Shown piece after piece: positions 1 through 64,000 of a stretch of DNA of 64,000 nt. The DNA comes from Branchiostoma floridae. Lineage: Eukaryota; Chordata; Leptocardii; Amphioxiformes; Branchiostomatidae. Below the pieces are notes generated by a model, which ran no database searches, was not told where the DNA came from, and saw nothing but the letters and a program-made list of their open reading frames with translations. Within the stretch, counting starts at the first letter, position 1; every line of letters starts with the position of its first letter. The translations under genes and the position numbers were made by a program. The stretch lies in assembly GCF_000003815.2 (NCBI RefSeq), contig NC_049986.1, positions 17,001,375 to 17,065,374 on the forward strand. Reading direction: 5' to 3'.

Positions 1-1713
1 CTAGTACTGCGTGTGTCCTTCACAGGTTCAAGTCTGCTTCGTTTTAATCCCAGTGCCTGTAGAGCTCTTGCACAGATTCAGATAGCAATCTATCACAGAT
101 GACATATAGAAATGAACTGCACATGCAAAATATGTCTTAAAACATTAGCAATCAACAGTCCACAGCACTAACTTGACCTAAAAGAGTAAGACACCAGTAA
201 AGAAATTGGTTGAAACTTTGAGTGTTGTTTCTAAAAGTCCTGACCAAACTAACTGTGACAGTTTGGAATGCAAAAATGCTTGAATTTATTTTAGAAAAAG
301 GGGTGTGGGTGGCAAGACCTTGGCCCTTAGTACTCCATGGGGCATGGGGCCATTAAAATTTTATAGCTTGTACATAACAGGTTAAATTTCAAGGTGGATT
401 ACTTTACCTGATAAAGTCTCTTACAAAGAATCTCTTTCATGATAAATGTTTGTGAGGAATTTTGTGACACAGATAGGGGTCTTAGTAGACAGGCTTTGTG
501 CACAGGGACAAAGGGAGAGGACTTAGGATCAAGGTTCAGGGGTACCAAGGGGGGTATTAAGTGGTTCTTTGGCTGATATGATATCATTACACATTTATCT
601 TGTCTGTACTCTGAAGAGCTCTATGGTATGAATGGGATAATACTGTAACTGCATTTAAGTTTGTGGGGATTCAATTTTGTGGTAGGGCAAAATGGAGTGT
701 TTGCAAAGGTTTGTGGCAAAATGGTCACTACTAGAAACATGCACATAAAACTACCACAAAAATTTATGCATTTACAGTATATCACTGATGAAAAGCTGTT
801 ACATTGTCATGGTGAAATCAAAGTGGATTTTACATATCAATCAGAAAATTCCCTAAATGTGAATACAGTTTTTACTTGCTATCAACGATGAGTACACATT
901 CATGTATTACAATGTACCAGTTGTTAACATATCACATTTGCAAATACTGAGATTTTACAATAACAGCTGAAAAAAAACAATGCAAACACATGTCATATAT
1001 ACACTCAAAATACAGCCATCTACAGTATTGTGCCCTCTCTGCCCTTGTCAGTGTTAAGGAAGCACCAGGGGGATATTAAGCTATCAAATCTGACAGGACT
1101 GCCACTGATCCATTAATAATATCCACATGCAGAGCTTACATCATTTATTATTCATTACCCTGTACCAGTACATACCCACCTGTGCAACGGTAAACATTCT
1201 TATCAGTGTTACTGTGTTATATAAACTTTGAGGTACTGATTTAAGTGAAAGTAGGGTAGAGTGAAAAATATAACAAAAAGCAATAAATGTGATTACGCAG
1301 CAATTCTGCACTAAAACTTAGTACAAAATTGATAATAAGGGACATTTAGTGTAAGATAAGATGGTAAAAGATATAAAAACAAGATATATCTTCATCTTCA
1401 ATACGAATTACATCATGTACACTGCTGCAGTTATGGCTGATTTAAATTAAAGCAAGGAGGTTGAAAAAGAGAAGGCCTTCCCTTTTCCAACCTCCTTGTT
1501 TAATTATCAAAGCAAAGGCTTTCTGATATATAAGTCACCGACCTTACACTGACAGAAGTAAGCTAGTAAGAATACTTGAAAAAATTGAAGTGATGAGTTC
1601 TTTAAAAATTGTGTATGGTGAATCTTAGCCCTTATCTTGTGACTTAATGGTACATTTAGATTGTTACTGTTGTTGTTGTTGTTGTTTAGAAAGTACATCT
1701 ATTTTATGCTTAC
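1..1713 (-). other. Probable AKNA intron sequence; contains one MITE
   Basis: No exon with good splice sites and a conserved reading frame was found in either strand. The next AKNA exon probably lies beyond the left edge. A MITE copy occupies 641-779, and a (TTG)n-like run lies at 1660-1687. Confidence 0.4.
641..779. mobile_element. MITE, TACTGTAA-family copy a
   Basis: Bounded by TACTGTAACTGCATTTA on the left and TGCATTTACAGTA on the right, which are inverted. The interior carries degraded versions of the 'TTTGTGGGGATT' and 'ACCACAAAAATT' blocks seen in better copies at 12448, 18795 and 27277. Confidence 0.7.
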
Positions 1714-4700
1714 CTGGTCCTCCAAACTTGCTGCCTGTAACAACAGGGCCACTTTCAGACTCTCTCCACTGGCAGTAGCTGTGAGAGTAGGGTCCTCCTC
1801 CCCCTCTCCAACAAATGGGTCAGGCCCATTTCCTGCAGACATTGCTGTCTGGGTCAGTCTACTATGAGAGGGCTGGGGTGGGGACAGGGTAGCTACAAGA
1901 ACAAAGATGAGAAATTGATTATTTTCAAAACACTCTGTCAAATTTATTGAAGGAACATTCTTTGAAAAATGATCAATATTTTTATGGTAATGAAATATAG
2001 CCGGAATCCATTTCAAAAAGATTTCACACAAAGAGCTATTTGAATTTAAGTTTTCTTTAACCACCTGTGTTTTCCCACAACCTTACACAGAAACTGTTAT
2101 CACAAAAGCCAAAAGCTAACACCTGAGACAGCTTGTAACATAACATCTGTAACATATCCCATATTCATAATATGAACATGTACAATATTTAGACAGTGTG
2201 AAAGAGGCATTTAGCCTTGGAAAGCAAGTTCTAAATGCCTATACAATTAAAAAGTCTATACCAGTGATATGAAAAGTACAAGAAACGTCGAGTTGTCCAA
2301 CATGTTGTGACATCATTTCCGAGCCTTGGCAACTTGCTGTATCAATGTAGATCAAGACCTGCTTCAACGCAATCATTCCCATCACAATAGAAAACTCTAA
2401 CTACTGCATCATGATAACAAAGTGAAGCCCTGAAGTGTTGTAACCGACCTGTAACAGCTTGTTCCCCTGTCCTGTCCAGTTGTGCCCGCTGGCTCCGTGG
2501 GATGTCCACCATCTGGATCTTATGTGGCTGTGGGCAGAAATAAGAAATGTTCTCTGGTGAAACGCATGTGTTGTCAATGGAAAATTTATGATGATAAACT
2601 ACAAAACTGTTGTAACATATTAGTCACCAAAGCATCAATAATTAGGCACACAACCACAGAACATCTAAACTGTTACTTGTAAGTGGTACTTGTAGAGAAT
2701 TCTAATTGAAATGTTGCAAGTACATCTCTTAATAGTTATACTAAATCCTGATTAGATTACCAAAATTTGACATGTCAAATTGAAAATGTCATCATCAACA
2801 TACTTAGTAGATGTGAAACATGTCTTGAAATGCTGCAAGATGCACATTAATAAATCAGCATTACAAAAGGTCAAGCTATTCTGTATTCAGTTCATAAAAG
2901 CTCTCCTTTGTAGAAAAATTAATCTTCTGAAAGGTTAGGATGTTGGCTTGTTCCCAAAATAACATCACTGTAACTTCCTGTCATGATTGACTGATTACAT
3001 ATAATACATGTACTAAGTGTTAATCATTACTGTCAATGGTATGAATAATGGTTCTCATGCAATAATTACACCACACAAAATACATCACGCTGAGATATGC
3101 ATCTAAATACAAATGATTATTGATACTAACAGTAGTACTGGTAGGATATATCAAAGGATATGGGTTGCTTTGTAAACAGTATACAGGCTTTCCATTGATA
3201 TAAATAATAATAATTCCCATAATAATTATAATTTGGATCCCCTGGAGACCATGTTGGCGGATAATTGGATTTAGCAATTTGGCATCTTCGTGCAGACGAA
3301 CACTGTTAGAGTGTAATCCAACATGGCGCAGGTGACGTCAAATGAAAAGCCTGTATAGCCCATAGAAGTAGAAAATAACTCGTTACCTGAGGAATAGAGC
3401 CCACAAATGCTGGTGCAGGTTTAGGAGGATCCGAGTACAAGTTGACCTTTGCCCCCAGTCTCAGATGGTCGATGGTCACCTCCGCGAGGGCGTACTTAGC
3501 CAGCAGGTTGTCATATTCCTCCTGTAGTTCTCGGAGCTGCTCCGATGTTTCCGTCTTGCTCTTTACCTCGTCTTTCAGTCGCTGGGACAGCTCCGAGCGA
3601 GAGATGCTCGAGCGCCCGCTACCGTCCAAGTCCAAATCGCTCACAGACGTCTCCGTTTCGGTTCTGTGTTGTGACTTTGACCCTGAGTCTCCACGACTCA
3701 TCCTGTTTCTCCTTCTCCTCTCTCTTAAGGAAGTGTTCTTACTTGGATCAGACTGAGGAGTAGACTGAGAAACACCGAGGATCCTCCCGCTAGAACGGTC
3801 AATCTTAAAGGAAACATTACTCGCCTTCTTGGGACTTTCTGTCGGAGGAGTCCGTTGTGATTTTGGAGGCGAAACTTTTGGCTCGGCTCCGTATGTGGTG
3901 AACCTCGGTCTCAAAATGGCAGCATCCCTCTTCGCTATCTCCGACACTCTCTCATGGAAACCGCTATATGACAAGTCCGAGTCGGGTCTCCTGACTGGAG
4001 TTCTGCTGTCTGAGTCCTCGTCCCTGACAGACTGTACAGAGATGTCAGGTCTTCTACTGTCAGGAGAATTTGGCGTACTTGTTAGGGGAGTCTTGGAAGG
4101 GGGGACCAAATGATCCCCGGAGCTCTGTATGTCTGATACTCTACGATTGGAAGGACTCGGTGTAGAGTTTTTGGAATGATCAAATGTTGGTTGAGGGGTT
4201 TTCTCAAAAGTACTATCTGACGCATTAATAGGAATCACTGTGTCATTTAAGAGTGAGCTGTCTAAAAAAGAATTCCTGGGAAAGCTTTCCTCGCCAACCA
4301 ATCTGCTTACATCCTCTCCAACATCCCCTTCATTTGCATACTGTCCATCATAGCTCCTTGCTGATTGGCTGCCGTACTTTGCTGCAAAGTCATCCAGCCC
4401 TAGAGAGTGGTGCTCAGCGTCTTCACCCCCTAAGGAGAATTCATTCCCTGATCCACCATGCTCCTGTTCCGAGAGATACTGTTCGTACTGATCAGCAGCT
4501 GAATTCTCGAATTCGTTACTCTGGAAGGAAATGTTGTCCCTCGATCTCTCGCCTGAGTTTTCCCTGCTTCTTTCAAATAAGGCACTCCCATGTGAGCCGT
4601 CTTGTAACAGATTCTGCTCTATTGCTTCAAACTCAGCCAGACTGTCCTGTGTTTGTGAACCACCCCGTACCCTCTTAAAGGCCGCAGGTTCGAATCCCAC

Positions 4701-4946
4701 TCCGTAATCTACACCATCTTTCCCGAATTCCTCTTCAGACTGGCCACCATCTCCGTAGTCTATCTCTTCCTTGATGGAATCCTCAAACTCACTCAGATTG
4801 AGAGTAGGTTCATCCGTGAACGGATGCGAATCGTCGAACGTCACATCGCGCTGACGGCCTCCCCGCTGTCTGACCGGCTCGTCATCGTCCAGTAGAATCC
4901 CCTGGTCGTCCAGTAACAGTTCCTTCTTACCGCCCCTGTGTGCCAT
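1714..4946 (-). CDS. AKNA: AKNA-like microtubule-organisation protein, 5' part (partial)
   Basis: Coding exons read right to left: 4946-3387 (520 codons), 2527-2449, 1892-1714; the gene continues past the left edge. Exon 1 ends CAG|GTAACG, exon 2 runs from an AG acceptor to ACAG|GTCGGT, and exon 3 ends CCAG|GTAAGC; phases 0, 1 and 0 join without a shift. The N-terminal ~450 residues are acidic and Ser-rich, probably disordered, with a basic stretch (RERRRRNR). A short coiled coil then leads into the conserved LRLGAKVNLYSDPPKP motif (about residues 495-511) typical of AKNA-domain proteins, and exon 2 continues it (PHKIQMVDIPRSQRAQLDRT). Vertebrate AKNA sits at centrosomal subdistal appendages and organises microtubules. 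The start is the ATG at 4946 in an ACATGG context. AKNAD1 is a related alternative. The family call is from the recalled motif, not a search. Confidence 0.72.
3222..3355. mobile_element. Palindromic repeat family (CCATGTTGG), copy 1
   Basis: About 130 bp sharing ordered blocks with 43921-44050: an AT-rich start (TAATTATAATTTG), CCATGTTGGCGG, TAATTGGATT, then AATCCAACATGG and AAATGAAAAG. CCATGTTGG and CCAACATGG are inverted, so a hairpin is possible. It lies about 30 bp downstream of the AKNA exon donor on the minus strand and accounts for the tail of the long open frame there. Confidence 0.65.
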
Positions 4947-5171
4947 GTTTTCTTTTCCGCATGCTTGACTCAGTCAGAGTTGCACTTCAAATTCCCCTCA
5001 TATTGAAACATGCAGGCTCTTATGGCTGTACTTGGCTGTATAAAGGCACTCCTGTGTGTGTTCCGCCCAGGCTTTTGTTCTAGTGCTCTCATGCATACCT
5101 TCCGTTTTTAAAAACTAACCAAGTGGGTCAAAGGTCATAGGCCTACATCCCCGTCTCCACCTAAAGCATAC
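4947..5171 (-). other. AKNA: 5' UTR part of AKNA-like exon 2
   Basis: On the minus strand a good acceptor (pyrimidine-rich run ending TTCCAG at 5177-5172) precedes 5171, and no splice donor separates it from the ATG at 4946. The first coding exon therefore probably starts at 5171 with about 225 nt of 5' UTR. Confidence 0.55.
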
Positions 5172-8100
5172 CTGGAACGATAACAAAGGAAAACAATGGA
5201 TTATTCAATAATAGCAATGATAACACACAATCAGTTATATATGAAGACAAGTCCCCATGGATCTGTTTCATTACATTAGCACATGATGTATACAAAACAC
5301 TTCTTATCTGCTATATAAAGAATCTATCTTGATATATGACATTGCTCTTTGACATTTATGTTCTACTTCTAGACAACACAAAGCACGTAAAAACCATACT
5401 GTAAAAATCATAATCTGTCTCTACCAAACTGTGATAGTAGCTTACAGCATTGTTGGGGTTCAAATCATAATGTGATAATCATGTGATGAATTCTAAAGAT
5501 TCTGCTAACATGGCTAAAATCAGCTACATCTTATCTCTTGGGAGGGTGTGTGTGGAAAGGCAAGGGTTTAGGATTCACGGAAGGTTTAAAGGTTGATAAT
5601 TTGAGCTTAACTCATCGATGTATCTGGGTATGAACTATGCAAACCTAGAACTAGTGACTTAATCTGAACAGTAACAGAAATCGCATTTTGATTGGTCCAT
5701 ATACCACAAAAGACATGTACTATGTATGCAAATATAAATAAAGATAATTGAGTATATTTGTCAAAGGCTTTCCTTAAAACCAATTTATACTCATATTATT
5801 AGTGTGCCTACCTTACAATTACTTAACTTAGTTATAGTATAAGTTATTTAGTATGGTTTATTAGTAATCTAGTATGGTACTTTACCTCAAGGACATGAAT
5901 GCAATGAGCCTAAACACACAAACTGTGACGATTTTATATACATTGTATTACATTTTAACTTGCTTTAAGGTACAGTTACTACCTACAGTAACAGGAATGT
6001 GTCCTGGTATAGAATAGTAACAGTTGGATCGGTTGTTGACGTTTGTGTTTTTCGTCAGTAGCGCCAATATAATCCCATGACTTTTGCATGGTCCTAGTCA
6101 CCTTTCAACAACCCATTCACTAAAAGGCCCTAATCATTAGTAATGAGCAAAAAATGGCCTGTATCCTAGCAGAGATACCCACTTGTTGCTAACACTAACA
6201 GCTTGTTCAATATAGAGAAGTGTGACACATTACGGGGTCAAATGGCTGATCTAAATTTAAAAGACAAATGAAAAATGTGGCAAATTGACCCCCTTCTAAA
6301 ATTAATCATTCATTTTTTCCAAAAGAACTTTGCAAGATACACTCATTGTACTTCAAATTTCACATGCTACATGTGTGTTTAGTGTGTATACTACAATTGT
6401 TCCTTGTCATATCAAAGTGAACCAACGTTACCACTCAAGAACCCACTTATAACAGTTGGACATATTGTCAGTTGGCGAAAGCAAACACGAGCACAGTTTG
6501 TATGTAAACACAGGAGCAGTAACTAATCTGTGTTGACATAACTAACTACAGTTTAGAAGGGGGTCTGCAATATACAAGTAGGGCAACACTCAATACTATA
6601 AACATGTAAACTGTGATCAACACAGAGGGTCTTACTTGCTCTCAGTTCAGTACATGATGATAATAATATACTGTATCCGAGATAGGCAAAGATTTAAAAT
6701 TTATGATACTTATACTATAGTAATAGACATTCAAAATTTGCAAACAGGCTCGCAATTTAAACACTTGAATATATGCACTAGGAACAACTTATATCGTCAA
6801 ATAAAAAGCCAAAACTAAACATAGTATAATTTCAACAGGTTTTGCTACAAGTAACTAACTACAACTTTCATTTTTTTTACCACTTTTGTTAGCTTTAATC
6901 TAAAGTTTAAGATTCCAAACAATTTAAAGTAAGCATTTTAAATTATTCATGCCTTCTTACTCTTAGTACTGCTGTTTGTTATTTTGCAGGCAAAAACAAA
7001 CATTTCTCTTGTAATAGTATCTGTACCTGAACTGGATACAGGCTAAACGGTAAAACCGCCTTTTATATCTAGTTATGAAGAAAGATACTAGTAGTACTAG
7101 TACCAGCTTTGCACGCTCGTGGTAACAGCTGGCCACATTACAATTCATGAAAAGACACATCAGTACTAGTATTGTTCACAATTCAATATAAAGAAGAGGC
7201 TTTCTGTGTTTGATGATAACAAAATAACACATTCTGAATGTTGTAAAAAAAACACTTAAAACGTTACAAGTAAAAGTCAACTGTCTGCTCTTCTTTGGGG
7301 GGCTGGAGAAAGAAAAACGAATTTCTGTCATTTTCTACACTTTCTTTGTATTTTTTAGTACTATACATAGTAGCAAACAAACTATAAAATGACAGCTAGT
7401 TCTAGTTTCTGTATCTGCCCAACTGTTGCATGCAGAGGTGCACAGAAAATTGCTTAAAGTCCCGTACAACATACAATTGTGCACCTACCCAACAGAACTT
7501 CTTAAAGATAATTTAAAGAAGACTGTAACCATGCACATGACTGTGCATGTGTACCAAGTGTGTACCCAACACACACCCAGCCCTAGATACGTCCACATGT
7601 TTAACATTCTGGTCAGACCTGGAGTCTGTGTTGTCAGCCGACTGTCAACAGTCCGTGTGGCATGTCTGCAAATAATGCACACAGCGCTATCCTAGCCTGG
7701 AGGGATGTATCTCTGGCAACAGGAATCTGTCACTCATGGTGCTTACACTCAACACAACTGTCCAACATTACTAGTCTACAGATCTTAGAGTCTATTATTA
7801 GAGAAGAACATGCACAACCTTTTGGAAGTACATTTGTAAAAGGTCATCTCATTCTGGATATAGAATTAGAACTTGGAGTTAGAGAAGCCATGAAAAACAT
7901 GACACAGTCTTCGTTCAAAGGTTCCAGATGGCTTGGCAGCCAACAAGTGATCATCCAACCTGACATAGCTATAATTTTCTCTTGTCTTGGTTCATGATAA
8001 TTTTAATTCGCCTTATCTAGATCTATGTGAACAATTTTTCAAGAAAAATTGATCATATAATTTACGACTTTGTGCTGCTTGGCACAAAAAAAGTTCTTTT

Positions 8101-9280
8101 CTTTGAATGTTCACTTGAGAATGCCAAGCTGTCTGACAAAGAACTTGACAAATTGATACAATAACTCAGCCTACCATTGCTACCCAGATACTAAAGTGGC
8201 ATACCATGTAATCATGTTAAACTTGCCAAGACATTCAGAAAGTCTGAGACCTACATTTCACAACAGCGAAAGAATAATTATTCAGTTCCTATGGCAATAA
8301 CAGTCAAAAGTGGGTCAAAATCTGCATAAGAGGCAAAAGAACAACTTATTATTTACAAGGACTTAGGTGTATAGAAGGTACACTCTATACACATTGAAAT
8401 TTATTACAAAATGTAACAAAGTGCAAGGAAAAAGAACAAAAATGTAAATGTGAAATGGTTGAAGCTCTGAACAGGATTTATCATGTCTCTACGCTTCAGT
8501 AATTTTGACCAGTGCAAGAGACAGTAGTTACTGTTTGAATAAGTGACCTGATATTTGCCTATGAATATATTTACTATGTAAATAGTATGATCACTACACA
8601 ATACAGCGTTGTCCTAAATGCAAATATACTACTTTTAAGTCTCAACTTCTAATTGTTTAATCGTTTACACATATAGCATTCAAGAATTTTGGTTAGAATT
8701 AAAAAAGGATTGCATGCACTTGTGACAATTTATCAAGATCAAAAAGCAGCAGAAGAAAATGGCCTCTTTTTTTTGTCATGTCCAACAATTGATTTCTGAG
8801 ATTCTGGTATGACTAGGATCAGTCAGGGTAATCAAAAAATGAGTTGAACCCATTTTACTTCAACATATTTTTCTGCATGATAAAAGCACGAAACCCACTT
8901 ATTGACTGAAGCTAAGACTTTAAAGTCTTAAGTACAATCATCATTGTTAAAGCATACATTTTAGCTACATTCTAAACATCTGTGTATGATGATTCTAGTG
9001 CGCCCCCCTCCCCAACTCCGACTACTCGGGCAGAGTGCGGAAGTGAGATTTAAACTTTGCTATAATCTCATCAAATTTGTCCCTCCATTGCTGAGAAGCT
9101 GTTGCTCACGTTGGCAGATATGCCTGTAGTATGTTGATGATTATAGGAGTGAGAAAGTTGCTCCGATCCTAGCAGAAGGAACCACAAAGATGCGGATCAA
9201 AATCGTCAACAAAGCAGGAACGCACCTGCATACGACGCTTCTAAAAATCTGTGCAACAAAAATCACTCAAACTTCCTTAC
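5172..9280 (-). other. Probable intron 1 of AKNA-like gene; no other gene seen
   Basis: AT-rich noncoding sequence. Short ORFs here show no recognisable domain and no splice-supported coding potential. Confidence 0.4.
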
Positions 9281-9440
9281 CTGGGCGAGATGTGAAGACT
9301 TAGTTGTTGCCTAAACAATCAGACACTCGAGGGGAGTTTTGGTATAAACACCGGAAGCTGAAAATTTCGCCCCTAGAAGTATGAAAAAGTCACAACGAAC
9401 GTAAACGTAAACGTGCCCACTTTCAAATTAGCATTCAAAA
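9281..9440 (-). other. Candidate noncoding first exon/promoter of AKNA-like gene
   Basis: A strong minus-strand donor CCCAG|GTAAGG ends an exon at 9281. The sequence upstream of it (9281-9440) is richer in CpG than its surroundings. It is the only convincing upstream partner I see for the acceptor at 5172, giving a ~4.1-kb first intron. The start site is not defined by sequence alone; cDNA or CAGE would settle it. Confidence 0.35.
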
Positions 9441-9544
9441 TGGCTGCCCAGCCTCGTTTTCGACGCTTCTTTAGCGTACATGCAGTTCAGATCAAAACAG
9501 GCAGAGGACAGTTAAGCACGGTGATGCGGTCAAGTCAGGCATTA

Positions 9545-9691
9545 GTGCTTGTTAATCTCCAACCAGATCCACGGTGCGTAATGTATAGTATCAAACTTAC
9601 CATTTGACTCCCTTAGCCGGTTATACTCCCTGGCCAGCTTTGATACTATCTTATGGCACGGTAGGATCTGCTTGGAGATTAAGTGCTTGTT
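9545..9691. mobile_element. Palindromic MITE (TTAATCTCC termini) with target duplication
   Basis: The left arm (TTAATCTCCAACCAGATCC) is the imperfect reverse complement of the right arm (GGATCTGCTTGGAGATTAA), and the pairing continues for about 45 bp. A direct repeat GTGCTTG flanks the element at 9545-9551 and 9683-9689, as expected for a target-site duplication. A second copy lies at 61071-61247. Confidence 0.7.
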
Positions 9692-12447
9692 ACCTAACAT
9701 CATTGTTGTTATGTAGACAGCTTGGCTTTTGGTAATTGTAAAGATTAATAGACAGGAAACCAAAAAAATCCGAAGTCATCAAAATGACATTTAGAATTGT
9801 TTTTGATTTTCAAAAATTTCTTTGCAAGTAATCAAACTAATCAACTCACCTCACGATACAACCAGCAGAGACAACCAATCGTAAAAAGTGCATTTTTCAG
9901 ACCAATGACAGGCCAGGATTCCCTCGAGCTCAGCAGGTGACAGGTGGCAATATTCGGCGTGTGAGGAAGGTGACTTCAATACCGTGCGGCTTCTTGTCTT
10001 GAAGGACAACAAAAACTCGACTTTTGACTGGGTGACATTGCCACTGTGAGTAGATCATGTGAAACTTTCTACGACCTAACAATGCACGGGTAAACTCACC
10101 CCATAGACCCTGTGAGAATTTGGTCACGCGCCACCAACTGAACCTCACTGTCAACGGACGGGAACGCACTAACATGTCCGCACTCTCGGACTTGCCTCAG
10201 ATTATCTCTAAATGGTAACATCGTGCAGTTTTCACCAGTGTCTTTATAAGAAATTTACCAACAATTTGACATACTACTAGTAGTAAATTGCTACTTGTTG
10301 CCATTTTGAGAACTTTTTTGTTGGCGTAAATTGCACAAGACTATATCGACCAAACTCTCACAGGAGTCTGCCTTGACAAGATCATGTGAAACTTTGCCCG
10401 ACCTAATGATGGCAACTACATCAAAGCTTTCAGCAAAACGTTAGCCTGGATGTCTCTTTCATAATTGTCTGTGATTCATTGCAGTGATCGACAGATGTTC
10501 ACGCTGGGAAGAACTTCTCACTCTAGCAGCTTCCACCATTCAGAGATAAACGTTTCAGAGATAAACGTTAACACCAGGTACGGGCACGGGATCTTGTTGC
10601 TGCCGTTAAGTCCGGATTTCGACAACGGTATCACTACTCATGGCGGGTAGACAAATCACGAGGCTTATAAAGTGCCTAGACTGAGACCGCCATGGCTCCA
10701 TGCCCAGAACGGTCGATGTTCGTGTGTGCGCCCTGCCAGAGGACAGTGTAAGCAGTGTTAAAATCATTCTAACCTCCTTACCAACTTTTCCGTACAGCAT
10801 TGACCGTCATTCGTAGAGAAAGCCGTTTTATTCAATTTTTAGCGTTGAGGTGACCAAATTCTGCGTAATTGTGTTCCTCGACTTTATACCTAGGATGTTC
10901 TTCTGAATTTTGCATAAGTCAAAGCGTTATCAGAATATCCAAAGCCATGAAAACTCCTATTTAACTACCTTTTATTATCATCATTTTCAAACATGTATCA
11001 AGCCATTACCGTACAGGACTCACGATTTCTAGCGCTAAAAGTTTCCTGTTTTGTCTTCACACTTAAGAGGTCTTTTGTTCTCACCAACAGCCGTTTTTGT
11101 TTCACGTGTCATGCTTCCGTTCTTGTACAAGAGTGCTGAACAGTTTTAGCAAATGTTGACAATGTCGGTGTATTCGGTGTTGAGGTAGCTTAGGGTCTTT
11201 TGTACTTGAAGTCCTGTGGAAAGTTCGCTGCTGAAGGTTTAGGCTGACGTTCGAGACACTTCATATCACGCACTAACACAGCCACGCACATACCGTAGAA
11301 GCACACAGACCACACATTAGCATCTAACACTTGCACTTTGCATATTAACGTCTACTTCCACCACCCAGCACAGTAACGTATTAATACACTGACACTTTAG
11401 GAACAAATGTCTGAGCCTTTCAAAAGCAGCAAAATTAATTCCATGGGCCTTAAAGTACGGAAGGCTTCAGGTTGCCTCCGCCAATGCACAGACGATATCA
11501 GCATTTACTAATTCTGAACTGATGGCCACTTTTGTCAAAGAATGAAGGTGAAATACGTGAATACACGAGCTTTGAGAGCAAAGGTATTTTTTTCTCAAAT
11601 TAGGTCTTTTATATATATATTTGTAAGATTTGCTAAGAAGTCGTCAGTTGTGTACTTCAGCAATGATGTTGCGTAGACTATTTTCTTATTTTGGCATGTA
11701 AAGATGAAGTATCGCTAGCTTAGTTCTTGTTCGTGACCTTTGTAGAAAGTGTTAAGCCTGAGCATGTGAAAAATGATATGGTAACCTTGCCTACATGTAC
11801 CTACATGTAAATGTTACGTAGTCCTTTGCCTTGGTCGAATTTACTACCATCATGCGCACTTCGTGTACCCGTTTTCAGTATTTGTATGTAAATATAGTGT
11901 AGATAGACGACGGCAGTGTGTTGTTGTCAGACTGGAGTGACTGAAAATAAATATTTGTTTTTGTGTCAATTCATTTAGATTACAGTGACAGTGAATAAAA
12001 GTCTTTTGCTCTCACTTAGCCTTCATAATTCTTCTGTTTCTTGACATTATTGTACAAGAGTGGCCACATTGTCCTAGAATGGCAGCAAAACACTTGACTG
12101 CATTTATGTTGAGTGCTATGAGAGCAAATGTCTTCTTTTTTTTCAGAAATCGGCTTTATTAGTATATTAATTCGTAATCTTCGATTGTTAAATCGATATT
12201 GAATATCATAGATGCAGTTTTACTGCAAATTTCAGCGCTAGGGTACTGCTACACCTAAGAAATCGAAGAAACTGTAAGCTGGGGTCAACTGTTACATGTC
12301 ACATTTTTGGGGTAATTTACTCTTGTACTGATGGTCATTTTGAATGCCAGAATGATTTCATTCCCTGAGTCTTAATGGAACCCAGTCCATTTTCCACCAT
12401 TTATCTTTCGTGTACAATATTTTTTATGTACTTGAAAAAAGACAGTT
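9692..12447. other. Intergenic, no gene seen
   Basis: Short ORFs only. A block around 'GATCATGTGAAACTTT' occurs twice (about 10053-10090 and 10380-10412), which suggests a diverged dispersed repeat. No RNA gene was recognised. Confidence 0.5.
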
Positions 12448-12582
12448 GCTACAGTACCATGCACTGTAGTATCTTACTGACATGGAAAATGTTCGCGGTG
12501 GTTTTAAGTTCGCGGTGAAGTGGCCACCGCGAAAACCGCGAACATCAAACCACCGAGAAAGTTTTCTGGATTTACAGTAATT
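12448..12582. mobile_element. MITE, TACTGTAA-family copy b
   Basis: A near-palindrome with GTTCGCGGTGG and CCACCGCGAA blocks in opposite orientation, ending in TTTACAGTAA. The same blocks recur in copies at 18795-18997 and 27277-27491. Confidence 0.7.
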
Positions 12583-12770
12583 CGTGCTGAACTAGTCATT
12601 ACCTCAAGGAGTTTGAGTTCTACGGACACCTGTTTTTATCGTTTGCAGCGATGAAGCGGTATTTTTTAAGCATTTCTTCAGTATTGTTTTTAAATGACTA
12701 CTTTGATATTTGGAAGGACGCGTCCCGACGTTGCTCCGAAGTGTCCCAAGAAAAGGGACATGTTTATCTA

Positions 12771-12778
12771 TGACGTCA
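12771..12778. promoter_or_regulatory. CRE-like palindrome TGACGTCA
   Basis: A perfect 8-bp CRE/ATF site, 28 bp from a ZNF143/STAF-like CCCACAATGC (reverse strand, 12806-12817). The pair lies just upstream of a plus-strand splice donor at 12968, which is typical promoter architecture. I infer the ZDHHC23 promoter. Confidence 0.45.
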
Positions 12779-12817
12779 TCCTCGTGTCGGGGAAGACCTG
12801 CTAGTGCATTGTGGGTA

Positions 12818-12967
12818 TTAGCAGTCACAGCCAAGACAACGTGAAGCTGGGTGAAAAGGCTAGAAAATGTCTTAAAATTGGGGTAATCATCAAGATATTG
12901 AGAATTAAGGGGCTTCGGAACAGCCCTAGATTCTTCAGACACCAACGAACTATGCAAAGATGACATG
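12818..12967 (+). other. ZDHHC23: Candidate noncoding first exon of ZDHHC23-like gene
   Basis: Ends GACATG|GTAAGT, a near-perfect donor, directly downstream of the CRE and STAF-like sites. Joined to the acceptor at 18547 it gives only a tiny upstream ORF, so translation would start at the ATG at 18562. The transcription start is not determined. Confidence 0.4.
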
Positions 12968-13736
12968 GTAAGTGATTTAGTAGGAGATAGCCCAATGTTG
13001 TCCCTGTTGCCCCCCTCCCCACCCCACCTGTTTCAGACTGCGGATTTTTAATATTCTAGCCGAATAATAGCATAATAATATGGTGGTTTGTTGTTTTTCT
13101 CGTTATGTGGCGTTCAGAGGGACTGATATTTTTATTCCTAAAACAGGTTTTTCACCTAGACCAAAAGCAGAAAATTATAATCGTAAAATCCTGAAAATGA
13201 TGTGTGCTCAGAAAAATATTAATTTTTCTTGCATTATAATGTTTCTCTTTCCTTTCTCATATCTTATCCTGTTGACTACGTCACGAAGTACTAGTGTAGA
13301 GCGTGCTACTTATGGCTGAGAACCCAATAAGTAGGATTACCCTGATTATAGAGATTATCCATATATCACATGTAACGTTAGTGTATGTATAAATTTATGT
13401 ATTCATTTATGATCAGTGGTTTTCTGCTTTTACGTGATAGCATAGAGCACTAAGTTTTAAATACGTCATGAGATTTTTTTTTCAGTTACCTTGATTTCTT
13501 ACATAATCGGTGCTAGGACATTATGTATTTAGTCTAATGAAATGTCCTTGATTTCTGTTGGATAATTTTGTAAATACATTTTTTGTTGTTGCCCCAAAAT
13601 TTCATCACTTTCATGTTATGAAGTTCAGTTTTTTTATGAAAATTGGGCGAGGTGACATTTTTCCCCATTCCAAGTGTAACCGTGGGGGGTTTAAGTAGCA
13701 TCAAACTTCAGCCGGAATTGGCTGATCAGCCTTTTC

Positions 13737-13799
13737 TAGCGCAGTGGTTTCGCTGCTGGGTTGTAATCTGCCGACCCGGGTTTGATCCCTGGTGTCTGC
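13737..13799 (+). repeat. tRNA-derived SINE head
   Basis: An A-box-like TAGCGCAGTGG at 13737-13747 and a B-box-like GGTTTGATCCC at 13789-13799 are 52 bp apart, the spacing of an RNA polymerase III tRNA promoter. The acceptor-stem complement is not evident, so this is read as a tRNA-derived SINE rather than a functional tRNA. Confidence 0.5.
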
Positions 13800-14149
13800 A
13801 TGTTTGTTTCTTTCTGTTCCTACTCGCCCCTCTGAATTCTTACACAAGGAGCATGTTCCAATCTAGGCCAGAGAAATGGGTCCTGGAGACTGCCCTGCTC
13901 CAATCTATTGGAGTTTAGACATGATTAGTCCTAAATCCCCCGTAACCTACAGTACACTGACCTTGGGCATCTGAACCAATGTCAGCGTCCATTTACACGT
14001 TTAGGAGTTGTACAGACTGAAGTATAAATCAGTAAATCAGCAGCATGTGATCTGTGCACTTTGCTCATGGGCTGGCCACGTGAAAATGGGTTGGACGCTT
14101 CGGCCCTTTACTAACACTGGTCAACTCAGCCCAAGCAGGCGGTCACTAT

Positions 14150-14320
14150 GTAGCGGTCTGTCAGTTTGCATAAGGTTGGTGCTTATCACATAAGATTCGT
14201 GTGTGTCACATAGCGATTTGTGCGTATCACATAAAGTCTGTATGTTTTTGCATAGTGATTTGTGTGTATCACATAAGGTCCGTATGTTTTCGGATACTGA
14301 TTTGTGCGTAATATATTTGT
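14150..14320. repeat. Degenerate minisatellite (CATAAGGT/GTGTATCACATA)
   Basis: Roughly 30-bp and 57-bp nested repeats of 'catagtgatttgtgtgtatcacata' type, about five degenerate copies. On the minus strand they read as repeated CDTHKSL peptides, which is an artefact of the repeat. Confidence 0.6.
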
Positions 14321-14477
14321 ACGAAGGTTCGTGCAAATGCTTACTAGTTGGCCATTTACTTGTAGGATGTTGGGCCAAGTTGGCCACGGTGTTGGGCTGA
14401 GTTTACTGAACTGAGTTGCTAAAGTTGCTGATTCCTATCTATGTTTAAACACATGGGCAATACAGGAAAAGCCTCGC

Positions 14478-16189
14478 TACTCTCACCTCTCAAAGAGAAG
14501 TACCCCCTGGAATAAAAGTACCCCCCGGACAAATCTTCAAAATCTAATAGTAGGTAGGTTCTCTTTATTTATTTGTGCCTGAGTACCGTATCAGTTAATT
14601 GTATATATAATGAACAGAATAACCATAGTTATCTTGTTCGATATATTATCTTTTTTTTCCATTTTGTAATAAAAGGTAATATATAAGATTGATTTATAGT
14701 ATTCGTAATTTTGTGAAAATTTACATGATACTTGTAACGTTACATACATTTTCTACTTAGAACTTGAAGCAAGTGATTATGGAAAATTTTTGTAATACTT
14801 CAAAAAGAATGGCTACATCACACTGCCATAATCTTAGAATGTTTATCATATTTGGACTTTTGTAATTGGTTAGATTGGGCCTTGAAAAATGTCATATATA
14901 TATATATAGAGAGAGAGAGAGAATAATACATTTGACCTGTACATATGTAATCTATTCACAATTTGCTGTGAGCTACACGTAGTTATTACATCCCATGGTC
15001 CAAAATACACGATGGAAGAAGAAGTGCACTGACCAAGTGAAGCTTTTAATATGTAAAGGCTAGCTACAAATATCAGCACCTATTCCTCTCTGCGTTTCTT
15101 GTTATCAATTCTAGAAATTTAGTGAGAGAAAGAAGTCAAAGAACACAGAAAATATTTAACATTTTACACCTCCCCCTACATTCATATCGTATTGCTGATT
15201 CCTCTGCAGGCATTACCGCAAGGTAGAAAACAAGCAGTTTCCTTTGAGCCCTTTGTAAATTTTGACTCCAGCTTTGAAACTGATACACACCAAATATGGC
15301 TTAATGTATTCATCTATGAGGCAGGGAAACACTTTCCCACGGCTTATATGCACACTGCCCCGCCCACTGCACCATGCCTGCTGGCGGTAAAAGTCCTAAA
15401 AGGCCTGAAGAGACTTGACTCCGCCCCTTTGGGGGCGTTGTCCAGTCAGGTTTACTTTTGGGGAGTGCTGACGGCATTTGGATGTTCCAAAACATAGAAT
15501 GAAATCGGGTGGAACTGACAATAACTGATGATTAAATGACAGTAACAGACGCTCAGAAACATATCTGATGACAACAGTGCTCCAACTTTTCAAAAATATT
15601 TCGTATTATATATTGTTAGTTTAGTTTCTACTTTGATAAAATGACCAAAAGTATCTGCTATCGTGAAGAACTTTCAACAGCCTCCCACGGCCTGATCGGA
15701 ACGTACCAAGTGTCTGAGGGACAAGTGTCTGATTATATATTTTTTGCCTCCATAAAAATTATACTAATGCTGTTAAGTGGAGGAAGGCGCGGAAGTTACG
15801 AGGAAAAAGTGTTGAGAACGAGGAGGAAACAGATTTGTACTAGTAGTTGTATTTTTAAGTTCCACGAAAAAGATTGTCATACAAGAACACTCCCTCGGAA
15901 AGCCGACACTCTTGGCTTGCCACATGGGAGACCCGCCCTGTGCGTACTGGGGGACCTGGTAAGTCATGTCAGGCAGCTCCCCCCAAAATAGTAAATTTTG
16001 AGCAAAAATACCACGGAAATATCGGCAGAAAAACCCAAAATTTCAATATTTTTGGGGTCCTAGGTTAGTAATGAAAGCCCCAATTTGAAAAAATAAATAA
16101 ACGTACCGTCTAAAATAAGAATGTACCGGGTGGATTTTGAGGCTGAAAAAAATAAACGTACCGGTACGTTTATTTGAGAGGTGAGAGTA
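14478..16189. mobile_element. Non-autonomous DNA transposon, Tc1/mariner-like TIRs
   Basis: A perfect 17-bp inverted repeat, TACTCTCACCTCTCAAA at 14478-14494 and its complement at 16173-16189, bounds 1.7 kb. The similarity extends inward to GTACC on both sides. If the outer TA is the target duplication, this fits a Tc1/mariner-type element. No transposase ORF was recognised. The interior carries GTACCGG-rich palindromes at the right end and a (TA)n(GA)n run at 14895-14922. Confidence 0.5.
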
Positions 16190-18561
16190 AAGTTCTGTCA
16201 TTACTTAGAGCCTATAGTCTAGAATGGGAGGCTGAATTATTCTTCTTGTCACACAGTATTATTTGACAATTGCAGTGTGGAGGACAGTACTTAGCTTTAT
16301 GCATGTATAATTATAATGCAGTGAATACTATTTTAGTTTATTCAGTTGTGGATCTAACTTTTCCCTGCGACTTTTAGCTGACATCGTATCTACAGACCCC
16401 AGCAGAATGAAATATTTATCGTATTAATGGATCCAGAGTTGACACTCGGCGCCAGTTGGTGCCAAATATCAGTCCCAGTGGGTTTGATGGCTATCCTTCC
16501 TGACTCTGCAACCTTCCCTCGGAAGTCATGCCAGGATAGTTCTACAACTACTATTAGCACTAAGAACGAAGTTAGTATTAACTGTTATATTGTATACATG
16601 TCTTAAGTCATTTATCATACATCATGAATTGGAAGCGATAACGTTTGATTCAGGTGTCCTGGACCAGTCTGTGTTTTAGAGAATCCCACATGCCTCTATA
16701 CAAATTACAATAATTCAGATGGACTTTTGTGTGCCAAATGTGTGCTTTGTTGGGTGGGTATGACGTCCCCTTGGTCCCAGTTCCCTTATGGATCACCCAA
16801 TGGCCAATCCCGCAGTCAGGCTAGTACCTAACTAGCACATACCCTACTAGGTTGATATGGAATACATCTCTATATACATCTATACAATGATTCAGATTTT
16901 AAGAATGAATTGGAAAAGATATAATTTATGATCATTATTAAGTGAACTTCAGAAATTTAATTCCAATACATTTGTATTGAAGGACATCATTTTGGTTCTA
17001 ACTAGTTGTGTTAGAACAAATGTTTTTTTGACAGACCTAACCTATATTCCAGTTGCCAGATCCTAGTTTCAGAACATTTCTGTAAATCTGAATAAATAAA
17101 TAGTAAATAAAATGTTGGTGGAATTTAATTGAAAAGTGTGTGTGTTTGTGGGGGGGGGGGGGGGGCATGGGAATCTGTACTTGAAAATAGAAAGGGTAAT
17201 GATTTTTGTGCTTGAAGGTTAAAGAAGAAAGCCCCATACTCATGCACATAGGTATTGATCATATGGTGATATTGATTGATATACATGTTGTAGCTAAAGC
17301 TGATTGGATAGAAATTTGGCAAGCCGAGTAATCTGTACCAACCAATCAATAATGATTGATGACCAACGTCTCACAAACTTCCCAAGTATTGCAAAACAGC
17401 ACTGGCAAATTCTCCAAAAATCTCAGACATTTTAGATATGTTGTTATTAATTATTCTAATCTAAGCTCTCCATTAAAGTGTTGCATATAGGTCTGCACGC
17501 AGTATGCCTCAGTTTTCATAATGTAATTCATCATGTAGAAGTGAAAGAAATCTAATACAGCGTACATTTGGTCTAAACTATTTTTAGAAGCCGTTGCCGG
17601 TACCATTTTTAGTATGGCCCCAATGATAAGCTTCTCGTTCCACATTAGCAGCAGATAACATGTGAATTGTAACCCAGATGATAAGAGGGGGAGGAATTTA
17701 CTAATGTAATCATGATGAGTCCCTGGCCTGGTGACTAATCTGAGTTAGGAGTGGAGAGGACACTTACACCAGTTGGAGATGCAGGAACATCGTGTATGGA
17801 TTAACCAGGAGTTACCACACACAGGAGTAGGACAGGGACAGGCTGGGTGGAATGGTATACTACATCTGATCTGATCTTATTTCATTGCTCTTCTGATGAA
17901 GTTCTATAATACTATACTTCAGTTACATGAAAAATTGAGGTATTGTTTTGGGTGTGTCCGATCTGTGTGTTTGCCTGACAGTGCTTCTGGATATTAAGTG
18001 TGGTCAGTAGCTATAGTGGTCAGCATAATGTAAGAACCTTGGATGGATTACAAAAATCAAGGTTGATCTTGGACCCCAGGCATTTTTTTCATGTTTATAA
18101 CTTTTGGCTTCACTGTAAAGCCTAGCCCGTGACAATGGTCAATATTGACTGAAGGAGGCCATATAAAGATTAAGATATTGTCTGAATTCAACTATGTTTA
18201 TTTTTAAAATGTTTGACCCTATCTGTTGACCAAGCTTTCTCCTTTTCAAACTGCTCTTTTTTTTTAGATCTCAGTCATAATTGTATAGTCATTATACTGA
18301 CTGAAGCTGTCGACCGTCTCGTGAGACGACAAGAGCCGAAGACTAGTAGACATGGTATAGTAAAGCACTAGAAGGTGGTGTACTATTTGGTTTTTTGAAC
18401 CCATAGATATTGTTATGTATTTCTATGTTCTGAGACTGAGAAGTATGGTACATTTATGTACACAAATACATGTATGTTACAAATTTAGTTATTGTATTAA
18501 AACCTTGTACATGTCCATCTGTTAAACCCCTCCCCTTGTTCCCATAGCTGAAGCTCAGAAG

Positions 18562-21500
18562 ATGGGTGAGAGCCATCAGAGTCAGGAGGAGGAGGGGGAG
18601 ATGGAGGGACTGTGCTGCTGTGAGTACATCAACACTCAGGGGGAGCGCAGCCACCTGCTCATGTCCTTCTGTGACTGTGAGGACCTGGACAGTGCTGCAG
18701 ACAGGTAAAACACAGTCCCTATATTTTTAGTAATAATGTACAGAAAACAGATAAGGGTACAATTGTACACAGTCATGTACATGTAGTCACATATTACTGT
18801 AAATGCAAAAACTTTCGCGATAGTTTAATCAAAATGTTCACGGTTTTCGTGGTGGCTGCTTCACCGCGAATTTAAAACCACCACAAACATTTTTCCATGG
18901 CAGTAAGAGACTACAGTGTATTGTGCTTGAAAAGTCCTTATTCCTGCTACCGCAAAATTAAATCCCGCGATCTTAAAAGTTAAATGCATTTACAGTAGCT
19001 TGTTTTAGGCTGTGGAGCCAGTGTGTTGTTCTCCACAGACTGTAAATACGACATGGTATTGAAAGGCAGAGCCCATCCCTCTCCTTCCACCATCTCCCAG
19101 CTTCCCAGTTGCAAGTCAGGTACTCAAATTTACACCTGTATGAAATGTGCAAAGTCATGTCAAGTGCCATTCACAAATATAGCAACTATCTAGGAATGCA
19201 AGGAATCAAAGGCATGACCTCCCTATCTCATGTCTGTTAGCCCCAGGCCATTCGGCCAGTGAACACCATGGACAGTCCCTATAGAGTTTTAGATAAGGGC
19301 TGGTATCCTTTTGGGAGAATGAAACATTTTCCCTTTAATAGAGTTCAGATCTGTATGCTTCCTAAAAAGTCTAATTAGATTGAAAAGCTGATAATCAAAC
19401 TCAAATCAAGCATGTACAACATGTCTCTTGTCACTTAAATCAACACCCTGTCTTTCTGTGTTTGTATCCCTCTATCTTTCAATTAATGTTCTCTTTTTTT
19501 CTCTCTCTCCTTTACTTGTAAATAGTTATTCATAGGTCAGAGAATAGACAGAAAAAGGTCTGCTAAAACATGAATTTCAAACTGTCACCATTTTGTTTCA
19601 AGATTTTACAGTTACAGTAAAAGAATGCTATAAATGTGGCAACTTGTTTTGAGCCACATCTTTGTCTGAAATGTTTGTAACTGTAGAAAACCTGGTGACT
19701 TTCAAAACATTCCTCAGAGCAAATCAGTAAGCCCCTCTCCTGCTGATGTCAAGTTCCCAGCTTTGCAAACAAGTCCCACTCTTTGAAAATAGTGACAAGT
19801 TGCACAATGTTGCCTGCCTATAGCTAGTATAAGCAATAAAAGTTTTGTTTCTGAATGCATGGTTTGTATTACAGTATAATTGAATTGAAGCTCTCCCTCA
19901 TTGACATTTTGCCAAGCCTGTCTCCAATCAATGCTCTTTATGCCAATATGTCTTCAAAAATTCATGAGGCTTTTGTATCAAGGATAGGAGGACAGTTGAA
20001 ACACGTCTATTTCAGTCCATGAAATGGGGGCTGATGTCATTTGAGTGACAAATGGCCGTGCTAGTCATTGTCAGTCTATCTGTATGAAGGACTAAGGAAA
20101 GATATTCCCAGTTCACGTCTGCTTGCAAAGTCCCACTGCTTTGCTGTGAGGGTTTGGTAAGGATCTGTAACCTGAAAGGGCTTGCTGACTGCTTTGTGCT
20201 ATCTTCATATAATGATAAGATGGCCCTTTTGATAGAACGCGAATGTCTACATCTTCCAATATGTAGGGAATTATAGGGGCAGTTCGCTAATCAGTGATCA
20301 CTGATTTTAGAATTAGTCATGTTGGTTCTGTTATGTATTATACTGTGGTCACCTCATTTCATCACACCTAACATTTTCATGCTGACCATGGTACAGCTAC
20401 TGACTGTCATGACTTCTTTTTCAGATTGTCATATTTAATTCCTAGTTTTTCAGATCTGGTTTTAGGTTTCCATTACATAATCATATCGTATTACATGTGT
20501 AGCCAACATATGGCATTACTCATGACATTATGATTTAGTTCTTCCGCAGATGACCTCTCATGGATATGTATCACTTTAGTTTTATCATCTTCCCAGATGT
20601 TACAGATTTTTGTCTTTTTCTTTTAGTTTCCTGTAGAAATGAGTGGTTATGACATTATCTATTGCCCATGCCGGCATGTTATCATTGTTACTAGACCACC
20701 TTGACAACTGTGTTTCCACACTCCCAGGAATCGCAAACATCGCGTGGTGTCAGCGTGGAACTACCAGGAATTTTACAGGAACTACAAGGAAGGGACGAAG
20801 CTACACAACCACTCCTATATCAAACGGTCGCCAAGGTGGATAACCAGCAATAATCTTGATTTTCTCCTTTGTTATATGTAAGTTTGTTTGTTTCCTTTCA
20901 GCCTTTAAAGGACAACGTTTCAGGACTGAAATGTTGGGAATGGAGAAGGAGGAAGGAGTTATCAAAACCTGTCTTTGAAAAATTTGTACTTTTTCTTTAG
21001 ATCTCAACAGTGCATGTTTTGCATGAACGTTTTTTTTTTCCTTTAACAGTATCATCTATGGGCAGCTCTTTTCTCCTATATTTAAGTTTATAGTATCATC
21101 ATGTCTTGTGCGACCTTTTGAAGGATGTAATACTATATTACTATTATTAGAACCTGTTTTTATTTCATAGGTTTGATTTTGGTATATCTGACGTGAGAAA
21201 AAATGAATGCAATTTTTCTACAGGGTATTCAAAAGACAGAAAGTTCCCAGCAGTAACTACGAGGCACTATACATGACCCTAGAAGACCGCTTACGCATCC
21301 CCTGGTGTTCTGGAAAGGGGGCCAAACAAGTCAACCCCCAAGTCATCCCACCTCTGCTCCTGGTGCCACTGTCCCTCAACATTGCTGCTATCCACCCCCT
21401 GCTGACTGCAGTGGTACTGGTCCTCCTCCCCATCCTCCTCATAAGGTAGGAAGGATGCATTATGTCCTAAGAGGGGTCAATGGCTAGCTTTATGCTATAC

Positions 21501-24500
21501 TAACAGGAATGTAAACAGAACTCAGTATTGAAATTGTGTAGATTGTTTGTTTAATGCAAATGCAAGCATTTGAAAGAAGTTTTCCATCCAAGCTGAGCTT
21601 AGGGTAGGCACTACATGCATTTCTCCAAACCATATATATGGACACATTCTGGCTAGATCCAGACTTGTACAGAAACATTTTATGGCCTGCTTGTATTTTG
21701 TATGCTTGTAATATTTTACAATGTGCAGCATTTGCACCTCTGTCCCTGAATGAAATGTTGCAATATGTTCTCACAGGTACTACTTCCGATTCATCAAAAT
21801 ACGCCAAAGCGGGCCTTTCTTCCTGAGTTGGGGCCTCGTGTCCGTCGGTTACCTTTACTCGCTATACCTCCGTCTTGTGGTTCCCCTCGGAATCGTGACA
21901 TCCACAGAAACATGCCTCCTCACGGTCTTGATGGGCGCCATGCTCGCCGCGTTAACTTCAGCCAAACAGAACCCCGGCTTTATCAGCGGAAAAAACAAGT
22001 TAGGAGCTGACAGTAAACAAGGTCCTGCCTTCCCAAAAAATGGGGTAAAAAATACACACGAGGAGAGCTTGCAAGGTAATGGCATCCAGCTTAGGAGCTC
22101 AGCAGACAGAAACCACGCCATCTCAAATCCTGTGCAGAACGGTGGCAAAGTGGGCAAGGCAAGTTCAATACAGTCCACCGACGCCCCCTATCAGAATGAC
22201 AGCACTATGCAGTCCACCAAAAGGCCCCTCCAGAGGAATGGAAACAACAACAACAGGGACAAGCAGGACCTGGGTCAGGATGCAGTGATTGATGTAGAAG
22301 GACAGAGAGTCGCAGCTCAGCCCCTCTGGTGCCACGTGTGTAAGATGCCCAGGCCACCTCGAGCTGGACACTGCATGATCTGTAAGCGTTGTGTCTTAAG
22401 GCTGGACCACCACTGTATATGGTAAGTTCAAACCAGGGCTATTTCCAGGACCTGTCAGTCCATCCTAGGACACAAATGTCACCAGGTCCATCCAAAAATT
22501 GATCTTTATGACAAGAAATTGATGAAAATGTATTTTTCTTCTTATCAAAAATGACAAATACTAACAATATGGGGTCCATAACAATGATTGAGACATACAA
22601 AAATTTGATACTGGAGACAACCCTCAGGCACATTATGTCTGTTAGCATTTCTGTACCTTTAATGCTAATGATATCAACATTTTAGGAAGTCCAGCTGGCA
22701 CATATTTTGCAGTTTGTCATCTAAACTATAAACTAGAAGGTTTCAAACTGCCGTGCCTCCAAGGCAACAAAGAGAAAAGTCTGTTAGACTCTAAAATGTA
22801 TATTTAGAAGTTGTATATGGAAATCCTACTTGAGCTGAGGCCATGGAAAATACCACAAAACCACATTATGATTGTCATATGATGTCTGCCTTCAGGATCG
22901 ACCACTGTGTGGGGAAGAACAACCACAGGAGCTTCCTCCTGACACTGGTGCTGTTCATGTCGTCAGCTGGGTACGGAGTCTGGCTGTCCCTCAACAGCAC
23001 CTGTCCTGGCTGGTACAGCAAGAGGTGGATCCCCTACTGTCCTCAGGCGTACAGCACATCCAGGTGTGTTATACCGTACTGTCCTCAGGCATACAGCACA
23101 TCCAGGTGGGTTATACCGTACTGTCCTCAGGCATACAGCACATCCAGGTGGGTTATACCCTACTGTCCTCAGGCATACAGCACATCAAGGTGGGTTATAC
23201 CCTACTGTCCTCAGGCATACAGCACATCAAGGTGGGTTATACCCTACTGTCCTCAGGCATACAGCACATCCAGGTGGGTTATACCCTACTGTCCTCAGGC
23301 ATACAGCACATCAAGGTGGGTTATACCCTACTGTCCTCAGGCATACAGCACATCCAGGTGGGTTATACCTTACTGTCCACAGGCATACAGCACATCCAGG
23401 TGGGTTATACCTTACTGTCCTCAGGCATACAGCACATCCAGGTGGGTTATACCTTACTGTCCTCGGGCATACAGCACATCCAGGTGGGTTATACCTTACT
23501 GTCCTCAGGCATACAGCACATCCAGGTGGGTTATACCTTACTGTCCTCAGGCATACAGCACATCCAGGTGGGTTATACCTTACTGTCCTCAGGCATACAG
23601 CACATCCAGGTGGGTTATCCCTTAATGTCCTCAGGCATACAGCACATCCAGGTGGGTTATACCTTACTGTCCTCAGGCATACAGTACATCCAGGTGGGTT
23701 ATGCCTTACTGTCCTCAGGCATACAGCACATCCAGGTGGGTTATACCTTACTGTCCTCAGGCATACAGCACATCCAGGTGGGTTATGCCTTACTGTCCTC
23801 AGGCATACGGCACATCCAGGTGGGTTATACCTTACTGTCCTCAGGCATACAGCACATCTAGGTGGGTTATACCCTACTGTCCTCAGGCATACAGCACATC
23901 CATGTGGGTTATACCGTACTGTCCGCAGGCATACAGCACATCCAGGTGGGTTATACCTTACTGTCCTCAGGCATACAGCACATCCAGGTGGGTTATACCT
24001 TACTGTCCTCAGGCATACGGCACATCCAGGTGGGTTATACCTTACTGTCCTCAGGCATACAGCACATCCAGATGGGTTATACCTTACTGTCCTCAGGCAT
24101 ACAGCATATCCATGTAAATTGTTTGTAGTATTTGTTGGCAAATCTTTTCTACTGCAGAAAACAGCCACTGAAATACTGCAGATTATTGGATCGTAGGTTC
24201 CCATAGACCAATCTGATGGCTTGTTTTAACAGAAGTAACTAGTGATGAATGATTTTCTTTCCACTCCCCCCAGCTTTGCCCCAGCCTTCACTCTGATGGT
24301 CCTGACTACCATGTCAGGTATCCTCATTTTATTGGTCAATACATTTCTGTTTGCCAATCGGTTGGCTTGTTTCAAAAGAAGATCCAATAGTAACAGTTGT
24401 TCTTTCCATTTCCCTCAGTTCTGCCCTAGTCTTCACCTGCTGCTATTACACCCTGATGGTACTCACAGCCATGTCGGGTATCCTCGTCTCACAACTCATC

Positions 24501-24680
24501 AACATCTCCTGGAACATGACTGGCCGCGAAGAGCGCGTCGCCATCCGCAACAAGACCTACAAGGTTCGCTGCTGCGGCTTCTGTGTCTACACCGACAAGT
24601 ACGACAAGGGCTGCGTACAGAACTGGTGGGAGTTCAGCCAGAAACCCAAACTTGAGAAACCAGCAGTACAGATGGTGTGA
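18562..24680 (+). CDS. ZDHHC23: ZDHHC23-like palmitoyltransferase
   Basis: Five coding exons: 18562-18704, 21224-21445, 21777-22421, 22896-23063, 24419-24680, all with GT-AG introns and phases 2, 2, 2, 2; 479 residues (human ZDHHC23 is about 409). The N-terminus has the CCCEY and CDCEDLD cysteine-rich blocks and DRLRIPW seen in ZDHHC23. Two hydrophobic stretches lie in exons 2-3. The zinc-binding CRD begins [15 protein letters not shown] and holds the catalytic DHHC at residues 332-335, split from [10 protein letters not shown] by intron 3. Two more membrane segments follow, then NMTGREE, resembling the TTxE motif. It should S-acylate proteins at Golgi or plasma membrane; the human protein acts on BK channels and binds nNOS. 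The ~80-residue polar insert before the CRD makes it long. Intron 4 begins inside a minisatellite that copies the exon end. Confidence 0.85.
18795..18997. mobile_element. MITE, TACTGTAA-family copy c
   Basis: Starts TACTGTAAATGCAAAAAC and ends TGCATTTACAGTA, with inverted 'TTCGCGG'-like and 'CACCGCGAA' interior blocks. It lies in ZDHHC23 intron 2. Confidence 0.75.
23064..24113 (+). repeat. 42-bp minisatellite carrying the intron 4 splice donor, 25 copies
   Basis: Exactly 25 units of 42 bp (1,050 bp) in unbroken register, each GTGGGTTATACC...TACTGTCCTCAGG...ACATCCAG with 0-4 changes. The last 39 bp of ZDHHC23 exon 4 (23025-23063) is itself a shorter, diverged unit, so the array grew from the exon/intron junction. 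Nearly every unit repeats the ATCCAG|GTGGGT donor. Because 42 is divisible by 3, long ORFs arise in all plus frames and one minus frame; these are artefacts unless upstream copies are spliced in. Confidence 0.95.
24274..24340 (+). pseudogene. Relic duplicate of the start of ZDHHC23 last exon
   Basis: The intron end plus exon start at 24206-24345 is duplicated at 24356-24505: both have 'ggcttgttt..aagaag..', a pyrimidine tract, CAG, then a Phe-Thr-Leu-Met-Val-Leu-Thr..Met-Ser-Gly coding block. The upstream copy lacks 15 nt (five residues of the membrane segment) and has no downstream exon body, so the copy at 24419 is the functional one. Usage of the relic as an alternative exon is possible but would disrupt the C-terminus. 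Confidence 0.6.
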
Positions 24681-25067
24681 GAGAGGATAAGACATGATCA
24701 CATAAAGCACACATAAAGTAGTCATCTGTGGAAAGGCACACTCTGCAGATGTGCAAAATTCAGTGCAAAACAACATAAAGCATAAAGGGACCTATGGTCT
24801 AGATTACTGGGTGTGGATACAAAATACTCCAAAAATTCCTGCAAAAATACATACTTTTTTGTATAAGTACAATGGTGTAGTTTTCTTTTTTCTGTATTCC
24901 TTAATGTTTTCCATCAACATTACCTGCACCTTAGATTCTCACATAATTTGTTTCCTCTTTTTGCATGTGTGTACAACAATCATAAACCTAAGTGAATCTT
25001 TAGCATTAGCATCACTTTGGACAACTTAATTATCATGGTGACAGCATTCTTAGCTTAAGTACCAGAA

Positions 25068-25735
25068 AGGCATGTTCAGAACCAGGAACAGCAGCCTTGG
25101 TACTAGAGACAACATCTCTTAGTATGTGGATAGCATGTTCAGCACTAGGGGCAGCACCCATGTTACTGAAGACAGCATTCCTCGCATGAGAATATCATGT
25201 TCAGCACCAAGGACAGCAGCCACCTTGTCACTAGAGACAGCATTCCTAGCTTGAGAATAGCATGTTCAGAACTAGGCACAGCACTTTCAGCGCTTGAAAT
25301 AGTATTCTAAGCATGTGGATAGCATGTTTAGCACCAGAAACAGCACCTTGTCACCAGAGACAACATTCATAACTTGAGCATAGCATGTTTAGTACCAGGG
25401 ACAGCGACCATAGTACCACAGGCAGCATTCCTGGCATGGGGATTTCATGTTCAGCACCAGAAACAGCACCCTTGTCACCAGAGACAACATTCCTAGCATG
25501 AGAATAGCATGTTAAGCACTAGGGACAGCACCCTTAGCGCTAGAGACAGCATTCTCACCATGAGAATAGCATGTCCAGCAACATGCACAGCAACCATAGT
25601 CGGTAGCTTTCCTAGCATGAGGATATCATGTTCAGCACCACGGACAGCACCCTTGGCATAAGAGAGCATCCTTAGGATAACATGTTCAGCACCAAGGAGA
25701 GAACCAATTGAAATATACAGCATTGTAAGCATGGC
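25068..25735. repeat. Imperfect ~62-bp minisatellite, about 11 copies
   Basis: The unit centres on 'AGCATGTTCAGCACCAGGGA' followed by CAGCACC..AGAGACA.CATTCCTAGCATGAGAAT. Starts recur near 25070, 25134, 25197, 25260, 25322, 25384, 25446, 25508, 25569, 25627 and 25680. It lies about 400 bp downstream of the ZDHHC23 stop, possibly in its 3' UTR. Confidence 0.85.
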
Positions 25736-27276
25736 TATAGTGTACAGAATCAAAGTCTAAAAGACATTTTATTTTGTAACTGTTGATTACTATCATCATA
25801 ATTGATTCTTTATAAATCTTATTTTTGTATTGCTGTCTGCAATTTAAGTTTGTTGCAATGTTTCGTTTATGTTATCTGTTTTTATGTTCTAAGCTAATAC
25901 GACACTGCTTGAATATTGTCATATGCACTTTTTTTGTGAGTTAAATACAGTACTGTTATGTGAATAGAATTACTTTTAGTTTGGAACAATATTTTTATCT
26001 TTTGATTTATTTTTTTCACTCCTACCTCATCAACATCGGCTTTTATTCCATTCCAAATTGTAGTATATATTAAAAACATACTTATTTACACACCCTATCC
26101 ACCCCTCACCAAGTTCTTCAATAAACAGTTTATAATGGTACAATATGATACCTTCAAGGCTAATGAAGTCATGGGAATGCAGGATAAAGCAGAATGTCTA
26201 TAGTTGTAGACTTGCCTTAGTAAGCACTAACAGGTTGGGACTGCTGCACCCAACTTTTACTGATAGAAGCTAAAAAGTGTACATTACATTTCTAAAGAAA
26301 AATGTACTTAACGCTAGTGGGAAACTCTATGCAGAACATTTAGAGATCAGACATTTAGATTGACTTAAACAATGAGTAACTCTGTGACCAGTTTATGCAA
26401 AATGCTTCATTTTTTTTTTCTTTGTTGTGCTGGGAAATGGATTGGGCAGTTACATATCCTAAGGTTTTCAAGGAAAGGTGTTGATTCGTGACTGGAATAT
26501 GTAAAATAATGTTATGTATCCCTCCACACCACCCATTGGTCAGTGCATGTAGATCTTCTAACCAGGGCACTATAATAGATATATTGCAAATACCAAACCT
26601 CTATAGAGCAGTGTTAAAATACTGGTAGGTATGCTTAGTAAATAAGGTCTTTGATACCAACCATCTTACCTGACAGGTATAGCCTCATCTATCAAACTTG
26701 ACCTTAACCTTCTGAGTGCTGAGTTAGTCACTTGGCACCAGGGTGGGATTGTTAGCAAGACAAAGCAGCAGGGAGGAAGGTAAAAGCAATGCTTCAACAT
26801 GTAGTAAAGATTGCAACTCCTAGACAAAGGGCTAATATATACACAATGTAAGGGGATAACTGTACCATCATTACCTATGCACCGGTAGATGTAAAAACAA
26901 AACTATGACAAGACAGGTCCTTCTTGGTGTATACACAATACATAGAAAGTCCATACTATTAATTAAGATTAAGAAGTATATATTTGCTATCAAAAGTTAC
27001 ATGATAAGGTAGATGTAGAGAAACAATATGGCTGTGTCAATATGCATACTATTAGGAGCGTTTTAGCTTTTCACATAAATGTGTGTGTCAAAGTTCATAT
27101 ACCGGTAAATTTAAAGTGATATATAGTTGTAGTGCTTGATAGAAATAGGGAGCAAAAGCAAGTGTTGTTTTAGTTCAATGGGACACAAGCTGTTGTATGA
27201 AACTCCTGAAAAAAAACTACAACTCCATCTTTAGACATGCATGTTCAATGGCATTTGCTGCTTTTTCTGTGTCCGA

Positions 27277-27491
27277 TACTGTAAATGCATAGTAAGTTTG
27301 TGGGGATTTAGTTTCGCGGTAGCGGAAAAAAGGACCTTTCAGGGTGGTTTTAATTTCGCGGTAGCACCATGCCCTGTAGTCTCTTTCTGCAGCCATGGAA
27401 AAACGTTTGCGGTGGTTTTAAGTTCGCGGTGAAGCGGCCACCGGTAAAACAGCGAACATTAACCACCGCAAAAGTTTCTGCATTTACAGTA
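27277..27491. mobile_element. MITE, TACTGTAA-family copy d (best preserved)
   Basis: Starts TACTGTAAATGCATAGTAAG and ends CTGCATTTACAGTA. The interior holds four alternating blocks: TTCGCGGTAGC twice, GTTCGCGGTGAAGCGGCC, and the inverted ACCACCGCAAAAG. Confidence 0.8.
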
Positions 27492-30400
27492 TACCACACA
27501 TTACATTGAGGTTTTAAATCCATTTTGAATGCTTTTCATATTGTGAGTCCCAACATTGCTGCTGTTTGTTAAGCTGAAGCGGAGGATAGTGTACATGTAG
27601 ATGGGTACATAGAGCCAGTGAGTGCCTTGTGTTGTTGTATTGCTTGTGAGCAGCGTACTAAGTCTTTGTGTACTGTAAGCTAAGTGTGATTTCCAGAGTT
27701 ATATCAGAGATCATGTGACTGTGTGTATACACTGAAGTTCCTACTCTTCCAACAGCTTTAGTTTTGTTTGCCTATGGTAGATGGGGGCATACTTAAGGCA
27801 CCGTAAGCTTTACAAGCCTACCAGTAGTGGTTTAGGGACAATATCATACTCCTTCATAATCCAGAAAAGAATGTAATAGAGCATATGTCACATTGACCAT
27901 TTGATGGATCCCTAAGCGTGTTTTAAGAATGCATTAAAAAGTGCTGTGAGGTGATTTTAAAAGTGGATGTTTATCTATGCAAGAACAGACCTTACACTCA
28001 GCGATCATTTAAGGCCACATACTTGCATCATCCTGTGTCAAATAAAGTTGAAAAATGCAATTGTAGCAAATCTGTATGCACATAAATACTATTAGGTAGT
28101 GTATGTGTGTGTGTGTATTAGTGGTAAGATATACACTTTCAGGAAGTCCTGTTATGAAAACGATCATTGTGTCATTGAATGACCGGTAGTTTTATTTTAT
28201 TTGTTTAATTTCTGTCATGATTGTATGACTTGAAAGAGAAGATTTGCCAAAAGAGAAGTATGAGTCAGATACCATGCCTTCTGTACTTCCTGTAACTCTG
28301 AAGTTCATGTCAGAAACAATAAATGTTTTGCATTTAACATGATTGCAAGTTTCACAGATTTCTCAAGGCTTACATGATGCTTTTAGATTCATATTCATGT
28401 GTTTTGTGTTTCAGAAGAAATCACAGGACTTTTTGTGTATCTTTGTAAATGATGTGAGCTGCATCCAACAGTATCAGCCATATCTTAAGTTATTTTTACC
28501 TCAATATAATGTTTTTAGCACCACTCAATAGAGTAAAGTAATTCAAGGCTCTAGGATTATAACAATCTTGTTGGGACAATCATCAGATGGTTGGGAATAC
28601 ACATTATGCATACAGAGGTGCTACCATCATCCCTAGGGATGGAAGGATGCCTGCTACAAGCTTTTAAATATTACCAGTACTACTAGGATATTGCATATCT
28701 CAGAGGGTAGTTGGCAAGTTGGCACATGGAACAAATTAAAGTCTGCAACTCACAACTATCTTGTGTCTCTGTATTCATTTCACAATTATGCTTGGAGGTA
28801 AATCTTTGGTCCTGTGTGTACATATCCTAATACAATGTAGCATATAATTGGACTGTGTCTATTAGTGTTATTACATTCGTAATCAAAAGAAACATCTATC
28901 TGTAATAACAGGGAGCTTTATTCAATGTAGAAAGGATGATACAACTTTCACAGTTCATTGAATTTCCTTAGAATGTCATAATTTACCAGTATTTGCCCCA
29001 TTTGAATATACATACATGTACAAGCATGACCTGTTCATACCTAAATGTATAGAATTATTCTTATAAACCGCCTCCTTGCCGTAGGGTACTTTAATTAATT
29101 AATTGAAATTCCTGTGTTTCTTCTTCTAATGATTGCAGCAAGATAAATGAAACACTGAATACATTGTACTATGTAAAAGTTGAATAAAAGGTAATACCTG
29201 CAATAATACATAACGTCCTTGCTCCAATATGATAAATTACACAGTGGTTAACGTTTACATGTTACAGCATATAATTGTTCAAACATAAGCTAAGGAACCT
29301 AGCAGGAGGGGCTGCATTGGTATTACTAAAAGCATTTTACAACCATGTGAAATTTTTACATCCAAAGAGTTGAAGTCCCACATTCAGTTCTATGTAATGT
29401 CAAACTTAACACCAGCTATGTATTACAACAAAACGCCAAGATATCAATATTGCACTGGTTCTATAGATACATTTTATAGAATACACAAACATAATTTAAA
29501 ACTACACATAATTGCATGAGTCACCTATTAAACATATTTTCTTACATGCAGGAAAGTATTAAAGTAATTGCCTAAAAAATAATCATACTGTGTACTTCTA
29601 GTGCATGTCACGATGGTTGATGTCTTTCAACACAATATTACACAAAATCTTAATATCCATTTGGGCAAAATGTATTACTGGCCCAGGTACACAATGTCCA
29701 ACTGTGATACTCAGACAAAAACAACAACAACAGTAACTTAATCATCATATTTCAGTTGCCAAGGGCTAGCCCCTGTACATTAGTTCTTAGTCTTCACAGC
29801 ATGGTTAAGCAGGGATAGTGTTACAGTATCATGACCTAGACATGAGAAAGTCCTACTGAGAAAGTTCAAACCTATGAAATACACTGAGTAAGTTTGAACC
29901 TATGAAATACATGTACCATGCATATCCCTGAGATTGCTGTATTGGTGTAATTCCTTAAATACCCAGAGAATGCTTCCCACATATAAACATATTAAGAAGT
30001 AATGAACCCTTACAGAGTTTTTACAATTCTATTGTGTGCCAAATTTTTCTTTACAGCTACACTAGAACATTAAATTTCATAAGAAGGCAAAATATAAATT
30101 TGGCAAGCAAGGAACCAAATTGAATATAACTTGCTCTTTCATTTCTTAGTACTAAGAGGAACTTTAGGCTCATTGAGAATTCTTTGTGAACATTTATAAT
30201 TTTGGATCATGGCACCAAAGTTCTAAGAAGACCCCAAAGCCTCAGACTTTTATCTTCCAACACTCAATATAACCTTATCTAAATGTACTTGCACAATATG
30301 TTAGTTAATATTTGTATGTACATGAATGAAGCTGTTCATTTGCATTAATGCTTTAGAAATATCTACAGGTTTTCATCTATCTTTTCCTCATTCCAAAGAC

Positions 30401-30535
30401 CCTTTCAACAGCCAGTAACAAGCTTAATACATCTTTGAAAGACTTGGCTAGTGGACTCATCCAAACATCAAAGAAATGAAACAAGTTGAACTTCACTGTT
30501 TCCTACCAGGCTGATGGCAAAACATTTGGCTATGT

Positions 30536-30541
30536 TTTATT
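30536..30541 (-). terminator. Candidate GOLGA1 polyadenylation signal AATAAA
   Basis: AATAAA on the minus strand, 84 nt past the GOLGA1 stop codon. Confidence 0.5.
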
Positions 30542-30624
30542 TTGCTGTCTGACTTAAAGGTTTGTGTACAAAAAGTTTGGGAATAAGGAACTATGTTCTG
30601 GAGATCCACAGCTCTCACAGGCAG

Positions 30625-33600
30625 CTATGAAAAGTTGGGCCCAGGCAGGCCCTTGGACTGGGGAGAAGCAGAAATGACAGATGGTCTGATGACAGCTGTT
30701 GGTTTTGTGCCAAACCACGACATCTGGAAGCAAAGGGTTGTATGGAAAGAAACATGTGAGAGGCGCGATGCTTCATCAGAGGCCTGCACTCAATACGATA
30801 TTCCTATATTACTATCACTGTACTGTAACTGTAAATGTACCCAGTGGTTTTGAGTTCGCAGTACTGTAGCACCATAATACAAAGTCTTATAACTACAGTA
30901 ATGGAAAGTGTTTGCAGTGGTTTTGAGTTCATGGTGGCCACTTCACCATGAACTTAAAACCACTATTAACAATTTTTTATTACAGCATGTCACTACAGTA
31001 TGTGGCGTTACCACGAACTCAAAACCACTGCCAACTGAATTCCTTCTTGTAAGAGCAAAACTTAATGACATCACTCTTAACCTTGAGAAAGGATATTGTG
31101 CCAACCTTGATCCTTACAATAATGCCCATCATGTACATGTATACGGTATCATACAAAAAACTAATTCTTTTCTACTGTGACCCATAACCTTTAAACTTTA
31201 AACTTTGCCCTTCTACTGACCTTGTACTGGATCATGTCCTTGACCATCCTCTCCTCCTCAGGAGTGAACTTGAGCAGCATGGACACAGCTCTCACCAGCT
31301 GGTACGCCTGCAGACATGGTGGGGTTTCAATCAGAATGTTAATGACAGTTAGATATGGCATTTATTGTTAACCCTACGAACCCTTACCAGATGTCTAATA
31401 CCTTAAAGAATTACTGTGCAACTTGACTAGGGAGTAACGGGACATTTCAAAGCCAAAAAGTTTTGCCATCATCTGTAAAATCTAAAATCCTTCAATCTTC
31501 TTTTGTTAGCACTATATGGTTACTGAGGATAAGATTAAGATTCCTTGTCTTCTGGTTGCCATAACAACTTGGTGATGAAATGTCTGGAAACCACTTTGGG
31601 GAGGGGGAGTCCATTCTGCCCTTGCTAATGGAGCTAACCTAGCTAGATGTATGCACAGAACATGTGACTGGAAAGTTCATTTCATTCAATTTGATAGTCA
31701 TTAAGTACTGTTTATCAAAAGGATGAATATATGATGGAATGATACGAAAGAATAAACCATACAAAGAATAAACAAACTCTTTCTCACTCACCTCATGGTC
31801 CCTACTGGCCACAAACCTCAGCACCACATGTTTGAGGTACCTGAAGTTGATCTCGTTCTCGTCTATGTCCATGATAGCAGGCATGAGGGGGTCGGGCATG
31901 CCCAGGTTGGGGTGGGACGGGAACGGCTTGACCGTTGCCATGGCAGCACCAGCTGTTGCACCCTGAGGAACGACTAGAGGGTCTCGCTCCTTGGGAAGGT
32001 CTCTCAGCTCAGGGGTGTCACCATCAACTGGTGTGATTTTCTATAGGAAAGACAAACAGAATTTATTCCAAAATGGAACAAGACATTACCCTGACCCTTG
32101 AGGCAGTACTGCTGATGTTTGAGGGTCAACATATAAGACAGAAAGCATTACATAGGCAATGGAAATTTACATATTTCTAACATTTATGTTCAAGATAAAA
32201 TTTTAAAACAGAATTCTTATTCTATATTGTGACAATTCAAGTGAACAATTCTTCATGATTTCTTCAACTTCAAAGATCACCACGTCTTACTGTTTCATTC
32301 CCATTCATTTTTAGCTTTAGGTGTCAAAATATGCACATTTCATACCAACATGTAGCTGCAATAGCACTTTCTCTTTCAATCTTTACATTATTCCTTATCT
32401 AATAACAAGAACACACAACTAAAATATCTCCACATCTCTAAACACACAGTGTCAGTTTGTGTTAATTTATAGAAGTTGGTGTATGAATTGTAGGCCATTT
32501 ATGACAAACTGTACTTACCAATTCTCTCTGAAGTGTTTTCTTGAGGTCCCCTAATCTTTGTTGCTGCATCTTTATTGTCTAGAGTAGAAGATAAAAGATT
32601 ATTCAACTTTGCAAATGGGAAAGTTAGAAGACTTAATAAAATGCAGCAATTTCATACCTTATTTCTATATCTAAATCTTGCAATATTGTTAAGTTAGCAG
32701 ATATGTCATAATCACATTATCAACTTAACTCACCTTGTTTTTATCTGCTAACTGTTCCTCTAGATCTGTGACTTCTTTTCTTAATTCTAGAACCTGGAAA
32801 AAGGATTCAAGGCATCAACATTTGCCTTACATTGGGATCTGCCATTTCATATACAATCATATTCATAGATGTGCTAGGTAATACTATGGTACCTTAGCCA
32901 TGTCACTGTTACAAGTAAAAGTCTTAAATAAGACTTTACCTTGGGATCTTCTTCCCTCCCCTCCTCATCGTCTGCTGTAGACACACAGACATCCTTCCTG
33001 TCTTCTCTTCTCCTCCTGTCTGTCTCTGCAGCATCTTCAAGACTTCTTGACTGGTAAGTCACAAAAATGTAAAATGTTATTACCATTGACTGAAGCATCA
33101 AAGATTCCCTCTATTAACAGATCTAATTTAAAGACTTCTCAAAAATTTTACATGAATGTACTTGCAAGTATGTACTAAGTAACTCCCTTTGACCATCTGT
33201 CTACTGAGACTATTTCTCAACCTCCCTTAAGTGTTCACAGGTTTTAAAAGTGTTGTGCAATAAAATTTGACTTGACAGGTTGCAATGTACATGGAATCTC
33301 TACTGAGTGGCCACCTGTCTATTGAGACCATTCTTTGTGTCCCTTAAGTGTTCACAGGTTTGACTGCACATGATAACTGAGGCCACACTTACTTGATTTG
33401 TTGGTTCTTGGATTTTTTAAAAACAAAAACATAGCAAGTGGACATCATAAAGGCAAGGGCAGGGAGGAAAAATTAAGTATGACTCAGTATTCACATCATA
33501 AAACCGTGTGCCCCAAGGCAATAAATCTGCAGACTTTGTTTTTATTATATTTTTCAAGTTAAGCATCTAGTCCTTTTTATACATTCAAAATCCGAGAACA

Positions 33601-36600
33601 AACAAATGACATTGGTGTGGTCTGAACTGACCTGCTCCTGTGCCTCGGCCAGCTCTGCCTCCCTGACCGCGAGGGTCTCCCCCAGGGAGGTGATGGTGGT
33701 CTCCTGGTCCCTGATGGAACCCTGGGTGATACACCGTGTTGTATTCTAATTTATTACTAACCGTACATGATAACTGACTGACCTGCTCCTGTGCCTCGGC
33801 CAGTTCTGCCTCCCTGACCGCGAGGGTCTCCCCCAGGGAGGTGATGGTGGTCTCCTGGTCCCTGATGGTGCCCTGGGTGATACACTGTGTTGTATTCTAT
33901 ATTGACCGTACAGGATAACTGCACTAACCTGCTCCTGTGCCTCGGCCAGTTCTGCCTCCCTGACCGCGAGTGTCTCCCCCAGGGAGGTGATGGTGGTCTC
34001 CTGGTCCCTGATGGTGCCCTGGGTGATACACTGTGTTGTATTCTAACTAACCGAACAGGATAACAGACTAACCTGCTCCTGTGCCTCGGCCAGTTCTGCC
34101 TCCCTGACCGCGAGGGTCTCCCCCAGGGAGGTGATGGTGGTCTCCTGGTCCCTGATGGTGCCCAGCTGCCGGTCAGTCTGCAGCTCCAGCTCCTCCAGCC
34201 GCTGCTGAAGGTCAGGGATCACGTTATTCTCCAGCTCCAGACTGGACACCAGGTACCGCAGGTGGTCACCCTCTGGACAAATACAAGTGTAATATTGTAA
34301 TAAGAAATGGCAGTTAAAAAGTACCATCCTCCGTAGTGACCACAAGCAACTATGGAGAATGGTGCTCAGGGTTAGTAGTCAGATCTTATGACTCTGTTAT
34401 GGGTGTTGAATCCATTTTTTAAAGATTAGTTGTAATTTTCAAGGTAAATTTTACAGTGTCTCCTAGGTCTTATTAAACTCTCCCTATCTTGGAAATCTCC
34501 CAAAGTATCCAACACCGAGGAGAATAAATGTACAATCTGAAAATAGGGAGTTTACAGTTCTTCATATTTACCTTTTGAAACATCCCTTAGCTGTTCTTCA
34601 GTCTCACTTGTTGTGGTTTCCAGTTCAGTCACCTGTTCTTTCAGGGAAGACAACTCCCCGTCCCTTGATGACATCTGTATTGGAAAAAATGTTTTCCATA
34701 GTCAGCATACTCAACAAACAGCAAAAGAAAAATGAACCTATAAAAGTATAAAGGAAAAGTTATCATAGACTAGTATAGGGTATCTACTTTACTTACTTAG
34801 CTTATGATCACAATTGAATTATCACTACATCTTGTTAGTATCTAGTAGTCTCTATGTTCACTATCTAACAGCTTTAAACAAGCTGCAAACCTACTTGTTT
34901 TTTTAGGTCCTCAGAAAGAATCTTGGCATCTTCCAGAGCATGGGCCAGCTGCAGATTCTCCTTTTCATGTCTGCTTACCTCCACCTGAAGATAATGTACA
35001 ACAGGCTTCATTGTTATGATCCTACATGTATTTGAAACTGGAACATTACATTAGCTGCAAATAATAACTAGTACTGACGTGTGCCAAATGGCCAGTGTAT
35101 AATGAGTGCATGATGAGCAAAAAAAGACAGAAAAAAGGCACCAGAGAGCCTGCTATGGCTGCTACCAGATGGCCATGTATAAGAAAGCTCCTTTGTATAT
35201 TAAACAGCAAGTATACTACATCATACTTACAACTACTGCTGCTGGTCTGACAGGCTCTCTACTGACCTTGAGCTGCTCTTTCTCCTCCTCCAACCTGCTC
35301 ATCTGATGCTCCACCTCAAGCTCTTTCTCCAAGTACTCTTCTTTCAGGTTCTCTAACTGGGTCTGGAATGGGCAACACAGCAAACTGAGTCTAGTCTACT
35401 CCGCATAAAAATTCTTACATGCACATGGAGGTCCTGATATCAAACAAAACTTGCTAGGGATCCCAAACCTACACAGGTGCACCAGTTTTTCCCAACATAA
35501 AAGCTATCTTCCCCAAAACTCAAGACCACAGCGTGTCAAGGACAAAAGATACAAAAAAACTTCAGTAGCAGCAGTACCGAGGTTAGCCCCTAGGAGGCAC
35601 AAATTTTGTGCCCATAACATCATCATCATCATCATCAGTCGGCTGCTGTGCAGTCGGTCACGATTCTATTCCACCTCAGTCTGTCGGCAGCCAATACAGC
35701 TATAGCAGTGGGGTTCAGGTCGCCCTCCGCGTCCCCCAGCAGGTTTTGTATATACGTCAGGTAGTTCGTCTTCTGACGACCGGGGCGTCGTTTGCCGTGG
35801 GAAGGGACATACAAGGCATAAGTCCGCAGAGGCTCTTCTAAAGGCATTCTAAGAGCATGTCCAATGAAGCGTAATTGGCGTTGCCTGACTTTGCAGATGA
35901 GAGGCTGGGTGTTTGTCACTCTGTATATCTCACTGTTGCTAACACGCTGGAGACGCTTAATGTTTAACATGATTCTGTAGCATGATGTAGCAAACGAGTT
36001 TATCTTATTCTCCATGTCAGACGACGGTACCCAAGATTCACATCCGTATAAAAGCACTGGCACACAGGTAACATTAAAGAGCTTGATTTTTGTGGAGGTG
36101 GGAAGTGAAGTACTACTCCAGATCTTTTGCAGTTTCCAGAAGGCAGTCCATGCAAGAGCCCTTCGCCTAGTGAGATCGTTTTTACTGGATGCCATCATGC
36201 TACCCAGGTATCTAAAGTTGGTTACATTTTTGATTGGCTGGCCGTACACCTCCAGTGGTGGCTGCGGGCTGCAGTTGATGGTCATGTACTCAGTTTTAGG
36301 GACGCTGATGACCAGGCCCAGTTGTGTCCCTGCAGCAGCAGTTCTGTTAAGTTGTTCTTGTGCTTTGGGGATGGAAGACTCTAGCAAGGCGATATCGTCA
36401 GCAAAGTCCATGTCGTTTAAAATCCTAGCGGGATATCTTCTAGACTGACGAGGGTGAGTAACTATGCCAGAGTCAATATCTTCTGTCGATCTTCTCATCA
36501 GAAAGTCGATGAGCACAATGAACAAGAAGGGAGCAAGGACATCACCCTGCAATACTCCTGTGGTGACTTGAAATGGGTCAGAGATGTTACCATCCACCAT

Positions 36601-39600
36601 AACAGCGCTTTTGGAGTTGTTATAAAGAACATTAATGGCATTGACAATTGTGAGCGGGATGCCGTAGTGGCGGAGAACAGCGAGCATAACCTTCCTATCG
36701 ATCGAGTCAAAATAACACCTACCCACATAACACCTACCCACATGACAGACATCACCACACTATCCATAGGTTTTTAAGTCACTGCTGCACAAACATTGTA
36801 CATTCATGTATGCACACACATACAGAGCCCAAAAAAATTTTCATGAGTCAATTCTTTTCCAGTAGTAGGAACTGCACACTACTGACCAGTTTGTGTTGTG
36901 AGTTAGTCTTGTCAAATTCCCTGGCTGTCTCCAGTTCTGTGACCTTCTGTTCCAGAGTGTTGACCTTGTCCTGTAAGTGCCTCTGTGTGTCTGCAGCCTG
37001 TTGTTGAGCCCTGCTCAGTTCTGTGCCATGTTGTGTTTTCTACAGGAAGACAACAAACGTCTTCTTCTTGACATGCTAAAGTTCATCCCAACTAAATCTA
37101 GGTTCTAGAACCTTTCCACTTGGGAGAGAAGGCACAAACAGCTCAACAGTGAAAGATTGTGTAACACAGGCTAACTTAGGTTCAGCTTGTCATGTCAAAA
37201 GTTTAAAGACAGTCAATGTCAGTCAAACTAAAGCTATCTTGTTATTATAGTACATCCTCATAGTGCATGTATAGTGTTGCAACTGCTATTTTCTCCTCTA
37301 TCATATAATATCAATTATCACAACAGAAATTTTCCTCCTGTTTAAAAAAAAATATGCTAGTAAACTATTATGAAGGCCTTCAGCAATCTCTCACTGAATA
37401 TTTCAATATCACATAGTTAAAACACAATGTAAATAAGATATCAAATACCTGTTGGTCTATCTGTTCTTGTCTCTCACTCGCTAATCTTTCATTGTCTGCT
37501 GCCTGCTTTTCTGACTCCAGTAGTTTAGTTTCTAACTCTGACATCTGGAACAAACATACAAAACATGTTAAGCTTTTTAGATTTCTGTATTTTATATCAA
37601 GAGGCTTTTCATTCTCCATAATAAAGACAAATCAAATTAAACTTTGATAACACTACTCCAACTATTAAGGTTACCTTCTTTTGGAAAGCTGCTCTTTGCA
37701 ATTCTGCTTCTTTCTCAGTTCTTGTCAACTCTGCACTGTCTTCTGCCATCTTTGTATTCAGGTTGGCAATCTGCAGACACAAGACATAGATTAGATTCTA
37801 AAGACATAGTATCAGAACATGAATGTGATGATTGTGCCAGTAGCCTATGAAGTACTCACCTGTAGTTCAAGGCTGTTGATTTTCTCGCTCCAGTTACTCT
37901 TGATGTCTGTCAGCTGCTGACGAGCCTCCTCTAGTCTCAACTCCAGCTGTTTTCTCTGAATAGGTCCACAAAACAAAATCATAATCAAAGATAGAATGTA
38001 TGACTGTGTATCATGATATCAGCCAAGCAGAAACAGCGGACGTATTTCAACAAATAGCCGGTCAGGGTAAGACAAGCTATCCATCAGTCCATCCATCCAT
38101 TGGTCCTTCAATTCATCCCTTCATCCAATAAAGCATCGGTGCATTTGTCCATCTGTAAATCCATCCATTTGTCCCTCTATACATCCATTCATTCATCCAC
38201 TAAATAATGAATGCATCTGTGCATTTGTCCATCTGTAAATCCATACATACATACATACATCCCTCCACCAATCCATCCATCCGTCCGTCCTCTCTTCCCC
38301 CTTTATTTTTTCCCTCTCCATCTGTCAATCCAACCGTCCATCGGTCCCTCAATCCATACATCCATCCCTTCATCCACTAATGCATCTGACAATGAGCATT
38401 TGTCCATCTGTAAATCCATCCACCATCCCACTACCAATCCATCTGTTCATCCCCCTTTCTTTCTCTTCCCTATCTCTATCTGTCATTTCTTTATCAGACC
38501 CACCTCGTCGATGAGAGCCTGTAGTTTCTCATCCCCAGACATGTCCTCCTGGTCCTGCCTCCTGTTTAATGTGGAGACTTTCTCCTGGAGATGCTGGATC
38601 TCATTATCCTTCTCCTCCAGCTGAGTTTCGCACTGGGGACAAGCACACGAATTCAGTCAGTCACATTTTACGACAACAAAACCCTGCATCTTGATATGAT
38701 TTACTTAATGTTGTTCCCAAGATTATAGGTATGGTTTTGATGCTGTACATATGTCAATGTAGTATATGTATTATAACTTTTAGTGGTCAAAAGACACTTT
38801 TCATGGATTAAAAACTCCAGAGGCATGCAAACATATACAATTCTAAAAATGCAGATTAGCAACTAGATACATTAAGCACAACTTAATGTTTAGATTGCTC
38901 TTTACTCATTTTGTGTGTTTTGTATTTATTTAGATTGGTAAAAGGAAAAATTATTATTGAATTGTATAGTGGCCACCTGGACAGTAGGCAATGTGCAGCT
39001 GAGTAGCATAATTACCAGTTTAAATGAATTATTCATCTGGGTGCATGGATGAAATTATTTCAGTTTTAATACTTAATCATTAAATGCAGTGTGCATGTAC
39101 AAAAATATGTAGATTGCAGGACTGTATGTTACGTGCAAAAGTAAGGGGAACAGCCAGGGTTTGTTATTTGGGAGTGGAAAAATGGGAGCATAAGTTGGAA
39201 TGTCAGAGGCAGGGGCAGAGCATACACAGCATGCAGCATTGTCATCATGATGTTACAGAATTAAAGCAAAGACACTCGGAAAATATCACCTTATGTTTGA
39301 AAACGTCATTTGTTCTCTTTAGAGCATCGTAGTCATCTTTGAGCTCATTGTGTACACGCTGTAGGCTGGAGTAGTTGGCTACTTGCTGAGAACCAAACCA
39401 GCAAAACACCCCATTGAGAAAGTGTGCGTTTTAGAGGTAGAAAAGAGCCACGTGCAAGATGATAATTATATTAGTACACCAGTTTCACAAATGACTACAT
39501 TCAAGTTACCCCTAACTATTGATATTATCCTTCCTACCATGACAAGAATTTGTTAGCTGAATTCATTCTTGTTTAATACTTCCCAAATTGATAATCTGTT

Positions 39601-42600
39601 ATACCTATTTATGACATGCACAATTATCAGGCATGCTACAAAATAATTTTAAAATTATCAGATTATAAGAGTTTTATGTGTGCAGTGTTTTCTGAGACCT
39701 CTTCACTACAAACTTGTAATCACAGCATTTCTTGATCTTTCTTTTACCACCTAATGTTTCAACTGCAAACTAAAAACCACTGCAAACTCTCCATTTTCTC
39801 CCTGCCACAAAATCAAATCCTCAGAAACTTTAGGGCATTCACAGTAAGTGAAACTCTACCACCTCCTGTAACTGTTTGTTCAGAGATTGCAGGTTGTCCT
39901 CCAGTGTGGAATGGTTGTCCTCTACTGTCCTGGCTAACTCATCCAACTTCTTTTTCTCCACTTTACATGTGTCCCTGTATATGTACAATATAGCTATACA
40001 TCACTGCATTTCTATTTTATTCATAAAATGTAAAATGTGTACATTTTAAAATGTACATGTATCACAAATATATGATGCGATTTAATTTTACATTCCTACT
40101 ACTGTCAGTTAGTCTATACAGATAAGGACAAATACCTGTACTGTGCAAACAACAACAATACAAAAAAATGTTCAAACAGGCAAAACATATAACTCTGAAG
40201 TTCATGAAACAGTTTAGTGCTTTTACACAAGACCATAGTGTGATATTTTATCATTCTTGGTCTTATTCAACTTAAAGTTAAAGTTAACTTAACACACAAG
40301 GAAAAAGTTGTTAAAATTTTTTCATCTCAGACCTTTCATTTTTCACTGTCTCCAGCTCTTCCTTTAACCTGGTTACTTCAGCTTCAAACTGCTGTGTTTT
40401 CCTGCCGTCCTCAGCAGCCTGTGTTTCCAGGCTAGTGATCTTTTCTGACTTCTGCTGCAGTTCTGCTTGGCACCTACTGAGTTCTTCTTGACTGTTTAGC
40501 AACTGTTGGAAAGGAAGTCATATATGAAGGATCAAGCAAATACAAAAATGTATTGCTTTCTCTGGATTTCATATACTGTACGTCTGTCATTTTTATATAA
40601 CCTCTCTTCTTTCATAATTGACTTCTCTTGAATTTCAATCTTTATCAAGATTTGCTTGAAGGCAATCAATGAAACTTCAGTCAATGTACCTCTGGACCTA
40701 TAACTCTCACTTTAACTCTCTTTTGCATCATAGTGCTATGCTAAGCTTTCTTCCAACACAAAGGTATACACGGATCAAATTTTCAAAGACCACTTCAAGA
40801 TCAATACAGACCAGGCTCTTCCAAACTTAAAAACTCTCTTTGATTGTCTCTCTCTTATTACCTCCATCTTCCTCTCCTTCCTTCCTTTTGTTTGTTATGT
40901 GAATTAAATGTTGATTGGTAATCAGTATTGATTTTGAAGAAAATTTCATTCATGTGTACTTTTGTGTTGGAAGAAAGTTTAGCATTGTGCTATGAATTTA
41001 GTGCTGTCCACCAAGCCTGTCAATCAAATCTCACCATGTGTTCTTTCATTTCCTTAGTTTGTTGTATGTGAATTGAATGTTGTCCAACAAGCCTGTCAAT
41101 CAAATCTCACCATGTGTTTGACCTTGGCCAGCTCCTGAGTCTGGAAGCCCTCCAGCTCCTCCTTATCCTCCTCCTGCTGGTACAGCTTAGCTGTGGTTTC
41201 TGCTGCCCGAGCCACCTGCTTCTGCAGATCGGACTTCTCCTGACAGTGTGCAGAAAACAGTCATGCAATGTCTTAGAATTGTAAAGATAACTCCTACCTG
41301 ATTATGATCACCACAATCTTCATTTACTAAAGATCAAGAAAGACAAACATGTTTGCCAATACAGTCAAACCTGGTGATACAGAAGACTACTCTGAGGACT
41401 GATACTGTAATATCTGGCCAGGTGGTCTTTATGCAGTGGTGGTCACCAGTACAGGATTGACTGTATGATAGTATGTTCAGTAGTATTTAGCACAATCTGT
41501 GACTTAGACTTGTATAGTCATGTTGTTTGTCCACGTACTTTTCTTCTTAACTTAATTACCTTCTCAGCTGCTTCAATTGCTTCTTTGACTTCCTGTGGAT
41601 AGAACAGAAACAAACAGTTAGGCAGAAAACTCTTACAATGTAGCAAAAGATAGACTATGATCATCATGTAAAATTTTGAGTCAGACATTCCTATTTATGA
41701 GTTAACTGTATTTGAACGAAATACAATACAAGTTCCTTCCACAGAGGTCTATTTATTGAAGAAAGAACCTGGTGATCACCTTATCTTTTTTCTCTAAAGC
41801 TAAGTTCATATTTTCTGCCATCTTGGAGCGCTCAGCCTGGTAGCTTTCATTCATATCCTGGATCTTTTTTGCCATACCTGGAAAGTAAAGAGATTTGAAT
41901 AACAGTTCCGTGAATTGTTCAATTTGCAAAATCATGCCTGAAGGCTAATTACATGTGCAGTCTCAAAGTAAGGGTAAAGTAATGAAGTACCTAACACTAA
42001 TGAACAATGAACAATGACTTATAGTATAAGGTACTACATTTACTAATTAAGGGGTTTAACTTCTTCTCTAAAGACAGTGGTTAATGAGCTGTCTTTTGGT
42101 AGTCTACTATTTATAAATAGCAAAGCTCACTACAATAATTGTAACAAAAGGTACATGTAGACATACTGTCCTGTGTGTTCTCCAGAGCCAGTTCAAGTTT
42201 GTCTTTTGCCTTTGTCACTTCCTTCAGTGATGATATGTACTCTGGAAAGACGAAGTTGAGAAAGGTAAAAATATCACTGTTGCAGAACGTTTTCTTTGCT
42301 CTTCTATTCAATAACAATCCCGTCCTTTCTAATGAAGAACCAGACATGGACACAAACTCAAGATCCCAAAGGCAACTATCCTGATGAGATATGGCAACCC
42401 AATGAAATATTTGACTAATTTTCTAATCAAATATGGTTATTAGTATTTTGTGCCATAGATGAGGATTTTGATAACAATTATTATTCTGTGAAATAACAGT
42501 TACTGTTATATCTGTTATTTTTCTTAATCTGTGCAGCTTTTGTTCAGTTTTTAACTGTGACAAGCCAATAAAGTTGGCTTAAATCTTGAATACCTGCCCT

Positions 42601-44624
42601 TTTTGTAATCCTTTTTTTCTTGATTTATCACTCCCCTTACAGCTCATTTTTGGCATATCCTGGACATATTATATACCAGTTGCAAGCCATATTTCATATC
42701 TGACATACATATAACACAGAGTACCGTAGCTGTTATAGTAACTACAATGTACTGATTTTTGTCCTAGATAATGTTAGCCTCTCTGCACAAAACACAACTA
42801 CTATAAACATCCTGATTGAACATCCTGCAGTTACAAATAAACATGAAAACACATATACAGGATCCTAGGTGCTTTATCCAAATAAATAGAGCATTAGACT
42901 ATAACTAAATACTCACCATTGAGTTTGGCTTCTAGTTTTCTGACTTGATCCGTTCTTCTGATCAGCATGGACAACACTTCCTCCTTTGTGGCATCCTTAG
43001 TCTGCAATACAGAGAAACATAGAACAAATTACATCTCCAGCTATGCCACACAAAGTAGCTATAGTATGCTTGTTCAACACAAGAATGAAAATTAGCTGCT
43101 GAGTTTCTAGTATGGTATACACAGGGTACTTTATAACATGCAAGAAAAGTGGGTTGGACTTGGGCTTGCCATCACAATATTAATCTATTCCTTGAAACTC
43201 ATTCAATTTAATGGATTTTCCTTGTTTGAGATGTTTATCATCCAGTAGCTGTTCATGTTAGAGTACTTTGTTATCAGTGTTGTGGGTCCATTTAATCCAC
43301 AGGGAAACCAATCAGTAAATGGCACTCTGTATTGATTGTTCCACCAGACCTCATGATCAGGGCAATGGGTTCAAGTTTAGTGTATTTTAGCAAAGCATGT
43401 AGGTAGAGATACTGCCATCCCATTTGGTATGCCTAAAAGAACTGTCAAATGACACAAATCATTAAGCCAGATATCAGTTAAGCCATAAATGCTAACAACC
43501 ATAGGTCAATGCACTTTGACATGGGGAAAGGTCAACAACCCTTGGTACCATGCCATTATCTCTGACTTTACTTTCAACAAGGAAAATGACTACGTCTTTT
43601 CACTGAACAAATGGGCAGTGATGGGTAACAATACTCAAATTGGTAACAGCTTGCCCTAAATTGGAAATCTCTATAAAGCATGTAAGACTAAGGGCCTTTC
43701 ATAAAGAAACTGTGTCAGTTGTCAGACAGTTGGTACCGGTACATGTGGATGACGAGATATTGTCCAATTAAGCTTCATGATGTCATCAAATACAATGTAA
43801 GCATATTGAGAGGAAAACTGTTTCTACTTCCTATTGCAGTTGAGTATCTGGATAATACACTGTGCAACATTCAAGCTTGTGTTTTACTATACAACTACAA
43901 GGTTTTCATTGACTTCGCACTAATTATAATTTGAATCCTCCTATGACCATGTTGGCGGGTAATTGGATTAAGCAGTATCATCTTTCTGTGGTTTACAGAT
44001 GTACGCTGTAATCCAACATGGTACAGATGGCGTCAAATGAAAAGTCTGTATTAAGACAGATGGCAGCATTTGTGTTGGCATCCATCTGTCTCGGAAGACA
44101 ATGGTAGATAGACAGTTATTTGCCATTTGCATGGCCTGTATTTGACTTTTTAAGGTGAAGGAGTCAGACACTTCCTTCTCCATCCTCTCGTCTACTGGCG
44201 CACTTAAAGTTCCACAGAGACAGAACTGCATGCCACATGTAAGATGGCCCCAGCATATGCAGGTTTGTTATTTGGAGTTTCTGTCTCCTAGGAGGACTTC
44301 CGACCAAGGATGCAAGGTTTCTCCTACCCATGTCTCATGTATGGCTGGTGCGTCGTGCCTGAATATGCCCTTAAGGCCATGACAGCATATAAAATCTTTA
44401 CAACAAGATGATGCAGACGTTGTTGAAAATATGCTCACCACAGCCTTGGTTAAATCTGTCTGGCTGCTACTGGGGGACATCCCGGCCCCAGCGTTACCCA
44501 CTCTCCCAGCATGCCCCACCGGAGAGGCGTGGCCGGGCGTTCCGAAGCTTTTACGGCCCTCCGCAGGAGGCATGACCTTCGACCCCTCCTCCTCTGCTAG
44601 CTTCTGCTTCAGTTTGGCAAACAT
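30625..44624 (-). CDS. GOLGA1: Golgin-97 (GRIP-domain Golgi tether)
   Basis: Twenty-seven coding exons: 44624-44439, 43001-42917, 42241-42167, 41877-41780, 41592-41560, 41239-41111, 40502-40333, 39974-39860, 39385-39290, 38632-38504, 37955-37860, 37770-37675, 37544-37449, 37039-36887, 35362-35267, 34984-34895, 34674-34572, 34272-34073, 34018-33929, 33872-33783, 33721-33632, 33050-32940, 32793-32734, 32578-32519, 32040-31792, 31307-31221, 30723-30625. Phases close, giving 993 residues (human is 767). It starts MFAKLKQKLAEEE, then long coiled coil (QVRKLEAKLN, RSKMAENMNLALEKKDK, KEELEGFQ). It ends in a GRIP domain (INFRYLKHVVLRF then AYQLVRAVSMLLKF) and an MSWFGTKP tail like human golgin-97. 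GRIP binds ARL1-GTP, placing the tether on the trans-Golgi. Exon 8 could instead end at 39863. Confidence 0.92.
30821..31034. mobile_element. MITE, TACTGTAA-family copy e (diverged)
   Basis: Starts TACTGTAACTGTAAATG. The interior holds CAGTGGTTTTGAGTTC three times, alternating with inverted GAACTTAAAACCACT and GAACTCAAAACCACTGCC. It lies in the last GOLGA1 intron; the right boundary is approximate. Confidence 0.6.
33188..33365. repeat. Short direct duplication in GOLGA1 intron
   Basis: A ~55-bp block with 'CTTAAGTGTTCACAGGTTT' is present at 33188-33244 and again, about 118 bp on, at 33305-33362. Related 'ggtggtcact' blocks occur near 41425 and 59480, so it may be a diverged dispersed repeat. 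Confidence 0.5.
33632..34018 (-). CDS. GOLGA1: Three tandem near-identical 90-nt GOLGA1 exons
   Basis: Minus-strand exons 34018-33929, 33872-33783 and 33721-33632 each encode a 30-residue coiled-coil segment starting G(T/S)IRDQETTITSL and ending AEAQEQ. The same segment is the last 90 nt of exon 34272-34073. Each copy has its own acceptor (ATCACCCAG) and donor (CAG|GTTAGT or CAG|GTCAGT). Introns between them are only 54, 56 and 61 nt and are also near-identical, so the duplication is recent. All junctions are phase 0: zero to three copies can be included without a frameshift. These exons are also counted in the GOLGA1 entry. Confidence 0.85.
35613..36741 (-). mobile_element. 5'-truncated RTE-type LINE, reverse transcriptase fragment
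   Basis: An open frame of about 365 residues carries the C-terminal half of a non-LTR reverse transcriptase: GVLQGDVLAPFLF, then the catalytic FADDIAL box, FRYLGS, LLYGCESW and a C-terminal RQLRFIGHALRMP segment. There is no endonuclease domain or upstream RT, so it is 5'-truncated just before YFDSIDRK. The stop TGA opens a (TGA)n-type tail, a hallmark of RTE elements instead of poly(A). A 15-bp block GTGGGTAGGTGTTAT is doubled at the 5' junction, and TGTTAT at both ends may be the target duplication. It lies in a GOLGA1 intron in the same orientation; the frame is intact. Confidence 0.85.
38060..38480. repeat. (CCAT)n/(ATCC)n-derived degenerate satellite
   Basis: Long imperfect runs of CCATCCAT/CATTCATC type with a higher-order 'tgcatttgtccatctgtaaatccat' unit repeated at about 38140, 38220 and 38397. 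It lies in a GOLGA1 intron directly beside exon 38632-38504. Confidence 0.8.
39760..39846. mobile_element. Fragment of TACTGTAA-family MITE (copy f)
   Basis: Shows 'CAAACTAAAAACCACTGCAAAC' type blocks and ends GGGCATTCACAGTAAG, matching the right half of better copies. It lies immediately upstream of the GOLGA1 exon 8 donor region. The left end was not found. Confidence 0.45.
40729..40993. mobile_element. Long-TIR MITE in GOLGA1 intron
   Basis: The arm starting CATAGTGCTATGCTAAGC at 40729 and the arm ending TTTAGCATTGTGCTATG at 40993 are imperfect reverse complements over at least 65 bp, sharing CTTTCTTCCAACACAAA. The spacer between arms is short. Confidence 0.65.
43921..44050. mobile_element. 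Palindromic repeat family (CCATGTTGG), copy 2
   Basis: Shares ordered blocks with 3222-3355 over its whole length, including CCATGTTGGCGG, TAATTGGATT, AATCCAACATGG and CAAATGAAAAG. It lies in the first coding intron of GOLGA1. Confidence 0.65.
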
Positions 44625-45191
44625 GATGCCAAGAGCTGGATGCAGAAAAAACACATCATGAAAAACATCCAAGTATGTACTACACGTATAACGTTATAGA
44701 TATCAAACTGGATATACATGTATGTACATTTGTATAGATGGAGGTAAAGCTAGCCCACACAAAGCTTTTCACAAAGTACAACCATTGCAATTAGCTACAC
44801 ACTTAATACAAGCAAGAGGAACTGACAGTGTCACATGGTTCATATTAATCATAAGGACAGGATAGAAATGATGTGCACATGTCTGCCAGCTTTCTAACAA
44901 ATACCTGTTGACCACATAATGATATGTAACTTTAGCCACACAATTTATACTAATTATAGTAGAGGACTTTGGATTCCTTAGGATAAAAGTTGCAATGTTA
45001 TAATGCAACAATGTAAGCATTTGTGGCTTTTCAGAAACACAATTTCAAAGATTTGACTGAATTTTCCAAGCAGATGTTAACGTTACATAATTTTATAGGC
45101 TGTCCCACTTTTCAGACAGAATACAATGGTCGGCATGGCCATGTGTCAGACAGATGGAGCAGCCAGAACACAGCTGTAGTTCTTCTGTATC

Positions 45192-45557
45192 AGGGCTCGA
45201 AATTCATTTTTGGGATTGGGTGCACTGGTGCACCCAACTTAAAAAATTGGGTGCACCAAAAAAAATTTGGGTGCACCACTTAAATTTAAGTAGAATGTCA
45301 AGAAAACCTAACAACAAAACATAGTTACAAGCTATCAAATTCTTATACAATTACAAGTAACATGACAGACATTTCAGTTATCTTTCTAACACTTAGATGT
45401 CAAGAATCTGATGTATACTAGCATACTTGATATCTTTCCATACATAAACCTAAGAAAATATTTGGGTGCACCCTGTGCACCCACTGAAAAAAATTGGGTG
45501 CACAGTTCCAATTTTGGGTGCACCTGGGTGCACATGCACCCAGTATTTCGAGCCCTG
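45192..45557. mobile_element. hAT-like MITE (CAGGGCTCGAAAT termini)
   Basis: Left end CAGGGCTCGAAATT and right end ATTTCGAGCCCTG are inverted, and both arms hold repeated TTGGGTGCACC motifs. A 5-bp direct repeat TGTAT flanks the element (45187-45191 and 45558-45562). The CAGGG..CCCTG termini fit hAT-type elements; the duplication is shorter than the usual 8 bp. It lies in the intron after the GOLGA1 5' UTR exon. Confidence 0.7.
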
Positions 45558-45936
45558 TGTATTCTCTTTCCTTTTATGTTTTTTCTTTAGCCAACTCAGA
45601 GTCTTGTTTGGTATAGAATAGAAATTTAGCCCCTTTAATAGTAAAGTTGATTTTAAAAATTCACGTTTCTCTCAAACAAATAATATGAACTTATTATAAA
45701 GCATTATAGAAACCACTGTATCTAAAGCTTCATTTGTTGGATGAGTTGCAACACTAGAATAGCATAATAGTACAGGGGAAAAAAACGATCAATATTTTAG
45801 TGTATGCTTCTTTTTCAACTCAAATATCAGGACATGTTGGTAAAGCGTTCTGCTCCCCTCCCCACGCCACATAGCGTTCTGTCAAATGTACCCAAGACAC
45901 GCTAATAAACAAACATTTCAGAGAATCTATACTCAC

Positions 45937-46080
45937 CATCAAAGTCTCAAGGACTTAGACCAAACGCACAAAGGTCCAAGGTTTCTCTCTGAGCGCGATT
46001 TGTTTGGGTTTTTTTATCGTCTGCGAATGTTTTGATTTTCGACTTCCGCCCTGTTGGCAGCCGACAGTCGCGAGGGCACC
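45937..46080 (-). other. GOLGA1: Noncoding first exon and promoter side of GOLGA1
   Basis: The minus-strand donor GATG|GTGAGT ends an exon at 45937, and the next acceptor (CATCCAG at 44636) opens the exon with the initiator ATG 11 nt further on. The upstream edge (~46080) is a guess based on local CpG richness. Confidence 0.5.
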
Positions 46081-46230
46081 GCATCCAACCCTTCAAGAAG
46101 TTATGAACTATAAAATAACTAAAAAAATTAAGATAAATGAACAAAAATATCAACTTTAATAACATAGATGTAATTTATTATGCTAGTTATATATGTGAGT
46201 ATTTATTTCTTGGTGACAAAATATGACGAC
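46081..46230. promoter_or_regulatory. Divergent promoter between GOLGA1 and FKBPL-like gene
   Basis: GOLGA1 (minus) and the FKBPL-like gene (plus) start within a few hundred bases, as shown by their opposed first-exon donors at 45936 and 46375. No TATA box or defined site was identified. Confidence 0.4.
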
Positions 46231-46859
46231 GTTCTGTCCCTGTTGCGTTAGGTGATGAAGAGGTCAGAGGTCGTGAGTTTGACAAATCCAAGTGGGGAGG
46301 GCGGTACTGTTGTTGCTGATACAATATTTTTGCTGAATATGTAACGTTTAAATCATTCTCGTGGTATCAGTCACGTAAGTAGTTTCATGTTACAAACGTG
46401 TATTATTTTGTGCAAAAGATATGCATAGCCGTTTGCGGTCATTTTGGCTCATGTAACAACAATATCGATATGCTGAATATACAATTCTTAGTGTTTACAA
46501 GGAGGTTACAAAATATATGCAGTTTTTAATGTAGCGCAATTTACCTCCAATAATTGCAATGCCTTTTAGGAATATTATTGTTACTATGTAATGTTTTTAA
46601 TGTCACATACAAGACAGCAGCTGAGCTGCAAAAGTACTGCCTACTACTACTGGTAAAAATATATAGATGGAAAAAGTTTATTCATTTTTTCAAAGGATAA
46701 CATGAGTATGATCAGAAATGAGAAAAGCAAATTTTTATTTTTGCATTCAAGAAACTACAGCTTCTTATAGCGAAACAAATTGGGCAGAATATTGCAACTT
46801 ATTTTTGATGACTCACTTTGATTTCCTCAATTTCTACAGATCACACTATCATGGTAACC

Positions 46860-47783
46860 ATGGAAGACACACCCACTGTCACAACCACACCTAGTGATGT
46901 TGCAATCGCAACATCACAGTCAAAAGATCCTGTGACACATCCTAAAAGATGGCAAGCTCCGGACCAGTCCTTTGCAAAGTACATTTTAGAAAAAGGCAGA
47001 GGAATAGAAACACCTAACCTGGGTGCAAGCTGTGTTGTTCAGATTCTACCATTGGTTAGCGAGGGTCTGGAACAAGGGCTTGTAGGGTACCCAATGTATG
47101 AGGAGAATGAGATAGTTTTAGGTGAAGGGGATACAGAGATTTCCGAGGTCCTGGATGCCTGTTTTGAGACTATGCAGGCAGCCGAGGTGTGTGAGGTGGA
47201 GGTGGCTAAGGAAACAGTTGGTATGGGCACTGGTGATGACCCCATCAGGTTCCAGTTGGAGCTGAAAGAGTTCACCCGTAAGGACGACCCGTGGCACCAG
47301 GGAGCTGACGACATACTGGCCACGGCTGCTCACCACAAGAACAAGGGAACAGAGTGCTTCAAAGCGGCAAAGATCCGTCCCGCCATCCGCCGCTATTCCC
47401 GAGCACTCAAGCTTCTTGTCATGTTAGGAAAGAACATTCCAGAGGACCAGAAGGCAGCGTATAACAGCCTGAAGATAGCGTGTTATCAGAACTTAGCAGC
47501 CTGTCAGATGAAGATGAGTCAACATGACTTTGTGATCAAGAACTGCAGTAAGGCACTGTTACTGGACTCCAGTCTAGTGAAGGCACTGTACAGAAGGGGC
47601 TGTTCATACACTGCTATAAATGAGTTTGATAAGGCAAGAGAGGACTTGCAGAGGGCACTGGAGATTGAACCAGGAAACAGGGCAACAATCGAACAATTAA
47701 AAACCCTGGAGAAGAAATCAAAAGCCCAGGATGAGAAGTATGCTAAAGCTATGGCCAAGATGTTTGGTGGGCCAGTGAAATAA
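46860..47783 (+). CDS. FKBPL: FKBPL-like TPR co-chaperone
   Basis: A coding sequence of 307 residues in one exon; an acceptor (TTTCTACAG at 46839) shows that a 5' UTR intron precedes it, and a donor at 46375 (TCAC|GTAAGT) is its likely partner. Start chosen at 46860 (ACCATGG); an in-frame ATG at 46851 would add three residues, and the frame further upstream is intronic. Residues ~25-150 resemble a degenerate FKBP fold (GASCVVQILPL, RFQLELKEF) with a KDDPW joint. Residues ~150-290 form three TPR units (NKGTECFKAAKIRPAIRRYS, NLAACQMKMSQHDFVIKNC, KALYRRGCSYTAINEFDKAR). The end, AMAKMFGG, resembles FKBPL. Vertebrate FKBPL binds HSP90 through its TPRs and lacks PPIase activity. FKBP4/5-type relatives are the alternative. 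Human FKBPL is also coded in one exon. Confidence 0.75.
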   Translation: MEDTPTVTTTPSDVAIATSQSKDPVTHPKRWQAPDQSFAKYILEKGRGIETPNLGASCVVQILPLVSEGLEQGLVGYPMYEENEIVLGEGDTEISEVLDACFETMQAAEVCEVEVAKETVGMGTGDDPIRFQLELKEFTRKDDPWHQGADDILATAAHHKNKGTECFKAAKIRPAIRRYSRALKLLVMLGKNIPEDQKAAYNSLKIACYQNLAACQMKMSQHDFVIKNCSKALLLDSSLVKALYRRGCSYTAINEFDKAREDLQRALEIEPGNRATIEQLKTLEKKSKAQDEKYAKAMAKMFGGPVK

Positions 47784-50700
47784 GCCATGTGGCTTGTGGT
47801 ATGTTGAAGTTTAAAGAATCTCTTGTATCAAACATTTTCCAAATTGTACAGGAATTATTATGTCTGAATATATACTCATACCTATTCACCCTCTAAGGAG
47901 ATTGCATCAAATAGTATCGAAGTATATATGTACATGGTACACAGTTGTATAAAGTATGTCTGAAGGTCAAAGGAGCCAACGACTTGTCCACAAACTTACA
48001 AACCACTGACACATGGTGCATTACTAGTAATGTATTCATTCCGAGTCTTCCATGTATTGTGTGTGCTTTCTCACTATGTTGGAGATCACATGGAACCTCA
48101 GAGATTTATTCTGCAGATAATAAATGTAGCATTTTTAAGGATCAATTTCATGGCATTTACTGCTTCCCCCTTTTTACAAGTAGGGTCAGTCTGAAAATTT
48201 CTCTCTCATTCTCTCAACTCCTTTGCCTTTCTCATTTCTCTTTGTTTTCTTTTTCATTAGCTGAGTCTCGGGGAGAGGCTTGTGTTTTGGGTGGTAGTGT
48301 GTACATGTGTTACTCATTTAGGTACATATATGTAAGGCTCAGTGTCAGTGTTATGTTGAGGACTTTCCGTAGTTGACTTTACATAACACCGCTTGTACCC
48401 AAGGTTTTAAAATCAACAAGGACAAAACACCACACCACATTGTTGAACAGGATAAGCACCAGTGTATTCCAGCCAACCTTTATCAATATCAGTAGTTTGT
48501 AGGAATGTTCAGTCCGCAACATTACCTTTACCTAGACCCAACCAATGTAGAGGTAATCCATTCAAAATGCTCAATGATGACTATACCTACAAATTTCCTT
48601 CATAGTCAGACAAGGATGAAGTGAATTTTGAATGATATTGATTGAAGAGGATAATGATTAAAGAATGTATGGCATGATTTTCAACACACATGCATTGTTT
48701 TACTTGGTCTGCAATGTTTTGTTTATACTTCTGTCAGTTAAAAGACCAAAGAATGGTGGATTTCTTAGGTATGGTTAAATGGTACCGTGACAAATATTGG
48801 TGCAGTTCAAATAACATGTAAAATGCAAAAGACTACACTTTCAAAGCAAACTTTGTTCTTAAAGCAAGAAAAGATGTAGAGGTACAATTCCAGCAAGTCA
48901 TGGGGGTGGAGGTGAAAGGGCATGGAATTTAAACTGAAGCAATGCATAATGCTAATAATTCTACATGCATAATGGACATGTAGCTTACATGTTTACTGTT
49001 TTATGCTATAGCTAATACCGGTACCCCAATGTTTGAAGTCATAGCACGTAGTGAAAAGGACCATATAGATATCTATGCTACACATTCTGCCACTCCTTGG
49101 CAATAAAGTTTTACACAAAACATTTGGTAGGTTGGCACAGGTGTTAACTGACCAACTGGTAATTATCCAAAAGCGAAAAAATCACAGGATAACAAACCTG
49201 ATTATAAAACATCAAGAAACAAGTCTTAAATCTCAACAGACCACTAATGGACCTAGAATATAATAGAGTGCAGCTTTAATAAAAGTAATACAATTAGGTG
49301 TTAACATAGTATAATCTGGCAAGCTTAACAAAGGCAAATTCCGCCTTATATGTTTTTGATCACATCAGCACACATCTAGAATGAATAGTGATCATAAAAG
49401 TCAAAGAGGAAAATAATGTTTATCATTGTGCAAGGCTGATGAGTTCCTTTTACGTTTGTTTTTGTTGTGATGATACAAATAGATTTCCTTACAGACAGAG
49501 TATTCCTGACAGTCTCATACAAACCTCTTGCTATCAGATAGAATAATACCCTAAATCCAAGAAAAGATTTGGTTGCTGCTTTTTAGGGAAAAGGGCTGTG
49601 TACCAAAACAAAAATGCAGGACCTGGTACAGATACATCACCGGTACATGTGCCAAAAGTTTGCTCAGTTATCTGTATTGCTGTATTTCAGTAATAAAATT
49701 GCCATCTTGGAAATTTACATATGTGAATATCAAAACAAGCCAAATTGCAATTATTGAAAATTTTCAACACCAAATTTATCAAAATAGTAATCTATGAGAC
49801 GAGTCGACCAGTTGTCTACCAGTGGTTTAGTTTGTTCGGGTACTAGTACACCAGATGTACAGGTCCAGACCTGTACCGAAACAAGTTTACAGCTATGGGT
49901 ACAGGTACAGGTATTGGGTATGTAGCCCTACAAGGGAATCTTGGCATGCTTTGGATTTAAATTTAAGGAACCTAGTATACTTTCAAAAGGACCTTACACT
50001 GTCCTGTATCATTTCAAACAACACCATTCTGACAGTATATCAAAAGAGTCACTGGTGTCTCCTTTTACCAATTCAAATTTCAATGTAACACATTAAGTGC
50101 AAAAGTCAATTCATGGCATGGTAGGCCTACTTCAACAATAGGGAATGCCTCATCAGCAAATAAATGTACTAAGTACATCATCAAATGTAACCCAGCTAAT
50201 AGAATCTTATATATCATAATACACTAAAGAAGATATCTTATTACAGATACACAATTGATTGATAGGATAATTCTACCATTTAAGGGTACTTATCATAATT
50301 ACTTAGTACAAAAGTACCATAAAATGTACATTGCATATAAGGGGCACCTATCCCATAACCTCATCTTTTAATTATTGGAACCAAGTGCAAAGATTACAAC
50401 ACTGTTCAACCAATCATAGCAATCCCACCTTGAAAAATCTATATCATACAAGTGCTTATTCTAAAAGAACTGCAGTCTTCAGATATTTAACCATGAACAT
50501 GTGTATGTTTGAGTAATTTAACATAAGAGTTGTCAAGTGTGGTAATTAGCATAGTGTAACACATCGATGAAGGTTAGACATCCAGGTAATGAGATACGCC
50601 AAATAGCAATTAGTCAAGCACTTGGATATGATTTTGGAAATAGTAAGACGTTTCAGATAACATTAATTATCTTTCATCAGTGGAAATATAACAGATGTTA

Positions 50701-51074
50701 TCTAAAAGGTCTGACCAAAATAATATCCAGTTGTTTAAGCTAAGTAATTGCTATCTGGCATAGTGTAACACCTTACACTGCCAGGCAACTATATTATTAG
50801 AAATATTGGATTTACTGTTCTCATAAGACTTTATAGAAGTCCTCTACTTTTATGTAGGTTACTGGCCACAGTGAGACTTTGCTCATACAAATAGTACCTT
50901 AATAACCAAATAGTTGCACATGAACAAGGGCTCTCTCCTATGATACAGTTAAACATAGTGTAATCTCTGCCTTTGCTACCAAATGAATCATGGGATACAA
51001 AATGGATGCCATGACTAAAAGACATTATTATCGAGTGGAAGATGTGATGTGATGATTGGTGGGATCCTGGTGCA
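47784..51074. other. Intergenic, no gene seen
   Basis: The 3' flank of the FKBPL-like gene on one side and ARPC5 on the other. AT-rich, with only short ORFs and no recognisable RNA gene or element. Confidence 0.5.
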
Positions 51075-53618
51075 TCATACTGTTTTCCTGTCAGTCAACA
51101 CACGCACTATTGAGCCAAGTCCTCCAACTGCATATGCCTGGGAATAAGAAGAGTAGAAAATTTGGAAAAAAGCAGACAAATAAGTCTAAGGCCACACCAA
51201 TTTAATTTCTTGGTTCACGGATTTTTCATAATAAATATGGAGCGAGAGGGCGAAATAAAAATAAAAATAAAAATTGTAAAATGGTTGTGGTAAAGGTAAT
51301 GGCTAATCCAAAACATAAAGAAAAAAAGTTTTCAGCTTGAAAAAAGTACAAAAACACTATTATTGTACAGTAACAGCACCTGTACCCACACTTTAAGGAG
51401 CTTATAGTATAATGGCCAATTTGCTACACCAGAAAGCTGGTGAATGGTTTCATTAGTGGTGAAAATTTGCTGAGTGGTAATTTTTATTTTTATTTTTTTT
51501 CCCAAAAAATAGGAGCGAGCGAATCCGTGAACCAAGAAATTAAATTGGTGTGGCCTAAAGATGAGTGTATTTACATAACCATCCAACATCTGCATCAATT
51601 CACTACTGTGTTAATCCAAACATCCGATTATCAATTGGATGAAAAATTAATGTCTTTTTTTTAGGAAAAGGCAGGAATGAATCTGTACACATTTGGTGAA
51701 CAAAATGACTGTTTTCCAATCAACATAAGTTAGATGACAACTTATGAGAACCTGTGTTTGAGGAGAGCTACAGTTCGAGCATGCAAAGGACCCAACAATT
51801 TCAAAAAGCGTAGAGTCCTTCACAGCGTGAGTAGATCTTTATTTCTTTATTTCTTTATTTGAATTTACCACATGCAAAAACAAGTGGAAGGGAGGACAAA
51901 ACAGGTGTATCAACACCTTTACAAGTTGTCCTCCCAAACCTGAAATGATAATAGAAAACAATACGAAACCAAATTAAACAATAAACATTAGACATCAAAA
52001 ATCAGTAGACATGAATATACAATTCGGAAACAATTATACACAGAATTGATTACATGTGTAAACAAAATTATCAAATATCATTATGTACAGAGTAAAAAGC
52101 TAATTATAATACTAATGTGGCCTTAAAGCAGAGCATGAGGCACACCCACAAGATGTGGACCAAGAGCAGGGGACGTCGATATTGAACTGGGTGTCAAATC
52201 TCACAAACGTGGCTCTCACAAGCGATCGCTTGAATGTCAAGATGTTAGACTTTTCAGTGGCTTGAACCCCAATATTACGGAGGACAGGACTCAGCTGATT
52301 CTAGATGGTGACCAGCCATCAAACAAATCTGTCAAACAAATCTGTCCATACATGCAGCTTTTACTGTTCAATACAAACATGTTGTGTTACACAATGAGGA
52401 GGTTAAGCTGTTATGCAACACAAAAGAAATATCCCACCTTTTCATGCCAGATCAGAAGTGCACTACTGCTACTGTCGTCTGCTGGGTTCGCGAAGCCTCT
52501 GTAGATATACTTCATCAGGAGGTCCAGCTGTTGGCTGTCTAGTGCCTTGATGCCTTTATCCACTTCAGACTTCTTAAAGGTCAAAAGGACCCTCAGAACC
52601 AGACGGCCTGCTTGGTCCTGAAGTTGAAGAAGTCGTACACAGATTGTTTAACATATACTACAAGTCTAAATGCAAGATCTATAAATTTTCTACAAAAAGT
52701 TTCACAAAATCAATCTGATACTACCATAAAAAGCTGCATGTCCATAGCTGCTAGATTTACAAGACAACATATCGAATAAATGAATTATTTTTAAAAATGG
52801 GTTTCTTATAGTGCATAGGCAATGGTACATAATTGTTATGCAGCAATACAAATATTCCAACAGCAAACCTCATGGAACCAATTTATAAGTAATATTAAAA
52901 CATACCTTTTCTGCCTGGTTCTTGCCTCCAGTTGGTGGGTTAGACAGCACTCTTTTTAATGCTTCGACATTCTCACCTGTAATCTCTTGGTTAAGGAACA
53001 ATACTAATAGAATACTCAGACTTTAAGTGCTGCAGCCTGGATATACAGGCAAACCATGGGCAGAACTGTTTTAAAAGTGTGTCAAATTCTCAACAATGAC
53101 TGTCATCACAATTATTTCTGAAATTTACCTTACAGACTGTAATGAGTACTGACCTCCTAATCTACACATTCAGCATTTCTTCCAGGACCTAGCTACCCAA
53201 GCATTTATCATTTTGTTGTATAAATATCATTAAACGTTGTTATCATCGAATGATCAACCACGGAAGTAAGGAAGGGAGCCAACGCCCCCCTCCCCCAATA
53301 TGTTTACTTTGTCAGAAATCACGCGACCGGATATCGTGTTTCTTTCGCTACAAAGCAACTACACACCCTAGAATACAACACGAACTTCAAAATTACACCA
53401 ACAACTTTCTATCAGACCTAAAGCACGTACGGAATGCAGTAAGCGTTAACAAAACTTCAGAAAAATGCAGAAGGATATTGCTGAAGTAGGCTGTTCACTT
53501 CCTGTTCGTTCGGTCCGGTGCCTGTTGGCGTCTCGTCTACGTCTTCTACGTATTTGTTTTCGTCGAACTCGTCGACGTCGACCTTCCTAAACCTCGATGC
53601 TCCCGTGTTCTTCGACAT
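51075..53618 (-). CDS. ARPC5: ARP2/3 complex subunit 5 (p16-ARC)
   Basis: Four exons: 53618-53479, 52978-52906, 52617-52438, 51137-51075; 151 residues, equal to human ARPC5. It starts MSKNTGASRFRKVDVDEFDE and ends GSIVRVLTDRKTV. The core has LLMKYIYRGFANPADD, matching the p16 fold that holds ARPC4 and ARPC1 in the actin-nucleating ARP2/3 complex. Intron 1 is a U12-type AT-AC intron: donor ATATCCTT at 53478-53471, branch site TTCCTTAAC at 52998-52990, and terminal AC at 52979. Ending at the next AG instead would put a stop in frame, so the AC end is required. Introns 2 and 3 are ordinary GT-AG. It is the likely pre-duplication orthologue of ARPC5 and ARPC5L. Intron 3 holds a Harbinger-like MITE. 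Confidence 0.95.
51187..51558. mobile_element. PIF/Harbinger-like MITE with perfect 34-bp TIRs
   Basis: The inverted repeat GGCCACACCAATTTAATTTC... is perfect over 34 bp (51190-51223 against 51522-51555). TAA directly flanks both ends (51187-51189 and 51556-51558), the 3-bp target duplication typical of PIF/Harbinger. The centre is AT-rich with no coding capacity. A diverged single arm may lie at 33382-33420. Confidence 0.8.
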
Positions 53619-53979
53619 GTCTTAAGATAAAATGAGGACAAACCTTCGGAAACTTGCCAAAGTTCAGAAGTGTGAACCATGCACCTCCCAGTTTTTTTCT
53701 AGGATGGCGGAAGTGGAGCCTCGTTTTCAATCCCGTTCTACTGTTCACCTCAGAAACAGATGTACTTTATGTACCCAAATTTCTTCGCCGTTTACGGATA
53801 TAAACACGCTGTATAAGACATATAGGGATAGTTCATAGAGTCTAGATATGTATCTATATCGATTGAAGTATAGAAACTCGATCTGGTTGCTCACAAAATA
53901 GACAAAATTGTCAGAGAAGCGAGGTTGGGGCAATGTGGGAAATGGGTAACTCTACTGCCTACTGAGGTAAGTCCTGTGA

Positions 53980-53989
53980 TCTCGCGAGA
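53980..53989. promoter_or_regulatory. TCTCGCGAGA element in ARPC5/RPL35 divergent promoter
   Basis: A perfect 10-bp palindrome TCTCGCGAGA lies about 20-30 bp upstream of the inferred RPL35 start and ~360 bp from the ARPC5 start codon. This motif, bound by BANP and related factors in vertebrates, is common in housekeeping and ribosomal-protein promoters. Confidence 0.65.
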
Positions 53990-54009
53990 TTTTGACCTGT
54001 GCGAGACCT

Positions 54010-54034
54010 CTTTTTCCCATCCTGAAAATCCAAG
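54010..54034 (+). promoter_or_regulatory. RPL35 5' TOP leader
   Basis: CTTTTTCCC at 54010-54018 is a 5' terminal oligopyrimidine tract, followed after 16 nt by the initiator ATG. Such leaders give growth-dependent translation control of ribosomal-protein mRNAs. The exact cap site (C at 54008 or 54010) is inferred. Confidence 0.6.
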
Positions 54035-57000
54035 ATGGTGGGTAAAAATTTATTCTTCCGATATCCACGTCAATCTTCAATATCTAATGGGATTTTGGTA
54101 TTTGTACGCAGTGTATAGAAAGCTAAGATATTTTACCCGCTAATGCCGATGGTATTTTCGCCGCTTACGCGTTCTGATCACTTAGATTGAACATCATCTC
54201 AGGTTCATTTTGAAGCATCGCATCGGTCACAACATGCCCATACATAATTTTGTATCGCGATATAGACCCCCGACTTATCATCATTATAAACACACCTAGC
54301 CATAGATCAACTATAAAACCATCTCTTCAAGTCCGACGACCTTATTGTAAGACGTGTGAAAATACACCCTGGACATGGATATTTGTTATCGCACTAAACT
54401 GTACCGTACACAGTGCACGGGGAAGTCGGGTTGTTAACGGGTTGGTAACGTAATTATGTAAGATTTGTGTCGGATTTTCACATTCAGATTTTCCGACGTT
54501 GGATCCGACAGAAATCCAGAAATCAGGCCAAATCAATGGCGCCCGCCCATTGTTTTCCCGCGGATCCCGTCAGCCTTCCGATACGTGCCCGATAGATGTC
54601 GGAAATGTGTCGGTTTTCACGCACCGACTGGAGGTCACTTGAGGTCATGATAGGCGTCAGGCCCCGATTAACAGGATAATGTAGGAATATGTCGATATCA
54701 GTAAACGAGCTACAGAGTTGATGCTGTTTTGTTGATTACCATACATATTTCTTTTAACGTTACATTTTTTTTAAACCAGGGAAATTAATAATTTTACGGT
54801 GCCCGCTTTTTTAACCACTGTCACTTTCGGTGGCTAGTTGACCAGTGCATTATGTTGATCATGACTAATGTCGTGTATTCCCGTTCTTCAGGTTCGTCAA
54901 TACCGTCAAAGTTTGAGGATGGAGATGTGCTGTCACGGAAGAACCGATTTATCTTAAATTGTCTATTGATTTATCCGTTTTGTTCCCGTTGAGTTTGATT
55001 TCGTGTTCATTTGTTTCACTGTTTTTCTCAAAAGTTCGTTTTGTCTCTTAAACACTAACTCTCTAATACTAACACTAATCCTGGAACTAACACGTTTCGA
55101 AAGTTAACATGAACTCAGCCAAAGACAGTTTACACAGACTATAGTTTATTAACAAGATATGGATATTATCACTTGATAAAAAAGACAAAGTCAAGCATTT
55201 GCCGGACCGTAATAGTACAAGACAGATCAAAGGGATCACCAGAAAACNNNNNNNNNNNNNNNNNNNNNNNNNNNNNNNNNNNNNNNNNNNNNNNNNNNNN
55301 NNNNNNNNNNNNNNNNNNNNNNNNNNNNNNNNNNNNNNNNNNNNNNNTGTGCGTCGAAATGGGTCCATGAAATCCATGAAGATATTTTGACGCAAGAGGA
55401 TGACATAAGTGCTTTTATAAAAGAATACAATCGTATATGTGTCATCAGTAACGGCCACGAAATGCGCTTCAAGTTTCTGCAGACGTTCCGGTTCTTCCGC
55501 TAGTAGACCGTCCCATAATATTCCGCAATACTAGTACGTCGTGCAATCTTCCACAGAAGTTAGGATACGTAAAGTTACAAAAACTTCTGGACGTCCCGAA
55601 ATCATCCGCAGAAATTGTATGGAAGACGCCACAAGGTTTCCGCAAGAGATACGTTGTACATGTACATAAATTCTTACCGTGGTCACCGCGGCCGTGCGAT
55701 TAACAACAGCTCACAGAACTGTGACTTACTTAGTTGGAGTTATTTACCCACATAAAGATATGGTTGTAAAGCAGTGCAAAAAGTTAGCGATAAAATCCGA
55801 TGTTACAAAAATTGTGTCAGCATTTTTTATATGTATCAACGGAACACAGAAAAATACGGTAAGATATAAAGAACAACGCAAGCTAAAGGTTGGACCCGCA
55901 CGTACCTCAGGTGTAAACAAACACGCATGTTAGCGGCACATTTTTTCTGTGAGTACAACTCTTCAAATTGCAATTGATATAGCCAAATATTTGATTGAAA
56001 TTTGAGCGCTGTAACAAAAATAGCGAGGATCGTCTGGGATCTGGATAAAACTGAACTATAGATTATGAGATTTGATACTACATCAGCAAACAGCAGCTCC
56101 GAGATGGCCACTACAAATGAACACTTTCCCACGGTGCGTAGTCTTGATTGACAGATCTTGGCCTTTTGAAGATCGTGCCGCCGGCGCCGGACTGTCTGAA
56201 ACTTTGCCTAACGCAAATTCAATCATTTTTGACAGGCAATCAGCGAAAACTGACAGCAAAAATAACCTGATACTTGTCACGTATAAACGAGGTTCTGTCA
56301 CAGGCGTTTCGTGGCGAACTCCGAAACATAACTCACAAAAGACGTGTTGTTTTTCTATAAGACTAAAAGAGAGACTTGCAGTTCCAAATGTAGAACCGGC
56401 GCCGGTAAAACAAAAATTTGTGGCAACCAAACACCGAGACAAATCTCAAAGAGGGACTAGCTCATGCACAAATGAATTACGTTTGTCCACCAGCCGCGCC
56501 CATGGACAGTGACAAGACATTAACTAGCGTAAGCGGTGCCAAAATATTCCATGCAAGAAACCAAGGCTGAACTGTTGTCTGATTTATTTATTTTAACAAG
56601 TTGAAGGCAGGAGGTCCATTACAGATCAGTCAGAAACGATTTTTATTTCCCAAACAAAGGTACTTTAATCGAGAAAGTACGGTATTCATTTTCTGTCCGT
56701 CTATCTATGATAAGCAACTGGGTTGACGGCTCGGCAAGAGAAAACGCTCATAAACTGGACCTTATTAACATAATTTATGAAATGTTTTTATTTATTGAAT
56801 TACTCTGATAATAAACATGTTTTGTGAACGGGTTTGGCGTACGATGAAATATACGCAATTGTTATTGTCAAAATCACTTAAATCAGTTTCTTTTTATACA
56901 GTTTTGTGAAAAAGATGTAATGTTTTTATTTCAATAACCACATACAAAGTACGCAAGCGTAGACAACTATATGCATGAGTGGTGTTCACACCCACTTGTG

Positions 57001-59897
57001 CTCGGGACCTCATTAACATAATTTATGAAATGTTTTTATTTATTGAATTGCTCTGATAATAAACATGTTTTGTGTACGGGTTTGGCGCACGATGAAATAT
57101 ACGCAATTGTTCTTGTCCAAATCACTAAAATCAGTTTCTTTATGTACAGCTTTGTGAAAAAGATATAATTTGGCCACTTTAAGAACCACATTCTGAAGTA
57201 TGCAAGCATAGACAACCTTCTGCATGAATTGTTTTTATAACTCATATTAGGTCGGCACTTGACAGTTAGGAATCACGAAACCCGTACCATCTGGCGCACA
57301 GCGTCAGCAGGCATTCACGCTGATGAAGTAAAGCCGAAGCGTGATGTCTGCCCTGTGGGTGGTTGGAATCTTGACATAATCTTGACATAATCGCCTTGAT
57401 CGCCCGCAAGGTGCTAGGGGAAGAGCCTTCGGGCCCACCCTGTCTATCATCAACCTCCTTGATCTCAGGGAGCTTTCGAGCTTGCCTGGTTTGGTCCAAG
57501 GGTCTACATATATATATATATACCGGCTATCCCAGCGTGATGCCGGTAGGCAAGTTTTATACTTTTGACTTGATTCCGTTTCGGCAAGTGTTTCCAAAGG
57601 AAGTTGGGACTTCGGAATTCGTTTTGTTTTTCTACCCCAACAAAATGGTAACCATATATTTTGCCCTTCAAAATAATGTCGCACCAAGGGCTCGAACCCA
57701 CACTTTCTGGTTTCAAAGTGATCGTCTGAAGTTTCCCTTTTCTTTATTTATTCATATTCTTAACGCTACCGCTGAGAAAACAAACTCTGCTTTCATTCTA
57801 TAACATTTAGCACGTAGAAATGTGGATACGCCACTCCACGCTATATAATGGAACGGATCACGTGGTTGCTTCGTATGTCAATCATTCAGTAGCCATGGTA
57901 ACCAATAAAGAGGCTACACGTCACTCAGCGGCGTTGCCATGGCCACATCCAAGCGGGGAAATCCCATCTGCCATGTCTGTTACTTGTTGCCTTGGCGACC
58001 GCCATCGGAAATCTGTGGGAAAAAGAAACCGATGTGATACCGATAAATTTCGTGGAAAACCATCGGATTTATGTTGGAAATTGTTTTCCCATCGGAAGGT
58101 CATCGTTGCTGTATCGGAAAACGTTAAGTGGCCGACACAGTTCCGACGCAGTTCCACATGAACACAAACTATGATGACAATACGCAGAGTTTTCCGATAC
58201 ACTTCCAGTTATTAGAGACGATGTATTTCCGATACGGTTCAGATAATTCCCGATATCCCCGTGCACTGTGGTACCTAAAATGGGGGAGGGGGGTCAGATC
58301 CATGTGTAACTTTCAAAATAAGACAAAGTTAAAAGTAATTTCATGGAAGTCTGGAAGTTTGTGTTGTATGTTTTAGTGTATTTGATACTGCAATGAATTT
58401 AATAGTAGTTTCATTGAAATCTGCTGTTTGTGTTGCATGTTTTTTATTGTATTGGATATTGCACACAAAAAATTATGAAGTACCACACAACTCATTTGAT
58501 CTTAACAGCCCTCACTTTGAACACTTTAAAATTATGTTTCTTTAATTAGGTCAAGATCAAGGCCCACGAGCTCCGGGGCAAGAAGAAGGAGGAACTCCTG
58601 AAGCAGCTCAGTGAGCTGAAGGAGGAGCTGTCACAGCTGCGGGTCGCCAAGGTGACGGGCGGAGCTGCTTCCAAGCTCTCCAAGATGTGAGTAGAGTTAA
58701 CGGCTTAATCATTTTTAATGGTCCAACGTCCAACCCTCGTAAGTTGGGGAACAATGGACGCTTTACTGGAGACAGACAGAGAGAGAGAGAGAGAGAGAAA
58801 GAAAGGTTATTAGATGTGATGGTGGCGGGCTGTTACATGATAAACATATAACAAGCCCACAAGCCCCCAAACTTGGTCTACAATAATGTCTATTACTTTT
58901 AATTGAAGCATACCTGCACGTAATACACAATCTGTTACTGTTCAGTTGAAGGGCTGCTAGAAGCGTAAATTTGTCGGACTTTGACTTTATTAAAGTTGTA
59001 ACAGGTAGTTTGGCACAATACAATGTAGATACTAGACAGCTACCTAGCTGACATTGTAACCACATGATATACACAAAGTCGACATGAATGATCAGTTTGA
59101 TTATGATAAGTCTGACTCCTTGACTTCCTCATTCTTTACCTTTACATATTTTCTTGCATTTGTAAATTCATCATGCTGAAAAGAATATTCACAAAGCAGA
59201 AAAAATGAAGGTATAAAATTACAAATACCTGTACAGATATGAGTTGTTATTCATTATAAGCATTGTTGTGATCCTCTGTATGTTGTTGCTTCAGCCGCAT
59301 TGTTCGCAAGTCCATTGCCCGTGTCATGACAGTCATCCACCAGACACAGAAGGAAAACCTCCGCAAGTTCTACAAGGTACTTTACTCTTTCCTTTATCTA
59401 GTACTTCGTAGCATTAAAGAAAATGTCATACCCGTCAAAGATGACCACTCTGTATCAAAATAATCTGGTCTGTGCCAACAGGTGGTCACTATACTATCTA
59501 TAGACAGGATTTTTTATGCTTGTTGAAGGGTAAATTTGTCAAAGTGACCACCAAAAAGTTGTCACAATTCTTGATGGTCATTCCATTTGTACAGGTTTGA
59601 CTGTATCTGGTAGTAATGTGCTGTGTCAGGCAGCCTTCAAGTAAGCTGGTTGGAAGGCATTTTTCATCAACTATCATTAGATTTGATAGGCTTATTACCT
59701 ACTCCAGATGTTGCCATGACTATATTTTTCTCCATTTTTTTCTGCAGAAGAAGAAGTACATCCCTCTGGACTTGCGCTACAAGAAGACCAGAGCGATCCG
59801 ACGTGCACTAACCAAGGGCGAGAAGAACATCAAGTCCAAGAAGACACAGAAGAAGCTCCGGTTGTACCCCATGAGGAAGTATGCCGTCAAGGAGTAA
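54035..59897 (+). CDS. RPL35: 60S ribosomal protein L35 (uL29)
   Basis: Four coding exons: 54035-54037 (ATG only, donor ATG|GTGGGT), 58550-58686, 59295-59376, 59748-59897; 123 residues, identical in length to human RPL35. The protein reads [50 protein letters not shown], then a basic tail ending [11 protein letters not shown], matching eukaryotic uL29 at the peptide-exit tunnel of the large subunit. The ATG-only first exon was placed from the TOP tract, the promoter palindrome and the phase-0 acceptor at 58549; human RPL35 also separates Met from the rest. Exons 2-4 are certain; exon 1 is inferred. Intron 1 is unusually long (4.5 kb) and holds a gap of 100 Ns. Confidence 0.9.
55248..55347. 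other. Assembly gap (100 N)
   Basis: A run of exactly 100 N, the usual placeholder for a gap of unknown size, inside RPL35 intron 1. Open frames crossing it are meaningless. Confidence 0.98.
56763..57229. repeat. Tandem duplication of ~220 bp, period 248
   Basis: 56763-56980 and 57011-57229 match closely from CATTAACATAATTTATGAAA through CGATGAAATATACGCAATTG to the GACAAC...TGCATGA end. They differ by scattered substitutions and a small block near 56930/57175. Confidence 0.8.
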
Positions 59898-59920
59898 AGG
59901 AGGCTACTATAGATCGGATC

Positions 59921-59926
59921 ATTAAA
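59921..59926 (+). terminator. Candidate RPL35 polyadenylation signal ATTAAA
   Basis: ATTAAA lies 24 nt after the RPL35 stop codon, the common variant hexamer; short 3' UTRs are usual for ribosomal-protein genes. Confidence 0.5.
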
Positions 59927-62264
59927 AAAGTTCATAAATAGAAGTTTGTTTTGTCTGTTTGTTACAAGTTTGTTTGTAGACTGTGTTTGTATGACACTAT
60001 GCAGCATAGTATGCTGCATAAACTGCAAAAGACAAGGTTTGATCCACTCACACCATGTCCCTACTTGACAAGTGCTTTCAGCATATTCTTCAAGGAAAAC
60101 AATGTACAAGTGCCACAGCCAGTACATTATTTTCCATAAAAAATATGAAAAGAAAGTGCCTAGTATTTAGAAGAGTAAAGGCTACCAAAGATCAGTTATT
60201 TTGACAAATTAACCTGTTATTGTTGGTACTATTTGTTCTTGTTCCTTTCATAATCCACACATAGCTGTCCCGTGACCATTATATTCATTAGGTGGGAGGT
60301 GCCTCTGCCAAACCATCCGATCAAAGTGGCTACCCATAAATGAGCATGTCTTCTTTGGCACAAGCCAGTCAGTGCCCAGTTACTAGAAACGTCCAATATA
60401 TGTTCGCTGTGTGCACATATACTTTTTGTTTTGCATTACATAACAGTGTCTTTTGTACACATGTATATTCGATCAGCATGCAGTGATACCATGGTTTCTA
60501 CCCACAGTTTTGACAGTTAAATTTGGTACCTGACATGAAATTTGGATGCAGGAAGGGCTTTCCAACATTTGCATGTGCTCTTGTCTTGGTCATAAATATT
60601 GACAAGTTTACCTTATTTGGTACCTGAAAACAGTTAATGGGCCATTCACTGATTGGCTGGAAGTGGTCCTGCTCCCAATAGCTCTTTGGCTGGTTTGGCA
60701 GAGGAGCTCTGGCCTAACATGAATAAAGAGCGTGGGACGGAGATGGTGAGAATGGTTCCTTTTCAAGAGAACCGAACTGAAATTCAGCATAGAAGAAAAC
60801 TGATTTAGTATTAAAACGAGGCAGTTAAAACAATTTGACTTTATTGAACACCAATGTTCAGACTTGGCATTGATTGTGTGGCAACCCAAGAAGCCTGGCC
60901 AGGGTGACGTCCTTATTAGTTTACTGGGGTTCCCGAGTTGGTAAGGGGAAATTATGGGAGGCCTGGTAAACTGGTTAGCCTCCACCAGGCCTTCCTGCGG
61001 TGTTACACATTGTATAATCATGGAAAATGAAACCCTATGGTGGCCAAAGTAGCAACTATTCTCTCTAGCTAATCTCCAGGCAGATTTACCAGTGGCATAA
61101 GATAGTATCAAAGCTGGCTAAGGAGTGTAGCTGGCCAAAGTAAGTCATCAGCCACTGGGTAGCCAAACACACTTCTAGGCCGGCTTCACTCCTTTGGCAG
61201 CTTTTGATACTATTTTATGCTACTGTAGGATCTTCTTGGAGATTGCTTCTAAACAGTGTACATGTATTTAGTCTGGCAGAGACAATAAACTACTTAGGAT
61301 GGCACCCAGGTCACAGGAAGCCAGGCCTGGGTGTCCTTTCACACCCCTCCCAGGAGACCTTAACTCAACCCTCAAACAAGTTGTTGACTAACACAGATAT
61401 GAAGATTTAGTTAGGCTAATGAGGCTAGCTAGGGTGACTGATCCCACAGGAGCCTGGAGAGAAAACACTGAGCTGAGAAATGTCAACATGAACTTGAAAA
61501 AGAGCCACGGCCAACATTTTTGGTGGAGTTGAAGGTTGATGGCACTTTGCCTACGTTTCTTTCATTGAAATACACTGCAGGGTTTGTGAGTTGTATAACA
61601 CGAAAACTGCAGCCTGGGTTTGCGACTGGCGCCTCCCCATCTAGGAGGCTGGCTGGATGTTGGGGTAGACCACTATTATCAGAGTACAGCCTATACAGAT
61701 GTGCATGAGTTCCACTAGTATTTCTAAAACATGCATAATAAGCGCACAGCCACTGTCACTACATTACACACAAAGCAAATGTCTCAAACACATTTTCATA
61801 AAATTGGTACTTTGTTTATTTTTGATCCCTGAAAATACATTGACGTTGCAGCAAGTTGGTTTTAAACAAATCACTGCACTAATAAAGATAGTCTATTCAC
61901 ACTCATTTCATTTTACCAGATGTGCATAAAAACTATAAAAGCTGCCTCCATAAAATCATAAGATTGTCCTTTTTAAAATACATTGGTTTATATCTCAACA
62001 AAATTCAGACAATGAGATGAGCACTGCCTCCTGAGACATCTACAGAATGAGTTAGAAGTGGTACCCTTGTATTGTTGGCAGTGTACATGCTAAATTTGGT
62101 CAGTGAATTTGTCACACACAAGGTCGACAATACAACAAATCCAACACATGCATTCAGTACAGTTCTAGTTGACCTGGGAAGCAAATACAATCTAAAATAT
62201 TTCTAATAGTTATGAATTGACAATAATTTGATGAATCTAAATCTGTCAAAGTCAATGTTTGCCT
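59927..62264. other. Intergenic between convergent genes; one MITE
   Basis: RPL35 and the ATPase-nuclease gene converge here. A second copy of the TTAATCTCC palindromic MITE occupies 61071-61247. The surrounding 60.2-61.7 kb looks repeat-derived ('gcctgg', 'ttggcagagg' blocks) but has no recognisable coding domain. Confidence 0.5.
61071..61247. mobile_element. Palindromic MITE (TTAATCTCC family), copy 2
   Basis: The left arm CTAATCTCCAGGCAGAT..CATAAGATAGTATCAAAG pairs with the right arm CTTTTGATACTATTTTATG..AGGATCTTC..GGAGATT. Both arms match the copy at 9552-9682; the middle differs. Confidence 0.65.
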
Positions 62265-63965
62265 CTATCTCTTCCTGGTCCTTTTTGCTGGTGGTGGTGT
62301 AGCTGTCTCCTTGTTTGGCACGACTCTGTCACAAATGTGTTCTAGAGGTTTCGGTTTGCCTCTGTTTACTGGCTGTGAACAATGCACTATTGCAACATGC
62401 CATATTGGCTTGTCTGTGTCAAAGAATGACATCTTGTCATAACCTTTAGCTGTGATTTGGTCCATGGCTTCTTGTAGCAGCTTCTTCACATCAGACCTCT
62501 TTGTCGTGTGTTTTAACTCGAAGATGTACTGGACCTGTTTTCTCGCTGTGACCACGCAGATGTCTGCACGTCCTGAGGCAGTTTGTGGCTCTGATATTGG
62601 CCTGTTGTTAGATATGTACAATGCTGTGTGGAAAATGATGTGAACATAGCCCTCTTTATCGTTTATATGTTTGGAAGCGTCATATGGGATGGATGTGACT
62701 AAGTCGGCCATTTTAGCTACAAAGTAATCAGGCTTTTCCTCGTCAAGGTCGGTAGATATGCCCAGGAATTTGTTATTGTTCCTCTGTAGCAGGTTGGGTG
62801 CCTCGCACAAGTACTGTACGTTGGGTGAGTACACGCCTTCTCCTTTCTCCAGCAGGTAGTTGTCCACTAGTCTGTACTTGAAGCTGTCCTTGATCATGTC
62901 GTCGGGGTCACAGTTTTCGTTGTACTCGTCCAGCCAGGACTTCAGGTCCCCGTCTGTGATGTCCTCGATGGCCCAGAGATCGTGCTCGTTGTTGGTTTTC
63001 TTCAGAACGTCGCTGTACTTGGCGATCATCCTGGTCAGGACGTACCAGTGCGCGTCTGTGAAGTGGTCGGTGTTGAAGCGTGGGCGTCTCTGTCCCTCCC
63101 AGTCCCCTCCCATCTCCGCCAGGTAGACCAGCCGGCCGATCGCTCCCCCCGTCGTGCGGAAGATGGCGATTAAGTCCTTGTCTGATGGTACCCAATCCGT
63201 GTCTCTGACGATCTCCCAAAGCTTGCGTATGTCACTGGGGCTCCTCAATGTATAGAGGTAGCGTTCCTTGTACTTGCTGTCGTTGAGTGAGGGGTACTGG
63301 ATATACTTGTCAAGGATATCTTCGTACCCTGCGTGTTGATAGGCCAAGGCTATCACTGACCGGGTACTGCCCGTGAGCCAGCCCAGGGCGTCCCGAGACT
63401 CTCCTATCGCACACAGCTGCTTGACGAAGTTTTCCCCTTGGATTTGCTTGTCTCTGTGTTCATGTGTTTTGATGTAAGCCTCTTGCAACTCGTCTACTGC
63501 AACTATTGGTCTCTTACCAGCGGAAACTAGGAAGCTAATCATTTCATTGATGTCTCTCCGAGTGATCTGTTGTAGTTCGACGGGAAGGGAGTTGAACTTC
63601 TCCCGCAGAGGCTGGCATTTTTGTACCTCCTCATACAAGGCTTCGGAGGGAAGTTTGAGGCCACTTGAACACAAAACGTACGCTGTGATAAATCTATCGT
63701 CTAGCTTCCTCCGGACCACTTGTCGGAGAGACTCGATCAAAAACGTTTTACCGACCGACTTCCATCCCGTGAGAAGAACCCCATTGTGATTGTGCCTACC
63801 TTTGTACAACGAATAAATGGAATGAATTAAGGTGTCAACACTGGCCCGATTTCTGTCAGACACGAAGTAAGGTCCGATACTGTCTCTGGGATCGTTCTGC
63901 AGTTCTTCCCAACACTGGTAGAAACTTTCTGAGAAGCGTCTCTGGTCCGTGAAGTCGATACTCAT
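62265..63965 (-). CDS. Intronless P-loop ATPase + PD-(D/E)XK nuclease protein with basic tail
   Basis: A single open frame of 566 residues from ATG 63965. A splice acceptor-like TTTTCAG abuts the ATG, so a 5' UTR exon may lie beyond the window. Walker A GWKSVGKT is at residues 67-74 and Walker B PIVAVDELQ at ~153-161 (DE at 158-159), followed by a WLTGSTRS sensor-like segment (~196-203), as in archaeal/bacterial ATPases of the AAA-ATPase-like class. The C-terminal nuclease fold shows GRADI (465-469, acidic D468), YIFELK (E483, K485) and a downstream QI..KGY, the layout of PDDEXK_9/DUF1703 nucleases. The end, PPPAKRTRKR, is a likely nuclear localisation signal. The reaction is inferred: ATP-controlled DNA cleavage. 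This pairing is common in prokaryotes and occurs in some eukaryotic conflict or Crinkler-type proteins. All visible catalytic residues are intact. Confidence 0.75.
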   Translation of the reverse strand: MSIDFTDQRRFSESFYQCWEELQNDPRDSIGPYFVSDRNRASVDTLIHSIYSLYKGRHNHNGVLLTGWKSVGKTFLIESLRQVVRRKLDDRFITAYVLCSSGLKLPSEALYEEVQKCQPLREKFNSLPVELQQITRRDINEMISFLVSAGKRPIVAVDELQEAYIKTHEHRDKQIQGENFVKQLCAIGESRDALGWLTGSTRSVIALAYQHAGYEDILDKYIQYPSLNDSKYKERYLYTLRSPSDIRKLWEIVRDTDWVPSDKDLIAIFRTTGGAIGRLVYLAEMGGDWEGQRRPRFNTDHFTDAHWYVLTRMIAKYSDVLKKTNNEHDLWAIEDITDGDLKSWLDEYNENCDPDDMIKDSFKYRLVDNYLLEKGEGVYSPNVQYLCEAPNLLQRNNNKFLGISTDLDEEKPDYFVAKMADLVTSIPYDASKHINDKEGYVHIIFHTALYISNNRPISEPQTASGRADICVVTARKQVQYIFELKHTTKRSDVKKLLQEAMDQITAKGYDKMSFFDTDKPIWHVAIVHCSQPVNRGKPKPLEHICDRVVPNKETATPPPAKRTRKR

Positions 63966-64000
63966 TCTGAAAATTGTTGCCAACTCAACCCCAGCAACAG

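Follow-up and report, generated by a model that had tools for sequence, protein, structure and literature searches.

Genes and features of the locus

The window, by which we mean the whole analysed stretch of 64,000 nucleotides of Branchiostoma floridae (NC_049986.1, positions 17,001,375 to 17,065,374), carries on its forward strand a ZDHHC23-like gene, one intron of which contains a long tandem array of copies of an exon-intron boundary. The parts of this gene are as follows, the slash in a splice site marking the boundary.

21224..21445, forward strand: ZDHHC23-like exon bounded by AG and GT (spliced model compared with human ZDHHC23)
21777..22421, forward strand: ZDHHC23-like exon with the first part of the DHHC domain (Pfam DHHC on the spliced protein)
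22896..23063, forward strand: ZDHHC23-like exon of 168 nt, whose 3′ end seeds the array (spliced model)
23025..23063, forward strand: exonic 39-nt partial unit, set apart from the 42-bp unit by a few substitutions and one 3-bp indel
23064..23069, forward strand: donor 1, CAG/GTGTGT, presumed authentic (gapless protein junction to 24419; U1 duplex -7.7)
23064..24113, forward strand: donor-type mirage array, 25 x 42 bp, in the intron (TRF and splitting at the donor)
23623..23625, forward strand: TAA, first stop of the exon frame, in unit 14 (frame reading)
24419..24679, forward strand: last coding exon of the ZDHHC23-like gene (spliced model)

If exons 21224-21445, 21777-22421, 22896-23063 and 24419-24679, and these four only, are joined, an open protein of 431 residues is obtained. 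Pfam recognizes a DHHC domain in it at 4.5e-29, and its relatives of solved structure (8 distinct sequences, E 0.001) include ZDHHC9, ZDHHC5, DHHC20 and ERF2. Over 406 aligned columns, the protein shares 36% identity with human ZDHHC23, and the gene was rightly named in an earlier note made from the letters of this DNA. Joining donor 1 to the acceptor at 24419 gives a junction without gaps against the human sequence (YSTSSSALVFT versus YANYSSALSFT). This junction comes after residue 344, between the hydrophobic stretches 301-321 and 345-376, and thus in a loop between two hydrophobic segments that follow the DHHC motif. The earlier note had also put the loop between membrane segments; its numbering, between segments 3 and 4, holds only under a four-segment count, while hydropathy suggests about six segments in total. 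Just downstream of the gene, a diverged array of about 62 bp with higher-order periods of 123 and 247 bp occupies 25070-25723 of the window.

Anatomy of the array

The 25 intronic units of 42 bp (23064-24113) make up 1,050 bp without any indel, directly 3′ of their exonic 39-nt homologue. TRF (23035-24112, period 42, 25.7 copies, 96% matches, 0% indels, score 1960) and splitting at the donor agree with the original description, namely that the exon end is homologous to the unit and that the units continue in register. Ordinary chance as the origin of the array is ruled out by such a score. On average the units diverge by 2.7% from their consensus, 16 distinct sequences are found among the 25, and the last one, unit 25, is the most diverged. 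Neighbouring units resemble each other more than distant ones do, with 1.54 differences at lag 1 and 2.4 at lag 20, a pattern expected from local turnover.

It had been stated that nearly every unit repeats a near-identical donor. This holds for the GT itself, which starts 24 of the 25 units (unit 25 starts with ATGGGT, and a further GT stands at 24114) and is preceded by AG at 23 of the 25 in-register GTs, but the exact site CAG/GTGGGT is found in 18 of 25 only. Unit 1 alone begins with GTGTGT instead of GTGGGT. Within the exon, AGAG/GTGGAT, which lies 39 nt upstream of CAG/GTGTGT, also resembles a donor. A search of Rfam at the gathering threshold and a tRNA scan returned no match. One might also read each unit as a 25-nt GT...AG intron followed by a 17-nt microexon; we rejected this, judging by sequence alone, as too short for the spliceosome.

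The exon frame runs into its first stop, the TAA of unit 14, where the earlier note had placed it (at about 23623), and the protein is still open when 13 inserted units are spliced in silico. Thus, the proposed insertion of 14 residues at a time stands for 13 units, but the donors concerned are 2-14 rather than 1-13, since donor 1 adds nothing. Over the 1,050 bp, the three forward frames contain 1, 1 and 0 stops, one of them in the exon frame, and one reverse frame has 3 stops only. As 42 is a multiple of three, any frame that is free of stops in the consensus stays open. That the exon frame is open is therefore a by-product of the 42-bp unit and does not argue for its use; it is not even the cleanest frame, and nothing indicates that it is specially kept open.

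Pairing of the donors with U1

U1 duplex energies were computed at 26 in-register positions. Donor 1 gives -7.7 kcal/mol, the 18 perfect copies -11.4, three AAG copies -9.9, one TAG copy -9.8, and the decayed sites at 23904, 24072 and 24114 between -1.7 and -4.8 kcal/mol. Thus, 22 of the other 25 positions (-9.8 to -11.4) pair better than donor 1, which is in tension with the view that donor 1 is the one used. A value of -10 is reached by 0.62% (about 25) of the 4023 GTs of the window, and 18 of these lie in the array. Preferential conservation of the donors was not found within the array, as the 9-nt donor window holds 5 of 16 variants where 3.4 are expected.

Mirages in amphioxus genes

Ebner et al. 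2010 (PMC3087553), following Canestro et al. 2002 on Adh3, give the name mirages to amphioxus tandem repeats across exon-intron boundaries. Those described there include, in BflGb6, repeats with a length of 150-160 bp at the exon 2 acceptor and, in BflGb9, a donor boundary duplicated at 157 bp, and boundary repeats of 60 and 108 bp are described for lancelet PGBD5 (PMC3902484). PMC3087553 takes Adh3 data, and RT-PCR on globin genes, to suggest that normal splicing is not interfered with. As far as the excerpts of these papers go, the ZDHHC23 array resembles the cases of Adh3, BflGb6, BflGb9 and PGBD5 in that its unit spans an exon-intron boundary and its extra copies are intronic with AG/GT signals, and it sits in the genome that carries published mirages. 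Both donor- and acceptor-type mirages are known, and the present one is of the donor type. It differs from the published ones in its 42-bp unit, which is in frame with the exon, and in having 25 intronic units against at most 6-7 for the globin and PGBD5 mirages in those excerpts. It is a real, long, in-frame donor-type mirage, and as such belongs to a known kind. The titles and abstract openings turned up by our literature searches do not name this array in amphioxus. With coding VNTRs and tandem alternative donors, it shares the in-frame repeat and a potential choice of donors, while the presence of its repeats in mRNA is hypothetical. Intron gain by tandem duplication of AGGT sites, as outlined in PMC4974935 and by Rogers 1989 (via PMC3087553), is similar in that the duplication carries splice signals, but the ZDHHC23 copies sit in an existing intron and make no new one.

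Other boundary repeats in the same genome

Besides the array, three boundary duplications are found in the window.

24208..24325, forward strand: degenerate acceptor-type copy, 15 nt short, of the acceptor and 5′ part of the last ZDHHC23 exon (the exon-5 duplicate)
33632..34162, reverse strand: donor-type mirage of a golgin-like gene, a 90-nt exon end with three 90-nt copies and donors GTTAGT/GTCAGT
40993..41118, reverse strand: two-copy duplication at 76-bp spacing, with donor ATG/GTGAGA and adjacent intron, at a coiled-coil-like exon

The copies in the golgin-like gene have CACCCAG before them and GTTAGT or GTCAGT after them, are of phase 0-0, and are separated by spacers of 54-61 nt. In pairwise comparison, 0-4 differences are found over the 90 sites of the four exonic stretches, and 4-5, besides gaps, over the roughly 54 sites of the three intronic parts. 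Judged by sequence, these 90-nt copies are candidate cassette exons. The protein is coiled-coil-like with a GRIP match under the Pfam cut-off, and the gene is presumably that of golgin-97.

Elsewhere in the genome, one retrieved locus (L030) has a 158-bp x 4.2 array over the acceptor of a globin exon, and another (L026) has the donor end of a globin exon duplicated at 157-bp spacing; in period and boundary, they fit BflGb6 and BflGb9, respectively, as given in the excerpts of PMC3087553, where 15 globin genes are described against 9 matches in our genome-wide search. At a third globin locus (L029, 1720-1965), the start of the intron after the exon recurs at about 116 bp with a GTAAGT-like site. 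In an ADH_zinc_N-type gene (L039, C8 near 20841340, minus strand), an acceptor-type array repeats the exon start in three upstream copies, two of which have diverged with indels. Of 20 ADH-family loci, at least this one carries a recognisable acceptor-type array.

Silent differences between copies and exons

Within the ZDHHC23 array, 16 distinct variants occur; read in the exon frame, 9 of them are synonymous against an expectation of 3.55 (P 0.001), and 12 are third-position changes. A more cautious count by sites puts 8 of the 12 variable ones at third positions (P 0.006, uncorrected for the three frames). The synonymous share is 4/6 in units 1-13 and 7/12 in units 14-25, small numbers in both parts. 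Since the stop in unit 14 thus makes no clear difference to the bias, exchange with, or descent from, the exon is tentatively favoured over present translation.

The same tendency is seen at the other boundary repeats. When the gaplessly alignable copies of five loci are pooled, 33 of 46 differences are synonymous in the exon frame against 13.1 expected. Outside ZDHHC23, the contributions are 9/11 for the L026 copies (P 0.0004), 8/10 for those of L030 (P 0.0006), 4/5 for copy 1 of L039 (P 0.04) and 3/4 for the golgin-like copies (P 0.05). For L030, the pooled count covers the first 68 exonic nt only, beyond which copy 1 has a 1-nt deletion; there, copies 2 and 3 show two differences to the exon, one silent and one coding. 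Copies 2 and 3 of L039, which have indels, and the exon-5 duplicate of ZDHHC23 were tested outside the pool, with synonymous shares of 3/7 (P 0.35), 3/10 (P 0.69) and 5/9 (P 0.07), respectively, so that no clear silent bias was found in these three decayed copies. It is to be noted that the tested loci are whatever was retrieved and not a random survey.

As controls, 35 local duplications of the same DNA were taken, from which the 5 boundary ones were removed. Of the remaining 30, 23 could be tested; 5 were dropped for having fewer than 4 differences, and 2 long overlapping ones for being aligned to themselves. Three of the 23 touch an exon boundary (the exon-5 duplicate, L029 and 40993-41118). 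Silent bias was found in none of the 138 frames of these 23 duplications at P 0.01.

A certain excess of silent differences is to be expected if a neutral copy is compared with an exon under perfect constraint, but even then the expected share is 0.48, while the four loci other than ZDHHC23 show 24/30 (P 0.0004). Thus, either the copies have been translated, or functional exon ends, perhaps those of other alleles, have given rise to them or exchange sequence with them, or haplotypes have been merged. The lack of a clear bias in the decayed copies limits the argument for exchange. This silent bias, which the excerpts of PMC3087553 and PMC3902484 do not mention for published mirages, was unexpected and is a new lead worth following. 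As its source, translation seems to us less likely than derivation of the copies from the exon or exchange between copies and exon; the bias makes these possibilities testable against each other, which bears on the origin of new introns and exons.

How the array may have arisen, and whether it is used

We consider it likely, with good confidence, that the ZDHHC23 array is an amphioxus mirage that has grown from an exon-intron boundary and is probably ignored by splicing. The founding duplication might have been mediated by microhomology between AGAG/GTGGAT in the exon and the donor CAG/GTGTGT 39 nt downstream, and later expansion may have proceeded by unequal exchange or slippage. Donor 1 would normally be used, and the whole array would be removed with the intron, the downstream donors giving minor isoforms at most, truncated beyond 13 units. 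Functional exon ends, often those of other alleles, would be the source of the copies or their partners in exchange, so that the differences would be mostly synonymous until the copies decay. Counting against this view are the better-pairing donors downstream of donor 1 and the silent bias, which translation would also produce. If the downstream donors are ignored nevertheless, the array is a natural 25-fold test of the choice of the first donor by the spliceosome.

It might also be possible, and we put this forward tentatively as something short of an even chance, that the copies of mirages are not dead decoys but keep a coding signature across amphioxus genes, through translation, be it as cassette exons or as alternative exon ends, or through continual exchange with the exon. 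In that case, mirages would act as reservoirs from which exon ends gain synonymous variation and, now and then, changes at the protein level.

The earlier note had raised a tunable loop, that is, a meaningful use of the in-frame downstream donors by which the loop before the last membrane segment would gain 1-13 repeats of 14 residues depending on the allele. The unit length divisible by three, the 13 open units, the stronger U1 pairing of most decoy donors and the synonymous bias of the array variants all suit such a loop. However, the bias does not clearly fall off once the stop is reached, the remaining forward frames are equally or more open, the donor sequences are not preferentially conserved, donor 1 already gives the gapless orthologous junction (with human ZDHHC23), and other mirages are reported to leave splicing undisturbed (PMC3087553). 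We therefore do not favour the loop and regard it as unlikely.

Less probable still is an assembly artefact, in which the number of copies, or some of the copies, would result from the merging of two divergent haplotypes or from reads that were collapsed or expanded. The published B. floridae assembly is described in the excerpts of PMC7269912 as Sanger-based and haplotype-merged, in which a near-identical 1-kb array could be miscounted, and the copy number given here rests on the assembly; moreover, the draft assembly was aberrant at BflGb6 (excerpts of PMC3087553), and a run of N adjoins the L026 duplicate. On the other hand, PMC3087553 reports a reconstruction of BflGb6 from trace data in which one haplotype has 6 units and the other 3, resequencing supports the PGBD5 case according to PMC3902484, and a simple merge of haplotypes does not give 25 indel-free units that carry private variants. 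No second haplotype was found in the assembly (513,431,437 bases, 431 contigs), in which the array was matched at one place only, as was 21224-22421, the stretch holding the two upstream exons.

That the row of strong donors recruits U1 snRNP, and thereby shields the intron from early polyadenylation or reinforces the weak donor 1, would agree with the 22 intronic positions at -9.8 kcal/mol or better and with the rarity of -10 elsewhere in the window, but the donor window is not conserved above the rest of the unit, and we hold this to be very improbable.

Surroundings of the golgin-like gene

Within the region of the golgin-like gene, an open reading frame for reverse transcriptase (RVT_1, 6e-10) is found at 35635-36759 on the reverse strand of the window, which, from its sequence, probably belongs to a non-LTR element. 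Between 31639 and 60000, the golgin-like gene is found together with an exon for ARP2/3 p16-Arc (Pfam 1.2e-19) and a putatively RPL35-like open reading frame, which has no Pfam match. Golgin, p16-Arc and RPL35 genes are also grouped at human 9q33, and this gene group is possibly a case of conserved microsynteny.
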